The notes under the pieces: model-generated
The model's database searches: none
Seen by the model: only the letters and a program-made list of their open reading frames with translations
Told to the model about the DNA's origin: nothing
Shown here: in pieces, positions 1 to 64,000 of the stretch
How the letters are laid out: every line of letters starts with the position of its first letter
Position numbering within the stretch: position 1 is the stretch's first letter
Program-made: the position numbers and the translations under genes
From: Sporolactobacillus laevolacticus DSM 442
GTDB taxonomy: Bacteria > Bacillota > Bacilli > Bacillales > Sporolactobacillaceae
Direction: 5' to 3'
Length of the DNA: 64,000 bases
Assembly: GCF_000497245.1 (NCBI RefSeq)
Contig: NZ_AWTC01000005.1
Coordinates: forward strand, 1,588-65,587

Positions 1-108
1 GTTCATAAGATCCATAGCAATTTTGAATTTATTAGGGGTTTGCCCTTTTAAATCACGCTTGGCTTTTGTTCAGTTTTCAAGGAACATTCATATACATTAA
101 ATTAATAA
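1..108 (-). other. Probable rRNA operon leader (left edge)
   Basis: Read on the minus strand, this stretch downstream of tRNA-Ile contains the block TTCCTTGAAAACTGAAC (about 70-86), which resembles the boxA-like segment found upstream of 16S rRNA in Bacillales rrn leaders. This suggests that a 16S gene starts beyond the left edge and that the tRNA cluster is co-transcribed ahead of it. No rRNA sequence lies inside the window, so this is inference from one motif. Confidence 0.45.
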
Positions 109-185
<77 letters not shown>

Positions 186-195
186 ATTATGATAA

Positions 196-269
196 TGGAG
201 CGGGTGATGGGAATCGAACCCACGACCAGAGCTTGGAAGGCTCTTGTTTTACCACTAAACTACACCCGC
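196..269 (-). tRNA. tRNA-Gly (TCC)
   Basis: 74 nt with encoded CCA. Stem AGAGC/GCTCT encloses loop CTTCCAA, giving anticodon TCC. The acceptor starts GCGGGTG. Confidence 0.95.
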
Positions 270-274
270 ATATA

Positions 275-351
<77 letters not shown>

Positions 352-356
352 ATATA

Positions 357-433
<77 letters not shown>

Positions 434-446
434 ATATTAAATTAAA

Positions 447-532
447 TGGTGCGGTCGAGAGGACTCGAACCTCCACGAAGTTGCCTCCACTAGCCCCTCA
501 AGCTAGCGCGTCTGCCATTCCGCCACGACCGC
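447..532 (-). tRNA. tRNA-Leu (GAG)
   Basis: 86 nt class II tRNA with a long variable arm and encoded CCA. Stem CTAGC/GCTAG encloses loop TTGAGGG, giving anticodon GAG. Confidence 0.95.
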
Positions 533-545
533 ATATTAAATAAAA

Positions 546-630
546 TGGTGCGGGTGAAGGGACTCGAACCCCCACGTTGGAAAACACTAGATCCTAAATC
601 TAGCGCGTCTGCCAATTCCGCCACACCCGC
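546..630 (-). tRNA. tRNA-Leu (TAG)
   Basis: 85 nt class II tRNA with encoded CCA. Stem CTAGA/TCTAG encloses loop TTTAGGA, giving anticodon TAG. The acceptor sequence resembles the neighbouring Leu (GAG) gene, which suggests an old duplication. Confidence 0.95.
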
Positions 631-636
631 TAAAAA

Positions 637-708
637 TGAGCCACGAAGGATTTGAACCTTCGACCCTCTGATTAAAAGTCAGATGCTCTACCCCTGAGCT
701 AGTGGCTC
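637..708 (-). tRNA. tRNA-Lys (TTT), CCA not encoded
   Basis: 72 nt cloverleaf. Stem TCTGA/TCAGA encloses loop CTTTTAA, giving anticodon TTT. After discriminator A the DNA continues TTTTTA rather than CCA. It is the only member of this cluster without an encoded CCA, so its 3' end must be added by the CCA-adding enzyme. Confidence 0.93.
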
Positions 709-711
709 ATG

Positions 712-786
712 TGGCTGGCCCAGCTGGATTCGAACCAGCGCATGACGGCACCAAAAACCGTTGCCTTACCGCTTGGCGATGGGCCA
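712..786 (-). tRNA. tRNA-Gln (TTG)
   Basis: 75 nt with encoded CCA. Stem ACGGT pairs with GCCGT around loop TTTTGGT, giving anticodon TTG. The acceptor starts TGGCCCA. Confidence 0.93.
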
Positions 787-835
787 AAAACAATTATGTA
801 TGCAAACACACATCGTTTTATCGTTATTTTTTAAA

Positions 836-911
836 TGGCGGATCCGAGCGGATTTGAACCGCCGATCTCCTGCGTGACAGGCAGGCATGTTAACCCCTAC
901 ACCACGGATCC
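836..911 (-). tRNA. tRNA-Asp (GTC)
   Basis: 76 nt with encoded CCA and discriminator G. Stem CCTGC/GCAGG encloses loop CTGTCAC, giving anticodon GTC. Confidence 0.95.
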
Positions 912-932
912 TCATATATTGTTTATTATTAA

Positions 933-1007
933 TGGTGACCCGTACGGGATTCGAACCCATGAACCCACCGTGAAAGGGTGGTGTCTTAACCACTTGACGA
1001 ACGGGCC
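933..1007 (-). tRNA. tRNA-Glu (TTC)
   Basis: 75 nt with encoded CCA. The anticodon loop reads CTTTCAC between CCACC and GGTGG arms, giving anticodon TTC. Confidence 0.94.
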
Positions 1008-1013
1008 ATAAAA

Positions 1014-1105
1014 TGGCGGAGAAGGAGGGATTCGAACCCTCGCACGATTTACACCGTCTACTCCCTTAGCAGGGGAGCCCCTTCAGCCGACTTGGGTACT
1101 TCTCC
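1014..1105 (-). tRNA. tRNA-Ser (GCT)
   Basis: 92 nt class II tRNA with encoded CCA and discriminator G. The anticodon arm CTCCCCTGCTAAGGGAG gives anticodon GCT. Confidence 0.94.
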
Positions 1106-1106
1106 A

Positions 1107-1181
1107 TGGCTCCACAGGTAGGGTTCGAACCTACGACCGATCGGTTAACAGCCGATTGCTCTACCACTGAGCTACTGTGGA
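1107..1181 (-). tRNA. tRNA-Asn (GTT)
   Basis: 75 nt with encoded CCA and discriminator G. Stem ATCGG/CCGAT encloses loop CTGTTAA, giving anticodon GTT. It is the first tRNA of the cluster, about 25 nt after the expected transcription start. Confidence 0.95.
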
Positions 1182-1206
1182 ATAAGTGGTTCAAAAAATC
1201 AAATGC

Positions 1207-1242
1207 ATACGCTATTCTACACTGTGTTGTCCCAATTGTCAA
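1207..1242 (-). promoter_or_regulatory. Sigma-A promoter of the tRNA cluster
   Basis: On the minus strand TTGACA (1237-1242), a 17-nt spacer and TAGAAT (1214-1219) form a near-consensus housekeeping promoter just ahead of tRNA-Asn. All twelve tRNAs follow with short gaps and no terminator is seen between them, so one transcript is likely. Confidence 0.85.
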
Positions 1243-1334
1243 CAGCGATTTGAGCGACACAATCGCTTGTCCTTTTGACGACTTAAATAATTTAACACAG
1301 AATCAAATACCACGTCAACCCCTTTTTTTATTTC

Positions 1335-1811
1335 TTATGAAAAATGATCAATTCGCTTCTTGCTGATCAATCGAATTTTCCCTCCACAAGCGCCGCAAAC
1401 GTATCGTTTGGTATCTAATTTTCGCTTTCTGAAAAAAGGTGTTCCGCATGACACGCATTGATATTGATAGCGAATACCCGAGTTATTTCCTGCATTCGGA
1501 ATTGCTCCGCAAAAGCGTGAACCGCCTACCCTCTTTAACAGCGTTCGAAAATCGGCATCTCGATGCCGATATCCCATTCCGCAAAGATGAAGATGGTAAT
1601 GGCACAGTTCATGCTTGACGATCTTAATAAATGCTTCTATACCAAAGTGCTGAAGCTGCTGAACGTTGAATTCCAGGCCGTGTGTCGACAGCAGATAGCG
1701 CCCGCCAGTAGTACGAAGCCGGGAATTAAAAACTGCTTGGTGACAAAAAGGGCGATGAAAGCTCTCTAGAGACACATGCTCAACAAGCTTTTGAAGCTCC
1801 TCATCGTTCAT
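1335..1811 (-). CDS. sprT: SprT-like zinc metalloprotease-fold protein
   Basis: Predicted 158-residue protein of the SprT/YdcK family. It contains the zinc-metallopeptidase motif HELCHYHLH in its middle and two CxxC pairs near the C terminus (CVSC, CGAC), typical of the zinc ribbon that follows the SprT domain. The cellular role of bacterial SprT is not firmly established; eukaryotic relatives act on DNA-protein crosslinks. I chose the ATG at 1811 rather than the one at 1829 because GGAGGTG lies just ahead of it. The start is 24 bp after the tex stop, so the two genes are probably one operon. The order tex, sprT, tRNAs is the same as in Bacillus subtilis (ydcI, ydcK, trnS). Confidence 0.9.
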   Translation of the reverse strand: MNDEELQKLVEHVSLESFHRPFCHQAVFNSRLRTTGGRYLLSTHGLEFNVQQLQHFGIEAFIKIVKHELCHYHLHLCGMGYRHRDADFRTLLKRVGGSRFCGAIPNAGNNSGIRYQYQCVSCGTPFFRKRKLDTKRYVCGACGGKIRLISKKRIDHFS

Positions 1812-1835
1812 GACCACACCTCCAAACAAAGTCCA

Positions 1836-4004
1836 TCACGCTTTTACTTTCTCCTTTGGAGCCACCATAGTTAGCGAAATACGTCCTTTCGCGATATCTA
1901 CCTGCTCAACCCATACGGTCACAATTTCACCAACACGAACAACATCAAGTGGATGACGGACAAAGCGTGCGGCAAGCTTTGACAAATGGACAAGTCCGTC
2001 TTGTTTAACACCGATATCAACAAAAGCGCCAAAATCAACAACATTGCGTACGGTTCCTTCAAGCTGCATCCCAGGCATCAGGTCTTCCATTTTCAAAACA
2101 TCTGTCTTTAATAATGGTTTTTTCAAGTCGTCGCGGGGATCACGGCCGGGACGAATCAACGATTGGATCATATCTTGTAAAGTCGGCTGCCCTATGGAGA
2201 GTACACCGGCAGTCCGGACAACGTCCAGCGCTTCAAGTTTTTCCTTCAATTCCGGAGTGCCAATTGCATCCATCGTGCCTCCCGCTGTTTCAACGAGTTT
2301 TCTCGCTACCTCATAGCTTTCCGGATGTATCGGGGTATTATCCAATGGATTGTCTCCGCCGCCGATCCTCAAAAATCCCGCCGATTGTTCAAACGCTCTC
2401 GCTCCGAGTCTCGGAACTTCCTTAAGCTGCGCGCGGCTTTCGTACCTTCCCCTTTTCTCTCTTTCAGCAACAACATTTCCAGCTACTGTTTTTGATAGGC
2501 CTGCCACATATTGGAGCAGTTGAGGAGATGCCGTGTTGACATTGACACCCACTCGATTGACAACTGTCTCTACAACAAATTGCAGCGATTTATTCAATTC
2601 TCGCTGCGACACATCGTGCTGGTATTCGCCAACGCCGACCGACTTAGGATCAACTTTAACCAACTCTGCAAGCGGATCCTGAAGACGCCTGGCGATTGAT
2701 ACGGCACTTCTTTCCTCAACATGAAGATTAGGAAATTCCTCTCGTGCAAGCGGAGATGCTGAATAGACGCTGGCCCCCGCCTCATTAACAATCATGTAAA
2801 AGAGTTTACGACCCTGTACCTCTTTCAGCGTTTCAGCGATGAAAGCTTCTGTCTCACGCGATGCAGTGCCATTGCCAATTGCAATAATGTCAACATGATA
2901 TTTTTCAATCAATGAAAGAACTGTTCGTCTTGATCCTTCGATGTCCGATTTCGGCGGTGTCGGGTAGATCAGTGAAATGTCCAGCACTTTACCCGTCGGA
3001 TCTACAACTGCAAGTTTGCAGCCTGTGCGGTACGCAGGATCTACACCAAGCACTGTTCTTTCTTTTAATGGCGATTGAAGGAGCAAACCGCGAAGATTCT
3101 CTGAAAAAATATGAATCGCTTGCTGTTCCGCTTTTTCAGTAAGTGCCTGCCGCAGCTCACGTTCAACAGCCGGAGCGACCAATCGGCGATAGGCGTCTTC
3201 ACCACAAGCATCGAGAAGATTCGCTGCAGTGGTCTTTTTCCCGGGATTCAGCGCCTTTTGCATGGAAGAAATGATCGTATCTTCGGGAGCAGCGAGCGCT
3301 ACCTTCAAAATATCATCTTTCTCCCCGCGGTTGATTGCGAGAATACGGTGCGGAACAATCTTTTTCGCTTGCTCTTCATAGTCATAATAATTCTCGTATA
3401 CTTTCTTCTCATCAAGTTCCTTATGCTTTGCCTGAACTTGGATGACTCCGCGATCAAAGGTCAACTTGCGGGCCATCGCCCTAAGATCCGCCCGGTCAGC
3501 CAGCCGTTCTGCTATAATATCTTGCGCACCTTGGACTGCTTCCTGAGCAGATGCGACCTGCTGATCGTCAGAGACGTAGTGTTTTGCTATCTGCTCAATC
3601 GGGTCGGTAGGCAAAGTCATCAACCAATCAGCAAAAGGTTCCAGTCCCTTTTCTTTGGCGATGGCCGCCCGAGTCCGCCGTTTTTGGCGATAAGGGAGAT
3701 AGAGATCTTCCACTTCTTGAAGAATCATCGCTCCATTAATTTTGTTTTTAAGCTCTGCTGTCAGCTTTCCTTGTTCCTCAATACGCTTGATCACTTCTTC
3801 TTTGCGTTTATCGAGTTGCTTGATATATGTATACGAATCTTGAATTTTTTCAATTTGAACTTCATCGAGCCCACCGGTCATTTCTTTCCGATAACGGGCA
3901 ATAAAAGGTATGGTATTGTCATCGTCCAGAAGTTGGACCGTACGCGCCACCTGACCGGCACCAATATCCAGCTTTTTTGCAATATGTAAAATGACTTCAT
4001 CCAT
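1836..4004 (-). CDS. tex: Tex-like RNA-binding S1 domain protein
   Basis: Predicted 722-residue cytoplasmic protein of the Tex/YdcI family, linked to transcription and RNA handling in other bacteria. Visible parts in order: helical N-terminal region; a YqgF/RNase H-like domain in the middle (VLGVDPAYRTGCKLAVVD); helix-hairpin-helix segments (NVNTASPQLL, EVPRLGARAFEQ); and a C-terminal S1 domain (GTVRNVVDFGAFVDIG). The length fits the family. The ATG at 4004 is preferred over 4010 and 4031 because AAGGAG (4014-4019) then lies 9 nt upstream. The gene follows the sigB terminator, so it should have its own promoter; a TGCTATGAT extended -10 element occurs at about 4027-4035 but sits very close to the start. 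Confidence 0.93.
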   Translation of the reverse strand: MDEVILHIAKKLDIGAGQVARTVQLLDDDNTIPFIARYRKEMTGGLDEVQIEKIQDSYTYIKQLDKRKEEVIKRIEEQGKLTAELKNKINGAMILQEVEDLYLPYRQKRRTRAAIAKEKGLEPFADWLMTLPTDPIEQIAKHYVSDDQQVASAQEAVQGAQDIIAERLADRADLRAMARKLTFDRGVIQVQAKHKELDEKKVYENYYDYEEQAKKIVPHRILAINRGEKDDILKVALAAPEDTIISSMQKALNPGKKTTAANLLDACGEDAYRRLVAPAVERELRQALTEKAEQQAIHIFSENLRGLLLQSPLKERTVLGVDPAYRTGCKLAVVDPTGKVLDISLIYPTPPKSDIEGSRRTVLSLIEKYHVDIIAIGNGTASRETEAFIAETLKEVQGRKLFYMIVNEAGASVYSASPLAREEFPNLHVEERSAVSIARRLQDPLAELVKVDPKSVGVGEYQHDVSQRELNKSLQFVVETVVNRVGVNVNTASPQLLQYVAGLSKTVAGNVVAEREKRGRYESRAQLKEVPRLGARAFEQSAGFLRIGGGDNPLDNTPIHPESYEVARKLVETAGGTMDAIGTPELKEKLEALDVVRTAGVLSIGQPTLQDMIQSLIRPGRDPRDDLKKPLLKTDVLKMEDLMPGMQLEGTVRNVVDFGAFVDIGVKQDGLVHLSKLAARFVRHPLDVVRVGEIVTVWVEQVDIAKGRISLTMVAPKEKVKA

Positions 4005-4202
4005 GTTCATCGTCTCCTTCCTGTTTATCATAGCAGAATTTGCATACGTTCTGAAAAAGATTAACAGGAAAAAAGATGAAAAAATCCTAGCTTCATAAAT
4101 CTGTATGAAACATCAGCATTGGATGAATTTTATTTTTTTCTCTGGTTCTGGCCGCACTTTAAGCTGTTGCGCAGTATCCTTCCTAAAATTCTCTTACCCG
4201 CA

Positions 4203-4232
4203 CAAAAAAACAGCTCGTCCATGCAAGCTGTT
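4203..4232 (-). terminator. Terminator of the sigB operon
   Basis: The minus strand shows stem AACAGCT/AGCTGTT with a 10-nt loop followed by a run of T (4203-4208). It lies 14 bp after the sigB stop and separates the operon from tex. Confidence 0.85.
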
Positions 4233-4245
4233 TATGAACAAAACT

Positions 4246-5034
4246 TTATTTTGAAATGGATAAACCAATTTCATCTTTATTTGGAAGGTTGTCCCGAAGT
4301 TTGCGGAGCGCATTTCTTTGGAGACGCGAAACATGCATTTGCGAAATTCCAAGACGCGTTCCTGTTTCCTTTTGGCTGAGATTCTCAAAATACGTACAGA
4401 TCAGAATTTCTTTCTCCCGTTCAGACAGCACTTGGAATGCTTTGCTTAGAATTAATTTCTTATGCACATATTCATATCCGTTATCCTGCCTGCCCACGAC
4501 ATCAAGTAGGGTCATTGCTGCGCCTTCGGATTCACCGTCGATCCTTGAATCGACAGACAGCGTATTGTACCCGCGCGCCATCTCCATTGTTTCCAGCACA
4601 CTTTCCTCACTTTCGCCTACCGCTTCAGCAATCTCATCAATTCTCGGTGACCGCTGCAATGTTCTTGTAAGCTCTTCGGTCGCCTTGCGAATCTTAGGGC
4701 TTAGTTCTTTGACCCGTCTTGGAACGTGAACACTCCATGTTTTATCACGAATGTAACGCTTTATTTCACCAACTATAGTAGGAATCGCAAAAGACTCAAA
4801 GCTCCCGCCGACGGAAGCATCAAAACGCTTGAAGGCCGCGATCAGCCCAATCATGCCCACCTGATAAAGATCTTCCTGGACGTCACTGTTTTTCGCAAAC
4901 TTCTTAGCCAGTGCTCCAACCATTTTTTCATAATAATGAATTAACATTGTTTGCAGATATTCATTTTCAGGGTTTTTTTGGAAGTCAGAGATCCATCTCA
5001 GAATCTCATTCTGTTGTTGAGACCTTGTCGACAA
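4246..5034 (-). CDS. sigB: RNA polymerase sigma factor SigB
   Basis: Predicted 262-residue general-stress sigma factor of the sigma-70 family, close to the 264 residues of the B. subtilis protein. Region 2 shows DLYQVGMIGLIAAFKRFD and FAIPTIVGEIKRYIRDKTWSVHVPRR. Region 4 ends in the helix-turn-helix QKETGTRLGISQMHVSRLQR. The start at 5034 is a TTG preceded by GGGGTGGGG; it overlaps the end of rsbW by 29 bp, so translation of the two is probably coupled, as in Bacillus. The first in-frame ATG would remove about 29 residues conserved in the family. RsbW holds SigB inactive until RsbV is dephosphorylated. Confidence 0.95.
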   Translation of the reverse strand: MSTRSQQQNEILRWISDFQKNPENEYLQTMLIHYYEKMVGALAKKFAKNSDVQEDLYQVGMIGLIAAFKRFDASVGGSFESFAIPTIVGEIKRYIRDKTWSVHVPRRVKELSPKIRKATEELTRTLQRSPRIDEIAEAVGESEESVLETMEMARGYNTLSVDSRIDGESEGAAMTLLDVVGRQDNGYEYVHKKLILSKAFQVLSEREKEILICTYFENLSQKETGTRLGISQMHVSRLQRNALRKLRDNLPNKDEIGLSISK

Positions 5035-5485
5035 TGTGCCCCACCCCGTCTCTGTTGAGAAACTTGATCATCTGGACAGCCACACCGTATTCCGTGCTAA
5101 TCGTTACATGGTCCATCAGCGCATTAATCAAAAAAAGTCCCAGCCCTCCTTCACTAACTTCATCAAGGTCGGTTGAAGGATCCAGCGGTTTAAGCTCCTG
5201 AAGGACTCGGCTGGCATCAAAACTTTCTCCATTGTGTGTCACGGTAATCGTCATGGCGCCGCTGCCGCATTCCATCACAATGCCAATCTGTCCGTTGCCC
5301 ATTTGTTTATAACCATGGCTGACCGCATTCGTACAAGCCTCAGATACCGCAACTTTGATATCTTCAATGGCATCAAATGAATAGCCCATTCTGCTTGCCG
5401 CTCCGGAACTCGCAAGCCGCGCAATGCTGACAAATTCCGGTTTCGCAGGTATCGTAAGCCGAATTACATCATTCGTTTCAGTCAT
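5006..5485 (-). CDS. rsbW: Serine kinase / anti-sigma-B factor RsbW
   Basis: Predicted 159-residue GHKL-type kinase. The ATP site is visible as the N-box AVSEACTNAVSHGY and the G-box EGGLGLFLINALMD. In the family the protein binds and blocks SigB and also phosphorylates the antagonist RsbV. It overlaps rsbV by 8 bp and sigB by 29 bp, a layout that keeps stoichiometry tight. Confidence 0.95.
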   Translation of the reverse strand: MTETNDVIRLTIPAKPEFVSIARLASSGAASRMGYSFDAIEDIKVAVSEACTNAVSHGYKQMGNGQIGIVMECGSGAMTITVTHNGESFDASRVLQELKPLDPSTDLDEVSEGGLGLFLINALMDHVTISTEYGVAVQMIKFLNRDGVGHIVDKVSTTE

Positions 5486-5816
5486 CTGCGTTCCCCCCGT
5501 TTGTCTGTTCTCTCTTTAAAATGTCCATCAAACCGGTAATTTCAAAAAGCCTTTTGATCCGCGGCGTCAAGCCGGTTACCACAAATTGGCACTGATGCTT
5601 CGAAGCTGATTTTAATGCCGCTACAATCACGCCAAGTGCCGTACTGTCCATATACTTAGTCTCATTAAGGTCAAGCGTTAGCTTGCTCCCTATTATTTCT
5701 GTCAAAGGCAGCAATCCCTGTTTTAGTTCCGGAGCTGTAAAAACGTCGATTTCTCCTTCGACCGCGACAAGAAATAGATTTTCTCCATTCGCTTCTCGCT
5801 GAATAGAAATGTTCAT
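5478..5816 (-). CDS. rsbV: Anti-anti-sigma factor RsbV
   Basis: Predicted 112-residue STAS-domain protein. The segment KYMDSTALGVIV contains the serine pair where RsbW phosphorylates this family. The dephosphorylated form would bind RsbW and free SigB. AGGAGG (5823-5828) touches the ATG at 5822 directly, so the ATG at 5816, 6 nt further on, is the better start. The gene lies behind a sigma-B promoter, giving positive feedback. Confidence 0.93.
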   Translation of the reverse strand: MNISIQREANGENLFLVAVEGEIDVFTAPELKQGLLPLTEIIGSKLTLDLNETKYMDSTALGVIVAALKSASKHQCQFVVTGLTPRIKRLFEITGLMDILKREQTNGGNADD

Positions 5817-5853
5817 GACCATCCTCCTGCGCTCATATTCTCTTTTTTAAGAG

Positions 5854-5879
5854 ATACCCGTCCATGGATCGAGTCAAAC
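5854..5879 (-). promoter_or_regulatory. Sigma-B promoter of rsbV-rsbW-sigB
   Basis: On the minus strand GTTTGA (5874-5879), a 14-nt spacer and GGGTAT (5854-5859) match the sigma-B consensus GTTTAA N12-14 GGGTAT. The site begins right after the rsbU stop codon, so rsbV-rsbW-sigB can be amplified by SigB itself without rsbU. Confidence 0.85.
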
Positions 5880-6881
5880 TTAAAATTTCATGGCAATGAA
5901 TGTAAAATCATCATGTAAATTAAAATGTTGCATTTTTTTCAGTTCATAAATGATTTGCTTTACCATTTTCGCGGCAGGAAGATGCATCGATTGACGAATT
6001 AAGTCGACAATATCTTTCCGCTCTATAAATCCATTATCGGTGCGCGCCTCGGTCACTCCATCTGTGAGGAGAAAAAGCATGTCTCCTTTTGCTATCTCCC
6101 GTGAATATTCCTTATAACGGGTTCCAGGTGCAAGGCCAAGGGATAATCCCCTCGCTTCAAGCTCCTCAAATTGGTCTTTGGATGCAGAATAATAGAAGCC
6201 CGGTTCATGTCCTGCAGAAGCAAATGAAAAAACGCGTGATAAAGGATCATAAACACCGTAAAACATCGTGATAAACATACTAGGATCCACGTTGCGCTCA
6301 ACCACCCGATTAAGGCTTGAGAGTATAAAAGGCGGAGCTCCCTGACTATTTTCAGGGAGGCTGTCCATCGCATATTTAATCATAGACATACACATAGCCG
6401 CGGGGATGCCCTTCCCGACAATGTCGGCGATGGTGACCGCCAGCCTTCCTCCATCATTAACAATGCGATAATAATCACCGCTCATTTTCTTCGCCGGCTC
6501 GCTGATCGCACCGATATCTGCGAATGAACAGGCCGGCACCTTGCCTTCAAGCAATGCTTTTTGCACTTCCGCCGCCACATCAAGTTCCGTATCCAGCTGC
6601 TTCTGTCTATTTTTTAGCGTTTGGTGCTCCCGGTATTCCGATCCGTATCCCTCCATTATTTTTGATAGAAAATAAAGAGATCGAAGGGTTGCATTATCTA
6701 AATTGCTGCTTACATTTTTCAAAACATCGATATGCATGTTTACAAGATCATCCGGAGATACACCACGCGCACGCAATGCTCCGCTCAGCAGTTCGCTATC
6801 CTCCGACATCGAGTACGAATCCTGGGAGACATAGCGCATAAGTAAATTCCGATACGCAATAAGTTGAGGTTGATCCTCCAT
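5880..6881 (-). CDS. rsbU: RsbV phosphatase RsbU
   Basis: Predicted 333-residue PPM/SpoIIE-type serine phosphatase, nearly the length of B. subtilis RsbU (335). Residues 1 to about 100 form a helical N-terminal domain, which in Bacillus binds the activator RsbT. The phosphatase domain follows, with the metal-binding acidic motifs MSGDYY, ADIVGKG and LLTDGVTEA. It would dephosphorylate RsbV. No rsbT, rsbS or rsbR precedes it and no rsbX follows sigB, so the operon here is the short, Staphylococcus-like form; what activates RsbU cannot be told from this window. Confidence 0.94.
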   Translation of the reverse strand: MEDQPQLIAYRNLLMRYVSQDSYSMSEDSELLSGALRARGVSPDDLVNMHIDVLKNVSSNLDNATLRSLYFLSKIMEGYGSEYREHQTLKNRQKQLDTELDVAAEVQKALLEGKVPACSFADIGAISEPAKKMSGDYYRIVNDGGRLAVTIADIVGKGIPAAMCMSMIKYAMDSLPENSQGAPPFILSSLNRVVERNVDPSMFITMFYGVYDPLSRVFSFASAGHEPGFYYSASKDQFEELEARGLSLGLAPGTRYKEYSREIAKGDMLFLLTDGVTEARTDNGFIERKDIVDLIRQSMHLPAAKMVKQIIYELKKMQHFNLHDDFTFIAMKF

Positions 6882-7190
6882 TTTCCCCGCTCCCCTCGAA
6901 CCGCCATCATTCTACTAATTTTTCAAAAAATGAAAATTTTTACTATAGACAATAAAACGATATTAGGCACGAAAAGTTCGCTTTAAGGCATAATTTGAAA
7001 AGATACCGCTGTCATTTTATTATTTCATGTAATCACAATTATGGCAAAAAATACGACCGACAAAATTCATCATTTTTTCAAGTTTTTAAAATAAAATCAT
7101 GTGTATTAGAGGCTACGCCTGGTCCTTTCCTGTCACTCTATATGCGGCTTTGAATCATCAATCTTGTGCTTAAACGACACTTCAGCTGCT
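6882..7190 (-). other. AT-rich intergenic region upstream of rsbU
   Basis: About 300 bp without an open frame I would trust. In B. subtilis the genes rsbR, rsbS and rsbT occupy this position. The rsbU promoter must lie here. A weak match TTTTCA N16 TAGAAT on the minus strand at about 6911-6938 is the best I can see, and I do not rely on it. Confidence 0.4.
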
Positions 7191-7191
7191 C

Positions 7192-7345
7192 ACTTGCCGC
7201 GGGCAGTCCGAGAGCCTCCTCGATCAACCGAGCCCCGCGGGGTCTCCCCTGACCTGCGATCAACAGGATCGCTCCGCAGGCGTCTCGCGCTTCCGTGTCC
7301 CGAACTTAATTTATTGAGGGAGCACCGCTTCGCACCGTATCAGCA
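7192..7345 (-). repeat. GC-rich dyad-rich intergenic element
   Basis: A GC-rich patch within an AT-rich gap. The minus strand contains CCCCGCGGGG, GAGGAGGCTC and TGCCCGCGG blocks and a GATCCTGTTGATCGC segment, all able to form short hairpins. The style resembles GC-rich intergenic repeats found in many Bacillaceae genomes. Only one copy is in the window, so calling it a repeat is inference. Confidence 0.4.
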
Positions 7346-7371
7346 AGCCCCAAATTTTATGCTTTCCTATC

Positions 7372-7410
7372 TTGTAAAAAAAACACGCCCTCAAACGAGA
7401 ACGTGTTTTT
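7372..7410 (-). terminator. Terminator of ndoAI-ndoA
   Basis: Stem AAAAACACG (7402-7410 on minus) with CGTGTTTTT (7379-7387), followed by further T on the minus strand. It lies about 60 bp after the ndoA stop and separates the toxin-antitoxin pair from rsbU. Confidence 0.75.
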
Positions 7411-7468
7411 ACCGAAACCGATTCAATTATTTTTGAAGTAACAAAGCAGGATTCTCACAAACCACATC

Positions 7469-7819
7469 TTAAAAATCAATTAAGCTGAGGCTGATTTGAA
7501 TTGCTTTATTTACCCGGCCCATCATTTCTTCATCCAAATGTGTGATCTTATCCGTCAGCCGCTGCTTGTCAATGGTCCTGATCTGCTCGAGCAAGATGAC
7601 CGAGTCACGATCAAAGCCGTATCTTTTCGCGTCGATTTCCACATGAGTAGGCAATTTGGCTTTCTGAATCTGGGCGGTGATCGCCGCCACAACAACCGTT
7701 GGGCTAAATCGATTGCCAATGTCGTTCTGGATGATCAGAACAGGGCGTACGCCACCTTGCTCCGAACCAACGACGGGTGAAAGATCCGCAAAATAGACAT
7801 CGCCGCGCTTAACAATCAC
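7469..7819 (-). CDS. ndoA: Endoribonuclease toxin NdoA (MazF/PemK family)
   Basis: Predicted 116-residue MazF-type mRNA interferase, the same length as B. subtilis EndoA. The family start [21 protein letters not shown] is intact, as are PVLIIQND and [15 protein letters not shown]. In B. subtilis this enzyme cuts RNA at UACAU. The start at 7819 is a GTG with GGGGTG upstream and lies 3 bp after the antitoxin stop, so the two are translationally linked. The placement next to alr and the sigB operon is as in Bacillus and Staphylococcus. Confidence 0.95.
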
Positions 7820-7822
7820 TGG

Positions 7823-8101
7823 TTACACCCCGCTAACGGAGCGTTCCATAGTGATCTCTGCCTCCTCCTCAGCAAGAAATGCCTCAGAAGCAATGTTAAG
7901 GTTGATTTTAGCCATTTCCATGTAGCCCTGACGCATAATTTCACGGACATAGCCCCTGTTTCGCTCACGCAGATACAATCTGATGGCACGATGGAGAAAT
8001 TCACTGCGGTTCATCTTATCTCGACTAGCCATTCCATCAATTTCATTCAGCAAATGTTGCGGCAAACTCAGCATGATTTCTTTTATCTTGGATTCCGACA
8101 T
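7823..8101 (-). CDS. ndoAI: Antitoxin EndoAI (MazE-like, ribbon-helix-helix)
   Basis: Predicted 92-residue antitoxin. The N terminus has the ribbon-helix-helix pattern IKEIMLSLPQHLLNEIDGMA followed by NRSEFLHRAIRLYLRER, a DNA-binding fold. The acidic C terminus (AFLAEEEAEITMERS) is the part that blocks the toxin in the family. GGGGGTG precedes the ATG. Confidence 0.93.
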   Translation of the reverse strand: MSESKIKEIMLSLPQHLLNEIDGMASRDKMNRSEFLHRAIRLYLRERNRGYVREIMRQGYMEMAKINLNIASEAFLAEEEAEITMERSVSGV

Positions 8102-8187
8102 GCCTGCACCCCCACCACTTTCGTCAGAGTATATCTTTTTAAATCTAAAATTTATGTTATCATTTCAAAAACGTTTTGCAAAGCTAT

Positions 8188-8249
8188 TTTCGCCAAAAAT
8201 CGAGTCCTTTTATGCTTAATTGTGAAATATTTTTCATTTTTTGGCGAAA
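8188..8249. repeat. Inverted repeat between ndoAI and alr
   Basis: TTTCGCCAAAAA (8188-8199) is exactly inverted as TTTTTGGCGAAA (8238-8249), 38 bp apart. The loop is long for an intrinsic terminator of alr, so it may be a pair of operator half-sites instead. It lies directly upstream of the probable ndoAI promoter region. Confidence 0.55.
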
Positions 8250-8257
8250 TTCCAAGT

Positions 8258-9448
8258 TTAGTTCGTGTTTGCACATGAGAGAATCGGATTGCAAATCTCA
8301 ATTTTCTCGCCATTTTGCCAGTAGATCCTTGGAATTCGGGGGTGCACTGTGCATGTTATCTCATAATTGATCGTCTGCAGCTGCTCTGCGCGCTCGTCTG
8401 CCGTAATCTCTTCATTGCCATCTTTGCCAATAAGAGTGACTTCTGTCCCGACCGGATACGGCTGTGGAAGACGGCACATAAATTGATCCATACAGATGCG
8501 TCCAACAATCTGGCATCTTTGGCCATCAATCAGCACCTCAGTGTCATGGAAGCCTCTCAGCCAGCCATCCGCATAACCAACAGGTACGGTGCCAATCCAT
8601 TCGTCTGTTTTCGCCTGATAGGTTGCGCCATAGCCAATGAACGATCCCGCTTCTACCTTTTTCACGTAAGTCAGGCGGCTATGCACAGACATCACCTTTT
8701 CAAGTTCAAATGGGAGATGTTTCACCATTTCCGGTGAAGGCGACAAACCATACATGGCAATGCCATAACGCACCATAGTAAACAAGTGGCGCTTTTCCGC
8801 CGGATACTTGAGTGTGGCTGCGCTGTTGCCGCAGTGGATCACCGTCGGCTTAACGCCAAGATCATGGATCCAGTCGACCATTTTTTCGAATTGCGCATAC
8901 TGTTCATCAAAATAAGCTTCATCATCCTGATCCGCCGTCGCGAAATGGGTGAACATCCCTTCAATGACAAAGCGACGATCGAGACCTATCTCTTGAACGA
9001 GAGCCGCCGCTTCTTCCTTACTGCGAATGCCAATTCTGCCCATGCCCGTGTCACAAGACAGATGCAACAGCACAGGTTCACCCGAATCATCTGCTTCCCT
9101 CGCCTGTCTTACCCATTCCGGATCAGAGACCGTTAATGAAATATGATATTTCGCAGCAAGACCTGCGTGCTGCGCGGGGATGGGGGAAAGTACGAGAATT
9201 GGCGCGTTCACACCTTGTTTGCGAAGCGCAAGTGCTTCATCAAACAGGGCGACAGCCAGCCATTCCGCACCATTGTCTAGAGCAATGCGCGCGACCTGCA
9301 AAGCACCATGGCCATATCCGTTTGCTTTGACGACAGCCATCAACGCCACCTGCTCAGGAATGCGTTTCTTCATATTCACTACATTGCTTGCTACCGCATC
9401 TAGATCAATATCCGCCCATGTCTCTCTATAAAATGACGTCGCTTCCAT
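8258..9448 (-). CDS. alr: Alanine racemase
   Basis: Predicted 396-residue PLP enzyme that interconverts L- and D-alanine for peptidoglycan. The PLP lysine lies in VVKANGYGHG (Lys41). The second catalytic residue is the tyrosine of FIGYGATYQAK, and GRICMDQFM is the conserved C-domain motif. Length and motifs are complete. It is a single gene behind the ydcC terminator and ahead of ndoAI. Confidence 0.96.
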   Translation of the reverse strand: MEATSFYRETWADIDLDAVASNVVNMKKRIPEQVALMAVVKANGYGHGALQVARIALDNGAEWLAVALFDEALALRKQGVNAPILVLSPIPAQHAGLAAKYHISLTVSDPEWVRQAREADDSGEPVLLHLSCDTGMGRIGIRSKEEAAALVQEIGLDRRFVIEGMFTHFATADQDDEAYFDEQYAQFEKMVDWIHDLGVKPTVIHCGNSAATLKYPAEKRHLFTMVRYGIAMYGLSPSPEMVKHLPFELEKVMSVHSRLTYVKKVEAGSFIGYGATYQAKTDEWIGTVPVGYADGWLRGFHDTEVLIDGQRCQIVGRICMDQFMCRLPQPYPVGTEVTLIGKDGNEEITADERAEQLQTINYEITCTVHPRIPRIYWQNGEKIEICNPILSCANTN

Positions 9449-9644
9449 TGTTTGCTCCGACCTTTCAATCTTTCAAAGTAAATAAATCCTTGATTCGACA
9501 AGGTTCTCTTTCTCTATTTAATCACTTATCGACAAAAAACGAAAGTTGCTTTTCAACGTTAATCTTTTTGGTATTCAATCATTATCTACTTTTATTTTTT
9601 CATTCTTGAATTTAGAAGACTACATAAAAAAAATAGTATTTAAA

Positions 9645-9680
9645 CAGAAAAAGAGCGCCCGATTACTGCAATCGGTACGC
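9645..9680 (-). terminator. Terminator of the ydcC lipoprotein gene
   Basis: On the minus strand GCG-TA-CCGATT pairs with AATCGG-G-CGC around a 5-nt loop and is followed by TCTTTTTCTG. It lies 14 bp after the stop. Confidence 0.65.
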
Positions 9681-9693
9681 CATCATTTGAACT

Positions 9694-10701
9694 TTATTTA
9701 GTCGCGATTCCGTTGACAGATTGAGCAATCGTCATCAGCTCACTCTGAGTTAATTTATCTGAGGCAAGAAAATAGTCTGTACCGCCATAGGACCAGGAAA
9801 GCGAACGGTTACCACTTGAACCAATCGCAAATCCGAGGTTTTCCGGGCTTCCCGTTGCGAGTGTAGGAACACTGGATACAGAAGTCTCACTTTTTGATTC
9901 AATTAACGTAAAAGACTTTTTCCCTGCATATTTCAGAACATAGCGGTCGCCTAATGTCGTAATCTCCGGCTTAATTGAAGCCAGTTTCGTGCCTGAGAGA
10001 ATTGCGGTCGGCTGCAAAAGTTTGAAGGACGATGAATTTTCAGCTGTTGTTGTCTGCGTCTTTGAAATACGTGCAGCCGTCATGTTCTGTTTTACATCGA
10101 ACGTCTTGTTATCAATGGACGGATTGACCTTAAATGATTTAAATTTAACCGTAACCACCACATTCTGATCCTTGTCCTTGATCTGCACCTTCTCAGGGGT
10201 CAAGTCTTTTTTCAGCGAAATGCTCTGATTGGCCAGTTGTGATGTATTGTAATTCGTCTTGGTTTCAAAAATATACTGATTATCCTTCGCCGTAAATCCT
10301 GGATTCGGATCATTCAAGATATCCTTCGCAAGGGAATGGAAGAGATATGCCTGACTGCGGTTATTCGGCCAGTTGCTGTCAAATCGGTAACTTTTATTCA
10401 ACTCAGGAGTAAGAACAAATACTCCCTCGGGATTACGTAAGATCATTTGGTTATTTTCTTTCTTTCCGTCACTGAGCGCCACTTTATAATAACTTGGTTT
10501 CTTATAAGTGATATTTACCTGATACGTCTGCTTTTTTCCATTATGTTGGAAAGTCATGACCGCATCGGTTTTGTAGCTATTGATGTTTTCATATTGCTTA
10601 TTCAGATCGTTAATCACATCTTTTTCCGATTTGGTGCCGCATCCGCTTAATAGTGCAAAAATCAGGATCGCTCCAAACCATAGTGCCGACCACTTTTTCA
10701 T
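9694..10701 (-). CDS. ydcC: LolA-like outer-surface lipoprotein (YdcC family)
   Basis: Predicted 335-residue lipoprotein. Residues 1-21 form a signal peptide with lipobox LLSGC, so Cys21 would be lipidated and the protein anchored outside the membrane. The rest looks like the LolA/LolB-like beta-rich fold of the YdcC family (MTFQHNGKKQTYQVNITYKKPSYYKV). B. subtilis YdcC is linked to sporulation, but the exact role is unknown. It sits between nnr and alr as in relatives. Confidence 0.82.
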   Translation of the reverse strand: MKKWSALWFGAILIFALLSGCGTKSEKDVINDLNKQYENINSYKTDAVMTFQHNGKKQTYQVNITYKKPSYYKVALSDGKKENNQMILRNPEGVFVLTPELNKSYRFDSNWPNNRSQAYLFHSLAKDILNDPNPGFTAKDNQYIFETKTNYNTSQLANQSISLKKDLTPEKVQIKDKDQNVVVTVKFKSFKVNPSIDNKTFDVKQNMTAARISKTQTTTAENSSSFKLLQPTAILSGTKLASIKPEITTLGDRYVLKYAGKKSFTLIESKSETSVSSVPTLATGSPENLGFAIGSSGNRSLSWSYGGTDYFLASDKLTQSELMTIAQSVNGIATK

Positions 10702-10748
10702 GTATCTCCAACCCCTTTGCCTCTATTCAGTGACAAAGGAGGGACAGT

Positions 10749-12263
10749 TTACCGGCACGCTGTATCGCTGTAAAGCTGATGCAGAACAGGAGGAATCGCT
10801 TCAATGACATCCGTCGCCAATACATCGAGCAGAGAATGACCGTTCCGGACTAGATGATCCGCAGCAGCACCGTGCAGATAAACAGCGTTGCATACTGCGT
10901 CCATGATCTGCTTGTGCTGCAGGAGAAACGCAAGCAGGATACCGGTTAGAACATCACCGGAACCGCCTTTCGCCATAGCCGCATTGCCGGTCGGATTGAC
11001 GACTTGTCTCCCATCCGGCGCGGTCACTAAGGTATATTTGCCTTTTAACACAAGATATACATTATATTTTTCTGCAAATGCTTTTGAAATGCTGAATCGA
11101 TGACTTTCGATATCCTTAACGGAGGTGCCCAATAAATCGGCCATTTCTCCCGGATGCGGCGACAGCACCGCCGGAATACTGCGCTGCCGAAGCAAATCCA
11201 AATGATTTTTTAGATGAAACAGTCCATCTGCGTCTATGACACAAGGGATCTCGCCGCAAGATTCAAGGACAAGACTGACTAGTCTGCCTTCATCGGGCTC
11301 ACGCCCAAGCCCCGGGCCAATAGCTACACCTGTCAGGCCATCAAAGTTGATGTTCTCCCTGTGCATGAACATCGTCTCAGGCAAACGTCCCGCAACAATC
11401 GCTGCAATCTGATCTGGTACACTGACTTTCAGCAAGCCGATTCCCGAACGCAGCGCAGCTTTAGCTGAGAAAAAAGCTGCTCCCGGCATTTCCACTGCAC
11501 CGGCAATCAGTAATCCCTTCCCGTGTGATCCTTTATGTGAAAAAGGATCACGTACAGGCAATGTACGGATAACATCCGCAAGTGTCCGCACTTCCCTCAG
11601 GATGTTGAGTTCTCGGAACACAGCATTTGGGATGCCAATGGGAAGCACCTGGACGTTTCCGAAGTAACGAGCTGCGGGTTGAACAAATTGAGCCAGCTTC
11701 GGGCATTCCAGTGTCATTGTCCGGTCGGCAAGAACAGCCGGGTGAGAAAAAATCTCGCCATTCGCTTGGACGCCGCTTGGCAGGTCGACAGCAACCACTT
11801 CCGCCTTTGACTGATTAATTTGTTTAATCGCGTCAATATATTCGGGATAGGGTTCCCCATGAATCCCTGTGCCAAGCATAGCGTCCACAATCAGTTCTGC
11901 CTGCCTTACATGCCTTGCGAAACGGTCCGGTTCGCCCGTCACCAGGCGCGCCTTGCCGCCGCAGGCAAAATAAGCCTTCATGTGGTATGCGGCGTCTCCG
12001 GTAATGCCCTCCGGATCTGTCATCAGCCATGTGTCGACAAAAGCTCGGCTGTCCAGCAACATCCGGGCAATGACAAAACCATCGCCGCCATTGTTTCCTT
12101 TGCCGATAATGACCATGACTTTTTCTCCTGCTTTTAAAAGCGGCTCGAGTGCTGCAAAGACTGCCCGACCCGCGTTTTCCATAAGCACCGGTCCTCCCAG
12201 CCCGATTTTCGCTATGGTGTGACGATCAATGTTCTGCATCTCTTCACGCGATACAACGTGCAC
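10749..12263 (-). CDS. nnr: Bifunctional NAD(P)H-hydrate epimerase / ADP-dependent dehydratase
   Basis: Predicted 504-residue repair enzyme that restores hydrated NADH and NADPH. The N-terminal half is the YjeF epimerase domain (GKGNNGGDGFVIARML, VDAMLGTGIHGEP). The C-terminal half is the ribokinase-like dehydratase domain (GSHGKGLLIAGA, and NPTGNAAMAKGGSGDVLTG near the active site). The start at 12263 is GTG with GGAGGG 6 nt upstream. It lies between acpS and ydcC, an arrangement found in several Bacillales. Confidence 0.94.
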   Translation of the reverse strand: MHVVSREEMQNIDRHTIAKIGLGGPVLMENAGRAVFAALEPLLKAGEKVMVIIGKGNNGGDGFVIARMLLDSRAFVDTWLMTDPEGITGDAAYHMKAYFACGGKARLVTGEPDRFARHVRQAELIVDAMLGTGIHGEPYPEYIDAIKQINQSKAEVVAVDLPSGVQANGEIFSHPAVLADRTMTLECPKLAQFVQPAARYFGNVQVLPIGIPNAVFRELNILREVRTLADVIRTLPVRDPFSHKGSHGKGLLIAGAVEMPGAAFFSAKAALRSGIGLLKVSVPDQIAAIVAGRLPETMFMHRENINFDGLTGVAIGPGLGREPDEGRLVSLVLESCGEIPCVIDADGLFHLKNHLDLLRQRSIPAVLSPHPGEMADLLGTSVKDIESHRFSISKAFAEKYNVYLVLKGKYTLVTAPDGRQVVNPTGNAAMAKGGSGDVLTGILLAFLLQHKQIMDAVCNAVYLHGAAADHLVRNGHSLLDVLATDVIEAIPPVLHQLYSDTACR

Positions 12264-12318
12264 AATGGTCCCTCCCAGCGTAGTAAACTATATGAGACAA
12301 GTTTCTTTAATATGCAGA

Positions 12319-12681
12319 CTAGCATGACAAGCTTTCAATTATGGCCACTGCCGCCGCCCCATGATCTGTATGGGTTATCGACACGTGAATCGCACAGCCG
12401 TCTGACGTCCGGTCTGTAAGAACCGGTTTGCCCATTGAATCGTTGACAACGGTCAGGTCCTGAAAGGAGACTGATTTCCCAATACCGGTCCCCTTCGCTT
12501 TGGCGTAGGCTTCCTTCACTGAAAAATGTCCTGCCAAGAATTCAACTTTCCGTTTGTCTCCTAGATGGTCAAATGTCTCTCGTTCTGCCGTTGTAAGAAC
12601 ACGGTTGATAAAAGCATCATTATGAATGTGTTTTTCAACGCGTTCAAGCTCTATAAGATCAATGCCAATTCCAGAAATCAT
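12319..12681 (-). CDS. acpS: Holo-[acyl-carrier-protein] synthase
   Basis: Predicted 120-residue 4'-phosphopantetheinyl transferase that activates acyl carrier protein. Metal-binding residues are visible in GIGIDLIELERVE and in the FLAGHFSVKEAYAKAKGTGIG motif. Complete for the family. It is divergent from the rhomboid gene and 55 bp ahead of nnr. Confidence 0.95.
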   Translation of the reverse strand: MISGIGIDLIELERVEKHIHNDAFINRVLTTAERETFDHLGDKRKVEFLAGHFSVKEAYAKAKGTGIGKSVSFQDLTVVNDSMGKPVLTDRTSDGCAIHVSITHTDHGAAAVAIIESLSC

Positions 12682-12900
12682 TTTTTCCCGCCTCGCATTC
12701 TTTTCATTACGGCATCAATGAAATCTCCCATCCATCAAGGTGTTGTGTAAAAGTACCTTTTTTCGGCCATGATGCAGGAGGTGGTGACCGTTCATCGAGA
12801 TTTCATTTTGCCGCAAGACGAACGCCTTTTTTCTACCACTGTCGTCTATTTTACCCTATACTTAGTACAAGATCATTCTTCAAGGGGGTTTCATACTGCT

Positions 12901-13512
12901 TTGTTTATACGAAATGAACCGTTCAAACTTTTTTTAAAGCTCTATCCGGTCACCTCAATAATCCTTGCGGTCGATCTGTTGATTTATTTGATGTTTGTCG
13001 TTTCAGGTACCTGGGGTCTTGCGCCTGAATTCGCCTTTCGCGCGTTTGAATTTGCGGCAGGATCCAATGAAGCGATTCTTAATGGCGCATGGTGGCAGCT
13101 GATCACGCCAATCTTTCTTCATATTAATTTCTCGCATATTCTATTCAATGCGTTTTCTATCCTGATCTTCGCTCCGGCACTTGAAGCAATGCTAGGCAAA
13201 ACACGATTTGTGACTGCTTTTCTCGGAACCGGCATTATTGCCAATATTGCTGCCTTATTTCTCGAGCCTGCCGGCTTTCGCCACTACGGAGCGAGCGGCG
13301 CACTGTTCGGCCTGCTTGGTATTTATATCTTTCTCGTAATTTTTCGCAGAGACACCATCTCTCGCCAGGATCAGACGATCATCTTTGTCATTGTGCTGAT
13401 CAGCCTGATCAGTTCGTTTATTTCTGCTGATGTAGATGTGCTGGGCCATCTGATTGGTTTTCTGTCGGGACTAGTGCTGGCTCCACTGTTCTTTTTGAAT
13501 AAGACTAGATAA
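12901..13512 (+). CDS. Rhomboid-family intramembrane serine protease
   Basis: Predicted about 203-residue membrane protein with six or seven hydrophobic segments. The catalytic serine lies in GASGALFG (about residue 132) and the histidine in GHLIGF (about residue 180). FLHINFSHILFNAFS is the family helix with the HxxxN pattern, so it should be active. An upstream ATG at 12769 would add 44 residues unlike the family; I prefer the TTG at 12901 with AAGGGGG 12 nt upstream. Substrates are unknown. The place next to acpS matches ydcA of B. subtilis. Confidence 0.88.
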   Translation: MFIRNEPFKLFLKLYPVTSIILAVDLLIYLMFVVSGTWGLAPEFAFRAFEFAAGSNEAILNGAWWQLITPIFLHINFSHILFNAFSILIFAPALEAMLGKTRFVTAFLGTGIIANIAALFLEPAGFRHYGASGALFGLLGIYIFLVIFRRDTISRQDQTIIFVIVLISLISSFISADVDVLGHLIGFLSGLVLAPLFFLNKTR

Positions 13513-13644
13513 TACGGCAAAATTACCACACTTATCCAAATGCTGCGTAATTGTGGAAAAACAATTGTTTTTTGTTCAAAATTTGTCCATAATATTAACT
13601 ATAAATACGGCTAAAGATTTCCATTTTGAGAGGAGCTCCTTACT

Positions 13645-13884
13645 ATGGCTTTCGTTATCACTTCTGCCTGCGAAAATGAAAAAGCGGGCGAATGTATCGA
13701 AACATGTCCTGTTGATTGCATCGTTGAAGACCAAAAGCAAATGTATATCGATCCGGATGTTTGCATTGACTGCGGCGCTTGCGAAGCGGTTTGCCCGGTT
13801 GAAGCGATTTATCCCGAAGATGAGGTACCGGAAAGCGAACAAAAATACATCCAGATTAATCGCGATTTCTTCAAGTCGAGATAA
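13645..13884 (+). CDS. 7Fe ferredoxin ([3Fe-4S][4Fe-4S])
   Basis: Predicted 79-residue electron carrier. Cysteines at 9, 17, 21, 25, 40, 43, 46 and 50 follow the Azotobacter FdI pattern: Cys9, 17 and 50 would hold a 3Fe-4S cluster and Cys21, 40, 43 and 46 a 4Fe-4S cluster. This differs from the single 4Fe-4S ferredoxin (Fer) typical of Bacillus. A good ribosome site (GAGAGGAG) precedes the ATG. Monocistronic, with a strong terminator. Confidence 0.92.
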   Translation: MAFVITSACENEKAGECIETCPVDCIVEDQKQMYIDPDVCIDCGACEAVCPVEAIYPEDEVPESEQKYIQINRDFFKSR

Positions 13885-13898
13885 TCATCTTTAAATAG

Positions 13899-13938
13899 AA
13901 ATCCCCGTTGCCGAATTGGGCAGCGGGGATTTTCTTTT
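13899..13938 (+). terminator. Terminator of the ferredoxin gene
   Basis: Stem AAATCCCCGTTGCC with GGCAGCGGGGATTT (one internal mismatch) around a 6-nt loop, followed by TTCTTTT. It lies 15 bp after the stop. Confidence 0.9.
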
Positions 13939-14046
13939 ATACTATAATCAAAAAGTTGTTAAGAAAAATAGTATCAAAGGTCGGATAAATAATGGAACTT
14001 CTCAGTACACAAGATCTTTCCGTTAAGATCTGTGAAGCCAAATTTT

Positions 14047-14310
14047 TCAATGATGCGGGTAAGCAGACACAACTTTAGCACTCTCAGTAATCGCAGTCAG
14101 AATGGTCGCCCGTGCCTGAGTAGTCATCAGATTGGCCTTTGCATACATGCTTCCCGACTGATCCCTGACATAATGGGGTTTGAGCCGATTCAAGCTTAAT
14201 GCAAACACATCCGCTTTGCACGTCTCACAATGACAGGATACTGAAAGATTTCTCCAGTGTTTTTCAAGGAGATCCTTTACCGCTTCTTCCATAACGTTAT
14301 GTACCGGCAT
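14047..14310 (-). CDS. comFB: ComFB-like protein
   Basis: Predicted 87-residue protein of the late-competence ComFB family. The family pattern is clear: NVMEEAVKDLL at the start, a cysteine cluster SCHCETCKADVFALSLNRL, then KPHYV and a C-terminal helix. ComFB members have been described as cyclic dinucleotide (c-di-GMP or c-di-AMP) receptors, so a signalling role is possible. In B. subtilis the gene lies between comFA and comFC; here it stands alone. AAGGAAGG precedes the ATG. Confidence 0.82.
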   Translation of the reverse strand: MPVHNVMEEAVKDLLEKHWRNLSVSCHCETCKADVFALSLNRLKPHYVRDQSGSMYAKANLMTTQARATILTAITESAKVVSAYPHH

Positions 14311-14551
14311 ACTTAAGCCTTCCTTCTTTCAGCGTATCAAAAAAACATAGCTGAGTGTACCCGCTGACGTACCTCGCCTCTATAAAATCTCTCTATTCAT
14401 TCTGAATCGTAGCATAGAAGTAAAGATCCCTCAAGAACCATTTGGTATGAATTTCCTTTTGAGGAAAAACAATAAGATTCTGCTAGTAGATAGTGTTTAT
14501 CTACGCGAAATACGGATCGTAATCAACAGAAGAAATGAACAGAGCCAACAG
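14311..14551. other. Intergenic region, no gene seen
   Basis: About 240 bp between the comFB start and the terminator of the 3D-domain gene. It must hold the comFB promoter, but I find no convincing -35/-10 pair. No conserved RNA or open frame with a ribosome site is visible. Confidence 0.5.
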
Positions 14552-14581
14552 CAAAAAGACACCGCTGTTTCTCGCGATGTC
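14552..14581 (-). terminator. Terminator of the 3D-domain wall protein gene
   Basis: On the minus strand GACATCGC pairs with GCGGTGTC around an 8-nt loop, followed by TTTTTGC. It lies 27 bp after the stop. Confidence 0.75.
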
Positions 14582-14608
14582 CTGCCACTTTTCATAACTA
14601 TTTAATGT

Positions 14609-15565
14609 TTAATCAAGAACTCTGACTTTAACTGTTCGTCTTCCCCACTGCAACGCATCCGAATTACTGTTAAAAAAGACATCGATCTTTCTGCCTTTAA
14701 TTGCGCCGCCTGTATCGCCGGCAATTGCATAGCCGTACCCCTCTACATATAATTTTGTTCCTAGCGGGATAACGGAAGGATCAACAGCAATGACTTTCGT
14801 ATTCGGATTTTTTATCAAATCGATACCTGTCGCTGTTGTGCCAGAGCAACCGGTACAACGCGCTGTATAGGCCGTGCTGTTCGCATAGAATTCTTTAACC
14901 GCCGCCACTGTCTCTGTCTTCCTGATGACACGAGTCTGTTTTTTCGGCTGATTTGTTGCAGGTTGGCTCTGCACCTGTTTTGATTGATCCTCAGTCTTCG
15001 TGGATTGAGTTGTATCCGGCAATGGCTTCGGGTTCTGCAACAGTTTTTCAATGCTTCCCCATGTCTGCTGCCCAACGATCCCATCGACTTGAATACTGGT
15101 CGCTTTCTGGAGCGTAAATACACTCTTTTCCGTTTGTTCACCAAAATAGCCGTCAACAGGAAGATTTATGAATCCTACCCTCTTCAGTATTTCCTGCAGA
15201 TAGGCGACTTTATTCCCTTTTGCACCTCTGGACAGCATATCCATGTTTTTATTAATGTAAGCAATCAATGCTTCTTTCGTCTGAGCACCAACCACGCCGT
15301 CAGTAACCAAATCATTTTTCTCTTGAAACTGTTTTACCGCTTTTTCAGTATTATTACCGAAATAGCCGGTTGACTTGGCCAGAGGATAGTCACCTGTCGC
15401 TTTCAAGATGGATTGGATCGTTTTTATTTCATCGCTGTGCATGCCTTTATAAAGGACGGTATCATCGTTCAGATGTGCAGCTGCATATTGCGGCAGGATA
15501 AAAAATGTTGAGGTAAATGTTGCCGCAACTGCAGCACTTTTTGCAAGTGCAGTTCCGCTATACAT
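14609..15565 (-). CDS. Secreted peptidoglycan-binding 3D-domain protein
   Basis: Predicted 318-residue exported protein. A signal peptide covers about residues 1-30 (ending PQYAAA). Two PG_binding_1 repeats follow (IKTIQSILKATGDYPLAKS..GYFG and VAYLQEILKRVGF..DGYFG), then a Gln/Lys/Thr-rich linker and a C-terminal 3D domain (STAYTARCTGCSGTTATGID, AVDPSVIPLGTKLYVEGYG, AGDTGGAIKGRKIDVFF). The three aspartates of the 3D double-psi barrel are present, as in YocH and MltA-like wall lytic enzymes. The ATG at 15565 is chosen because GGGAGGAAAC precedes it. Likely a wall-associated muralytic enzyme. Confidence 0.88.
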   Translation of the reverse strand: MYSGTALAKSAAVAATFTSTFFILPQYAAAHLNDDTVLYKGMHSDEIKTIQSILKATGDYPLAKSTGYFGNNTEKAVKQFQEKNDLVTDGVVGAQTKEALIAYINKNMDMLSRGAKGNKVAYLQEILKRVGFINLPVDGYFGEQTEKSVFTLQKATSIQVDGIVGQQTWGSIEKLLQNPKPLPDTTQSTKTEDQSKQVQSQPATNQPKKQTRVIRKTETVAAVKEFYANSTAYTARCTGCSGTTATGIDLIKNPNTKVIAVDPSVIPLGTKLYVEGYGYAIAGDTGGAIKGRKIDVFFNSNSDALQWGRRTVKVRVLD

Positions 15566-15711
15566 TGATGTTTCCTCCCGTCTTTGATTCTCTTCTTTAC
15601 TACTATGAACATAGGCAAAGGAACATACTTTACAATCACATGACAGGACATGCACTCATGCTTACTATTCATTAACTATGACCTGACAACCAATTCAGGA
15701 TCAACAGTAAA

Positions 15712-15744
15712 AATAAAAAAAACTGAGAAACAGGTGTCTCTCAG
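15712..15744 (-). terminator. Terminator of bdbD
   Basis: On the minus strand CTGAGA (15739-15744) pairs with TCTCAG (15723-15728) and is followed by a run of eight T. It lies 16 bp after the bdbD stop. Confidence 0.85.
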
Positions 15745-15760
15745 CTGTGTCTTATTGTGT

Positions 15761-16513
15761 TTATTTTTTTTCACTAAGTGCTTTGTCGATTGCTTTCTTT
15801 AAGACCTTGTAATCCTGTCCACCATCAATCATCTGATCGCCAACAAAAATAACCGGTGTTCCCGGAACGCCGAGTGATTCAGCTAAATCATTGTCCTTAT
15901 CCACTTCACTTTGGCGTGATTTGGTATCAAGTGCATTCTGGAACGCTTTGATATCAATGGACGGAACCGTTTTTTGAGCAATGGATGTGAGCAGCTTTTC
16001 GGTCACCCACTGTTCTTTTTCATTCTTTTGGGCGTCAAATACTGCTTTGTGGAATGCCCAAAACGCTTTCGGATTTTGATGATAAACTTCTTCGGATGCG
16101 TTGGCAGCTAGCACAGAGCCGGGGCCGAGAATGGTATCATTAATAAAGTAAAGGCTGATTTTACCGGTTTTCACATATTCTTTGTCTAATTCAGGAACCA
16201 CATTTTCCTCGAATTCCTTGCAATAAGGGCAGCGGTAATCCGAGAATTCCACCACTTTTACCGGAGCGTTACTGCTGCCGATGAACGGCTGCCCTTCATA
16301 GTCAATGCGGGTTACTTTCTCCGTTCGATGTGTCGGCTCTTTTTTCTTCGGTTTCGCTTCATTACCATGCTGATTGCTGAAAATCATAAACGCAATTGCT
16401 GCGATGAGAACAATAACAATAACCGAACTAAAAATAACAATACGCCCGTTCTTTTGATCCTTATTATTCTTCTGATCAACCGCCCCTTTGTCGGGACGCT
16501 TTGTGTCTGACAT
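15761..16513 (-). CDS. bdbD: DsbA-family thiol-disulfide oxidoreductase (BdbD-like)
   Basis: Predicted 250-residue membrane-anchored thioredoxin-fold protein. A short charged N terminus precedes one transmembrane helix (IVIFSSVIVIVLIAAIAF). The redox motif CPYC sits in VVEFSDYRCPYCKEFEE and the cis-proline in GVPGTPVIF. It aligns by eye with B. subtilis BdbD, which makes disulfides in exported proteins such as ComGC. BdbD normally works with the quinone reductase BdbC, which is not next to it here. The ATG at 16513 has GAGAGGTGA upstream. Confidence 0.88.
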   Translation of the reverse strand: MSDTKRPDKGAVDQKNNKDQKNGRIVIFSSVIVIVLIAAIAFMIFSNQHGNEAKPKKKEPTHRTEKVTRIDYEGQPFIGSSNAPVKVVEFSDYRCPYCKEFEENVVPELDKEYVKTGKISLYFINDTILGPGSVLAANASEEVYHQNPKAFWAFHKAVFDAQKNEKEQWVTEKLLTSIAQKTVPSIDIKAFQNALDTKSRQSEVDKDNDLAESLGVPGTPVIFVGDQMIDGGQDYKVLKKAIDKALSEKK

Positions 16514-16793
16514 GATCTCACCTCTCGCTTTTCTATCGTCAATCACGTCTTGCTCTATGTATTTTCCAAGATTTGCCGAACTGATCAGCCGGCTGCCGTC
16601 AGACAGTGATAGACCCCTTCGATTCTTTATATTATCAGGTTGTCCAGACTTTCAGCCAGCAAACAGTCTCATTTATTACCTAAAAATGTGTTTGTAATCA
16701 TTGAAACGAAATTGCGGCTATAATTCTCGGAGATATTGACCATGCTGTTGCTAAGATCTGTGCAGCAGTTTATTAATTAAGTGGGGCCATAAA

Positions 16794-17399
16794 ATGGAAC
16801 ATATTCAATCCTTATTTTATACATATGGTTATTTTGTAGTTTTTCTTTTCTTGTTTTGTGGCCTGATCGGCATCCCGGCAGCCGAAGAATCTTTTCTGCT
16901 TTTTATTGGCGTCACCCTTTCTCAAATTGCTGTCACCGACATTCGACTTAGTCTTACACTCTGCATACTTATGGGCGTGCTTGGCGCAACTTCGGGCATG
17001 GTCAGCGCCTACCTTATCGGATATTATATTGGCGAACCGTTTATCCTGAAATATGGCAAATATATCGGCCTGTCACCAAAGCGATGGAAGATCGCTCAAG
17101 ATCGATTTCAGCGGCATACCTTTCTTGCAATCATCGTTGGCTATTTCATTCCCGGCATCCGCCAGATTAATCCCTATTTGGCCGGACTCAGCCGTGCACG
17201 CTTTGTAACCTATCTTTCGGCGAGCGTTTTTGGCGCAGTGATCTGGTCAACTCTATTTCTGTTGCTTGGTTACTTCATGGGCAATCAAATTCACCGTTTC
17301 CTTGGGTTCCGCCTGTTCCACGCCGTTCTAATTGGTGTTGTCCTATTTATCGGTTTTATTATTATTACAGCCTTTCAATTCAGAAAAAAGCGAGTCTGA
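16794..17399 (+). CDS. DedA family membrane protein
   Basis: Predicted 201-residue integral membrane protein of the DedA/SNARE-associated family with about five hydrophobic segments. Family motifs: GIPAAEESFLLF near the N terminus, YLIGYYIGEPFI, and FQRHTFLAIIVGYFIPGIRQINPYLAGLSR. Some DedA members flip undecaprenyl phosphate or phospholipids across the membrane; which lipid this one handles is not visible. It is transcribed alone toward ypuA and shares a bidirectional terminator with it. Confidence 0.88.
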   Translation: MEHIQSLFYTYGYFVVFLFLFCGLIGIPAAEESFLLFIGVTLSQIAVTDIRLSLTLCILMGVLGATSGMVSAYLIGYYIGEPFILKYGKYIGLSPKRWKIAQDRFQRHTFLAIIVGYFIPGIRQINPYLAGLSRARFVTYLSASVFGAVIWSTLFLLLGYFMGNQIHRFLGFRLFHAVLIGVVLFIGFIIITAFQFRKKRV

Positions 17400-17408
17400 A
17401 CTTATAGA

Positions 17409-17436
17409 AAAGCGGCCCTTCATCCGGCCGCTTTTT
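17409..17436. terminator. Bidirectional terminator between dedA and ypuA
   Basis: Perfect stem AAAGCGGCC/GGCCGCTTT with an 8-nt loop and T runs on both strands. It ends the dedA transcript on plus and the ypuA transcript on minus. Confidence 0.9.
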
Positions 17437-17442
17437 ACTCAA

Positions 17443-18342
17443 TTAATGAAACAGTGATGAAATTGCATTGAAAATGGCGGAGAAAAAGTCGCCGATCGCT
17501 TTGAAAACTTGTGCTAAAAATCCTTTGGTCTGACTTGAATTAGCCAGCTGGCTGACTTTATCTTTGAGCTGCTGCATCTGGTTGCCGACCTGACCCCAGT
17601 CAATATGCAGTGTACGCATTTTATCAAAAAGATCTACCAGTTTTTGAATATCTGCGTCGCTTAATTTCACATTAACCTGATTGGCGGCATCGCGCACTGC
17701 CTGTTCGACATCTGCTCTGGAATTTGGTTTGTTTTTTGCGAGATTGTCCTTAATCGCTGTGACCAGTTCCGCAGCTTTTTCCTTGCCGACACCGTCCTTA
17801 TTTGCGAGCTCGGCAGTCGTCACGACTTCCTCATTGGCTACTTGTTTCTTTGCCTCGGGAATAACTTCCCCGGTCTTTGCTTCGTATGCCTTGATCAGTC
17901 CGGTAAGCGCTGCTGTACCCGACACTGGGAAAGGCGCGGTCACGTATACATCGGCATCCTTCACGCCCGCTGTTGCCAGCGCATTAATGTACATGTCTTT
18001 TGAGACATAAGTGATATTATGCGTGCTGGCAGTTAACCCTGAACCTGATTTCCCAATCGTGATTTTCGACGAACTGATTGAGCGTGTGCCGATCTGTGCT
18101 TGAGACAGGTATTTATCCAGATATTTGTGTTCTTCACTATTGTTGACGGTAATGATCTGAGCTGAGTTCGCATCAACATCCATTTCATTCAAAATCGACT
18201 GACGCTGGTCTGCTGTCAAATTGGCACCCAAAGTTACGATGACATCACCAGGAGCGGCATCGGCGAATGCTTTAGCCGGTCCAAGAAGAGAGATTGTAAG
18301 AATTGCCGCGAAAACGAGCATTCCCATTTTTTTGAGTTTCAT
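17443..18342 (-). CDS. ypuA: DUF1002 secreted protein (YpuA-like)
   Basis: Predicted 299-residue exported protein. The signal peptide ends near AKAFADA (about residue 28). The core matches DUF1002: GDVIVTLGANLTADQRQSIL, GTRSISSSKITI, GLTASTHNITYVSKDMYINAL, VYVTAPFPVSGTAALTGLIKAYE. An amphipathic tail follows (FLAQVFKAIGDFFSAIFNAISSLFH). B. subtilis YpuA has the same domain and is an uncharacterised envelope-stress-linked protein. Confidence 0.85.
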   Translation of the reverse strand: MKLKKMGMLVFAAILTISLLGPAKAFADAAPGDVIVTLGANLTADQRQSILNEMDVDANSAQIITVNNSEEHKYLDKYLSQAQIGTRSISSSKITIGKSGSGLTASTHNITYVSKDMYINALATAGVKDADVYVTAPFPVSGTAALTGLIKAYEAKTGEVIPEAKKQVANEEVVTTAELANKDGVGKEKAAELVTAIKDNLAKNKPNSRADVEQAVRDAANQVNVKLSDADIQKLVDLFDKMRTLHIDWGQVGNQMQQLKDKVSQLANSSQTKGFLAQVFKAIGDFFSAIFNAISSLFH

Positions 18343-18469
18343 AGTCTTGTTCCTTTCTCGGAATCACAGCCGAATTGACGTAATCCCACAAAAATATTCA
18401 CCTAATCTATTCGATGAAGCCCCATTTATTTTGACTTTAAACAAGGTCTCCATTTTTTAACAAGCTATG

Positions 18470-18508
18470 AAAAAAAGCCTGAAACAAGTCCACTCACTTC
18501 TTTCAGGC
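18470..18508 (-). terminator. Terminator of the Dabb gene
   Basis: On the minus strand GCCTGAAA (18501-18508) pairs with TTTCAGGC (18477-18484), followed by seven T. Confidence 0.85.
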
Positions 18509-18547
18509 AACGATTACTCATTAGTACATGATTAATCAGTTAACTAC

Positions 18548-18853
18548 TCAGTTCGCATCGGCGATTTCAAAATCAATCGCCAGCGAATCGATGAGTCCAA
18601 CTTCTTTCAAGTAAGAAACACAAGCTTGATGTTCCGGTGAAGGTGTATAGAATTCATGGTCTGCCTTCGAACGGAAACGTGTGGTCAGTGCCATGGAATA
18701 GCCCTTTCCTCGGTCAGAATAATTCTGTCCCGCCTGAATATCCAGAATGCCCGGCAATTTATCCTTCAGTTCGCGCAACCTACGTGCACCCTCTTCTTTC
18801 TGTGCTTCAGTCGTCTCATCGCTAAATTTGAATAACACAATGTGTTCAATCAT
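18548..18853 (-). CDS. Dabb-domain stress-responsive protein
   Basis: Predicted 101-residue dimeric alpha/beta-barrel protein. The family start MIEHIVLFKFSDET and the DRGKGYSMALTTRF and YTPSPEHQACV segments are present. Dabb proteins are small cytosolic dimers, some with a heme- or polyketide-related role; no activity can be assigned. Monocistronic. Confidence 0.85.
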   Translation of the reverse strand: MIEHIVLFKFSDETTEAQKEEGARRLRELKDKLPGILDIQAGQNYSDRGKGYSMALTTRFRSKADHEFYTPSPEHQACVSYLKEVGLIDSLAIDFEIADAN

Positions 18854-19012
18854 CCGTTTCCCTCTTTTCCAGATCTTCTCTATTACTTTCCGTTCCTATC
18901 ATAGCATCTTTTGACTTGTGCGCACTTATTTTAAACAACTTTACACAGATTAATAAGACGTTAGACAGAAAACGGTGGCAGCTCCATTTATCCACGTAGA
19001 TGATCCAGTAAT

Positions 19013-19056
19013 TCAAAAAAAGAAGAACACCTTGATTGCCTCAAGAACTGTTCTCC
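19013..19056 (-). terminator. Terminator of metI-metC-yitJ
   Basis: A two-part stem on the minus strand: AGAACA/TGTTCT enclosing CTTGA/TCAAG, followed by seven T. It lies about 35 bp after the yitJ stop. Confidence 0.8.
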
Positions 19057-19090
19057 TTACTGTAGAATTTATTTCAAGTTTCCGTGTGAT

Positions 19091-20953
19091 TTATAATGTT
19101 ACCCCGGCTCCGTTTGCCTGAACCGCAAGTTTGCTCTCTTTTTCCTTAATATATTTTATCAATTCAACGCTCATTGTATAGTGACCCATTGGAGTAATCA
19201 GATAGATGCCTCTGAAATGTTCCATTGCTGTATCAATCAATTCACGGGCAATGTCTAGGCTCACGCGGCGAGCTTCTTCCTTATCACGAGCAGCAGCCAT
19301 ACGGGCGCGTACATCATCTGGAAGACGGATTCCAGGTACTTCATTATGCAAGAACTCAGCATTGCGTGCCGAGGTCAGCGGCATGATGCCAATATAGATC
19401 GGCGCTGAGACTTCACGTGTTGCTTCGCTGATTTCAATAATCCGTTCCTTGTCGAATACCGGTTGAGAAATAAAGTAATCCGCACCGCATTCCGCTTTTC
19501 GCTCAAGCCGCTGCACAGCGCGTTCCAAATTGCGGACGTTTGGATTAAATGCTGCCGCCACCCGGAAATGGGTCGGTTGCTTTAGACTTTTTCCGGAATA
19601 AGAGATCCCTTCATTAAATCGTTTGATTAGCTTAATCAGCTCCATTGAAGAGACATCATAGACAGAAGTTGCTCCCGGGAAATCGCCGATCTTTGTCGGG
19701 TCTCCGGTAACAATCAAAAGATTGTGAAGACCAAGCACATGCAAGCCGAGTAGATGTGACTGTAGTCCGATCAAGTTCCTGTCCCGGCACGTCAAGTGGA
19801 CGAGTGGAGGCACATCAAAACGATCCTTGATCAACCTTCCGATTGCGGCATTGCTGATTCTCGGGGAAGCGAGCGAATTGTCTGCCATCGTGATCGCGTC
19901 CGCTCCTGCATCCTGAAGCGCTTTGACACCTTTAAAAAAGTTTGCTGTATTGAGGTGACGCGGTGTGTCAAATTCAACAAATACAGAACGTCCGGTTAAG
20001 ACCTTGTTGTAGAGCGACGATTCAGGAACATCACCTGAATTGCTTACCTTAATTACTTCTTGATGAAGCGTGACGACTTTGGATTCTAGAGGTTCAAGCT
20101 CTGAAATGCCTTGCTTGAACGCTTGAATCTGTATCGGCGTTGTGCCGCAGCAACCGCCAAGCAACCGAACACCTTCGTTTCGAAATTCGACCGCGTATTT
20201 TTTAAAATATTCCGGTTCATTTTCATAATGCAGCTTGCCTTCGCGGTAGTCTGGGAGGCTGCTATTCGGATAGGCCGATAGAAATGCTTTTTTCGGCAGT
20301 GGAATTCCGCGCAAGGCTTCAATCATATGAAACGGACCGAGCCGGCAGTTTGTGCCAACAATATCTGCGCCGAGTTCTTCCAAATTTTTTAATGCTTGCG
20401 AGAGTGTCATGCCATTGAGCAATACACCTGGCTCCTGCATCGACACGTGCGTAATGATCGGAAGATCGGTCAACGCCCGCGCAATTTGAAGCACTTCACG
20501 CAATTCATCAAAGTCATAATACGTTTCAAGTAGCAGACCATTAACGCCTTCACTGAGCAGCGCATCTGCCTGTTCACGAAAACCAGCGCGAATTTCTTGT
20601 AATTCAACGGATTGCTTCTGAAAGCCGCGAATACCGCCGATCGTACCGATTACATAGGTTTCCGGTCTTGCCGCCTGCTTAGCAAGCTGGACCGACGCGC
20701 GATTAAAGCGCGTGACTTCATGTTCAACGCCATAACGTGCAAGCTTGATTCTGTTTGCTCCATAGCTGTTGGTCTGAATGACATCGGCGCCCGCATTAAT
20801 ATATGCCTCGTGAACATGCCTCACCTCTTCGGCTTGAGAGACGTTGAGTTCTTCGAAACACCGGTCGATACCATATGAGTACAGCAGCGTACCCATCGCC
20901 CCGTCACCGATCAAAATTCTTTTATTCAACTCCTCAAGTAGTGGTGCCCGCAT
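19091..20953 (-). CDS. yitJ: Homocysteine S-methyltransferase / methylenetetrahydrofolate reductase fusion
   Basis: Predicted 620-residue bifunctional enzyme, as in B. subtilis YitJ (about 612). Residues 1 to about 300 form the Zn-dependent homocysteine methyltransferase domain (GDGAMGTLLY, GTNCRLGP, GGCCGTTP supply the Zn cysteines). Residues from about 320 form the MetF-type reductase (VEFDTPRH, HLTCRDRNLIGLQSHLLG, NLLIVTGDP, YFISQPVFD). The reductase half makes 5-methyl-THF. The start overlaps the metC stop (TAATG). Confidence 0.94.
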   Translation of the reverse strand: MRAPLLEELNKRILIGDGAMGTLLYSYGIDRCFEELNVSQAEEVRHVHEAYINAGADVIQTNSYGANRIKLARYGVEHEVTRFNRASVQLAKQAARPETYVIGTIGGIRGFQKQSVELQEIRAGFREQADALLSEGVNGLLLETYYDFDELREVLQIARALTDLPIITHVSMQEPGVLLNGMTLSQALKNLEELGADIVGTNCRLGPFHMIEALRGIPLPKKAFLSAYPNSSLPDYREGKLHYENEPEYFKKYAVEFRNEGVRLLGGCCGTTPIQIQAFKQGISELEPLESKVVTLHQEVIKVSNSGDVPESSLYNKVLTGRSVFVEFDTPRHLNTANFFKGVKALQDAGADAITMADNSLASPRISNAAIGRLIKDRFDVPPLVHLTCRDRNLIGLQSHLLGLHVLGLHNLLIVTGDPTKIGDFPGATSVYDVSSMELIKLIKRFNEGISYSGKSLKQPTHFRVAAAFNPNVRNLERAVQRLERKAECGADYFISQPVFDKERIIEISEATREVSAPIYIGIMPLTSARNAEFLHNEVPGIRLPDDVRARMAAARDKEEARRVSLDIARELIDTAMEHFRGIYLITPMGHYTMSVELIKYIKEKESKLAVQANGAGVTL

Positions 20954-22140
20954 TATTCCCCGCTCCCCACTGCGAAACGCTCTTGATCTCGCACATACGC
21001 AAGTGCATCGCTAAAGTCTTGGATCAAGTCTTCCGCGTCTTCAAGTCCAACGGATAGACGCAACAAGCCACTGCCAATACCCGCTTTAACTCGCTCTTCT
21101 TCATTCAACTCTGCGTGAGACATTCTCGGTGGATAGGAGAGAATAGATTCTACAGCGCCAAGACTAACCGCAAACACCGGAAGTTTGACATGGTTAACAA
21201 ACGTACGTGCACTCGCCTCATCCTTTAATTCAAACGAAAGCACAGCACCGCCGGATGCCGCCTGCCCGGCGTGCAGCCTAGCACCCGGATGATTTTTCAA
21301 TCCGGGATAAAACACTTGGCGAACTTCCGGCTGTTTCTCAAAAAATTCGGCGACCTTTTGTGCGGAATCAGCAGATTTGCGGATGCGGACATCAAGTGTT
21401 TTCAACCCTCTCAGCAGCAACCAAGAGTCCTGCACACCAAGAATGGCACCAAGTGCATTTTGAAGAAAATACAATTTTTCTGCCAGTTCTTCTGATCCGG
21501 CAACAGCAAGACCTGCAACAACATCACTATGTCCGGAGATGAATTTGGTAGCGCTGTGCAGGACAAGATCTGCACCAAATTCTAATGGCCGTTGGAATAC
21601 CGGTGTCATGAAGGTATTATCGACGAAGGTCAAACATCGATGGGCTTTAGCAAGTTTTACAATTGCACGAAGATCGGTCACGTATAATGTTGGATTAGAA
21701 GGAGTTTCAACATAAATGACCTTCGTATTCGGCTGAATCGCTTGCTCCACTTCCTGAAGATTGGTCGTATCGACAAAGGTATGCTCGATTCCAAATCTGC
21801 CCAGTACCTGGGTCAAGATCCTAAATGTTCCGCCATATACGTTCTTCGGAACAACGGCGTGATCTCCTTTCGATAGAAGCAGGAACGCCGTAGAAATCGC
21901 AGCCATTCCGGATGCAAAGGCGAATCCGCGTACACCACCCTCCAAGGCAGCAATCGCCTCTTCGAGTGCATCGCGCGTTGGATTTCCTGAGCGGCTGTAA
22001 TCATATTTGCCGTAGTTGTCAAAATCTTTCTGATGGAACGTTGAAGATAAGTAAACCGGGACATTAGCCGCTCCGGTTTGTTCGTCAACCGTGACCGTTT
22101 CTTTAATAAGCTTAGTGGAAAAACCGATCGTTTCAGCCAT
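20953..22140 (-). CDS. metC: Cystathionine beta-lyase
   Basis: Predicted 395-residue PLP enzyme of the Cys/Met metabolism family that splits cystathionine to homocysteine. PLP contacts: YSRSGNPTRDALE, SGMAAIST, and the lysine in HSATKFISGHSDVVAG. Assignment as MetC rather than MetI rests on order (second gene, as in B. subtilis metI-metC) and length; the two paralogues are hard to separate by eye. The ATG at 22140 overlaps the metI stop by 8 bp. Confidence 0.85.
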   Translation of the reverse strand: MAETIGFSTKLIKETVTVDEQTGAANVPVYLSSTFHQKDFDNYGKYDYSRSGNPTRDALEEAIAALEGGVRGFAFASGMAAISTAFLLLSKGDHAVVPKNVYGGTFRILTQVLGRFGIEHTFVDTTNLQEVEQAIQPNTKVIYVETPSNPTLYVTDLRAIVKLAKAHRCLTFVDNTFMTPVFQRPLEFGADLVLHSATKFISGHSDVVAGLAVAGSEELAEKLYFLQNALGAILGVQDSWLLLRGLKTLDVRIRKSADSAQKVAEFFEKQPEVRQVFYPGLKNHPGARLHAGQAASGGAVLSFELKDEASARTFVNHVKLPVFAVSLGAVESILSYPPRMSHAELNEEERVKAGIGSGLLRLSVGLEDAEDLIQDFSDALAYVRDQERFAVGSGE

Positions 22141-23254
22141 GAAGAACAACACCTTTCTTAAGAGACAGGAACGCCTGGCTCAAGTCACTAATTAAATCAT
22201 CCGGATGCTCAATACCCGTAGAGAGACGGAGAAGTGAATTTGATAAACCGTACTTTAAGCGCAATGCTTCTGGAATATCGGCATGTGTTTGTGTCGCCGG
22301 ATAAGTAATCAAGCTCTCGACACCGCCTAGACTTTCAGCGAACGTGATCAAACGCAGGGCCTTAAGAAAAGGTTCAACATATTCTTTTTTGGTCAGTTCA
22401 AAGCTCACCATCCCGCCTTTGCCCGGATAGAGCACCTTCGTGATAATCGGTTGTTCGTTCAGATATGCAACAATTTTTTTAGCATTATCCTGATGCTGAC
22501 GAATGCGCAGGGCTAATGTTTTCAACCCGCGAATGACCAGCCATGAATCAAAAGGATCCAGCACAACGCCGCATGAATTATGATAGAGACGCAGTTTTTC
22601 TGTCACCTTTGAAGAATTAGAAACCACTAGACCGGCCAATACATCATTATGTCCGGCCAAATATTTCGTGGCGCTGTGCACGACAATATCCGCACCTTGT
22701 TCAATCGGTCGCTGAAGAATAGGCGTGTAGAAAGTGTTGTCGACAATAAACAGCAGTTTATTTTTCTTCGTAATATAAGCTATTTCAGAGAGATCCACTT
22801 CATGCATCAGAGGATTCGTCGGCGTTTCAATAAAAATCGCCTTGGTTTCCGGACGGACAAGCGCTGCCAGTTCATCATAGTTTTCACCATCCCAATAGGA
22901 GAAAGCAAGATGATACTGTTTGCTCAGAATATCAAAAAAACGGTACGTTCCGCCGTACAAGTCCCTTGAGGCAATAATATGGGCTCCTGAGCTGAATAAA
23001 GAAAAAACAAGCTGAATTGCACTCATTCCGGAACTACAGGCAAAGCCTTCTTCTCCACCTTCAATATCTGCAATCGCCTTTTCAAGTATCGACCGTGTTG
23101 GGTTTCCTGTACGAATATAATCAAAGCCCTTCGAGATACCAATTCCTTCATGCTTATAAGCAGTAGATAAATAGATTGGTGCATTAACCGCTCCCAGTTC
23201 ATCAAATCCATTTCCAATTTGTGTCAATTTAGTTTCTGTTTTGTACGATGACAT
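22133..23254 (-). CDS. metI: Cystathionine gamma-synthase
   Basis: Predicted 373-residue PLP enzyme, exactly the length of B. subtilis MetI, which joins O-acylhomoserine with cysteine (and also sulfide). Motifs: DYIRTGNPTRSILEKA, CSSGMSAIQL, and the PLP lysine in HSATKYLAGHNDVLAG. It is the first gene after the SAM-I riboswitch, so the whole metI-metC-yitJ operon should be off when S-adenosylmethionine is high. Confidence 0.88.
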   Translation of the reverse strand: MSSYKTETKLTQIGNGFDELGAVNAPIYLSTAYKHEGIGISKGFDYIRTGNPTRSILEKAIADIEGGEEGFACSSGMSAIQLVFSLFSSGAHIIASRDLYGGTYRFFDILSKQYHLAFSYWDGENYDELAALVRPETKAIFIETPTNPLMHEVDLSEIAYITKKNKLLFIVDNTFYTPILQRPIEQGADIVVHSATKYLAGHNDVLAGLVVSNSSKVTEKLRLYHNSCGVVLDPFDSWLVIRGLKTLALRIRQHQDNAKKIVAYLNEQPIITKVLYPGKGGMVSFELTKKEYVEPFLKALRLITFAESLGGVESLITYPATQTHADIPEALRLKYGLSNSLLRLSTGIEHPDDLISDLSQAFLSLKKGVVLHG

Positions 23255-23345
23255 GCTGCATTTCCCCTCTCACAACCTTAATAAAACGTAGAACAAGTGA
23301 CTGATCTCTATTGGGTATTCTCAAAAGGACTTAAAAAAAGGTAAA

Positions 23346-23376
23346 ATAAAAAGCCTTCCTCGATAAGAAGAAGGCT
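23346..23376 (-). terminator. SAM-controlled leader terminator of metI
   Basis: Stem AGCCTTC/GAAGGCT followed by TTTTTATTTTAC on the minus strand. The 5' arm and loop hold CTTCTTATC, complementary to the GATAAGAAG of the 3' arm of the riboswitch P1 helix. P1 and the terminator-blocking pairing therefore exclude each other. Confidence 0.9.
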
Positions 23377-23390
23377 GTATGCCGAGTTTC

Positions 23391-23505
23391 TTCTTATCCC
23401 TCAGACGTTTTCCCGTCTGCTGGAATTAGCACCTTGTCGCTATTTTTATAGCGACGGTTGCTGAAGCGTCATCGGGCCAGTCCCTCGGCTTCTCTTGATA
23501 AGAAT
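23391..23505 (-). ncRNA. SAM-I (S-box) riboswitch
   Basis: On the minus strand the full S-box consensus is present: TTCTTATC..AGAG at the 5' end, GAGGGACTGGCCC, GATGACGCTTCAGCAACC, AAGGTGCTAATTCCAGCAGA and GGGATAAGAAG closing P1. The P3 arm is a perfect GTCGCTAT/ATAGCGAC hairpin. It regulates the methionine operon by transcription termination. Confidence 0.97.
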
Positions 23506-23525
23506 CGTAATCATCATGTTCAATT

Positions 23526-23561
23526 GACTAACAGTTTACATCAGCGATGGTAATTTTTCAA
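23526..23561 (-). promoter_or_regulatory. Promoter of the metI leader
   Basis: TTGAAA (23556-23561), 17-nt spacer, TAAACT (23533-23538) on the minus strand. Start of transcription would be about 20 nt before the riboswitch. Confidence 0.65.
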
Positions 23562-23586
23562 GAGTTTTATTGATTTTGAGACTAAT

Positions 23587-24120
23587 TCAGTGTTTCCCCC
23601 ACTTTTCAGTGATAAACGCATCGCGACCAGATTCGACCCGTTCTTCAGCATATCGGTCGGGATGTTTTTTATAAAACTTCTGGTGCTCTTCTTCAGCCGG
23701 ATAAAAAGGAGCAGCAGGAAGAATACGCGTGACAATAGGTTTCGTGAAACGTCCACTTGCCGCTAGTTCCGTTTTGGACTTTTCCGCTAAGTTCTTCTGG
23801 GTTTCGTCATGATAGAAAATAGCTGTCCGGTAGTTTGAACCTCGGTCAAAGAATTGTCCTTCATCATCGGTTGGATCAACCTGTGTCCAATAAAGTTCAA
23901 GCAGCTTTTCATAGGGAAAAAGTTCAGGGTCGAATGTAACCTGAATAGCCTCCATGTGGCCTGTTGTACCTGTTTTGACTTGTTCGTAGGATGGATTTTC
24001 TACTGTTCCGCCTATATATCCAGAGACAACCTCTTTAATCCCCGGCAAGGTGTCAAATGGCTTCACCATGCACCAAAAGCATCCTCCGGCGAAGGTTGCT
24101 GTATCAACGTTCTGTGTCAT
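23587..24120 (-). CDS. msrA: Peptide methionine sulfoxide reductase MsrA
   Basis: Predicted 177-residue repair enzyme that reduces methionine-S-sulfoxide in proteins. The catalytic motif GGCFWCM is at the N terminus; [30 protein letters not shown] and YYKKHPDRY-like [12 protein letters not shown] are conserved. No fused MsrB domain. The ATG at 24120 has GGAGGGG 9 nt upstream. It overlaps the histidine-kinase stop by 17 bp and is therefore the last gene of the export/two-component operon. Confidence 0.94.
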
Positions 24121-25426
24121 CCGTCTTTTCCCCTCCATGATCCTCTTTCCTGTCTTCCGGTTCATTTTTTCTCAAAGGCAGCTGCACAATGAATGTGGTT
24201 CCTTTGCCCGGAGCGCTCTCCACTTCAATCTTACCGCGATGCTTCTTGACGATCCATTCGGCAATCGATAAGCCAAGACCGGTTCCTCTTTGACCGGTAC
24301 GCGCACTATCTGCCTGATAGAAACGATCAAAGATGTGCGGAAGATCCTGATCAGAAATTCCACATCCGCTGTCGGAAATCATCAGCCGTGCATATTTATT
24401 CTCACGCGCGCAGGAAACTATGATTTTTCCAGTTTTCGGTGTGAATTTCATTGCATTATCCAAAAGGATAACCAGTAGCTGATGGATACGCTGCTCGTCA
24501 CCATTAATATAAATCGGATCAGCAGGAACAGCAAGTTCAAATGATTTTTCTTCAAACTCAGCCATCTCCGCAAAAGGTTCAGTAACTTTTTTCATGATTG
24601 AACTGAGGTCCAGCGAGACAAGTGACACTTCGAGACGATTGGCATCCGACCGCGCCAAAGTCAGCAAATTCCCAACAAGTTTGGAAAGCCGACGTGTCTC
24701 GTCAAGCATGACTGCGATGTCTTCTCCGGTCTCCTGGATTTTCCGGCGCGGCTGTCTAAGCAATCCCTCGATTTTCAGCTGAATAATCGAAAGCGGTGTG
24801 CGCAGTTCATGTGAAGCATCGGCGACAAACCGATTCTGCCGATCCCATGCTGCTTCAATTGGACGAAGTGCACGACGAGCGAGAAAATAGCCGGCAATAA
24901 TTGAAACAATTGCACCGCTGAGCAGTCCATAAATGATAATCGTAAAGAGTCGGTGCAGGATCATTTGCTCACGATCTACACTACGAATATAGAAAATATA
25001 ATAATTACTCCCTTTTTCCATCAAGACGTTGTAGGCTTTTCCATGAATTTTTTTTAACTCAGCCTTACCGGCAGGCATACTCATCAAAAAATTGATCTTG
25101 GAAATATTATTGACCGGCTTGTTACTTTTCACGATTTGTGGCCAATTGACAAAAAATTTCTTTTGATCAGGGATGGCAATAATAATATACGACTGAGGAG
25201 GACCGAATGAAGTATCTGGACGTTTCATTAACATTGAATCTGGTCCAAATCTCTGTGGTCGGCGAGCATCATTCTCCAACAAGTGCGTACTATCCCTATA
25301 AGTAATCTTTTGTACGTAATAGTAGACTGCACCGCTCATTAAAGATAGAAGCAGAATTAAGAGCAATGAATTTATGATCGTCAACTTAATCAGTGTTTTT
25401 CGAAATAAAGTCATCGCTTCACTCAC
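24104..25426 (-). CDS. Sensor histidine kinase
   Basis: Predicted 440-residue membrane kinase. Transmembrane helices at about 15-38 and 158-182 flank an extracytoplasmic sensor of about 120 residues. HisKA follows with the phosphorylated His206 ([12 protein letters not shown]), then the HATPase domain with N-box ([13 protein letters not shown]), G1 (SDSGCGI), F-box and G2 ([16 protein letters not shown]). It overlaps the response regulator by 4 bp (ATGA). Partner of that regulator; the signal is unknown. Confidence 0.93.
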
Positions 25427-26103
25427 TTATCCGACAGCATATATCCGATCCCGCGAACGGTTTGGATATCGGCGTCATAGGAGTATTTTTTCAACTTTTT
25501 CCGCAGCTGATGAACGTAAACTTCGACGATGCCGACGGTCGTATCGGAGTCAAAGCCCCAGATCCGGTCGAAAATTTGTTCACGAGTCAGGATCTGGTCG
25601 ACATTCTGAATTAAGTATTCCAGTAAATCATACTGTTTTGTGGTAAATGAGAGCGGCTCTCCATCAACAGTAATCTGTTTCCTTTTATTGTCAATTTCTA
25701 TACCCTTGTAGCGAAGTGTATGATCAAGAGACATTGGTGAACTGCGTCGCAGGATCGCGGCAATTCTGGCTTTAAGTTCTTGATTCTGGAAAGGTTTCAC
25801 CACATAATCATCGCCACCGAGATTCAAGCCTTTGACACGGTCATCGACGGCGTCACGTGCAGTCAAGAAAATAATCGGCGTTGAAATGCCGTTCTTCCTG
25901 ATCCGCTCCGTAACTTCAAAACCATCCATTCCAGGAAGCATGACGTCAAGAACGATCGCGTCATAGATATTCTGCTCTGCCAAATACAATGCTTCATCGC
26001 CATCTTCCGCCGAATCAACCGTATACTCTTCAGAGAGAAGCCGAACGATTTCTTGAAGCAGATAGTTATTGTCCTCAACAACCAGAAGCCGCAACGTGAA
26101 CAC
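25423..26103 (-). CDS. OmpR/PhoB-family response regulator
   Basis: Predicted 226-residue regulator. The receiver domain carries the phospho-acceptor Asp53 (IVLDVMLPGMDG) and the switch Lys (DYVVKPF). The C-terminal winged helix ends TVEVYVHQLRKKL-type (VGIVEVYVHQLRKKLKK, TVRGIGYML). By eye it resembles CiaR-like regulators. A direct repeat fitting this family lies upstream of the operon at 29078-29094, so autoregulation is likely. Confidence 0.93.
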   Translation of the reverse strand: MFTLRLLVVEDNNYLLQEIVRLLSEEYTVDSAEDGDEALYLAEQNIYDAIVLDVMLPGMDGFEVTERIRKNGISTPIIFLTARDAVDDRVKGLNLGGDDYVVKPFQNQELKARIAAILRRSSPMSLDHTLRYKGIEIDNKRKQITVDGEPLSFTTKQYDLLEYLIQNVDQILTREQIFDRIWGFDSDTTVGIVEVYVHQLRKKLKKYSYDADIQTVRGIGYMLSDK

Positions 26104-26161
26104 CCCACCTTATAAACTCTAGATCCATTGTACACTTATCAAACCATTGATGAAAAGCGGC

Positions 26162-27325
26162 TCAATCCGTACGAAGCGCTTCGATCGGATTGAGTTTCGA
26201 CGCTTTATATGCCGGAAAAACACCGAAGATAATTCCGACAAACGCTGAGAATAAAAAGGCTGCCGCCATGACTTGCAGCGAGAAAACGATTGTACTTCCG
26301 GTTGCTGCCGCATAGATCTTTGCGGCTAGAATTCCGATACCGACGCCGCATAAGCCGCCAAGCATGCTGAGTACTGCCGCTTCAATAAGAAACTGAAGCA
26401 TAATGTCCCGACGTTTTGCTCCGATCGCTTTTCGAATGCCGATTTCCTTTGTTCTTTCCGTAACGGAAACAAGCATGATATTCATGATCCCGATTCCGCC
26501 GACAAGCAATGAGATGCCGGCGATTCCTGCAAGCAGCATCGTCATGGTGCTGGTTACCGAACTCATTGTCTCCATGACATCTTGTTGATTCACAACACTG
26601 TAATCATCTGTACTGCTGTAGGTTTGGTTCATGACGCGCGTTATGCCGGCCATTGCCCAATTGACAGAACTCTGGTTTTCAGCCTGAGCATAGAACTGGG
26701 TAATATACGTTGTGCCGAGCAGACGCTGAGATGTAGAGAATGGAAGGTAAACAGCATCATCACTGTTTTGCCCCATCGAACCGCCTTTACTGTTAAGCAC
26801 TCCGACAATGGTATAGCGTTGCCCGTCAATCAAAACGTCTTTATTGATTGGTGAACCATTCGGAAATAATGTCGTTGCAAGTTCGCTCCCAAGAACAGCG
26901 ACCTTCTGCCTGAACGTGTCATCAAGTGACGAAACAAAGCGTCCATCTTTAACGGATAGCTGTCGTATGGATAAATAACTCGATGTTGTCCCGATCACAC
27001 TGACTTGTGACGAAGTACTTCCATTACGCACTGTGCTTCTTCCACTCAGTACAGGGGCAACCGATTTGACTCCGACTGCTTGTTTTACCTGTTTTAAATC
27101 ATCACGTGTAAAATGCGTGTCTGTGTTCGTTATGTTAACTGTAATTAGATTCGTACCAAGACTGTTCACACTATCTGCAACCGCCTTGCTGGATCCCTGT
27201 CCGATTGCAAGCAACGCGATCACTGAGGAAACCCCGATTATAATTCCGAGCATGGTCAAGAACGAACGCATTTTGTTAGCTCGAATATTTCGGCCCGCCA
27301 TTTTTATTGATGTAAACACGTTCAT
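26162..27325 (-). CDS. MacB-type ABC transporter permease
   Basis: Predicted 387-residue FtsX/MacB-fold permease. An N-terminal transmembrane helix (MRSFLTMLGIIIGVSSVIALLAIG), a large extracytoplasmic domain of about 230 residues, then three helices (TMLLAGIAGISLLVGGIGIMNIMLVSV and two more). VTERTKEIGIRKAIGAKRRDIM is the coupling motif with the ATPase. It forms an export system with the adaptor and ATPase upstream. Confidence 0.92.
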   Translation of the reverse strand: MNVFTSIKMAGRNIRANKMRSFLTMLGIIIGVSSVIALLAIGQGSSKAVADSVNSLGTNLITVNITNTDTHFTRDDLKQVKQAVGVKSVAPVLSGRSTVRNGSTSSQVSVIGTTSSYLSIRQLSVKDGRFVSSLDDTFRQKVAVLGSELATTLFPNGSPINKDVLIDGQRYTIVGVLNSKGGSMGQNSDDAVYLPFSTSQRLLGTTYITQFYAQAENQSSVNWAMAGITRVMNQTYSSTDDYSVVNQQDVMETMSSVTSTMTMLLAGIAGISLLVGGIGIMNIMLVSVTERTKEIGIRKAIGAKRRDIMLQFLIEAAVLSMLGGLCGVGIGILAAKIYAAATGSTIVFSLQVMAAAFLFSAFVGIIFGVFPAYKASKLNPIEALRTD

Positions 27326-28011
27326 TAGATATGCTCACCTTCTTGCAGCTTTCCGTCACGAATGCTCACGGTTCTTTTTGCTTTACGCGCCACATTCAGA
27401 TCATGAGTGATCAAAACGATCGTTCGACCGTTCTCATTCAATGCAGTCAGCAGATTCATGATTTCTTCGCTCGTTTTACTATCAAGCGCTCCGGTTGGTT
27501 CGTCAGCAAGTAGGATCTGCGGTTCGCCGGCAAGCGCACGGGCAATTGCCACACGTTGCTGCTGTCCTCCCGAAAGCTGATTCGGCAGATGCGCGGCTCG
27601 ATCTTTCAGTCCAACCATGTTCAAGCATTCCAAAGCGCGTGCGCGACGGTCCTTTGTCTTCACTCCCCGATAAAGAAGCGGCAATTCAACATTTTCTACA
27701 GCGGACAGCTTACCTAATAGGTTGAAGTTCTGAAAAATAAAACCGATCTTCTGATTCCTGATTTCTGCCAAATCCCTGTCCTTAAGTTGGTCGATATGGC
27801 TCCCACCGAGAATATATTTTCCCTTATCGGGTTTGTCGAGGCAGCCCATCATATTCATTAAGGTGGATTTTCCTGAGCCGGAAGGGCCAACGATGGAAAT
27901 GAATGCCCCTTTCTCGATGCTCAGATCAATATGATCCAGCGCGTGAACAACATTGTCGCCTAGTTTGTACGTTTTCTCAATCTTGCTCATCGTGATTAAC
28001 GATTCGGTCAT
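27325..28011 (-). CDS. MacB-type ABC transporter ATP-binding protein
   Basis: Predicted 228-residue ATPase. Walker A GPSGSGKST, signature LSGGQQQRVAIARAL, Walker B ILLADEPTGALD, switch His in VLITHD. Typical of the LolD/MacB subfamily. It overlaps the adaptor gene by 4 bp and abuts the permease start. Confidence 0.95.
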   Translation of the reverse strand: MTESLITMSKIEKTYKLGDNVVHALDHIDLSIEKGAFISIVGPSGSGKSTLMNMMGCLDKPDKGKYILGGSHIDQLKDRDLAEIRNQKIGFIFQNFNLLGKLSAVENVELPLLYRGVKTKDRRARALECLNMVGLKDRAAHLPNQLSGGQQQRVAIARALAGEPQILLADEPTGALDSKTSEEIMNLLTALNENGRTIVLITHDLNVARKAKRTVSIRDGKLQEGEHI

Positions 28012-29021
28012 TGTCCTGTGCCACCACCGTTTCCATTTTGCATACGGCGTGCGCCGCCATAGCCTCCTCCGAAGCCTCCCCCATTCATGGAGCGCATCAT
28101 CTGGAACTGACTTTGGCTGTTTGACGAATTTGTGCCTGAAGATCGCGTAATTTCATTTAATTGAACGGTTTGGCCGGCTTCAAGCCCGGACTTAATTTCA
28201 ATATATTTGTCATTATGAATGCCAATAGTTACAGTTTTCTGAGCGCCTCGTTTCGTTTCAACACCGCTGAAACGCCCCATACCTTGACTCTCTGTTCCGC
28301 CCGTATTTGAAGACAGGTAGACAAAATAGCCATTTGTGCTCTGATGTACGGCTCCTGATGGCAGATACAATATGTTCGACTTTTTCTCCAATACAATATT
28401 TCCGGTTGTCGTCATACCCGGTTTCAATCCTGAAGATTTTGAAAGATGCACCGTGACGTCAAAAGATGAAGTACCGTTGGAATCTGTACCTTCTTTCGCA
28501 ATTGATGTGACCTTCCCTTTAAACGTTTTGTTTGGATAGGCATTGACGACTACGGATACCGTTTGTCCGGTTTTGATTTTCGGAATATCCAGTTCATCAA
28601 TCGAAAGTATGGTATCCAAGTCGTTGTAATTGGTAATATGCGCGATTTTTTGACCGGCGTTGACACGGTTTCCCGCATACACGCTTGTACTCGTAATTGT
28701 TCCGGATTCAGGTGCTGTAAGTGTTGTTCCATCAGTAAACGTCAGCAGTTTGTCCCCTTTGCTCACTTTATCATTTTCCGAGACATCAACACTGTAAATA
28801 GTTTTTGATGCATCATCCGAACCAATGGTCACGTCCTCATCAATCGCTGGGGACAATGATCCTGAGCCGCTGACATCGGTCGAAATCGTCCCTTTCTGAA
28901 CCGTTGTTGTCGGAATCATCGTTGTGTTCTCAGACGACTTGTCCCGTGTTAGCAACCAATAGGCCGCACCTCCTCCAATGACTACAACAACAACAAGAAT
29001 CAAAATCCAAATCTTCTTCAT
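28008..29021 (-). CDS. Membrane-fusion (RND-type) adaptor protein of the ABC exporter
   Basis: Predicted 337-residue extracytoplasmic adaptor. One N-terminal transmembrane anchor (IWILILVVVVVIGGGAAYWLL). A biotinyl-lipoyl-like fold (GDKLLTFTDGTTLTAPESGTI), a beta-barrel domain (GQTVSVVVNAYPNKTFKGKV) and a membrane-proximal part follow. The last about 40 residues are rich in Gly, Asn and Arg (GGGFGGGYGG), an unusual flexible tail. Gram-positive relatives include the YknX protein of B. subtilis. First gene of the operon. Confidence 0.9.
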   Translation of the reverse strand: MKKIWILILVVVVVIGGGAAYWLLTRDKSSENTTMIPTTTVQKGTISTDVSGSGSLSPAIDEDVTIGSDDASKTIYSVDVSENDKVSKGDKLLTFTDGTTLTAPESGTITSTSVYAGNRVNAGQKIAHITNYNDLDTILSIDELDIPKIKTGQTVSVVVNAYPNKTFKGKVTSIAKEGTDSNGTSSFDVTVHLSKSSGLKPGMTTTGNIVLEKKSNILYLPSGAVHQSTNGYFVYLSSNTGGTESQGMGRFSGVETKRGAQKTVTIGIHNDKYIEIKSGLEAGQTVQLNEITRSSGTNSSNSQSQFQMMRSMNGGGFGGGYGGARRMQNGNGGGTGQ

Positions 29022-29077
29022 GATCCAAACCCCTCCGCAATTTCAGATGTTTTATGGGTTTAGTTTAAAAGCCGATT

Positions 29078-29094
29078 CTTAAAATTTGCTTAAG
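29078..29094 (-). promoter_or_regulatory. Direct repeat, likely response-regulator box
   Basis: On the minus strand CTTAAG-N5-TTTAAG, two half-sites 11 nt apart, one helical turn, as OmpR-family regulators bind. It fits the streptococcal CiaR box NTTAAG-N5-WTTAAG. It lies about 55 bp before the adaptor gene, first of an operon encoding such a regulator. Confidence 0.55.
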
Positions 29095-29113
29095 CCAAAG
29101 ACCGGACCAAAAA

Positions 29114-29186
29114 TTTGTGCGCGAACCATCAGGATTTATGCGCGAAAACAACATAATTTGCACGAAATTGAGCATGGTTTGCGCAG
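29114..29186 (+). repeat. Four degenerate about-21-nt repeats (TTTRTGCGCGAA type)
   Basis: TTTGTGCGCGAA (29114), TTTATGCGCGAA (29135), TTTGCACGAA (29157) and TTTGCGCAG (29178) recur every 21-22 nt with unrelated spacers. A similar patch in the other orientation is at about 40650-40752. Confidence 0.6.
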
Positions 29187-29249
29187 CCTGCATTCCCGTA
29201 GAAGGCTTGCATATTCCGCTCGAATCAACATAGCTCTCTTTTTAAAAAG

Positions 29250-29294
29250 TAAAAAAACATCTTTGATGATCATGTTCTCGATCATCAAAGATGT
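29250..29294 (-). terminator. Terminator of kimA
   Basis: A perfect 15-bp stem (29257-29271 with 29280-29294) and an 8-nt loop, followed on the minus strand by seven T. It lies about 90 bp after the kimA stop. Confidence 0.9.
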
Positions 29295-29385
29295 CTCTAT
29301 TCTGGCGCGCGTCTGATGCGCGTCATTCCACTATACTATTATGTGTTTTTTTGTGTAGCACCTACAACGTAGGATTTAAACATAG

Positions 29386-31218
29386 TTATTTTTTGAAGTG
29401 ATACGGAACTGTCGCAATGACAACATCCTTATTTCGAATCAGAGTCGCTTTGATCAGCACACCGGACTGGTTATGCAGCAGACTTTGCCACCACTTTGCT
29501 GTATAGAACTGTGGGAATACGACTGTAACCGTCGCGCCTCGCTGATCTGCTTTGTATTTAACCGTACTGATAAATTTATCCAACGGACTGACGATGCTTC
29601 GATACAGTGAATGAAGGGTGATCAAACGTACGCCCGGATTCCAGTCTTCCCATTCCTTATTCATCTTTTCAATTGCTTCCGGGCTGTCTCCAACATATAC
29701 AGCAATAACATTATCCGACAAAGATTTCGCATAGGTCAGCGACTGTTCCACAACTTTAGTGATACCGGCAACCGGAACCACAATCACATTGTCCGACGCA
29801 TGAATCGTTGGCAATGGTTCAGAAAAATCAATGCGAAGCTGCTCAGCGACCAACATATAATGCTCGTGGATTTTATGAAAAATGAAAATAACAATTGGCA
29901 CAAAGACTAAGACCGGCCAAATTTGCGGGAACTTCGTCAAGAAGAAAATGGCCAAAATCATATAACAGATGAGCGCCCCGATCAAATTAATCACGAGCTT
30001 GCCCACCCAGGCTCTTGGCCGTTTTTTCAGCCAGTGAACGATCATACCTGTCTGCGACAGAGAGAATGGGATGAAAACGCCGACCGCGTAAAGCGGGATC
30101 AGGTTTTCCGTCCTTCCTTTAAAAATAATAATTAGTAAAATCGACAATGCGCCCAATGTTATGATCCCATTGGAATAACCGAGGCGGTCTCCTCTGACCT
30201 TAAATGGCCGAGGCATATACTTGTCTTTCGCTAAATTAAAGGCGAGTAAAGGAAAAGCAGAATAACCTGTATTGGCAGCAAGAATGAGGATGAGGGCTGT
30301 AGACACCTGAATGATGTAATAAAAAAGGTTTCTCCCAAACAATGTTCCAGCAAGCTGGGAAAGAACCGTCTGGTCACTCGATGGATGAACGCCATACCAA
30401 TAAGATAAATAAACAATACCTGCGAGTAAGACTGCAAGGATTCCACCCATCATTAACAGCGTTCGCGCTGCGTTCTTCGGCGCAGGCTCTTTAAAGCTCG
30501 GAATCGCATTTGAGATCGCTTCGACCCCTGTCAACGCCGAACAGCCGGATGAAAATGCACGCAGTAGTAAAAACAAGCCGACACCCATAACCGGTGTTCC
30601 AATTGACGGATGCGGGTGAATAGGAGCGGTGTGACCGGTAATGGCGGCGAATAGTCCCCCGCCGATCACGACCAACATCATCAAAACAAAAAAGTAAACC
30701 GGATAAGACAGTAAAGTAGCTGAATCGGTTAATCCACGCAAATTCAGAAGTGTAATGATAACAACGATTACAACCGCAACTGTGACGCTATGTTGATGAA
30801 GTGATGGAAAAGCGGATGTAATCGCGTCCGTTCCTGCCGAAATACTCACGGCAACCGTTAATATATAGTCGACCAATAAGGCTCCTCCGGCAGTAAGGCC
30901 GAAATTTGTACCCAAATTTTCTTTGGCAACCATATACGCGCCCCCGCCTTGAGGATACGCGAAAATGATCTGTCTGTAAGATAAAACAAGGGCGATCAAA
31001 AGTACAAGCACGCCGATAGCGATTGGCAACGAAAACCAGAGTGCTGTACTTCCGGCTGCCATCAGAACAATCAGTATTTGTTCAGGACCGTATGCCACGG
31101 AGGACAAGGCGTCCGATGAGAGAACAGCCAATGCTTTAAATTTATTTAATTTCTGACTATGCGATTCATTCGATTTTAACGGCCTGCCAATCAGCATCCG
31201 TTTCAATTTTGTCCACAT
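29386..31218 (-). CDS. kimA: KimA-type high-affinity potassium importer
   Basis: Predicted 610-residue KUP-type APC-superfamily transporter, close to the 607 residues of B. subtilis KimA (YdaO). Membrane part about residues 30-470 with SSDALSSVAYGPEQIL, YPQGGGAYMVAKENLG, LLVDYILTVAVSISAGTDAI and FSSGCSALTGVEAISNAIP; the cytosolic C-terminal domain follows (NVIAVYVGDSPEAIEKM, LHNQSGVLIKATLI). In B. subtilis this protein imports K+ with protons and is shut by c-di-AMP. I chose the ATG at 31218 (AAAGGGAG upstream) over 31332, whose extension does not fit the family. No ydaO-type c-di-AMP riboswitch is evident upstream. Confidence 0.92.
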   Translation of the reverse strand: MWTKLKRMLIGRPLKSNESHSQKLNKFKALAVLSSDALSSVAYGPEQILIVLMAAGSTALWFSLPIAIGVLVLLIALVLSYRQIIFAYPQGGGAYMVAKENLGTNFGLTAGGALLVDYILTVAVSISAGTDAITSAFPSLHQHSVTVAVVIVVIITLLNLRGLTDSATLLSYPVYFFVLMMLVVIGGGLFAAITGHTAPIHPHPSIGTPVMGVGLFLLLRAFSSGCSALTGVEAISNAIPSFKEPAPKNAARTLLMMGGILAVLLAGIVYLSYWYGVHPSSDQTVLSQLAGTLFGRNLFYYIIQVSTALILILAANTGYSAFPLLAFNLAKDKYMPRPFKVRGDRLGYSNGIITLGALSILLIIIFKGRTENLIPLYAVGVFIPFSLSQTGMIVHWLKKRPRAWVGKLVINLIGALICYMILAIFFLTKFPQIWPVLVFVPIVIFIFHKIHEHYMLVAEQLRIDFSEPLPTIHASDNVIVVPVAGITKVVEQSLTYAKSLSDNVIAVYVGDSPEAIEKMNKEWEDWNPGVRLITLHSLYRSIVSPLDKFISTVKYKADQRGATVTVVFPQFYTAKWWQSLLHNQSGVLIKATLIRNKDVVIATVPYHFKK

Positions 31219-31713
31219 GATTTGTACTCCCTTTATTACATTGTTTTCCATCGCAATTAATTGCCATCGGGCAAGAATCAAACGTATGATGCAGAAAAAG
31301 ATAGAAGGCAAAGCTGAATGGGCCAAACCCACGGTTACCCTCTACTTGAATAGCGGCTTTTTTTACTTTTCCGCAGATTGATTGTATGCTGACAAACTTA
31401 ATCGCGCAAGAACAAAAATCAACAGTTTTATTATTAAATTCGCGTGATTCGCCTTCATTTCCCAGGCAATAATCAGCATGCGACATTATTTTCTTCTATT
31501 TTGTTTCTGTTCAGTCTTTATATTCCTCTCTTTTGTCTGAGGCAGCACAAGGTAACGACGGTTCGAACACACCTGGATGGCCCAAGAATCGCATTTTCGA
31601 AAGGCGCCGCACATATTCAGCCAAGCTCTTTTTCGTCTCCAAACCTTATTCGTCACTTTTCATCTTAAATGGCAGCAATCAATGCGTCAATGTCACCAGC
31701 TGCTCATTCTTTA
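31219..31713. other. Long intergenic region between kimA and trpEG
   Basis: About 500 bp with no trustworthy open frame. Toward kimA there is a fair promoter on the minus strand, TTGCGC (31404-31409) N17 TACAAT (31381-31386). Its leader of about 155 nt includes a GCGG/CCGC hairpin and a palindromic GCAATTAATTGC, but I recognise no known riboswitch. The stretch 31440-31700 shows nothing I can name. Confidence 0.4.
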
Positions 31714-31742
31714 TTGAATTAATCACTGATCCCTTGTATGAT
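31714..31742 (+). promoter_or_regulatory. Sigma-A promoter of trpEG
   Basis: TTGAAT (31714-31719), 17-nt spacer, TATGAT (31737-31742). Transcription would start near 31749, exactly where the NAG array begins. Confidence 0.75.
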
Positions 31743-31747
31743 AGAGG

Positions 31748-31800
31748 AAGTCTAGTTTAGCACAGTTTAGCAGAGCAAAGAAGAGCAGAGTTGAGAAAAG
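31748..31800 (+). promoter_or_regulatory. TRAP (MtrB) binding site: 11 NAG triplets at 5-nt spacing
   Basis: Eleven triplets with exactly two bases between neighbours: AAG, TAG, TAG, CAG, TAG, GAG, AAG, GAG, GAG, GAG, AAG, beginning at 31748 and ending at 31800. Seven are the preferred GAG or UAG. The 11-subunit TRAP ring binds 11 (G/U)AG repeats spaced by 2-3 nt in Bacillus trp leaders, so number and spacing match. The array lies at the very 5' end of the transcript and 106 nt before the trpEG start codon. Downstream, GTGGCTC/GGG-A-CCAC (31816-31833) with TTTGATTT could be a weak terminator. A hairpin CTGTATAA/TTATACAG ends in the AGGAGG. Whether TRAP acts on termination or translation is not clear. 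Confidence 0.85.
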
Positions 31801-31906
31801 AATAATGAATTTATGGTGGCTCATTCGGGACCACTTTGATTTGGCATCTTTTATTCTGAATCAGAATTGCTCTTCTGTATAACAACTTATACAGGAGGTT
31901 GATAAG

Positions 31907-34111
31907 ATGAGTTTCTTATCAAATATAAACACATCCCATGCGTCCGTTCTCTATTCCACCGGCAAAGGCATGAACATCGCCCGAAGCCAGGTTCCCATCC
32001 CCGGCGAATCATCTATTTTGGAACTTCAAAGCAAGCTTGACGAGCACAAAGGAGTGCTGTTCTCCAGTGCGTATCATTTTCCAGGCCGTTATTCCCGTTG
32101 GGATATCGGATTTATTAATCCACCGCTCGAACTCACATCGAAAAAAAATAACTTTCAAATTAAAGCGCTCAACGACCGGGGAGAAGTAGTGATCGCATAT
32201 CTGCTCGATCATTTAACACATCCCGACATTCATCTGAATCATTGCAGTTCTTCTGAATTGACTGGATCCATAAAAACAAGCGATGAAGACTCAATAAAGG
32301 AAGAAAACAGGACAAAACGTCCGTCAATCTTCACGCTGCTCAGAACACTTGAATCACTTTTTCACATTGATGATGAATTTATCGGCCTTTATGGCGCATT
32401 CGGATTCGATCTTGTTCTGCAATTTGAACATTATCCTCTAAATAAAGAACGGGATGCTGACCATAATGATTTACAGCTCTATCTACCTGATGAGCTGCTT
32501 GTTGTCGATCTTGAGAAGAATAAAGCCTTCAAACTTAATTATGAATTTACGTATGGCAAGCTAACCACGGAAGGGCTTCCACATTCCGGAATACGCTATC
32601 CTTATCAGATGCGGGCAGGCTCCGGACGCGCAACGGGCTATGCCGATAAAAAAGGCGATTACGCAGAACTTGTCCGCAAAGCGAAGGACGCTTTTGTCAG
32701 AGGTGATCTGTTTGAGGTCGTTCCAAGCCGTGTCCTGACTCAAAAATGCTCGAGCCGCCCATCTCAGGTCTTTCAGCGCCTGCAAAAAATCAATCCAAGC
32801 CCATATGGGTTTTTGATCCATTTAAACAATGAAGAATTTCTTATCGGTTGTTCCCCGGAGATGTTCGTTCGTGTTGACGGAGCAACTGTTGAAACCTGCC
32901 CGATCTCGGGCACAATCAGAAGGAAAGGTTCGGTAATCGAAGACGCAGAACAAATCAAGACCTTACTCGGATCCGAAAAAGAGGAATCGGAACTGACCAT
33001 GTGCACAGATGTCGACCGTAATGATAAATCAAGAATCTGCGTCCCAGGTTCAGTGGAAGTTGTTGGTAGACGGCAGATCGAAGCCTATTCTCACTTATTC
33101 CATACTGTTGACCATATTAAAGGACAGTTAAAAGAAGGATTCGATGCCATTGATGCCTTTATCAGTCATATGTGGGCGGTGACGATCACCGGTGCACCGA
33201 AGCTTGAGGCGATGAGCTGGATTGAGCGCCATGAAAAGACAGCACGCGGTTGGTATGGCGGCGCCGTCGGCTGGATCGGATTCAATGGCAACATGAATAC
33301 CGGACTGACATTAAGGTGCCTGCGTCTTCAAAACGGTGAAGCTCAGATCCGAGTCGGAGCCACCCTGCTTTACGATTCTGATCCCGAGAACGAGGAACAG
33401 GAAACACTCACAAAAGCCGGAGCGCTGATCGAATCGCTCAATCCTACTCTGGATAAATGCCAGAATTCCTTACATGAGCAGACTGCCGCCCGAGTTGTTT
33501 CGCGTCCTCTCCATCTTTTGTTTGTCGATCATGAGGATTCTTTTGTCCACACCCTTTCCAGTTATTTTCAATCACTAGGTGCAAAAATTACAGTCTTGCG
33601 CAGTCCTGCCGCCCGCAAACTCATCCGCTCAGGCAGCGAACCAATAGATTTGGTCGTCCTTTCTCCTGGTCCCGGACGTCCGGAACGTTTTAAAATGGAT
33701 GAAACCATCCGCCTTTGCTTGGAGCATAGTCTTCCAATATTCGGTATATGTCTTGGTCTGCAAGGAATTGTCAGTTACTTTGGTGGATCGCTTGATATCC
33801 TGCCTGTCCCAGCTCATGGGAAATCATCAATCATCGTCCATGACGGTTGCTCAGCCCTATTCAAAGAAGTTCCACGGCGATTCAAGGCGGGACGCTATCA
33901 TTCAATTTGCGTCGACCGTTTGCCGAATGAGCTGATTGCTACAGCCAAGTCTGAGGATCATGTCATTATGGCCATTGAACACCGAAGCCTTCCGATCACT
34001 GCCGTTCAGTTTCATCCTGAATCAATTATGACGCTGGATGAACAAGTGGGTATGAAGATTTTGGAAAACGTGCTGCAAAGCATCCGTTTGCAGCCGGCAG
34101 GTAACAGATGA
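31907..34111 (+). CDS. trpEG: Fused anthranilate synthase (TrpE-TrpG)
   Basis: Predicted 734-residue fusion. The N-terminal about 515 residues are the chorismate-binding TrpE type (DLFEVVPSRVLTQ, NPSPYGFLIHL, SELTMCTDVDRNDKSR, TITGAPKLEAM, YGGAVGWIGF). PISGT near residue 331 has Ser where aminodeoxychorismate synthases carry Lys (PIKGT), favouring anthranilate synthase. From about residue 535 a class I glutamine amidotransferase follows (LFVDHEDSF, nucleophile Cys in FGICLGLQG, His/Glu in QFHPES). It should make anthranilate for tryptophan. Such fusions are known mainly from alphaproteobacteria and some cyanobacteria, and as phenazine enzymes; Bacillus uses separate subunits. The other trp genes are not nearby. 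AGGAGG precedes the ATG. Confidence 0.9.
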   Translation: MSFLSNINTSHASVLYSTGKGMNIARSQVPIPGESSILELQSKLDEHKGVLFSSAYHFPGRYSRWDIGFINPPLELTSKKNNFQIKALNDRGEVVIAYLLDHLTHPDIHLNHCSSSELTGSIKTSDEDSIKEENRTKRPSIFTLLRTLESLFHIDDEFIGLYGAFGFDLVLQFEHYPLNKERDADHNDLQLYLPDELLVVDLEKNKAFKLNYEFTYGKLTTEGLPHSGIRYPYQMRAGSGRATGYADKKGDYAELVRKAKDAFVRGDLFEVVPSRVLTQKCSSRPSQVFQRLQKINPSPYGFLIHLNNEEFLIGCSPEMFVRVDGATVETCPISGTIRRKGSVIEDAEQIKTLLGSEKEESELTMCTDVDRNDKSRICVPGSVEVVGRRQIEAYSHLFHTVDHIKGQLKEGFDAIDAFISHMWAVTITGAPKLEAMSWIERHEKTARGWYGGAVGWIGFNGNMNTGLTLRCLRLQNGEAQIRVGATLLYDSDPENEEQETLTKAGALIESLNPTLDKCQNSLHEQTAARVVSRPLHLLFVDHEDSFVHTLSSYFQSLGAKITVLRSPAARKLIRSGSEPIDLVVLSPGPGRPERFKMDETIRLCLEHSLPIFGICLGLQGIVSYFGGSLDILPVPAHGKSSIIVHDGCSALFKEVPRRFKAGRYHSICVDRLPNELIATAKSEDHVIMAIEHRSLPITAVQFHPESIMTLDEQVGMKILENVLQSIRLQPAGNR

Positions 34112-34338
34112 CATTTGATCGTCAGGATTCTTCTTTCATAAAGCATCTGCCGACTCGACTGCTTGCTTCGCCTTCTCATTCATCATGGCTCTTGTCAGAC
34201 AAACATAGATTATGAATAAAGCTGTATCCCGAAAAATCTGCTCTCCATTTTTCTCGAACAGCCAGGTTCGCGCAACGGCTTTCGATTGTTGTGAAGAAAG
34301 AAAGCTATTGTTTGTTAACGGATGAAGGAGGATATGTC

Positions 34339-35082
34339 ATGAGAACTGCGGTATTTGCCCATCGAGGCAGTAAAGCCAACCGTCCGGAAAATACGCTTCC
34401 ATCATTTGAGGAAGCCATGCGAGTCGGCAGCGACGGCATTGAATTAGATGTCCACTTGACAAAAGATCAGAAAGTTGTGGTTATGCATGATGAAAAAATT
34501 GATCGAACCACAAACGGCAAGGGACAAATTAAAACATACACGTTAGATCAATTAAAACAGTTTGACGCAGGTTCCTGGTTTTCAGCTAAGTACAAGGGCG
34601 AGCAGGTGCCAACCCTTGTTCAAGTGCTTGAACTTCTGTCTGATTATCCAGGCGTTCTAAACATAGAATTTAAAACGGATCGCAATGTCTACCCAGGCAT
34701 TGAAGCACGCGTTGCGCAGCTTGTCGACCGTTATCGGGCGAATTTGCCGGTCGTCTACTCGTCCTTCAATCACGAATCACTCATTCGCATGAAAAAAATA
34801 GATCCTAATGCTGAACTCGCCTTGCTCTTATGGGAGCGGCTAGCAGATCCTTGGCGATATACGCAACAAGTCGGCGCAACGGCCCAGCATTTGTGGCAGC
34901 CGTCCGCCCTCTCAGAAACGGCAGTGCAATTACATGAGCATGGAATCAAAGTGCGTGCGTGGACAGTGAACAAACCGAAACTGATGCAGCTTTCCTTCGA
35001 AATGGGCCTTGACGCCATTATTACTGATTATCCCGAAGTTGCCATTGACTTGCGCAAGAGCTATGAAAAAGCGAAAAAATGA
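34339..35082 (+). CDS. Glycerophosphodiester phosphodiesterase
   Basis: Predicted 247-residue cytosolic TIM-barrel enzyme (UgpQ/GDPD family) that splits glycerophosphodiesters to glycerol 3-phosphate and an alcohol. Catalytic and metal residues: AHRG, NTLPSFEEA, GIELDVHLTKD, VVMHDEKIDRTTNG, LNIEFK, and VRAWTVN. No signal peptide. The ATG at 34339 with GAAGGAGG upstream is preferred over 34291. About 230 bp separate it from trpEG, so it is likely independent. Confidence 0.93.
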   Translation: MRTAVFAHRGSKANRPENTLPSFEEAMRVGSDGIELDVHLTKDQKVVVMHDEKIDRTTNGKGQIKTYTLDQLKQFDAGSWFSAKYKGEQVPTLVQVLELLSDYPGVLNIEFKTDRNVYPGIEARVAQLVDRYRANLPVVYSSFNHESLIRMKKIDPNAELALLLWERLADPWRYTQQVGATAQHLWQPSALSETAVQLHEHGIKVRAWTVNKPKLMQLSFEMGLDAIITDYPEVAIDLRKSYEKAKK

Positions 35083-35107
35083 GATGCCATGATGGCATCT
35101 TTTTTTT
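35083..35107 (+). terminator. Terminator of the phosphodiesterase gene
   Basis: Stem GATGCCAT/ATGGCATC with almost no loop, followed by eight T, overlapping the end of the coding region. Confidence 0.85.
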
Positions 35108-35213
35108 GAATAACTATAAAGACATGCTGGACATTGTACTTTAATCATAGATCTATTAAGTGTACAATTGAAGATAAAGAAACCGCTATCATTTTCTGAA
35201 AGAAGTCGATGCC

Positions 35214-37982
35214 ATGCAGAAAATTGATCGAATTTACTCCAGCATAATGAAACAATCTGGTAAATGGTCCGGCGGTTTTACAGCCGCCGAGCTGGCAGCT
35301 TATTTTCAGTTGGACCGTTCAACAGCCAGTCGCTATCTGAATAGCTTAGCAAAAAAAAACAAACTGGAGAAAACGACGGGCAAACCTGTACGCTATTTTT
35401 GCCCGACATTGACTGATCATGATAAGAACTTTTCGCAACATGCCATACATGACAAAACCTCGCCTCCAGCCAGCAACACCATCCATTTTTCCGAGCAAAT
35501 AGATCAGCACTTCATTGGCGCAGATGAGAGTTTGAAAATGGTCATCGAAAAAGGAATGGCAGCCCTTTTTTATCCGGAACAGGGGCTGCACATATTACTG
35601 TCCGGTGAAACAGGCGTAGGAAAAAGTTATCTGGCTGAGTATTTAGCTCAGATCGCTGCTGCTAAACCGTGGAATCGGATAAAAGCGCCTTTTATTACAT
35701 TTAACTGTGCCGATTACGCGCAAAATCCTGAATTATTGATGGGCCATATCTTCGGCATTAAGAAAGGTGCTTTTACGGGGGCCGAAAAAAATGAAGTCGG
35801 TCTTGTTGAGCAAGCGAATAACGGTATTTTATTTCTTGATGAAATTCACCGCTTACCGCCAAGCGGTCAGGAAATGCTCTTCTATTTAATCGATAAAGGC
35901 TTGTACCGACGTCTTGGGGATACAGACAAAATGAGCCACGCCAAGCTTATTCTGATCGGTGCAACAACAGAAACGCTTGAGTCAACCCTATTGCCAACCT
36001 TGCTGCGTCGATTCACTTTAAAACTGTCAATCCCGCCTCTCAGAGAACGCACACACAAAGAACGTGAGGAATTCCTCACTTATTTTCTTAAATCAGAAGC
36101 CAAAAAAATGAAATTGCCCTTACTTATCGAAGATTACTGTCGGAAGGCTTTCTTAAAATATGCATGCCCGGGAAATATCGGACAACTGAAAAGCGATATT
36201 CAGATCTCGTGTGCGAGAGCTTTTATGCGTCACCTTCAGGAAGGTACGGAACAAGTCACCATTCAAAGAAATGATATTCCTTCACAAGTTCTAAGCAGCA
36301 TGACAAGAAATGAATTTGAAGTCGATCATAAGACCAGTCACTTAGTCACATCGGGGAAGTCTAGCGGACCACTGCCCATTCAAACAATCTATTCAATCCT
36401 TGCCAAAATGAAAAAGGATGCCAATGACGATAACTTTGCCTCTTCATCCGAAAACTCAATGAAAACTGCTGTCGACCACTATCTTGAAGAGTTGAAGTCA
36501 CTGTCAGAAAAGAGGCTTGAGTCAGAGCCTAGCTGGGTCAGATTTATTGATCATGACCTTCTCGATGCGCTCCGGGATTCAGAATTTTACTTTAAAGATG
36601 ATTTTACCTTTGAGTACGGCTCAAAACAAACGATTGCCATTGGCCTTCATCTTGAAGCTTTCAGGCAGCAATCTTCAGATGCGCCGCGCTCCTCTCTTCC
36701 GGATTTACCGATGGCGAAACCTTTATACAGAAAAGCTGCGGCAAAGCTGGCAGAATTTCTGCAAAATCGAATACAGCTTGTTCTTCCAGCAAGTGAGATC
36801 GAACTGCTTGCTCATCTGATTGCCTCTACGACCATTCCAGAAAACAAACGGGAAGGCGGCGTGCTCGTTTTTCTCGTTACTCACGGGCGGTCAACAGCAA
36901 GCTCAATGGCTGAGGTTACTAATTATTTGCTTGGAAGTCCGATCATTCATCCCGTAGATATGCCGCTTACGGAGGCCACTGGAGTGACCTATAAAAAAGT
37001 GCGCCAGTTTATTGTTGATCAGGATGGGAAGTCGGGAATTCTTATGCTCGTGGATATCGGCTCTCTTGTGACAATGGGCGAATCACTCAGCCATGACCTA
37101 GGTATTCCTATTAAGACACTGGCCAACGTTAATATGCCGATGCTTATTGAGGCGGGTCGCAAGGCGCTGATCACTGAAAATGATCTGGAAACTGTGTATG
37201 AGGCGTCACGTCAAGCTTTTTTCGCTCTTGCTCCCAAAGACCAGCTTCCGGAGCAGCCAAAAGAAGTAAAACAGAGACTGATCGTAACCGTCTGTTTAAC
37301 TGGAGAGGGTACGGCGCAATTGCTTCACGATTGGTTATCCGAACAGTTGCGTGCGGAAGACAATGATGTAGCGGTAAGAGCAATCCGAATCGACCCTGTC
37401 TCTCATGATTCTACGATGCTCAGTACTTTCCAGAAACAGTATCATCTGATCGCGATTGTCGGAACTGTTCCTGTCGCGTTTGAAAATGTGCCCTATATTC
37501 CTGCATTAGAATTGCTAAGAGACGACGGCCATTCAAGACTGCACCGCCTACTAGAAGTAACTCGTCCGCTCGGCGCACCTTATCAGAAGGAAAAGACACT
37601 CAATGACCAAGAAATGCGCGAATTGGCGCCCGTAGGATTAGGAAAAATTGTCCGTCATTTGAATCCAGTGAGCTACGCAAAAATCGCTTTCCCACATTAT
37701 GAACGGATCAGTACATTTTATCAATGGGATACAGAAACCAAACTGGGTATGTGGATGCATCTAGGAAGCCTGGCTGATCAGATCATCGAGGCGCGGCTTG
37801 TTCACGGCCCGGATCCCGCCGTTCCAGATGAATTAAAAGAGCTTGACACTCAGGTGACGGAAAGAGATCTCACCGTTTGGGCTCCGCTTTTTGCTGATCT
37901 GGAATCCCAGCTTCATCTGAGTATTGATTTACACTTGCAGCATTCTTTGATTGTGCTTGGCAAGCAGCAGAAATCAGCTTGA
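35214..37982 (+). CDS. LevR/CelR-type sigma-54-dependent PTS regulator
   Basis: Predicted 922-residue activator. Order of domains: N-terminal helix-turn-helix (1-60); AAA+ sigma-54 interaction domain with Walker A GETGVGKS (131-138), GAFTGA (185-190) and Walker B LFLDE (206-210); PRD1 (about 440-545, His479, His534); EIIA-Man-like domain (about 550-660, His557 in VTHGRSTASS); EIIB-like domain (about 685-770, Cys694); PRD2 (about 810-910, His849). In the family, HPr and the cognate PTS phosphorylate the PRDs to turn the activator on or off with sugar. It lies just upstream of a sigma-54 promoter and a PTS operon, which it should control. Needs RpoN, not in this window. Confidence 0.93.
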   Translation: MQKIDRIYSSIMKQSGKWSGGFTAAELAAYFQLDRSTASRYLNSLAKKNKLEKTTGKPVRYFCPTLTDHDKNFSQHAIHDKTSPPASNTIHFSEQIDQHFIGADESLKMVIEKGMAALFYPEQGLHILLSGETGVGKSYLAEYLAQIAAAKPWNRIKAPFITFNCADYAQNPELLMGHIFGIKKGAFTGAEKNEVGLVEQANNGILFLDEIHRLPPSGQEMLFYLIDKGLYRRLGDTDKMSHAKLILIGATTETLESTLLPTLLRRFTLKLSIPPLRERTHKEREEFLTYFLKSEAKKMKLPLLIEDYCRKAFLKYACPGNIGQLKSDIQISCARAFMRHLQEGTEQVTIQRNDIPSQVLSSMTRNEFEVDHKTSHLVTSGKSSGPLPIQTIYSILAKMKKDANDDNFASSSENSMKTAVDHYLEELKSLSEKRLESEPSWVRFIDHDLLDALRDSEFYFKDDFTFEYGSKQTIAIGLHLEAFRQQSSDAPRSSLPDLPMAKPLYRKAAAKLAEFLQNRIQLVLPASEIELLAHLIASTTIPENKREGGVLVFLVTHGRSTASSMAEVTNYLLGSPIIHPVDMPLTEATGVTYKKVRQFIVDQDGKSGILMLVDIGSLVTMGESLSHDLGIPIKTLANVNMPMLIEAGRKALITENDLETVYEASRQAFFALAPKDQLPEQPKEVKQRLIVTVCLTGEGTAQLLHDWLSEQLRAEDNDVAVRAIRIDPVSHDSTMLSTFQKQYHLIAIVGTVPVAFENVPYIPALELLRDDGHSRLHRLLEVTRPLGAPYQKEKTLNDQEMRELAPVGLGKIVRHLNPVSYAKIAFPHYERISTFYQWDTETKLGMWMHLGSLADQIIEARLVHGPDPAVPDELKELDTQVTERDLTVWAPLFADLESQLHLSIDLHLQHSLIVLGKQQKSA

Positions 37983-37984
37983 AA

Positions 37985-38041
37985 TTGCACAGATATTTAT
38001 TTGCACACAAATTCCATTACACAGATCATGATGTGTGCAAA
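37985..38041 (+). promoter_or_regulatory. Putative upstream activating sequence
   Basis: TTTGCACACA (38000-38009) is exactly inverted as TGTGTGCAAA (38032-38041). A further direct TTGCACA lies at 37985-37991. The sites stand 65-120 bp before the sigma-54 promoter, the right distance for an enhancer bound by the LevR-type activator. They could also fold in RNA near the end of the activator gene. Confidence 0.65.
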
Positions 38042-38073
38042 AGCATTTTTTTCAAACGATATAAGCCTTTTTT

Positions 38074-38103
38074 AACAGATCCGTTCGTGGATCTTGTTTT
38101 TTT
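38074..38103 (+). terminator. Terminator of the LevR-type regulator gene
   Basis: Stem AGATCC/GGATCT with loop GTTCGT, then TGTTTTTTT. It isolates the regulator transcript from the sigma-54 promoter immediately downstream. Confidence 0.8.
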
Positions 38104-38106
38104 ATA

Positions 38107-38124
38107 TTGGCATGAAAATTGCTT
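38107..38124 (+). promoter_or_regulatory. Sigma-54 (-24/-12) promoter of the PTS operon
   Basis: TTGGCAT-N5-TTGCTT, with the key GG (38109-38110) and GC (38121-38122) 12 nt apart, matches TTGGCAC-N5-TTGCW. It lies about 40 bp before the first gene of the operon. Confidence 0.9.
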
Positions 38125-38164
38125 GAGATAATGTGTACGGGAAATGAATGTGGGAGGTGTGAAG

Positions 38165-38407
38165 GTGAGTCGATTCGCGAAGATTTATGTTAGCGTTTTC
38201 TCGGTGATTTGGATCGGTTATGGATGCTACAGTCTGATCATGAAGCAGCCGCACAGCTTGACTTTACTTTTGTTCGGCACAAGTTTTGCGATTGTTTTCT
38301 TTTTCGCAACATGGTTCAGCCAGTGGCTTCTAGGAAACTACAAACGTGTTGATGCGTTTAGCAAAAGCTTCTTCTCCAAGAAAGTCGCAAGCCGTAAACA
38401 GAATTGA
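38165..38407 (+). CDS. Small two-helix membrane protein of the PTS operon
   Basis: Predicted 80-residue protein I do not recognise. Two hydrophobic segments (IYVSVFSVIWIGYGCYSLIM and LTLLLFGTSFAIVFFFATWF) and a basic C-terminal tail (SKSFFSKKVASRKQN). The GTG at 38165 is preferred because GGGAGGTG precedes it; the ATG at 38144 overlaps that site. It is the first gene after the sigma-54 promoter and is followed by the PTS IIB gene after 56 bp. The context suggests a helper of the transporter, but no function can be given. Confidence 0.75.
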   Translation: MSRFAKIYVSVFSVIWIGYGCYSLIMKQPHSLTLLLFGTSFAIVFFFATWFSQWLLGNYKRVDAFSKSFFSKKVASRKQN

Positions 38408-38463
38408 TGCACATGGCTCTTGCCTCACGTTCGCCCGAAAAAAGAAACAAAGGAGGAATTGGA

Positions 38464-38781
38464 ATGAGTGAACCTATTAAACTCATCATCTTATGCAGCT
38501 GGGGAGCGACATCGAGCCAGCTCGCTGTACGTGTTCAGGATGCGGCAAAGAAAAGAAACATCGACCTGCAGGCCGACGCCGGCGGAACCGGAGAGTTCAA
38601 GAAAAAAGCTTCCCAATACACGGTTGCGCTTCTGGAACCGCAAGTCCGCCACTTGAAAAAAGAAGTAACAAAAATCGCCGATGCCAATCACATTCCATGC
38701 GATCTCGTTGATCAACGCGCCTTCGCACTGATGGATGGCGATAAGGTTTTGGATCAGGTATTAGGTCTAATCAAACAATAA
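38464..38781 (+). CDS. PTS lactose/cellobiose-type EIIB component
   Basis: Predicted 105-residue cytosolic phosphocarrier. The phosphorylated cysteine lies in LIILCSWGATSSQLA, where the family usually shows CSAGMSTS; the Trp and Ala-Thr here are unusual. The rest (EPQVRHLKKEV, IPCDLVDQRAFALMDGDKVLDQVL) fits EIIB. AAAGGAGG precedes the ATG at 38464; the upstream ATG at 38404 lacks support. Confidence 0.9.
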   Translation: MSEPIKLIILCSWGATSSQLAVRVQDAAKKRNIDLQADAGGTGEFKKKASQYTVALLEPQVRHLKKEVTKIADANHIPCDLVDQRAFALMDGDKVLDQVLGLIKQ

Positions 38782-38802
38782 ATAGTCTGGGGGGAAATAA
38801 AT

Positions 38803-40128
38803 ATGAACGGTGTTCTCAATTGGGTCGAAGATAAATTGATGGGACCGCTTGGAAAAATGGCTCAGAATATTTACCTGCAATCCATTCGTGACGCTTTTGT
38901 TATTTTCGCTTTACCCGTTATTTTGACCGGTGCACTTTTTCTGATCATTGCTAACCCGCCGACTACCGTTAACTGGGGAATTATTCATGCTTGGGAGAAC
39001 GGTATAAAGCCGATTCAGGCACAAATTATGTTCCCGTTCAATCTTACATTCGGGATCATGGCCGTTACCGTCGCATTTGGTGTCGGCTATAGTCTTGGTG
39101 AACGCAGAGGCCTCGACTCAGTAATGTCCGGAATTCTTTCCATGCTCGCCTTTTTCATGACCGCATTCCCTGTTACGGACATCAGCAAAGTGCCATTTGG
39201 ACAGATCCTTAATTACCTGGGCGGCCAAGGGTTGTTTGTCGCGATTATTCTTGGTATTTTGACTACTGAATTTATGAGTTTCCTAATTAGCAAAGGATTC
39301 GCCTTTGAAATGCCGGCAGGTGTTCCTCCATACGTCATGCGTGTTTTCCGAGCGCTGGTTCCGTTTATGCTGACACTGCCGATTGTGTGGGCGCTTGAAT
39401 GGATCGTGTGGGCAAACTTTCATATCACTATTCCACAAGCCGTGCTTGATCTCTTTAGCCCGCTCGTGTCTGCCTCCAACTCTTATCCTGCTGCCCTAGG
39501 CATGATTTTCCTGATGCTGCTCCTTTGGTCAATGGGTATCCATGGCATGAATGTTGTTTCATCCGTCGCTTATCCATTCTGGATGAGCCAGCTCGCAGCG
39601 AATACGAACGCTGTAGCTGCCGGCCATGTTGCTCATGGTATCGTGACGGAACCTTTCTTCCATATGTTCGCCCATATCGGCGGATCAGGTGCAACATTCG
39701 GCCTTGCACTCTTTATGTTATTCTCGAAATCTCAACAAATTAAACAGGTCGGAAAAACAGCGATTGTTCCAACGCTCTTCAATATCAATGAACCGATTCT
39801 GTTCGGGCTGCCAATCGTCCTGAATCCAATTATGTTTATCCCATTTATTATTGGGCCGATCATTATTGTGACTATTAATTACATTTTGTTCGCGACGCAT
39901 CTTCTGCCACCGGTAATCATTCAGCCACCATTTACCGTTCCGATCTTCCTCGGCGGATTCATTGCCACTGGCGGTCACTTCTTTGCAGGCCTGATGCAGG
40001 TCATTGATGCCGCAATCGCTGCAGTCATCTACTGGCCATTCTTTAAGAAATACGAAGCAACACTTGTAGAACAAGAAAAGAAAGGTGCAGAACAAACCGC
40101 TTCTGACACTAATTCTGTAACATTATAA
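38803..40128 (+). CDS. PTS lactose/cellobiose-type EIIC permease
   Basis: Predicted 441-residue membrane permease of the PTS Lac/Cel family with about ten hydrophobic segments. FEMPAGVPPYVMRVFRALVPFM and FNINEPILFGLPIVLNPIM are family motifs for the sugar-binding loop. The substrate is probably a beta-glucoside or a chitobiose-like sugar, but no glycosidase is in the operon to show which. GGGGGGAA precedes the ATG. Confidence 0.93.
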   Translation: MNGVLNWVEDKLMGPLGKMAQNIYLQSIRDAFVIFALPVILTGALFLIIANPPTTVNWGIIHAWENGIKPIQAQIMFPFNLTFGIMAVTVAFGVGYSLGERRGLDSVMSGILSMLAFFMTAFPVTDISKVPFGQILNYLGGQGLFVAIILGILTTEFMSFLISKGFAFEMPAGVPPYVMRVFRALVPFMLTLPIVWALEWIVWANFHITIPQAVLDLFSPLVSASNSYPAALGMIFLMLLLWSMGIHGMNVVSSVAYPFWMSQLAANTNAVAAGHVAHGIVTEPFFHMFAHIGGSGATFGLALFMLFSKSQQIKQVGKTAIVPTLFNINEPILFGLPIVLNPIMFIPFIIGPIIIVTINYILFATHLLPPVIIQPPFTVPIFLGGFIATGGHFFAGLMQVIDAAIAAVIYWPFFKKYEATLVEQEKKGAEQTASDTNSVTL

Positions 40129-40140
40129 GGAGGATGAACC

Positions 40141-40482
40141 ATGCCAGAACAAGCAGAAGAAGCCGTATTTAAACTCATCCTTCATGGCGGAAATGCCCGC
40201 GGTGAAGCTTACGAGGCATTGGATGCCGCGGAAGACTTCAATTTTGAAGAAGCTCAGAAACATCTTGATGCAGCAGAAGATGAATTTCTTAAAGGGCACA
40301 AATGGCAGACGGAAACCATCCGTAATGCCAATGCCGGGCACACGCCAAGCTTTCTGATGGTTCACGCGCAGGACCATGTCATGACCGCTCAGGCCGAACT
40401 AAATCTGATCAAACGGCTGGTCGCAAACTATGAACTGCTCGCAAAACTCGAAAAACGGATAGACGCTCTAGAGAGTAAATAA
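40141..40482 (+). CDS. PTS lactose/cellobiose-type EIIA component
   Basis: Predicted 113-residue trimeric helical phosphocarrier. The active histidine is in MVHAQDHVMTAQ, as in LacF/CelC. It starts 12 bp after EIIC with AAGGAGG upstream and is the last gene of the operon. It takes phosphate from HPr and passes it to EIIB. Confidence 0.94.
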   Translation: MPEQAEEAVFKLILHGGNARGEAYEALDAAEDFNFEEAQKHLDAAEDEFLKGHKWQTETIRNANAGHTPSFLMVHAQDHVMTAQAELNLIKRLVANYELLAKLEKRIDALESK

Positions 40483-40529
40483 TGCACCTGTTATTAGAAA
40501 ATTACAGTGAGCATTAAAAAATATTAAAA

Positions 40530-40561
40530 GACGGCTCAAATGAATGGTAGCCGCCTTTTTG
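40530..40561 (+). terminator. Terminator of the PTS operon
   Basis: Stem CGGCT/AGCCG with a 12-nt loop, then CCTTTTT, about 45 bp after the EIIA stop. Confidence 0.65.
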
Positions 40562-40649
40562 CGTATTCTAAATGCGTCATCCACTTCGTGCTCAAGATTG
40601 TACCAACTTGCCCTTTGGCTTCAGCAGCTGAGCAAATTCGAATTCTATC

Positions 40650-40752
40650 ATCCGCGCGTATCTTACTCTGTTTCGCGCACATTTTCATTTTTCCGAGCAC
40701 AAATCCCATTGGACTGCACATAAATCTTCTGCTCACGTGCATAAACTCTTCG
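40650..40752 (-). repeat. Five degenerate about-21-nt repeats (TTTRTGCNCG type)
   Basis: On the minus strand TTTATGCACG, TTTATGTGCAG, TTTGTGCTCG, AATGTGCGCGAA and TACGCGCGG follow each other every 20-21 nt. Same unit as the patch at 29114-29186, in the opposite orientation. Confidence 0.55.
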
Positions 40753-40827
40753 GTTTCAAACTGAAAAGTTGCGCTTCTTTATTTATAAATCCTCTTACCA
40801 TGCTGCCATGAATTCAAAAAATCGACA

Positions 40828-40863
40828 TTGGAACCGCCAAACACTTTCGATATAATAAGTTGA
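40828..40863 (+). promoter_or_regulatory. Sigma-A promoter of rpiA
   Basis: TTGGAA (40828-40833), 17-nt spacer, TATAAT (40851-40856), about 65 bp before the rpiA start. Confidence 0.8.
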
Positions 40864-40929
40864 GAACGATATCATACACCTCAAATGACAAAACGAGCTT
40901 AACGATACAAAGGAAGTCGAGGGATCATC

Positions 40930-41604
40930 ATGAATGGAAAAGAAGCGGCAGGAAAAAAAGCGCTGGAAGAGATCCAAGAAGGAATGACTATTGGACTCGG
41001 CACAGGATCAACCGTCTATTTCTTTCTTAAGGCGCTTGCCGAGAAAGTGGCGGCGGGTTTTAAAATAACCGGTGTCGCAACTTCACAGCAAACAATCGAA
41101 CTTGCAAAAAAGTGGAATATTCCGATGCGCGCCTTGAATGAAGTCACTACGATTGACGTGACGATTGACGGTGCCGATGAAGTAGACCCTGATTTAACCG
41201 GTATTAAAGGCGGCGGTGGTGCCCTTCTTTATGAAAAGATGGTAGCCAAGGTCTCAACCCGTCGCGTGTGGATCGTTGACAGCAGTAAGAAAGTGGAACA
41301 ATTAGGTGCATTTCCTTTGCCAGTTGAAGTGATCCCATTTGGATGGAAACATGTTGAAGCCGCCCTTTCCGAGAAAGGCTATTTGCCGAAACTGCGGCGT
41401 GATTCTGAGGGACATCCATATGTCACGGATGCGCATCATTATATATTAGATCTTCATTTACATTCAATTGCTGATCCGGTTTTACTCGCTATTGAGCTGG
41501 ATCATTTAACCGGTGTTGTTGAACACGGACTTTTCATTGGAATTACAGAAAAAGTATTGGTTGGCTATCCAGATGGTCATGTCGAAACAATGGTGAAGCA
41601 TTAA
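40930..41604 (+). CDS. rpiA: Ribose 5-phosphate isomerase A
   Basis: Predicted 224-residue isomerase converting ribose 5-phosphate and ribulose 5-phosphate in the pentose phosphate pathway. Motifs: GLGTGSTVYFFL, VTIDGADEVDPDL, KGGGGALLYEKMVA (catalytic Glu and Lys), VEVIPFGW. Complete. AAAGGAAG precedes the ATG. Monocistronic between a good promoter and terminator. Confidence 0.95.
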   Translation: MNGKEAAGKKALEEIQEGMTIGLGTGSTVYFFLKALAEKVAAGFKITGVATSQQTIELAKKWNIPMRALNEVTTIDVTIDGADEVDPDLTGIKGGGGALLYEKMVAKVSTRRVWIVDSSKKVEQLGAFPLPVEVIPFGWKHVEAALSEKGYLPKLRRDSEGHPYVTDAHHYILDLHLHSIADPVLLAIELDHLTGVVEHGLFIGITEKVLVGYPDGHVETMVKH

Positions 41605-41647
41605 TCCTTCCAAATTCCGTTAAACTATACAGATCAATTTTTGACCA

Positions 41648-41684
41648 TCCTGCTTTGGTGAGCCATGCCAAAGCGGGATTTTTA
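41648..41684 (+). terminator. Terminator of rpiA
   Basis: Stem TCCTGCTTTGG/CCAAAGCGGGA around a 9-nt loop, followed by TTTTTATTTT. Confidence 0.9.
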
Positions 41685-41771
41685 TTTTGTTTGGCTACTA
41701 CTTATCGGACAGAATTGAACCAAAAATCATTATTACGCTAATATTGCTTTTTAACGAATACAAAAAAATGA

Positions 41772-41807
41772 TTGACAAACATTATAGTTGTAATTAAAAT
41801 AGTTACA
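41772..41807 (+). promoter_or_regulatory. Promoter and operator of ywnA
   Basis: TTGACA (41772-41777), 17-nt spacer, TAAAAT (41795-41800). An inverted repeat TGTAAT-N7-GTTACA (41789-41807) covers the -10 region, where a bound repressor would block polymerase. The same dyad recurs before ywnB. Confidence 0.8.
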
Positions 41808-41820
41808 GGTGGTGAGGAAA

Positions 41821-42237
41821 TTGATTAACACTCGAGTTGCAGTCGCCATTCATATTCTGGCGCTGATCGCTTCCAAACCGCAGACAGATCTTCCATCAGA
41901 CTATATTGCCGGAAGTGTGAATACAAATCCGGTAGTCATTCGAAGAATCCTGGGCATGCTGAAAAAGGCTGGGTTAATTCAGACGACCGCCGGAAAAGCC
42001 GGTGCCTCATTAACCCGGCCGCCTGCAGAGATTTCGCTATTCGACGTGTATCAGGCTGTAGAACCGAAAGATCATCTTTTTGCAGTTCATGACAACCCGA
42101 ATCCACATTGTCCTGTTGGCAAAGGTATTCGAAGCGTTCTCGATGAGGCATTTAATGAAGCTCAATCTGCTTTGGAAAGAACACTGGCCAAAGAAACAAT
42201 TGAAGATGTACTTCATCGTCTCTTATTAGAACGATGA
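41821..42237 (+). CDS. ywnA: Rrf2-family transcriptional regulator (YwnA-like)
   Basis: Predicted 138-residue regulator. A winged helix (INTRVAVAIHILALIA, NTNPVVIRRILGMLKKAGLIQTTAGKAGASL) is followed by the YwnA-type segment FAVHDNPNPHCPVGKGIRSVLDEAF. It holds a single cysteine in HCPVGK and lacks the three-cysteine Fe-S motif of IscR. The TTG at 41821 is chosen because it aligns with the MINSR start of B. subtilis YwnA and has AGGTGG upstream. Likely represses itself and ywnB through the shared operator. Confidence 0.88.
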   Translation: MINTRVAVAIHILALIASKPQTDLPSDYIAGSVNTNPVVIRRILGMLKKAGLIQTTAGKAGASLTRPPAEISLFDVYQAVEPKDHLFAVHDNPNPHCPVGKGIRSVLDEAFNEAQSALERTLAKETIEDVLHRLLLER

Positions 42238-42254
42238 TTTTCTTATCATCAAGT

Positions 42255-42273
42255 TGTAACCATATTTGTTACA
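42255..42273 (+). promoter_or_regulatory. Second YwnA-type operator, upstream of ywnB
   Basis: TGTAAC-N7-GTTACA, a perfect 6-bp dyad with the same 7-bp spacing as the ywnA operator. It lies 18 bp after the ywnA stop and 21 bp before the ywnB start. Confidence 0.7.
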
Positions 42274-42294
42274 TCAATTCAGGAGGAATCATTT

Positions 42295-42933
42295 ATGAAC
42301 ATTGCAATCATTGGTGCCGCTGGAAAAGCGGGTTCACGTATTCTTGAGGAAGCAAAAAAGCGAGGTCATCAGGTAACAGCAATCGTCCGAAACCCGGAGA
42401 AATTGGCTGATCCTGATCTCGCATTTATTCAAAAGGATCTCTTTGATTTAACTCGTGAAGATCTTGCATCCTTTGATGTGGTTGTTAATGCATTTTCAGC
42501 ACCGCAAGACAAAGAGAATCTTCATGTTGAGGCTGGCCGAAAACTGATTCAATTATTATCCGGAGTTAAAGGTACACGATTAATCGTTGTCGGCGGAGCA
42601 GGAAGTTTGTATGTGGATGAGGCGAAGACACTACGCGTAGTTGATACGCCGGATTTTCCAAAAATCTTTTTCGCAACTGCCTCTAATCAGGCCAAAAATC
42701 TTGATGAACTAAAAACTACAACCGACTTGAATTGGACGTTCGTCAGCCCATCCGCTCTCTTCGCGCTTGGAAAAAGAACCGGTCATTACAAAACCGGAAA
42801 GGATCATTTACTCACGAACAGTGAGGGAAAAAGCTATGTAAGTTATGAAGATTACGCTGCTGCAGTTGTCGATGAAATTGAAAAGCCTGAACACTTGAAC
42901 GAGCGATTCACGGTTGTTTCTGAAGAGAATTAA
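42295..42933 (+). CDS. ywnB: NAD(P)-binding oxidoreductase (YwnB-like)
   Basis: Predicted 212-residue Rossmann-fold protein of the atypical SDR type. The nucleotide motif is IGAAGKAGSRIL; VVNAFSAP, LIVVGGAGSLYV and WTFVSPSALF follow. It pairs with ywnA as in B. subtilis; substrates are unknown. AGGAGG precedes the ATG. Confidence 0.9.
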   Translation: MNIAIIGAAGKAGSRILEEAKKRGHQVTAIVRNPEKLADPDLAFIQKDLFDLTREDLASFDVVVNAFSAPQDKENLHVEAGRKLIQLLSGVKGTRLIVVGGAGSLYVDEAKTLRVVDTPDFPKIFFATASNQAKNLDELKTTTDLNWTFVSPSALFALGKRTGHYKTGKDHLLTNSEGKSYVSYEDYAAAVVDEIEKPEHLNERFTVVSEEN

Positions 42934-42965
42934 TTTCTGAATCCGTTATTTCGCAATGAATTGGT

Positions 42966-42993
42966 TTGGCTTTTGCCAAGCCTGATTTATAAT
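42966..42993 (+). promoter_or_regulatory. Putative promoter of yceI
   Basis: TTGGCT (42966-42971), 16-nt spacer, TATAAT (42988-42993). The spacer and -35 also form a short TTGGC/GCCAA hairpin. Confidence 0.55.
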
Positions 42994-43032
42994 AATAGAA
43001 TTAAAAAAAACCCTAATTGGGAGTGGATAAAC

Positions 43033-43543
43033 ATGACAAAATGGACGATTGACACAGCACACACAGAAACTGCATTTTCAGTAAAACACATGGGTCTTGC
43101 CAATGTAAAAGGAAATTTCAAAACAACTTCAGGAACAGTTACTACAGATGAAAGCGGCAAAATCAGTGCCGTTGATGTATCTATTGATGTTGCGAGCATT
43201 GACACACGAATTAAAGACAGGGATGACCACTTAAAGAGCGCAGACTTCGGAAATAAAATTTGTGTCAACAAAAGTGACTGCAACCGATGATGAAGAATAT
43301 GCCATCGAAGGTACTTTGACAATCAAGGGAACGAGCAAGCCAGTAGTCTTTGAAGCTGAAGTTGGCACGCCAATTGATGATCCATACGGCTTGAAACGTG
43401 GCGGCGCAAGCCTCTCATTTGCCATTGATCGCCGTGATTTCGGTCTCGTTTGGAGCCAGTCACTTGCAAACGGCAACCTCGTTGTTGGCAATAAGATTAA
43501 GATTAATGTAGAAGCTGAATATACACAAAGTCCGCAAGCTTAA
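43033..43543 (+). pseudogene. YceI family protein, frameshifted
   Basis: A YceI lipocalin-like isoprenoid-binding protein broken in the middle. The first frame (from ATG 43033) reads MTKWTIDTAHTETAFSVKHM and continues to DDHLKSADF, then goes out of frame at about 43247 and stops at 43290. The second frame (from about 43249, ending 43543) reads IKFVSTKVTATDDEEY, then LTIKGTSKPVVFE and RRDFGLVWSQSLANG to the usual C terminus. The family block between ADF and the IKF strand (FDxxxYPE) is missing, so about 20 bp seem lost. A real deletion or a sequencing error are both possible. Confidence 0.85.
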
Positions 43544-43556
43544 TTAATAAACAATC

Positions 43557-43595
43557 AAGCCCGGAAGGTATCTAGCATGCCTTCCGGGCTTTTTG
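43557..43595 (+). terminator. Terminator of yceI
   Basis: Perfect 12-bp stem AAGCCCGGAAGG/CCTTCCGGGCTT with an 11-nt loop, followed by TTTTG. May also serve the convergent gene on minus. Confidence 0.9.
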
Positions 43596-43612
43596 TCATT
43601 CAAAGATAAACG

Positions 43613-43999
43613 TCAGTCTTCCCCTTTTACTGCCCGCGCGCAGCGTTCAATCCATTGTTTCTCAAATTGCTCATGCGGAAGAATCCGATCTTTTAAATCA
43701 TCAATGAAGATTACTTGTTCTTTACGGCACCACTCAAGACAGGTTTGATAGAGATCCATGTCCAGATCATCCGTATCCCAATAAACGGGAATAACTGAGA
43801 TCTTCGCTTCACTATACAGAAAGGCCCTGGTGTGCCCATCGGTCAGGAATGCTTCTCCGCCATTTTTCTTAATTGGAAGCGGTGCGTTAAACCGAACATT
43901 GAGCGGATCAAATGCGCCTTTCAACCGCTCTATTTTTTCCTGATCCAAATAGAGCTGGCTCGGCCGAATTTGATATAAATCCATTAAAAATGATTTCAT
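43613..43999 (-). CDS. ParB/sulfiredoxin-like small protein
   Basis: Predicted 128-residue protein. IRPSQLYLDQEKIERLKGAF, then PLPIKKNGGEAFLTDGHTRAFLY, is the layout of the ParB/Srx nuclease-like fold, where the GHTR or GNHR motif binds nucleotide. No helix-turn-helix follows, so it is not a partition protein. Function unknown. The ATG at 43999 has a weak site (AGAGATTGG). It is 15 bp from the drug-exporter stop and may be co-transcribed with it. Confidence 0.7.
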   Translation of the reverse strand: MKSFLMDLYQIRPSQLYLDQEKIERLKGAFDPLNVRFNAPLPIKKNGGEAFLTDGHTRAFLYSEAKISVIPVYWDTDDLDMDLYQTCLEWCRKEQVIFIDDLKDRILPHEQFEKQWIERCARAVKGED

Positions 44000-44014
44000 T
44001 ATACCAATCTCTTT

Positions 44015-45256
44015 TCATTTTGCGATTTTTAGAGGTTTTCTCCGAATAAAGAACAAATAGATGATAAAAGCAGACAGCTCACAGAATAGAATCATCAATG
44101 CCATAGGGAAATACGTATGGCTGCCGCCAATTCCGACAACCGGCGAAAGAAGAGCGCCAACGGTATTCATGCCGAGACCGAGAATGGCTGATGCGCTTCC
44201 AGCCGCCTTTTCCTGGGTTTGCATGGCTAATGAAAAAGCGGTTGAATTGACGAGACCAACCATAGAAACTACAAGGAAAAGTGGAACAATCACCGCAATG
44301 AGCCGTGGCGGATTCAGCAACAAACTTGCAAATAGTGCGATGCTTCCGATCGTCGCAATGTAAATACCGGTTCTCAGAATCTTCCTAGCGTTCACACGGC
44401 CGGCAAGCAGACCGGCAAGCTGAGACATCACCACAATACCGAACCCATTCGTGGCAAAAAACAAACTGAAGCCTTGGGGCGAAACGTTAAACATGTCCTG
44501 AAGCACGAACGAAGACGCTGAAATATAGCAGAACATCGCGCCCATGACAAGGCCCAACACTAGAGCAAAACCGACAAACTGCTTGTCCCTGAAAATGCTG
44601 CCCATTGTTGAAAGTGTTGCGCTCAATCCGCCCGAGATTCTCTTCTCAACAGGCAATGTTTCCGGAATAGAGATCAGGGAACCAAGAAACAGCAGAAATC
44701 CTATCACGCATAGCACCACAAAAATGCCATGCCACGATGTGAATCGGAGCACAAATCCGCCTAAGATCGGCGCCAATATCGGAAAAATGCCGTTAATTGC
44801 CATGAGCATTGAGAAAAATTTCGTTAGTTTAGGACCGTTATACAAATCCCTGGCAATCGCTCGGGAAATAACCATACCGGCCGCCCCGGCCATGCCTTGA
44901 ATTAAGCGCAGCAGGACCAGCCAGCCAATCGATGTGGTAATCGAGCAAAGAAATGACACCAAAGTAAATGTTATTAAACCGGCAAGCAAAGGTCTTTTAC
45001 GCCCATATTTATCGCTGAGCGGACCTAAGATGATTTGACCTGCCGCAAGGCCGATCAAGCATGCTGTGATGCTTAACTGCGCTTGAGATGTCGTTGTTTG
45101 CAAATCTTTGGTGAGCGATGGCAATGAAGGGAGATACATATCCATTGATAATGGACCGAAAGCGCCTAACGCGCCAAGCACCAACACAAAACGGACATGT
45201 GCCCCTCGGCTCTGCCGCTCTGCTGCAAGATCTGTTTGAACTGCTTTCACTTTCAA
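44015..45256 (-). CDS. Bcr/CflA-family MFS drug exporter
   Basis: Predicted 413-residue major-facilitator protein with 12 hydrophobic segments. Motifs: SMDMYLPSLPSLTKDLQTT in helix 1, GPLSDKYGRKRPLL in loop 2-3 and RLIQGMAGAAGMVISRAIARDLY in helix 4-5, as in Bcr (bicyclomycin resistance). It likely expels small toxic compounds with protons. The start at 45256 is TTG with AAAGG close by; GTG at 45250 is an alternative. Confidence 0.88.
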   Translation of the reverse strand: MKVKAVQTDLAAERQSRGAHVRFVLVLGALGAFGPLSMDMYLPSLPSLTKDLQTTTSQAQLSITACLIGLAAGQIILGPLSDKYGRKRPLLAGLITFTLVSFLCSITTSIGWLVLLRLIQGMAGAAGMVISRAIARDLYNGPKLTKFFSMLMAINGIFPILAPILGGFVLRFTSWHGIFVVLCVIGFLLFLGSLISIPETLPVEKRISGGLSATLSTMGSIFRDKQFVGFALVLGLVMGAMFCYISASSFVLQDMFNVSPQGFSLFFATNGFGIVVMSQLAGLLAGRVNARKILRTGIYIATIGSIALFASLLLNPPRLIAVIVPLFLVVSMVGLVNSTAFSLAMQTQEKAAGSASAILGLGMNTVGALLSPVVGIGGSHTYFPMALMILFCELSAFIIYLFFIRRKPLKIAK

Positions 45257-45357
45257 TCAGCCTTTCTATATCTACGTTTTCCTAAAAAGTGTCTGTTGCT
45301 ATCATAGCAGAAAAAGAGATTATAAACCTGAAACTAGATTCGGCTCCACTTCCGATT

Positions 45358-45521
45358 TTCGTTCCTACTTTTACTCAATTAGTTACTACTTTCTCGGGTT
45401 TAGTTACTACTTTTCTTTCATTCGTTACTACTCATGATTTTCGTTCCTACTTTTACTCAATTAGTTACTACTTTCACAGGTTTAGTTACTACTTTTCCGT
45501 TGTTCGTTACTGTTCCGAATT
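45358..45521. repeat. Tandem repeat: 82-bp unit twice, each of four about-20-bp subunits
   Basis: Segments 45358-45439 and 45440-45521 are near-copies at a period of 82 bp. Each is built of four subunits of 21, 20, 22 and 19 bp of the form TTNGTTACTACTTT plus a variable tail. Frames across it read as seven-residue repeats (LVTTFSG, LVTTFLS) but have no ribosome site and stop soon after. Confidence 0.85.
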
Positions 45522-45648
45522 TTCATAATTGGTTTTCACTATTCCTCCGGAACTTTCGCTTGTTCGATCTAAGCTTTGGTTTCGGCTCGACTATCAATAC
45601 TGAGACTTTCTTAAGCAGCTGTCCAGTATTCGTCTGCCATCCATCAGG

Positions 45649-45681
45649 TAAAAAAAGACGGATACGAATGATTCGTATCCG
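45649..45681 (-). terminator. Terminator of the arginine operon
   Basis: Perfect stem CGGATACGAAT/ATTCGTATCCG with a 1-base centre, followed on the minus strand by TCTTTTTTTACC. It lies about 100 bp after argH. Between it and argH, GCCTTTTG/CAAAAGGC (about 45723-45762) is a second inverted repeat with a long loop. Confidence 0.85.
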
Positions 45682-45777
45682 ACGCTTTATGAAACATTAA
45701 GCTAATTTAGGGGGGTACTCGCCTTTTGCGGGACGGAGAAAATGATTCCCTTCAAAAGGCTTTATGAAACAGCTGTC

Positions 45778-47166
45778 TCAGTTTTCATGATTCTGATGCA
45801 GCTTTGTTTCCGCAAGCTTTAGTTGCTTTTCGATCTGGTGCGGTGCAGTGCCGCCTTCGCTTTCGCGGGCACGCATTACATTTTCAGGTTTTAGCGCTTC
45901 AAAGATGTCTTCTTCAAACAGCGAATTAAACTGTTTGTATTCTTCGAGGTCCAGATCCAGTAGATACTTTTTATTTTCAATGGCGTAAAGGACCATTTTT
46001 CCGGTAACTTCATGTGCTTCTCGGAATGGCAGCCCTTTTTTGGCCAGATAATCGGCAATATCTGTTGCATTAGAATAATCTTTTTCAACCGCATGGCGCA
46101 TCCGGTCTTTCTTTACCGTCATCGTTTCGAGGATAGGCGCGAGAAGCTGCAGTGCACCTTCCAGTGTTTTCACGGTATCAAAGATTCCTTCCTTGTCTTC
46201 TTGCATGTCCTTATTATAAGCAAGCGGAAGACCTTTAAGCACAGTCAGCAAACCGACTAGGTGCCCGAATACACGTCCGGTCTTGCCGCGAAGCAATTCG
46301 GATACATCCGGATTTTTCTTCTGCGGCATGATGCTGGAACCGGTGCAGAACGCATCGTCCAGTTCAATGAACTGGAATTCCTGGCTGCTCCAGAGCACCA
46401 TTTCCTCGGACAAGCGGGAGAGATGAACCATGATCAGTGAGCAGTCTGCTAATGCTTCAACAACGAAATCACGATCGCTGACCGCATCCATGCTGTTTGG
46501 GTAGACATCGTCAAAATCGAGCAGTTCAGCGACACGGCGGCGGTTGATCGGGAATGTTGTCCCTGCCAAAGCACCTGCTCCAAGCGGCAACACGTTAATA
46601 CGCTTGATGCTGTCTAGTAGACGCCCTTTATCACGTTCAAACATCCAGAAATATGCGAGCAGATGGTGTGCAAAGGAAATCGGCTGTGCACGCTGCAGGT
46701 GCGTATACCCTGGAAGAATTGTATCCACATTTGCCTTTGCTTGTTCAAGAAGCGCATATTGAACGTCTTCCAACAAGTCGATCAGCACGTTCGTTTTCTT
46801 CCGCATGTACAAGTGCATGTCGGTCGCGATCTGGTCGTTGCGGCTTCGTCCTGTATGAAGCTTGCCGCCTACCGGGCCGATTTCATCAATGAGCATCTTC
46901 TCAATGTTCATGTGAATGTCTTCCATGTCGGTTGAAAAATGTGCTTCTCCATCTTCCACCTTTTTCAGAATCGTGCGCAGACCTTGCTGTATCGTCTTCG
47001 CTTCTTCCTCAGTGACGACACCGCATTCACCTAGCATCTGCACATGGGCAAGACTGCCTTCAATATCTTCTTTTGCCAGTTCCTGATCGTACGAAATTGA
47101 CGCGGTATATTCATCAACTAATTTATTAGTTGATTTCGTAAACCGGCCGCCCCACAGCTTCGCCAT
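45778..47166 (-). CDS. argH: Argininosuccinate lyase
   Basis: Predicted 462-residue enzyme of the fumarase/aspartase superfamily that releases arginine and fumarate. Motifs: [33 protein letters not shown] and the signature [12 protein letters not shown] with the catalytic Ser loop. The ATG at 47166 has GGAGG 6 nt upstream and overlaps argG by 41 bp. Last gene of the operon. Confidence 0.95.
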
Positions 47167-48385
47167 GATCTGCCTCCGTTTCAGCATCGTTCTTGTGGAC
47201 TTCAGCGTTCACTTTGGTCGGAAGTCCCCACAGTTTGATGAATCCTACTGCCGCATTGTGATCAAAAGCGTCACCCTTCGTATAAGTTGCCAGTTTTTCA
47301 TTGTACAGGCTGTTATCCGAAGCGCGTCCGACAACGACGTGATTTCCTTTGAAGAGTTTCACGCGAACTTTACCGGAAACAACTTGCTGCGTTTGTTCAA
47401 CAAATGCCATCAGAGCTTCTCTGATTGGTGAGTACCAGAGGCCATCATAGATCACTTGGGCGATTTCCTTGTCAATCAGTGGTTTGAACTTCGAAACTTC
47501 TTTGGTCAGTGTGATCGTTTCAAGGGCCTGGTGCGCATTAATCAGAATCAACGCAGCAGGATTTTCATAAACTTCACGAGATTTGATGCCGACCAGACGG
47601 TTTTCGATGTGATCGATTCTTCCGACACCATGCAGACCGCCGAGTGCATTCAATTCTTTAATAATTTGAGTGAATGGTTTCTTTTCACCGTTCAGTTCAA
47701 CAGGAACACCTTTTTCAAATGCAATTTCAATGTATTCCGGTGTGTCCGGCGTTTTTTCAATCGGATTTGTCCAAGCAAAAGCTTCTTCCGGTGGTTCGTT
47801 CCATGGATTTTCGAGTACGCCGGCTTCGCATGCACGTCCCCAGATGTTCGCGTCAATCGAGAATGGGTTGTCGAGATCAACAGGAATCGGAATACCGTTC
47901 TTTTCCGCATATTTAATTTCTTCATCACGTGTCATGCCCCATTCACGAACTGGAGCAACTACTTTAAGCGATGGATCAAGTGCCTGAATCGCTACTTCGA
48001 ACCGTACTTGGTCGTTTCCCTTTCCAGTGCAGCCGTGAGCAACTGCTGTCGCGCCTTCTTTGTGAGCAACGTCAACGAGCAATTTTCCGATCAATGGACG
48101 AGAAAGCCCGGAAGAGAGCGGATATACGCCTTCATACAATGCATTCGCTTGAAGTGCAGGGGCGAGATAGCCTTCAGCGAGCAATTCCTTTGCGTCAACA
48201 ACATAGGATTTAATTGCCCCGACATCAAGTGCCTTTTGTTTAACCTTATCTAGATCTTTGCCTTCTTCACCAACATCAATGCTTAGTGCAACCACATCGT
48301 AATTGTACTTGTCCTGAAGATACTTAATGCATACCGAGGTATCGAGACCGCCGGAATACGCCAAAACGATTTTTTCTTTTGCCAT
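47126..48385 (-). CDS. argG: Argininosuccinate synthase
   Basis: Predicted 419-residue ATP-pyrophosphatase-type enzyme joining citrulline and aspartate. [15 protein letters not shown] is the ATP loop; [16 protein letters not shown] and [11 protein letters not shown] are family motifs. The tail after KVNAEV is about 16 residues longer than in B. subtilis (403) and overlaps argH. The ATG at 48385 has AGGAGG upstream; the gap to argF is filled by a dispersed repeat. Confidence 0.95.
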
Positions 48386-48426
48386 TGTTGAAGTCCTCCT
48401 AGGAGTAATTTGTTTTTTAAAAGGAT

Positions 48427-48625
48427 GTTTAAAAAGTCCGGGAAAAGGTAAGAAGGTTCTTCTGCTAAAATCATGCACGTCCTGTGCATAACGCAGAAGT
48501 CACCGCGTCCTGCGGAAGTTCTGTGTCAGCTTGTTTCTTCACTCCTCACGTATTATTCACATACGCTCCGGTGCTCAAAACTGCGCTTCCTTGATCTTCT
48601 CGGCCCTTTTTGTCCTCCTTTTTGA
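48427..48625 (-). repeat. Dispersed repeat, copy A (between argF and argG)
   Basis: Bounded by GTTTAAAAAG at the left and CTTTTTGAAC at the right, an imperfect terminal inverted repeat. The right two thirds (about 48528-48625) closely match copy B inside the argC T-box: both contain CTCACGTATT, CATACGCTCCGGTGCTC, ACTGCG, TTCCT, GATCT and CTCGGC in the same order. Copy A carries an extra internal segment with hairpins (TGCACGTCCTGTGCA, CCGCGTCCTGCGG). Confidence 0.85.
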
Positions 48626-48634
48626 ACAGATTCT

Positions 48635-49594
48635 TTATGCGTTCTTTTCCATCAAACATTTTAGAATTGCCTTATGGGCGTGCAAACGATTTTCCGCTTC
48701 GTCAAATACAACTGAGTGAGCGCCGTCAATAACACTTGGTGTAACTTCCTCACCACGATGGGCAGGCAGGCAGTGCATGAAAATATGATCTGGCTTCGCT
48801 AGCCCGACAAGCGCATCGTCAACTTGAAAGCCTTGGAAGTCATGGAGACGTTTGTCTGCTTCCGCCTCATCACCCATACTAAGCCATGTATCGGTAATCA
48901 CAATATCACAGCCCTCAGCTGCTTCCTGCGGAGAGTTGGTGAATGCGATGGTGCAGCCATTCTTCGAGCCTCTGGCTTTTGCTGCATCCAGAATTTCAGC
49001 ATCCGGTTCGTAGCCTTTCGGGCTGGCCACTATCATATCCATGCCTACGGCTGCCGCGCCTTCCATCAGCGAATGCGCCATATTGTTATATCCGTCGCCA
49101 ATGAAGCAAGCTTTGAGTCCTTCCAGTTTTCCTTTATGTTCATAGATCGTCAGCAGATCCGCAATGACCTGTGTCGGGTGATGGGTAGTAGTTAAACCGT
49201 TGATCACCGGCACATCGGCATTTGCTGCCAACTCTTCCACAATCTCATGACCAAACGTCCGAATCATGATGCCGTCGACCATTCTTGAAAGGACTTTCGC
49301 TGTATCGGCAATCGTCTCACCGCGACCAATCTGGATATCCTTGCTGCTTAAGTATAGCGCAGAACCACCGAGATGGTACATGCCTACTTCAAACGCAACA
49401 CGTGTCCGGGTCGATGCTTTTTCAAAGATCATTCCTAGCGTTTGTCCCTGTAAAAAATGATGCGGAACACCTTGTTTTTGCATGGTTTTGAGTGCCACTG
49501 CAGTTTGCAAAAATGCCTTAAGTTCTTCTTCTGTAAATTCGGCAATAGTTAGAAAATCTCTGCCTTGCAATGTGGCTGCCGTATCGTTTGCCAA
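48635..49594 (-). CDS. argF: Ornithine carbamoyltransferase
   Basis: Predicted about 319-residue enzyme making citrulline from ornithine and carbamoyl phosphate. Carbamoyl-phosphate site FEKASTRTRVAFE, HPTQVIADLLT, and the ornithine motifs DTWLSMGDE and FMHCLPAHRGEEV (catalytic Cys). A GTG at 49603 overlaps the carB stop (GTGA) but its ribosome site is too close; the TTG at 49594 with AAGGGAAG 8 nt away fits better. Either start gives a full protein. Confidence 0.93.
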   Translation of the reverse strand: MANDTAATLQGRDFLTIAEFTEEELKAFLQTAVALKTMQKQGVPHHFLQGQTLGMIFEKASTRTRVAFEVGMYHLGGSALYLSSKDIQIGRGETIADTAKVLSRMVDGIMIRTFGHEIVEELAANADVPVINGLTTTHHPTQVIADLLTIYEHKGKLEGLKACFIGDGYNNMAHSLMEGAAAVGMDMIVASPKGYEPDAEILDAAKARGSKNGCTIAFTNSPQEAAEGCDIVITDTWLSMGDEAEADKRLHDFQGFQVDDALVGLAKPDHIFMHCLPAHRGEEVTPSVIDGAHSVVFDEAENRLHAHKAILKCLMEKNA

Positions 49595-49599
49595 AAAGA

Positions 49600-52500
49600 T
49601 CACTTCCCTTTATTCGTCATATAAGTCAAGTTCCGATAATCATCAAGCGTGTGCACTTGCTGCGAACGTTCTACTTTTGCGGCGGCTAATGCTGCCTCTA
49701 GTGTATCCGCGCATGTGTATACAGGCACCTGATAACGCAGTGCGAGCGCCCTGATCTTGAAACCAAAGGACTGCCTATTGCGCCCTGCTGTTGGAATATT
49801 GAATACGGCTGTTAGTTTACCGCTTGATATTTGAGCGGCAACCTCTGCTTCATCATCATCAACCTTTGTTACCGTAATTCCGGCGTTTTGGTAAGCATCG
49901 GCTGTTCCCGGTGTTGCAAAGATTTCGAAGCCTCGCTCCGTGAGCTGCTTGATCAATTCAAGGCTCTCGTTCTGCTGACTTGTTGTGACCGAACAGAAAA
50001 TAGCTTTTCTCTCAGATTCGGATGAGAATGGGTTGAGTTCGTTCAGATAAACACCTTTCATAAACGCCTCTTCTACCGTCTGTCCCATACCAAGCTGTTC
50101 ACCTGTTGATTTCATTTCAGGACCAAGTACGGGATCAACACCCTTTAACTTGGTAAAAGAGAATACAGGAGCCTTGACCGCAAAAAAGTCAGGTCTTGAG
50201 TAATAGCCATCTGGGAGATTCTGTTGATCCAGCCCTTGACCAAGCTGGATGCTCACCGCTTTTTCAACCATCGGAATGCCGGTCACCTTGCTGATGATTG
50301 GAACCGTCCGCGAAGCCCGCGGATTCACTTCAAGAACGAACACTTTTCCGGCTGCGATTACGAACTGAATGTTGATTAAGCCTTTAACATTCAGGCTGCG
50401 GCATATCTTTCGTGTATCCTCCGCAATCTCATCCTGCACCGCTTGATCAAGACTGAATGATGGAAAAATTGCAATGCTGTCACCTGAATGAACCCCTGCC
50501 CGTTCAATGTGCTGGAAGATTCCCGGGATTGCTGTCTGTTGTCCATCGCTGATTGCGTCAACCTCACACTCAACACCTGGCATGTAACGATCAACAAGCA
50601 GCGGAAACGACTGATCATTCAAGTTTCTTTCACTGGTTATATAAGCCTCCAATTCTTCCGGTTGATGGAATAAGAACATCGACTGCCCGCCAATCACGTA
50701 CGAAGGACGGACAAGAATTGGATAACCGAGTTTTTCGCCAGCAGCAGGAAGATCTTCAAGCCGATGAATGGTGAGTCCTTGGATGTGAGGAATCTCAAGA
50801 GATTTTAGAAGATCATAGAATTGTTCCCGATCTTCTACTCTATCGATACTCTCTGTCGAAGTACCCAAAACCGTTATTCCCGCTTGTTCCAGCGCTTTCG
50901 CCACATTAACGGCCGTCTGACCGCCAAACTGAACAAGTACACCTTGAACGTTTTCCTTCTCTGCAACATGCAGGATATCTTCAACGGCAAGAGGTTCAAA
51001 ATACAGCCGATCGGCAATTGAATAATCCGTGCTGACCGTTTCCGGATTGTTGTTAATCACGATGGCTTCATACCCGTTCTTCTTCACAGCCATTGTGGCC
51101 TGAACAGAACAATAGTCGAATTCAATCCCTTGACCGATTCGAATAGGCCCTGAGCCGACAATCAAGATCTTAGGCTTATCACTGACCGGAGCTTCATCAG
51201 CACCGAACCAGGTTGAATAATAGTAAGGCGTTTGAGCCTCAAATTCACCTGCACAGGTATCCACCAAATGGTAAGAAGGCGAAAGTCCGGCGGCATTTAC
51301 GCATGCATCTACTTCCTCTAACGAAACCCTGAGCAAATCGGCGAGCCGCTGATTTCCTATATTCATCCACTTAGCATGTTCCCATTGCGCATCCGTTACT
51401 ACTTTGATATCCATTCCGGTAAGTTCCATTTCAAAAGAAACAATCCCTTGAATGGCATTTAAGAACCACTGATCAATTTCTGTCTTTTGGTAAATATCCT
51501 CTACCGTTTGGCCGCGGCGTAAAAGTTCGCTGATCGCAAATAGACGCAGGTCTGTAGTGTTCTTCAAATGTTGTTCTAGAGCAGCGTCGGATTGGCTGCT
51601 AAGCGCCTTGCTCTCCAGTCCGGTGAATCCCATTTCCATCGAACGCACGCCTTTATTCAGCGCACCTTCAAAGGTTCGGTCAATCGCCATGACTTCTCCA
51701 GTTGCCTTCATTTGTGTGCCAAGGCTTCGATCCGCCTCAGTAAATTTATCAAATGGGAAACGCGGAATTTTGACGACAATGTAATCAATCGCAGGTTCAA
51801 ATGACGCGTAGGTCGTTCCAGTGATTGGATTTAAAATTTCATCCAAGTGAAAACCGATTGCGCACTTAGCGGCTACACGAGCAATCGGATAGCCGGTTGC
51901 TTTGGACGCAAGAGCTGATGACCGGCTAACACGCGGATTGACTTCAATAATTGCATACTCATCAGAATTTGGATTCAAAGCAAACTGGATATTGCATCCG
52001 CCGACAATTTTCAAGGCCCGAATAATCTTCAGAGACGCATTGCGAAGCATCTGATATTGAACATCGGACAGTGTCTGTGATGGAGCGACAACTATACTGT
52101 CTCCTGTATGAACGCCAACCGGGTCCATATTCTCCATATTACACACGATGATACAAGTATCATTTGCATCGCGCATGACCTCATATTCAATCTCTTTCCA
52201 ACCCTTGATGCTTTTTTCAATCAGCACCTCGTGAATCGGGCTAAGCTTAAGGCCTCTATGGAGTACAACATCCAAATCTTGATCGCTATAGGCAAAACCG
52301 CCACCGGATCCGCCCAGTGTGTATGCAGGACGAATGATTACCGGGTAACCGATCTCTTTGGCGAATGCCAACCCATCTTCGTATGAGCGAATAATTTTAG
52401 AATCCGGAATCGGTTCATGAATATCGAGCATCAAATCTTTAAATAGTTCCCGGTCTTCACCATGCTGAATGGAATCAACAGAAGTGCCAAGCAATTCCAC

Positions 52501-52836
52501 TTCATATTTTGCCAGTATACCTTTTTCGTAAAGGGATACGGCAAGATTCAGGCCGGTCTGTCCGCCTAAGGTACCGATCAAACCATCCGGTTGTTCCTTC
52601 GCGATAATTTTTTCAATCGTCTCTATTGTTAACGGCTCAATGTAGGTTTTATCGGCGATCTGATCGTCGGTCATGATTGTTGCCGGATTGTTATTGATCA
52701 ATACAACCTCGATGCCTTCTTCTTTAAGAGCGAGGCAGGCCTGCGTACCGGCGTAATCAAATTCGGCCGCCTGACCAATCACAATCGGTCCCGAACCTAT
52801 GACAAGCACTTTTTTAATGTCAGTACGTAACGGCAT
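49600..52836 (-). CDS. carB: Carbamoyl-phosphate synthase large subunit
   Basis: Predicted 1078-residue enzyme with two homologous ATP-grasp halves. Carboxyphosphate half: KKVLVIGSGPIVIGQAAEFDY and RPAYTLGGSGGG. Carbamate half: ILIVGSGPIRIGQGIEFDY and RPSYVIGGQSM. A C-terminal allosteric MGS-like domain follows (FEIFATPGTADAYQNAG). It overlaps carA by 17 bp. Placement inside the arg operon suggests the arginine-specific isoenzyme; a pyrimidine-specific pair may exist elsewhere. Confidence 0.95.
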   Translation of the reverse strand: MPLRTDIKKVLVIGSGPIVIGQAAEFDYAGTQACLALKEEGIEVVLINNNPATIMTDDQIADKTYIEPLTIETIEKIIAKEQPDGLIGTLGGQTGLNLAVSLYEKGILAKYEVELLGTSVDSIQHGEDRELFKDLMLDIHEPIPDSKIIRSYEDGLAFAKEIGYPVIIRPAYTLGGSGGGFAYSDQDLDVVLHRGLKLSPIHEVLIEKSIKGWKEIEYEVMRDANDTCIIVCNMENMDPVGVHTGDSIVVAPSQTLSDVQYQMLRNASLKIIRALKIVGGCNIQFALNPNSDEYAIIEVNPRVSRSSALASKATGYPIARVAAKCAIGFHLDEILNPITGTTYASFEPAIDYIVVKIPRFPFDKFTEADRSLGTQMKATGEVMAIDRTFEGALNKGVRSMEMGFTGLESKALSSQSDAALEQHLKNTTDLRLFAISELLRRGQTVEDIYQKTEIDQWFLNAIQGIVSFEMELTGMDIKVVTDAQWEHAKWMNIGNQRLADLLRVSLEEVDACVNAAGLSPSYHLVDTCAGEFEAQTPYYYSTWFGADEAPVSDKPKILIVGSGPIRIGQGIEFDYCSVQATMAVKKNGYEAIVINNNPETVSTDYSIADRLYFEPLAVEDILHVAEKENVQGVLVQFGGQTAVNVAKALEQAGITVLGTSTESIDRVEDREQFYDLLKSLEIPHIQGLTIHRLEDLPAAGEKLGYPILVRPSYVIGGQSMFLFHQPEELEAYITSERNLNDQSFPLLVDRYMPGVECEVDAISDGQQTAIPGIFQHIERAGVHSGDSIAIFPSFSLDQAVQDEIAEDTRKICRSLNVKGLINIQFVIAAGKVFVLEVNPRASRTVPIISKVTGIPMVEKAVSIQLGQGLDQQNLPDGYYSRPDFFAVKAPVFSFTKLKGVDPVLGPEMKSTGEQLGMGQTVEEAFMKGVYLNELNPFSSESERKAIFCSVTTSQQNESLELIKQLTERGFEIFATPGTADAYQNAGITVTKVDDDEAEVAAQISSGKLTAVFNIPTAGRNRQSFGFKIRALALRYQVPVYTCADTLEAALAAAKVERSQQVHTLDDYRNLTYMTNKGK

Positions 52837-53911
52837 GAGTCACTTCACCTTTGCTCTGTTTAATCATATGAATAAATCGTTGAAAGACCGGATGCGTATC
52901 ATCGGGACCCGGATGAGCCTCCGGATGGAACTGAACTGTTTCAATAGGAAGCTTCTTGTGGCTCAGTCCTTCTACCGATCCATCGTTCACATTAAGATAG
53001 CTAATCGAAAAACGCTCTGAATCAACGCTGTCCTTCGCCACCACATAGCTATGGTTTTGCGAAGTCATCCAAACCTTGCCCGTCACCATTTCCTTAACCG
53101 GGTGGTTGGCACCGCGGTGACCAAAAAGCAACTTGCCGGTTTTCGCGCCATATGCCAATGCAATGAGCTGGTGGCCTAAGCAGATGCCTAATGTTGGATA
53201 GCTGGAGGTAATCTTCTTCACTTCTCCAAAAAGATCTTGCAGCTGGGCTGGATCGCCAGGGCCGTTGCTTAACATCACCCCATCCGGATGCAAGGCTGCG
53301 ACTGCTGCTGAATTTGTGTTATAAGGGACCACCGTCACCTTGCAACCCTCGTCAAGTAACGCTGTAAGCATCGATTTTTTATAGCCATAGTCCAGCAGCA
53401 CAACATGCGGACCGCTTCCTTCATAGACCTTGATGTTATCTGTCGACACCTGGCTGACCATATCTTGCGGGAGAGGCTGATTCCAGTCAATCTGCGCGAA
53501 ATCGGGTGAATCGCTGATTGCGGCTTTCATCGTGCCACTCAGCCGCACCGCCTTAACAACTGCGCGCGTATCGATATTAGCGAGACCAGGAATTCCTGAT
53601 TGTTTCAGCCATTGATCAACCGTTTTAATGGATTGATAGTGGCTTGGAAGCTCACATAGATTGCTGAAAAGCACGCCCTGCATCTGAATTTTGGCATTCT
53701 CGTTATCTTGTTGATTAATACCGTAATTTCCAATAAGCGGATAGCAAAAGGTCATAATCTGTCCGGCATAAGATGGGTCCGTCATGATTTCCTGATAACC
53801 GGTCATGCTTGTGTTGAAAACAATTTCACCCATTACAGAGGAAGAATCGCCGACGCGTATACCCGGGAACACTTGGCCCGACTCCAGAAGCAGGTATCCT
53901 TTTTTCATCAT
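52820..53911 (-). CDS. carA: Carbamoyl-phosphate synthase small subunit
   Basis: Predicted 363-residue glutaminase subunit. The N-terminal CPSase_sm domain (GEIVFNTSMTGYQEIMTDPSYAG) is followed by a class I amidotransferase: nucleophile Cys in GICLGHQL, and His/Glu in QFHPEAHPGP. It feeds ammonia to CarB. AGGAGG lies 6 nt before the ATG. Confidence 0.95.
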   Translation of the reverse strand: MMKKGYLLLESGQVFPGIRVGDSSSVMGEIVFNTSMTGYQEIMTDPSYAGQIMTFCYPLIGNYGINQQDNENAKIQMQGVLFSNLCELPSHYQSIKTVDQWLKQSGIPGLANIDTRAVVKAVRLSGTMKAAISDSPDFAQIDWNQPLPQDMVSQVSTDNIKVYEGSGPHVVLLDYGYKKSMLTALLDEGCKVTVVPYNTNSAAVAALHPDGVMLSNGPGDPAQLQDLFGEVKKITSSYPTLGICLGHQLIALAYGAKTGKLLFGHRGANHPVKEMVTGKVWMTSQNHSYVVAKDSVDSERFSISYLNVNDGSVEGLSHKKLPIETVQFHPEAHPGPDDTHPVFQRFIHMIKQSKGEVTHAVTY

Positions 53912-53925
53912 CAGCAGCCTCCTTA

Positions 53926-55122
53926 TTATTGTTCTTTTAATACATCGTCAAAAGCAGCAATAAATTGATCAATTTCCGCTTCATTCGTTACCAGCGGCGG
54001 CAAAATGCGCAATACATGCTTTCCGGCTGTTAGGATGAGCACGTGATGCTTTTCTCTTAGTTCATTAACGACATCGATTGCCGGGGCGGCGGTCTCAACA
54101 CCAAGCAGGAGACCTAAGCCGCGGACAGCCGTCAGTTTTTTCGCATATTTTTCTTTAAGATCATTCAACTTTTGTGTAAGATACTTCGCGTTTTTCAAGC
54201 ACTGGGCAAGTACATCCTGCTTTTCAAAAGCTTCAATCGTTGCAACACCGGCTGTAGTTGAAAAAGGATTTCCGCCAAATGTTGACCCGTGTGTTCCTGG
54301 TGTAAAGAGTTCGGACACATGCTTTTTCGCAAGGAAGGCGCCAATCGGAATACCTGAACCAAGTGCCTTTGCTACCGTCAGGATATCCGGCTCAATGCCA
54401 TATTGCTCATAGGCGAACAGTGTACCGGTTCTGCCCATTCCTGTCTGCACTTCATCAACAATCAGCGGAATACCTTTATCCTTGCTTACAGCTGCGAGCT
54501 TCTGAACCCATGTCTTGTCTGCAGGAATGACGCCGCCTTCACCCTGAACCATTTCCAGCATGACGGCGATGCAATCTTCATCATCAATGATCGCCTGTAC
54601 GGATGCATCATCATTGTAAGAAAGATATTTAAATCCAGGAACAAGAGGACCGAAGCCGCTTTGAATTTTCTCTTGAGCAGTGGCGGTCATCGTCGCAAGC
54701 GTCCGGCCGTGGAACGAATGATTAAAGGTAACAATATGTCCTTCCGGCTTGCCCAGCACCAAATTGGCATAACGTCGCGCCAATTTGATCGCTCCCTCGT
54801 TCGCTTCTGCACCACTGTTACAGAAAAACGCCTGATCACAGCATGTGAGGCCGGTCAGCTTTTCTGCAAGTTTCTCTTGCGGTGCAATGTGATACAGGTT
54901 TGAACAGTGCCAAAGTGTATCGAGCTGTTTCTTCAGCGCTTCTTCAACAGCATCCGGTACATGACCGAGCGCAAGGACTGCAATACCTGCTGTAAAATCA
55001 AGATATTTTGTACCCTCACTGTCCCAAACATAGCTTCCTTTACCCTTTTCTATGGTTATTGGAAAACGTCCATAAGCAGCCATTACCGGTGCGATTTTTT
55101 CTTCAGATTTTGTTTTAAGCAT
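53926..55122 (-). CDS. argD: Acetylornithine aminotransferase
   Basis: Predicted 398-residue class III PLP transaminase. Motifs: FTAGIAVLALGH, FFCNSGAEANEGAIKLAR, SFHGRTLATM, VDEVQTGMGRTG, and the PLP lysine in TVAKALGSGIPIGA. It makes N-acetylornithine from the semialdehyde. The ATG at 55122 has GAGGAGG upstream and overlaps argB by 8 bp. Confidence 0.95.
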   Translation of the reverse strand: MLKTKSEEKIAPVMAAYGRFPITIEKGKGSYVWDSEGTKYLDFTAGIAVLALGHVPDAVEEALKKQLDTLWHCSNLYHIAPQEKLAEKLTGLTCCDQAFFCNSGAEANEGAIKLARRYANLVLGKPEGHIVTFNHSFHGRTLATMTATAQEKIQSGFGPLVPGFKYLSYNDDASVQAIIDDEDCIAVMLEMVQGEGGVIPADKTWVQKLAAVSKDKGIPLIVDEVQTGMGRTGTLFAYEQYGIEPDILTVAKALGSGIPIGAFLAKKHVSELFTPGTHGSTFGGNPFSTTAGVATIEAFEKQDVLAQCLKNAKYLTQKLNDLKEKYAKKLTAVRGLGLLLGVETAAPAIDVVNELREKHHVLILTAGKHVLRILPPLVTNEAEIDQFIAAFDDVLKEQ

Positions 55123-55918
55123 GAAGTGCTTCCTCCTCAAGGAATATTTTTGTTCCGACTTCGACGCCCTTCGTATAATCAATCAGACATTCCGGCATCA
55201 TCCCATTCACAATCACAACTTCCTGGACATTCTGTTTTAAGCTGTCTACCGCTGCTTTCGCTTTTGGAATCATGCCGCCGCTGATTTTTTTCATTTTAAT
55301 CAGCTGTTCAATTTCCAGATCGGACACTTGTTTCAATCGCGTGAGTTCTCCGTCTTTTTCGACCAGAATGCCGGGAACATCACTGATAAAGCATAATTTT
55401 CCGTTCAATGATGCCGCAATCGCCGCGGCTACCTGATCCGCGTTTATATTGTAATGCTGGCCTTTATCGTCCATAGAGATTGGAGAGATCACAGGAATAA
55501 ATCCTTGTTCACAGAGACAGGTGATAACGGTCGGGTCAACTGCTGTAATTTCACCAACATAACCAAGTTTCGATAATGCCATTGGCTTTGCCGTGAACAA
55601 GCCGCCATCGATGCCGCTAAGACCGATTGCTTTGCCACCTGATGCGCAGATATTCGAAACAAGCTGTTTGTTCATTGTTCCACTCAATACCATTTCTGCC
55701 ACATCAAGCACTTCCTGTGTTGTCACACGAAGACCATGATGAAAAACCGTTGGAATGGCCAGTTTATCCAGCATCTGTGTGATCGCCGGACCGCCGCCGT
55801 GCACAATCACGGGAAGCCACTCACCCTCCGCCTGGATCGCCTGTATACTTTTATAAAAGGCGGGAGTCAGTTTATCAAAAACACTTCCTCCACATTTAAT
55901 CACCAGATAACGGTTCAT
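55115..55918 (-). CDS. argB: Acetylglutamate kinase
   Basis: Predicted 267-residue amino-acid kinase. IKCGGSVFDKL, VHGGGPAITQML and NINADQVAAAIAASL are the nucleotide and substrate loops; FISDVPGILVEKDGEL is the family signature. It phosphorylates N-acetylglutamate. AGGAGG precedes the ATG at 55918. No N-terminal arginine-sensing helix is visible, so feedback inhibition is less likely, as in the cyclic pathway with ArgJ. Confidence 0.94.
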   Translation of the reverse strand: MNRYLVIKCGGSVFDKLTPAFYKSIQAIQAEGEWLPVIVHGGGPAITQMLDKLAIPTVFHHGLRVTTQEVLDVAEMVLSGTMNKQLVSNICASGGKAIGLSGIDGGLFTAKPMALSKLGYVGEITAVDPTVITCLCEQGFIPVISPISMDDKGQHYNINADQVAAAIAASLNGKLCFISDVPGILVEKDGELTRLKQVSDLEIEQLIKMKKISGGMIPKAKAAVDSLKQNVQEVVIVNGMMPECLIDYTKGVEVGTKIFLEEEALHA

Positions 55919-55944
55919 TGTTGTCCTCCTGACATCATTTTTTC

Positions 55945-57171
55945 TCACGAACGATAAGACGCATTAATTTTTACATAGTTATAGGTTAAGTCGCAGCCCC
56001 AGGCCACTGCTTCACCATTTCCCTCACCCAGTGTCGTTTTAATGACGACGCTGTCTCCGTTCAGGTACTCTGTCGCTTTCTCTTCATCAAATGCAACAGG
56101 CATGCCATCCTTAAAAAGGACAACGTCTCCAAGTGCCATCGATACTTTGTTTGTGTCAAAGGATTCGCCGCTGTATCCCATTGCGCAAATCACACGACCC
56201 CAGTTCGCATCGCTTCCAAAGACCGCCGTCTTGACAAGGCTTGAACCGACAATTGATTTGCTGATGACTTCGGCCGAGTGATCATCTTTGGCTCCGGACA
56301 CTTGAACCTCGATCAGCTTCGTTGCGCCTTCACCGTCTGCGGCGATGAACTTGGCAAGCCCTTGGCAGACCATCTGAAGACCTTTAAGAAAGGCTTGCCA
56401 TTCAGGGTGCTGTTCATTCAACAGCTTGTTCTCGGCCATACCATTGGCAAGTACAAGTACCATATCATTAGTGCTTGTATCGCCATCCACGGTGATCCGG
56501 TTAAACGTCTTATTGACCGCTGCCTTAAGCGCGTGACTCAGAGCATCAGGAGCAACTGCTGCATCGGTTGTCACAAATCCGAGCATTGTTGCCATGTTCG
56601 GATGAATCATTCCGGAACCCTTGCATGCCCCTCCGATCGTCACTTTCTTGCCGTCAATCTCGAATTGAACCGCCAAATGTTTTGGCTTTGTATCCGTTGT
56701 AAGGATCGCTTCTTCAAACGGGGCTTTCGGTTCGTTCAGAGCAATAGCGGCTATTCCCTTTTCCATCTTATCCATTTGCAGCTGCAATCCGATCACACCG
56801 GTAGAGGCAACGCCAACGAGATGATCAGGTATTCCTAAATGACCGGCCATCCATGCTCTTGTTGTATAAGCATTATCAATGCCTTCCTGCCCCGTACACG
56901 AATTCGCGCTCACCGTGTTAACGAGTACCGCCTGGAGTTTCTGTTCTTCAGCAATGCTGGCCTGAGTAACTTGAAGCGGTGCCGCCTGAAACAGGTTCGT
57001 CGTATAGACGCCTGCTGCCGAGGCCGGAGTGACTGAATAAATCCAGCCCATATCCGGACGTTTTGTGCGCAACCCGATGTTTTGCCCGCCTGTATGAAAA
57101 CCTTTCGGTGTACCAACACTGCCATTTTCAACTTGAATGAATGATGTCTGTGTTTTTATCATTTCTTCCAC
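55945..57171 (-). CDS. argJ: Bifunctional ornithine acetyltransferase / N-acetylglutamate synthase
   Basis: Predicted 408-residue enzyme recycling the acetyl group from acetylornithine to glutamate. The self-cleavage site is the Thr in GMIHPNMATMLGF, which becomes the N-terminal nucleophile of the beta chain. TSANSC-type SANSCTGQEG and VDGDTSTNDM are family motifs. The GTG at 57171 is favoured (GAGAGGG 8 nt upstream) over the ATG at 57162. It follows argC by 13 bp. Confidence 0.94.
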   Translation of the reverse strand: MEEMIKTQTSFIQVENGSVGTPKGFHTGGQNIGLRTKRPDMGWIYSVTPASAAGVYTTNLFQAAPLQVTQASIAEEQKLQAVLVNTVSANSCTGQEGIDNAYTTRAWMAGHLGIPDHLVGVASTGVIGLQLQMDKMEKGIAAIALNEPKAPFEEAILTTDTKPKHLAVQFEIDGKKVTIGGACKGSGMIHPNMATMLGFVTTDAAVAPDALSHALKAAVNKTFNRITVDGDTSTNDMVLVLANGMAENKLLNEQHPEWQAFLKGLQMVCQGLAKFIAADGEGATKLIEVQVSGAKDDHSAEVISKSIVGSSLVKTAVFGSDANWGRVICAMGYSGESFDTNKVSMALGDVVLFKDGMPVAFDEEKATEYLNGDSVVIKTTLGEGNGEAVAWGCDLTYNYVKINASYRS

Positions 57172-57184
57172 TATTTTCGCCCTC

Positions 57185-58222
57185 TCACGGATAGATCGGG
57201 GTGAACGCGAGTCCCGTCTGCTCATCCCATTCCTTGATAATGTTCAGATTCTGTACTGCCTGGCCGGCAGCACCTTTAACCACGTTATCGATGACCGAAA
57301 CAATGGTCAGACGCCTCGTTCGTCCATCAACATTTAATCCAATATCACAGAAATTAGAGCCAAGCACTTCTTTTGTTGATGGCCACGTACCAAGAGGCCT
57401 TATTCGAACAAAAGGTGAGTTTTCATAGAACTTTTCATAGTGGTCTAAGAGCTCTCGTGTTGAGAAGCCTTGTTCCAGCGTCGCATAGATCGTGCACATC
57501 AATCCGCGAGTCATCGGAATAAGATTAGTAGTAAATGTTATCGCGTGTTTTTCTCCGCTAATTTCCTCAATGGTCTGTTCAATTTCAGGTGTATGCTGGT
57601 GCTGTCCAAGTTTGTATGCCTTCACGTTCTCATTAACTTCGCTGAACAAGTTTCCGATTATTGCCTTTTTTCCTGATCCGGAAATTCCTGACTTTCCGTC
57701 GACAATGATGGAACTTAGATCAATGATCTTATTTTTGAGAACCGGTGCGAGACCAAGCAGCGTCGCTGTCGGATAGCAGCCAGGGTTAGAGATAAAGTTC
57801 GCACCCTGAATCTGCCTTCGGTTGATCTCCGACAATCCATACACTGCGTCATTGAGCAGTGCCGCATCTGCCGGATCTTTGTGGTACCAGTCAGCGTACT
57901 CCTGCGGATCTTTCAATCTGAAGTCACCAGAAAGATCAATGCAGATTAATCCGCGTTTCAGGCATTCAGGAAGTAGGTCCTTGCTGATTCCAGCAGGAGT
58001 GGCGAAGAATACGACCTCAGTCCTCGCTGCAAGCTCATCCGCGTCGAAATCCTCAAGCGTCTTTTCGACAATACCCGAAAGATGCGAGTAGATATTTTGA
58101 AGCTGCTCACCCTTAGTGGAATGAGAAATCAGCATTTCCAATTTGATTTGCGGATGGTTCAGCAGCAAGCGAATCAATTCAATGCCGCTATAACCATTTG
58201 CCCCAACAACGCCTACTTTCAC
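57185..58222 (-). CDS. argC: N-acetyl-gamma-glutamyl-phosphate reductase
   Basis: Predicted 345-residue NADPH-dependent dehydrogenase. The nucleotide motif is VGVVGANGYSGIELIRLL. The catalytic Cys lies in ISNPGCYPTATLLGL, and HQHTPEIEQ with LIPMTRGLMCT completes the site. The GTG at 58222 has GGAGG 8 nt upstream; the TTG at 58237 overlaps that site. First gene of the nine-gene operon behind the T-box. Confidence 0.95.
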   Translation of the reverse strand: MKVGVVGANGYSGIELIRLLLNHPQIKLEMLISHSTKGEQLQNIYSHLSGIVEKTLEDFDADELAARTEVVFFATPAGISKDLLPECLKRGLICIDLSGDFRLKDPQEYADWYHKDPADAALLNDAVYGLSEINRRQIQGANFISNPGCYPTATLLGLAPVLKNKIIDLSSIIVDGKSGISGSGKKAIIGNLFSEVNENVKAYKLGQHQHTPEIEQTIEEISGEKHAITFTTNLIPMTRGLMCTIYATLEQGFSTRELLDHYEKFYENSPFVRIRPLGTWPSTKEVLGSNFCDIGLNVDGRTRRLTIVSVIDNVVKGAAGQAVQNLNIIKEWDEQTGLAFTPIYP

Positions 58223-58341
58223 CTGTAATGCCTCCAATTAACAAACAATATTTTCTTCCGATGTCTCATTAATACTTCAGAGAGATAAAATGCAATTGTG
58301 TAAAAGTCCTCAAACGAGTAGATTTTCGAGCAGAAAAAATT

Positions 58342-58382
58342 AAAAACGCCCGCCTCTTTTCTTTAGAAAAGAGACGAGCGTT
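58342..58382 (-). terminator. T-box-controlled terminator before argC
   Basis: On the minus strand AACGC..CGTCTCTTTTC pairs with GAAAAGAGGCGGGCGTT (minor mismatches), then TTTTTAATTTTTT. Formed when uncharged tRNA is absent. Confidence 0.9.
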
Positions 58383-58802
58383 GATCACTATGCCCGCGGT
58401 ACCACTCTAGTTATTCCCACAATGAAGGTTCAAAAAGTCTGGGAAAAATCCCTGTCGCATCTCATCGTCAACTTGTTTCTCCGTTCCTCACGTATTCATG
58501 CATACGCTCCGGTGCTCGAAACTGCGTTTCCTCGATCTGCTCGGCTCTTTTTGTCCTTCTTTTTGAACACCGGTTCAAAAAGTTCGATTGAACGTCACTT
58601 CAAAAAGGGAATCTGCTTAAGACTCTATAACGGGAGTTCCCGGACAGTCCTACAATTATTCAGGCTGTCGCCTCCGAAGTGCGGTTCACAGTTTCAACTA
58701 CGCCGGCTCCCATCAACCCGGCTCGCTTGTGCAGCATTCCACTGTTACTCTCTTCTTCATAGACTTTTAATGTTCCTATTACAGTCATTTCTGACTTGTG
58801 TG
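58345..58802 (-). ncRNA. T-box leader of the arginine operon, probably tRNA-Arg specific
   Basis: The invariant T-box AGAGTGGTACCGCGG is at 58394-58408 (minus). Stem I begins GAAGAAGAGAGTAACAG and includes GCGAGCC and the AG bulge region. The specifier loop reads GTGAAC-CGC-ACTTC, so the specifier is most likely CGC (Arg, 58681-58683), fitting the genes; CCG (Pro) is the neighbouring reading and cannot be fully excluded. UGGU in the T-box predicts discriminator A, as in the tRNA-Arg at 357-433. At about 460 nt the leader is long because a dispersed repeat sits between ATTCCC (58607-58612) and GGGAAT (58413-58418), which pair and close that arm. Confidence 0.88.
58428..58568 (-). repeat. Dispersed repeat, copy B (inside the argC T-box leader)
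   Basis: 141 bp bounded by a perfect 10-bp terminal inverted repeat GTTCAAAAAG/CTTTTTGAAC. The body matches copy A at 48427-48625 in the same orientation. Another GTTCAAAAAG follows at 58573-58582 with CTTCAAAAAG at 58599-58607, remains of a further end or partial copy. Confidence 0.85.
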
Positions 58803-58808
58803 ATATTC

Positions 58809-58836
58809 ATTATACATTGCTCATGCGATAAGTCAA
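58809..58836 (-). promoter_or_regulatory. Sigma-A promoter of the arginine operon
   Basis: TTGACT (58831-58836), 16-nt spacer, TATAAT (58809-58814) on the minus strand. Start near 58802, directly ahead of T-box stem I. Confidence 0.85.
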
Positions 58837-58982
58837 CCCTTATTTGCAATTTGTTTTGCTTCGCTTATCTTTTTATCCACTCAATCAATCTATGCTGCAA
58901 TCAATCTCTCTAGAAGTAAAAATTCTATTACAAATAATTAACCTGCCCCCTCTGATAAAGTTAAAGATACGAAACTTGATTA

Positions 58983-58991
58983 TGCTATAAT
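58983..58991 (+). promoter_or_regulatory. Extended -10 promoter of uppP
   Basis: TGCTATAAT, an extended -10 element with a perfect hexamer. No good -35 box, which such promoters can do without. About 50 bp before the gene. Confidence 0.6.
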
Positions 58992-59046
58992 GTAAAGGCT
59001 TATTCGAAGAATACAAATATATCCGATTTTAAGGTTGGTGACATTA

Positions 59047-59850
59047 TTGACTCATTTACTCATTGCAATCATTATGGGTGCAGTAGAAGGCTTAACTGAA
59101 TTCGCCCCAGTATCCTCGACAGGCCACTTGATTCTTGCTGGAGAACTGCTCCATTTTACAAATGATACAGCAAAGACATTTGATGTTATCATTCAGTTAG
59201 GTTCGATTATGGCTGTAGTCGTTCTTTATTGGAAAAGATTGTGGAGTTTATTCGGCTTCTATCGTAATGAACCAAAAAACGGTCCGGAACATTTGAATTT
59301 ACTACACATTATTATTGGAGGCATACCAGCCGGAATTCTCGGTATCCTTCTGCATGATTTCATTAAAAAGTATCTTTTTTCATATCAGAGTGTTCTTGTT
59401 GCACTCGTGGTCGGCGGCATTTTGATGATCATTGCCGAACGCATTACGAGCCAAAGATCTGGGATGGGAACAAAAGAATTATCTTATAAACAGGCGTTTG
59501 TCATCGGGTTATTCCAAATTTTTTCCATTTGGTCTGGCTTTTCACGATCTGGTTCAACAATTGCCGGCGGTCTCATTGCTGGTGTTGAGCGAAAAACAGC
59601 TGCGGAATTTTCATTTATTCTTGCTGTTCCAATGATGATTGGCGCAAGTGGTATTGATTTCGTAAAAAGTCTAAAGTTCCTGCATGCAAGTGATATTCCT
59701 CTTTTTGTGACAGGATTTGTCGCCGCATTTGTTGTCGCGATGCTTGCCATTGTTTTCTTCCTTAAATTACTAAGACGTTTCACTTTGGTACCATTTGCGA
59801 TTTACCGTTTCATTCTCGCAGCTGTTTTCGCTGCATTTATTCTCCTTTAA
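59047..59850 (+). CDS. uppP: Undecaprenyl-diphosphatase UppP (BacA)
   Basis: Predicted about 267-residue membrane enzyme that recycles the lipid carrier of wall synthesis and confers basal bacitracin tolerance. Signature [17 protein letters not shown] near the N terminus and [16 protein letters not shown] in the second half supply the catalytic Glu, His, Ser and Arg. About eight hydrophobic segments. Start uncertain: GTG 59038 or TTG 59047 (GGTG 6 nt upstream). Monocistronic. Confidence 0.94.
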
Positions 59851-59887
59851 TGCAAAAGAAGAAAGTCAAAAAATTGATCGTATGAGA

Positions 59888-59930
59888 AAAGGTGTACGGA
59901 AGTTCAATCTTCCGTACACCTTTTTCTTTT
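59888..59930. terminator. Bidirectional terminator between uppP and the SH3b glucosaminidase
   Basis: Perfect 15-bp stem (59888-59902 with 59909-59923), 6-nt loop, T-rich on both sides. Serves uppP on plus and the convergent gene on minus. Confidence 0.92.
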
Positions 59931-59935
59931 GCTTA

Positions 59936-62407
59936 TCAATTCGCATATTCAGGAACATCAAAAACTAAATTGTATTTAGAAATGATACTGTACATGCTGT
60001 CAATCATTGGTGTTTGCTTAACTGCCCAACCAACATCTGTCGCATATTGATGCGCGGCGTTCCCCATCACGAGTGCTTCCGGATTCCAGCGCATCTTGTA
60101 CAGCGTATCCTGGTGGTAAGTTGAATTATAGACATAATTTGTAGCGATCCAAGCTGCACCACCTTCGATCGCTTTAGCAGGCGTCGTCCAGCCATGGCTA
60201 TAGGCATAGGCGGCTCCGCTATTCACTGCACTTCCATCGTAAGCGCCAATCCCAAACATGTTGTAGACGGTTGTGCCGTTGTACACGACACCTTTTGAAA
60301 GTGTCGAGTTACCATTCCCGGTTTCAAGCAGCGCGTGAGCAACCAAGTATACCTCGTTCACTTTACTATCCGCCGCCGCTTGTCTAAATGCATCACCGTA
60401 TCCTGAAAGAATGCCTTTACCATTCAAAAGTGCGTTCATATCTGCCGTAGAAATATTTGCTAGAGACGAAAGCTTTAGAAACTGATAGTATTCGACACTG
60501 CCTTTTGCAAAGTTCTTTGGATTTAAATAGTTCGCAAGATCCGCACTACTGTTCACTGCCTGTTCTTTCACTAACGCTTGTCCAAAGGAAATTGGATATT
60601 TTGTAGTGATGTAAGCAGAATTGCCGTCCTGAATGGTTGTTGTTGTCTCGTTTTTTAAATAATCTCCATAAACATAGCCGTCTTTTCCATCATAACTTAT
60701 TTTTTTCCAGCCATCCGGGGCATCAGCAAGCATTTCAACGAGCGTCCCGGCTTTTAGCACACCGTAACTATTATATGAGGTTCCGGGTCCTTGACGAAAG
60801 TTGACGCCCGTTGTAATTAAGCCAAGCGTTGTTGATGAAGATGGAGAATCTGAAGATGATGAATCGGATGATGATTGACCGGATCCGCTGCTGCTATTGG
60901 GCTTTGTAACGTACGTTCCGGATACATAGGCAGTGCCGCCATTGTACTTGATTTTCAGCCAATCACCACTGACTTCGACCACCTCTATACTGCTTCCTTT
61001 TTTCAAAGTCGTCAGAACATTATTCGAAGTTGATGCCCCTGAGCGAACATTCAGGTTTGCAGTTGTGGTCCCCGTGTAGAGAACCGGTTCACTTGAGCTT
61101 CCGGATCCTGAATTGCTTGAGCTGTTTGTTCCGGAGTTACTTGAACTGCCGCTATCAGGCTTTTTCACAAAACTGTCAGACACATAAGCTGTTCCGCCGT
61201 TGTATTTGATTTTCAGCCAACCACCACTGACTTCAACGACCTCGACACTACTCCCTTTTTTCAAAGTCGCTAGAATCTTACTCGAAGTTGATGACCCTGA
61301 GCGAACATTCAGATTTGCAGTTGTGGTCCCCGTGTAGAGAACCGATTCACTTGAGCTTCCGGATCCTGAATTACTTGAGCTATTTGTTCCGGAGTTATTT
61401 GAACTGCCGCTATCAGGCTTCTTGACGTAGTCACTGGACACATAGGCTGTTCCACCGTTGTATTTGATTTTCAACCAATTCCCGCTGACTTCAACGATCT
61501 CGACACTGCTCCCTTTTTTCAAAGTCGTCAGGATTTTACTCGAGGTTGACGCCTCCGAACGCACATTCAGATTCGTGGTCGTGCTTCCGGAATAGAGGAC
61601 CTTTTGCTGTGAATTGCTCGTTCCGGAATTGCTTGAGCTGCTGCCGGGCTTCTTGACGAAGTCACTGGACACATAGGCCGTTCCGCCATTGTATTTGATT
61701 TTCAGCCATTGACCATTTGTTTCAACAACATCCACACTGCTTCCTTTTTTCAAAGTTGTCAGGACTTTGCTTGAGGTTGACGCCCCCGAACGCACATTCA
61801 AATTCGCTGTTGTAGTGCCTGTAAAAAGCGTTGCGGCATTGGACGGAGTACTCACCGATGAAGTGCCCGCCTGTTTTATGTAATCGTTAGAAACATAAGC
61901 TGATCCATCTTTATATTTGATCTGAAGCCAACCATCGTTTGTTTTTCCTGTGACTGTTACGGTTGTTCCCTTTTTCAGAGTTGTCAAAACGGTTCCCTTC
62001 GAGGACGGCAAAAGGCGAACATTTAGATTCGCTGTTGTTTCACCCTGATAGTTCGCAATTGATTGAACGGACAATGTCGGTGTTTGCGTCTGTGCGTCCG
62101 AAGCATGTATCACATAATAACCATCAACATACGCTGTTCGACCGTCATATTTAATCTTCAGCCAGTTTCCTTTCTCGCTTTTCTTATCTATCCCAATAAC
62201 ATCAAAAGTCTGATTCTTCTTCAACATGCCAATTTGTTGCTGATCGGTGCTTGGTGTACTGCGTACATTCAAGTTCGCAGTTGCCTGTCCTTTGTACGGT
62301 GTGAAGTTATCTTCTGCTGATGCGTGCGAAGGTGCTCCAGTGACAGCGGCAACTGCTGCTGCCGCGGCGAAAGTGCCGATAATAGTTAAATTACGATTTG
62401 GGCTCAT
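59936..62407 (-). CDS. Secreted N-acetylglucosaminidase with seven SH3b repeats
   Basis: Predicted 823-residue exported autolysin. Signal peptide 1-31 (ending SHASA). Seven bacterial SH3 domains at about 40-100, 120-178, 195-252, 272-329, 357-414, 443-500 and 528-585; the first six carry NLNVR and most carry WLKIKYNGGTAYVS. Gly/Ser/Asn-rich linkers join the later ones. The C-terminal LytG/Lyz-type glucosaminidase domain (about 615-815) has the catalytic Glu695 in VAHALLETGNG and YNMFGIGAYDG. It should cut glycan strands while SH3b domains hold the wall. Units 5 and 6 are near-identical including linker, at an 86-residue (258-bp) period. Confidence 0.92.
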   Translation of the reverse strand: MSPNRNLTIIGTFAAAAAVAAVTGAPSHASAEDNFTPYKGQATANLNVRSTPSTDQQQIGMLKKNQTFDVIGIDKKSEKGNWLKIKYDGRTAYVDGYYVIHASDAQTQTPTLSVQSIANYQGETTANLNVRLLPSSKGTVLTTLKKGTTVTVTGKTNDGWLQIKYKDGSAYVSNDYIKQAGTSSVSTPSNAATLFTGTTTANLNVRSGASTSSKVLTTLKKGSSVDVVETNGQWLKIKYNGGTAYVSSDFVKKPGSSSSNSGTSNSQQKVLYSGSTTTNLNVRSEASTSSKILTTLKKGSSVEIVEVSGNWLKIKYNGGTAYVSSDYVKKPDSGSSNNSGTNSSSNSGSGSSSESVLYTGTTTANLNVRSGSSTSSKILATLKKGSSVEVVEVSGGWLKIKYNGGTAYVSDSFVKKPDSGSSSNSGTNSSSNSGSGSSSEPVLYTGTTTANLNVRSGASTSNNVLTTLKKGSSIEVVEVSGDWLKIKYNGGTAYVSGTYVTKPNSSSGSGQSSSDSSSSDSPSSSTTLGLITTGVNFRQGPGTSYNSYGVLKAGTLVEMLADAPDGWKKISYDGKDGYVYGDYLKNETTTTIQDGNSAYITTKYPISFGQALVKEQAVNSSADLANYLNPKNFAKGSVEYYQFLKLSSLANISTADMNALLNGKGILSGYGDAFRQAAADSKVNEVYLVAHALLETGNGNSTLSKGVVYNGTTVYNMFGIGAYDGSAVNSGAAYAYSHGWTTPAKAIEGGAAWIATNYVYNSTYHQDTLYKMRWNPEALVMGNAAHQYATDVGWAVKQTPMIDSMYSIISKYNLVFDVPEYAN

Positions 62408-62889
62408 AATAAGCCACCCCCGAGTATAATAAAAATGATAGATTATATTTTTACCATTATATCGGAAAGTTATGGAAATTGTTTAGTCAAAACATTGATT
62501 TTACTAGGTTTTTAACAAAAAATTAATGAAAACGCATTAATCAATAGGTTGTTTGGCACAATCTTTTTATCCGTTTAGCATCTCACTGACACGTTCTAAT
62601 CATAACGTTCAAGGCCATTAGCTACTTGTTTTTTTGTCGTCACCATGTTTTTTTCTCACTCTACACAGTTTTTGTTCATCGATTTACGATTCAGGTATTG
62701 CAAGTCACAGTTAATCAAAAAAGAAAACCCAAGCATGCATTATTGAAGAATCAATAATTTAGAAGCATTTGTGTGTTGTTCATGTTCCTTCCATACCCCT
62801 TTCTTTTATAAGTTAAACGGAGGCATCCAAAGTTTTTCACAGACTTAATTTTCATCTTTGTCCCAAAACTTTTTGCGAAAAACAGGCAA
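62408..62889. other. AT-rich intergenic region
   Basis: About 480 bp with no trusted frame. It must hold the promoter of the glucosaminidase gene on minus; several TATAAT-like hexamers occur (for example at about 62456-62462) without a good partner. An inverted repeat ATTATTGA/TCAATAAT lies at about 62739-62758. I recognise no RNA. Confidence 0.4.
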
Positions 62890-62914
62890 TAAAAAAAGAG
62901 CCCCTCAAGGCTCT
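62890..62914 (-). terminator. Terminator of the C39-like gene
   Basis: Stem AGAGCC/GGCTCT with a 6-nt loop followed by TTTTTT on minus, 12 bp after the stop. Confidence 0.85.
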
Positions 62915-62925
62915 CAAATTGCATT

Positions 62926-63735
62926 TTATTTGGATGTATATGAAATGGCCTGATTGCCAAACTGTTTCCATGCTTGCACGAAAGAAGCTTTATTCGCTTT
63001 GCTTCCTGGTCCGCCCGCAAGCGGATCATTAAAATAGACATTCTTTTCATCATACCCTATTAATAGAACCGAATGCTCTTGAAAAGTGATACGTATCGTT
63101 CCCTGCCTTGTGCGCCATTCCCGCCATGCACTCTCTGGAACAGGTTGAAAGTTTATACTGGTGATCGTCCAAACCGGTTTGCCCGAAGCAATTTGTTTCT
63201 CTATTTGAGACCATGGTTTTCCCGTCAGATCGATCACTCGCCGACCTAAGTACTTCTGTGCCAGATCCGCCACAGGCCTATGGTAAACAGCATATCCTGG
63301 GTTACTGCGACTGCCGTGATACATATTGCCGACAAATCCCTCATTCGGATTCCCCATGAACTCGTCTGATTCAAAAGGTACTTTTTTTATCTGACTGGCC
63401 AGCGTCAGCTTATCAACGCTTATTCCGGCAGATTTCAGAAGCATAGTCAGGCTCGTGACTTCACAGCCGTTCGGCAGTTCGGGTTTTTGACTCACATAAG
63501 GCGCAGATAGCTTTTTTTCCTTTACTTCCACTTCAAACTTGCGCACTTTTTTTACAGGCTTGTCTTTCTGCGTAACTGATGTCTGATCCTTTGATTGCTG
63601 CTTCTCCGGATGACTTGCAGCAGCAGACAGCGTTTTACCTTCATCTTTATTATGCACCAAGAGCGTGATTACGAGTGCACATCCAAGAATGATTAATAGC
63701 ATCGTGGCTGAAGCGATAAATTTCTGTTTGCCCAT
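62926..63735 (-). CDS. Secreted C39-like (papain-fold) protein
   Basis: Predicted 269-residue protein. One N-terminal membrane segment (ASATMLLIILGCALVITLLV) acts as signal or anchor, followed by a Lys/Gln-rich linker. The peptidase_C39-like domain holds the Cys in LPNGCEVTSLTMLL, the His in EHSVLLIGYD and the Asp in YFNDPLAG. B. subtilis YvpB is similar. Substrate unknown. The ATG at 63735 has AAAGGAG upstream; the ATG at 63834 would overlap panE. Confidence 0.88.
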   Translation of the reverse strand: MGKQKFIASATMLLIILGCALVITLLVHNKDEGKTLSAAASHPEKQQSKDQTSVTQKDKPVKKVRKFEVEVKEKKLSAPYVSQKPELPNGCEVTSLTMLLKSAGISVDKLTLASQIKKVPFESDEFMGNPNEGFVGNMYHGSRSNPGYAVYHRPVADLAQKYLGRRVIDLTGKPWSQIEKQIASGKPVWTITSINFQPVPESAWREWRTRQGTIRITFQEHSVLLIGYDEKNVYFNDPLAGGPGSKANKASFVQAWKQFGNQAISYTSK

Positions 63736-63778
63736 CCTGTTCTCCTTTTCATTGAAAAATTCCCGTGAAAAGTAGCGA

Positions 63779-64000
63779 TTACGCTTTCTGGTTTTGACGA
63801 TCCATAAAGCGAAGAAGATGATAGATGGTTTCAATTGTAGTCACTGAAACGTCATAGGTTTCGGCTGTCTTAATAACGAAGCCGAGAATCGCGTCCAGCT
63901 CCATCTCGCGTCCGTTCTCAAAGTCCTGAAGCATGGATGTTTTGTGATTCTGTACCTTTTCATCAGGGAACAGTAAATTCTCTTGATAGTCACGTCCTAT
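63779..64000 (-). CDS. panE: Ketopantoate reductase, C-terminal part (cut by window edge)
   Basis: The last 73 codons of a minus-strand gene whose start lies beyond the right edge. KTSMLQDFENGREMELDAIL is the hallmark of the 2-dehydropantoate 2-reductase C-terminal domain, with the invariant Ser and Asp; TIYHLLRFMDRQ closes the protein. The enzyme makes pantoate for coenzyme A. The C39-like gene starts 43 bp after its stop. Confidence 0.88.
   Translation of the reverse strand: MGRDYQENLLFPDEKVQNHKTSMLQDFENGREMELDAILGFVIKTAETYDVSVTTIETIYHLLRFMDRQNQKA

Follow-up and report, generated by a model that had tools for sequence, protein, structure and literature searches.

TRAP is a textbook RNA regulator that has been studied mostly in Bacillus subtilis and its close kin. 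In the window (the whole stretch of DNA analysed here, 64,000 nucleotides of Sporolactobacillus laevolacticus DSM 442), a fused anthranilate synthase gene, trpEG, stands behind a strictly periodic run of NAG triplets, and the question raised by this locus is whether its leader is a TRAP target and, if so, whether transcription or translation would be controlled. From the analyses set out below, TRAP control here is probably of a known kind in a new, simpler layout that is common to related bacteria, and the trpEG leader is quite likely to be a TRAP-controlled, mainly translational switch.

The array and its gene

Coordinates of all features are collected in Table 1. The triplets of the array are, in order, AAG, TAG, TAG, CAG, TAG, GAG, AAG, GAG, GAG, GAG and AAG, that is, seven (G/T)AG, three AAG and one CAG; the number of triplets, their exact 2-nt spacing, their position and the presence of four AAG or CAG triplets had been given in a preliminary description of this DNA and were all found as described. 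A TRAP-regulated leader was defined by 9–11 NAG repeats, mostly with G or U in first position and 2–3 nt apart, upstream of a tryptophan-metabolism target; here there are 11 triplets with 2-nt spacers, 7/11 of them (G/T)AG, and the target is TrpEG. The earlier view that chance does not explain the array was upheld by two counts: six NAGs at strict 5-nt steps occur at this array and nowhere else in the 3.59-Mb genome (6 overlapping matches, every one of them inside it; 0 on the opposite strand and 0 with the reversed pattern as control), and the array score of the trpEG upstream region was reached in 0/1000 dinucleotide shuffles.

Table 1. Features of the window, with the basis of each assignment
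Feature	Positions	Strand	Basis or remark
Sigma-A-type promoter	31714–31742	+	TTGAAT 31714–31719, 17 nt, TATGAT 31737–31742; consensus match only
Predicted TRAP site, 11 NAG triplets	31748–31800	+	spacers all 2 nt
P1 5′ strand AGAAGAGCA, inside the array	31779–31787	+	predicted partner of the anti-SD without TRAP
Central hairpin	31815–31835	+	in both predicted folds of the window leader
P1 3′ strand UGCUCUUCU, the anti-SD	31868–31876	+	predicted fold and leader comparison
P2 5′ strand UCUUCUGUAUAA	31871–31882	+	predicted partner of the SD strand with the array held
P2 3′ strand UUAUACAGGAGG	31887–31898	+	includes the Shine-Dalgarno AGGAGG, 31893–31898
trpEG, fused anthranilate synthase	31907–34111	+	734 aa; NF010081 1005.5 bits and TIGR01815 925.3 bits, both above cut-off
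SAM riboswitch	23391–23504	−	above Rfam cut-off
Bacillaceae-1 RNA	48449–48516	+	above Rfam cut-off
T-box before an argC-like gene and an apparent arginine operon (by eye)	58367–58769	−	above Rfam cut-off

The predicted TrpEG protein is 75% identical to that of S. shoreicorticis. The gene is flanked by a minus-strand gene with weak similarity to permeases and, about 180 nt downstream, by a glycerophosphodiester-phosphodiesterase-like gene, both scoring below family cut-offs; neither of the two neighbouring genes is a trp gene, which bears out the description of trpEG as standing alone. The array begins 5 nt past the −10 box and ends 92 nt before the Shine-Dalgarno (SD) sequence. Promoter-like matches numbered 3 on both strands of 701 bases against 1.7 expected, a weak argument alone, and TATGAT is retained just 5′ of the array in 10/11 genus leaders (by eye). 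Transcription would thus start near 31749, in agreement with the earlier placement of the array near +1, and the first NAG triplet may or may not be part of the mRNA.

TRAP and anti-TRAP

The absence of mtrB, the TRAP gene, had been named beforehand as a finding that would speak against TRAP control; one match without stops (127.2 bits) was found in the genome itself, and mtrB is present in 15/15 genus genomes and in 26/26 family genomes (split in G020 into two pieces, one of which contains a stop). It was also found in 14/14 genomes outside the family that have a fused trpEG. Since 18/20 genomes of the same order without fused trpEG have mtrB as well, co-occurrence was discarded as evidence in its own right.

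In a numbering of RNA-contact residues that is in part our assumption, the TRAP of this genome keeps Glu36, Lys37, Asp39 and Lys56 (by eye) and has His in place of Arg58. Residue 58 is His in 15/15 genus TRAPs; in the rest of the family, which comprises 11 genomes, 7 TRAPs were read and 7/7 have Arg. The lack of Arg58 in the genus weighs against the proposed switch. At residue 33 the genus TRAPs (L001 and the genus mtrB loci) have Phe instead of His. Arg58 has been described as salt-bridged to Glu42 and as contacting the spacer nucleotide U4 in some of the subunits (PMC4854314), and the TRAP of B. halodurans as a 12-mer (PMC3435397). A link between His58 and the many AAG or CAG triplets was considered and found unsupported: triplets other than (G/T)AG make up 43/133 in 11 genus trpEG arrays versus 48/238 in the other 23 leaders, and only 24/116 in the genus trpD arrays.

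Anti-TRAP above cut-off was found in 0/15 genus genomes, in which respect they differ from B. subtilis; weak matches below cut-off in G003, G005, G007 and G014 all lie in open frames of 384–390 aa. In G002 and G003 (L052, L047) mtrB is kept and fused trpEG is missing, and in neither genome was an array found in the mtrB region; trpC is missing in G002, where no PF00218 match was obtained in a search that left out G003 and G010.

Arrays at other trpEG genes and at trpD

Fused trpEG was found in 13/15 genus genomes. In the family, 21/26 genomes had trpEG at E 1e-100 and 20 leaders were read, the partial match of G020 being dropped; in a sample of the class Bacilli, 16/398 genomes had trpEG at E 1e-130, 14 of them outside the family. 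The layout of the window leader recurs in 11/13 genus leaders, with the array in the same place and mostly at 5-nt steps, and the leader of G008 is identical to that of the window; loss of the periodicity in relatives, which had been proposed as a sign against the reading, was thus not seen in these 11. All 14 leaders outside the family carry an array, so that arrays stand at 34/34 fused trpEG leaders read in the class Bacilli, with 6 to 14 scored triplets. A TRAP-type array at a fused trpEG gene, as pointed out in the preliminary description, is therefore not special to this genome. Apart from G001 and G013, considered below, the array score was reached by 5 (G142), 1 (G011) and 1 (G019) of 1000 shuffles and by none in the remaining leaders. 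In G357 and G269 the array spans the SD and the start region. The trpEG gene of G014 (L018) contains one in-frame TGA within the match.

The other trp transcript of the genome lies about 4 kb downstream of mtrB, where trpC (PF00218) is found within an apparent trpDCFBA (other gene names by eye). An array was found upstream of trpD in 13/13 genus genomes with a trpD leader read, and in the own genome five (G/T)AGs at 5-nt steps occur only in the trpD leader (1 match, the reversed-pattern control also giving 1). A hairpin directly precedes the array in the 13 trpD leaders (weakest in G009 and G010; assessed without a shuffle control), and a terminator-like hairpin with U-tract was recognized by pattern in 11/13 (not in G007 and G012). 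Because trpDCFBA lies elsewhere with its own array, hairpin and terminator-like hairpin, the pathway is, as read from the sequence, divided into two array-bearing transcripts, one laid out much as in B. subtilis and the other reduced. A TRAP-gated terminator in trpD was rejected, as masking of the array left its predicted formation unchanged. The trpD SD is predicted to be almost closed in both states (unpaired probability 0.00–0.16 free, 0.00–0.01 masked), which weighs against the switch reading; in 8/13 leaders no more than 5% of permuted arrays attained the free value. The equivalent of helix P1 in trpD is GAAUGAGC:GCUCAUUC in 11/13 leaders versus GAGUGAGU:ACUCACUC in 2/13 (G007 and G012), which amounts to two compensatory changes (by eye) and speaks in favour of the switch.

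These counts bear on the notion that the purine repeat is unrelated to TRAP and is a simple repeat or an SD decoy. Repeats of GAGTT type are also found at non-trp sites in G007 and G010, mtrB is common in genomes lacking fused trpEG, and anti-SD strands pair about equally well with many permuted NAG arrays; against this, all 34 fused trpEG and all 13 trpD leaders have arrays, in genomes with mtrB, and in the own genome the six-NAG pattern is confined to the trpEG leader and the five-(G/T)AG pattern to that of trpD, which leaves a TRAP-independent repeat scarcely credible. As a separate observation, about ten GAGTT units lie downstream of ABC-transporter-like genes in G007 (L146, ~1495–1545; G007:C22:244025-244067) and are not closely followed by a 60-aa frame on that strand.

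Predicted folding of the trpEG leader

The leader was folded with and without the array masked, as the preliminary description had proposed, and two alternative folds were predicted; the predictions are for equilibrium and ignore kinetics. In the free leader AGAAGAGCA is paired with UGCUCUUCU, and when the array is held unpaired UCUUCUGUAUAA pairs with UUAUACAGGAGG, hiding the SD; P1 and P2 share anti-SD nucleotides and are mutually exclusive. The unpaired probability of the window SD falls from 0.51 to 0.07 upon masking. An SD hidden in the bound and exposed in the free state, as in a translational switch of the trpE type, is thus obtained as a prediction, and translational control, mentioned earlier as an option, is the better supported one. 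A hairpin at the SD had likewise been noted; its presence was reproduced, but rather than merely abutting AGGAGG it contains it, within the predicted 12-bp helix P2.

On the preferred reading of a mainly translational switch, tryptophan-loaded TRAP would wrap the NAG triplets at the extreme 5′ end of the trpEG mRNA. In the absence of TRAP, the anti-SD UGCUCUUCU would be paired with AGAAGAGCA of the array, so that AGGAGG would be exposed and TrpEG made; once TRAP occupied the array, the released anti-SD would close the 12-bp hairpin over AGGAGG and translation would stop. The array would thereby double as a Shine-Dalgarno mimic.

In the 11 genus leaders of this layout, 7/9 pairs of P1 are invariant and 96% of its cells are paired, with no covariation in the trpEG P1; in P2 131/131 cells are paired, and the variation seen in 3 pairs is one-sided. 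Both the 12-nt array block AGAAGAGCAGAG, which holds the P1 strand, and the anti-SD CUCUUCUGUAU are invariant in 11/11. Conservation is concentrated on array, anti-SD and SD, and the middle of the leader is variable. The block is invariant although the spacers of known TRAP sites are not conserved (PMC3913778), and this counts in favour of the switch. The pattern of conservation also bears on the idea that the main effect of TRAP at +1 is on promoter escape or 5′-end mRNA decay rather than on SD pairing; the array does begin at the presumed +1, and yet such an action would leave the invariant anti-SD, the SD hairpin and the leaders with an array over the SD unexplained, so that it is regarded as very improbable.

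With the array masked, 10/11 genus leaders show a drop of 0.2 or more in SD unpaired probability, the exception being G012 (0.04 to 0.02 only); with leaders cut at the presumed +1 the fall is at least 0.2 in 9/11, 0.19 in G006 and 0.05 in G012. Free SD values depend on the leader ends (G004: 0.65, or 0.24 when cut at the presumed +1). The SD was more open with the middle of the leader masked than with the array masked in 11/11, but the middle mask, too, reduced access to the SD in certain leaders, such as G004 (0.65 to 0.29) and G014 (0.28 to 0.09). In a permutation test in which the AGs were fixed and the other array letters shuffled (40 permutations per leader), no more than 5% of permutations freed the SD as much as the native array did in 8/11 leaders, the fractions for the others being 0.07, 0.12 and 0.42. 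Raw array:anti-SD duplex energies, for which an over-long arm was used in G004 and G005, were better than those of permuted arrays at 5% in only 3/11 genus leaders and were set aside as not discriminating. For leaders from outside the genus the outcome was mixed: masking reduced SD access by 0.1 or more in 9/19, and the permutation test gave at most 5% in 5/19; the fold test covers leaders other than the four with an array over the SD (G001 and G013 in the genus, G357 and G269).

Transcription as an alternative

A weak terminator downstream of the array had been reported; this was not borne out, as no terminator-like site was found in 31300–32000 (0.5 in shuffles). Because the central hairpin forms in both predicted folds, a TRAP-gated intrinsic terminator is unlikely in the window leader, and this candidate was dropped; a mutually exclusive terminator and antiterminator switched by TRAP, as in the B. 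subtilis attenuator, is absent from the window-leader predictions, and so is a stem-loop of B. subtilis type before the array, the presumed promoter lying directly upstream. In B. subtilis, TRAP still causes termination in the trp leader when the attenuator has been removed (PMC3913778), and control of transcription is therefore conceivable here as well: TRAP bound near +1 might act mainly by bringing about termination in the leader, at the central hairpin or without an attenuator. Several genus leaders do show U-rich sequence after a hairpin (by eye). The central hairpin looks ungated, being predicted in both folds of the window leader and, by eye, of several others; no terminator-like site was found with it in the window leader, and the conserved parts are array, anti-SD and SD rather than the variable middle. 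Action mainly on transcription is accordingly considered unlikely, and the translational switch is retained as the preferred reading.

Leaders with a T-box and an array

In G001 and G013 the trpEG leaders (L020, L021) contain a T-box (Rfam, 122.8 and 110.9 bits), with UGG as specifier in G001 (by eye); its terminator is directly followed by UAGAAGAGUGCAGAUGAGAACAGUAGAGGAG, an array running over the SD. These array scores were reached by 9 and 25/1000 shuffles, the weakest of the 34 leaders. A TrpEG tree was computed from 37 proteins (the 34 and 3 alphaproteobacterial ones; midpoint root for drawing only). The 11 window-type genus genes group together (100/97), and G001 and G013 stand elsewhere beside G309, with weak support (82/89) and flagged as a meeting of long branches. 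Since the tree places them away from the window-type genes, G001 and G013 probably hold a different trpEG lineage. Their leader is a possible two-sensor leader, combining a T-box with a TRAP-type array.

In G010 a T-box-like terminator end (by eye) and a GAG array are followed by a transposase-like frame on the opposite strand (L144, ~1480–1530; G010:C1:2603906-2603933); this site is perhaps a second gene with T-box and TRAP array that was lost to insertion.

Comparison with known systems

The window leader would be a compact translational version of TRAP control, and the 34 trpEG and 13 trpD leaders form a comparative set for what such control needs and what it can spare; it may separate needed parts (array, anti-SD, SD) from dispensable ones (5′ stem-loop, terminator, anti-TRAP). 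For a wider proposal the balance is even: that fused trpEG in Bacilli is a general TRAP target with at least three layouts, namely a terminator-free SD-mimic switch, an array over the SD, and a T-box and array in series in two Sporolactobacillus species in which anti-TRAP was not found, the last reading uncharged tRNA-Trp at transcription and free tryptophan at translation. If this were true, a single cis element would replace the three-part loop of T-box, anti-TRAP and TRAP in B. subtilis, and the leader of these two species would bear on why B. subtilis needs anti-TRAP. In the open-licence literature no paper was found that names TRAP in full together with Sporolactobacillus or Alicyclobacillus, and among the matches listed no title or abstract start dealt with TRAP and a fused trpEG or with a leader combining T-box and TRAP.

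NAG arrays, structures that sequester the ribosome-binding site and arrays lying over it are all known (PMC4347634). The window leader resembles that of B. subtilis trpEDCFBA in its 11 NAG triplets, in TRAP and in a structure change that hides the ribosome-binding site (PMC4347634, PMC3913778). Unlike that leader, it has no stem-loop before the array and no TRAP-gated terminator was found in it; its array starts at about +1 and itself holds the strand competing for the anti-SD, and its target is a lone fused trpEG, with 4/11 triplets AAG or CAG. The predicted translational control by TRAP is shared with B. subtilis trpG and trpP (yhaG) (PMC4347634), whose array over the ribosome-binding site is resembled by the layout in G001, G013, G357 and G269; in contrast to trpG and trpP, the array of the window leader is distant from the SD and would act by RNA pairing and not by covering. 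The T-box of G001 and G013 is like that of Trp T-box leaders including the one of B. subtilis anti-TRAP, and differs from the latter in leading straight into a TRAP-type array that covers the SD of its own gene.
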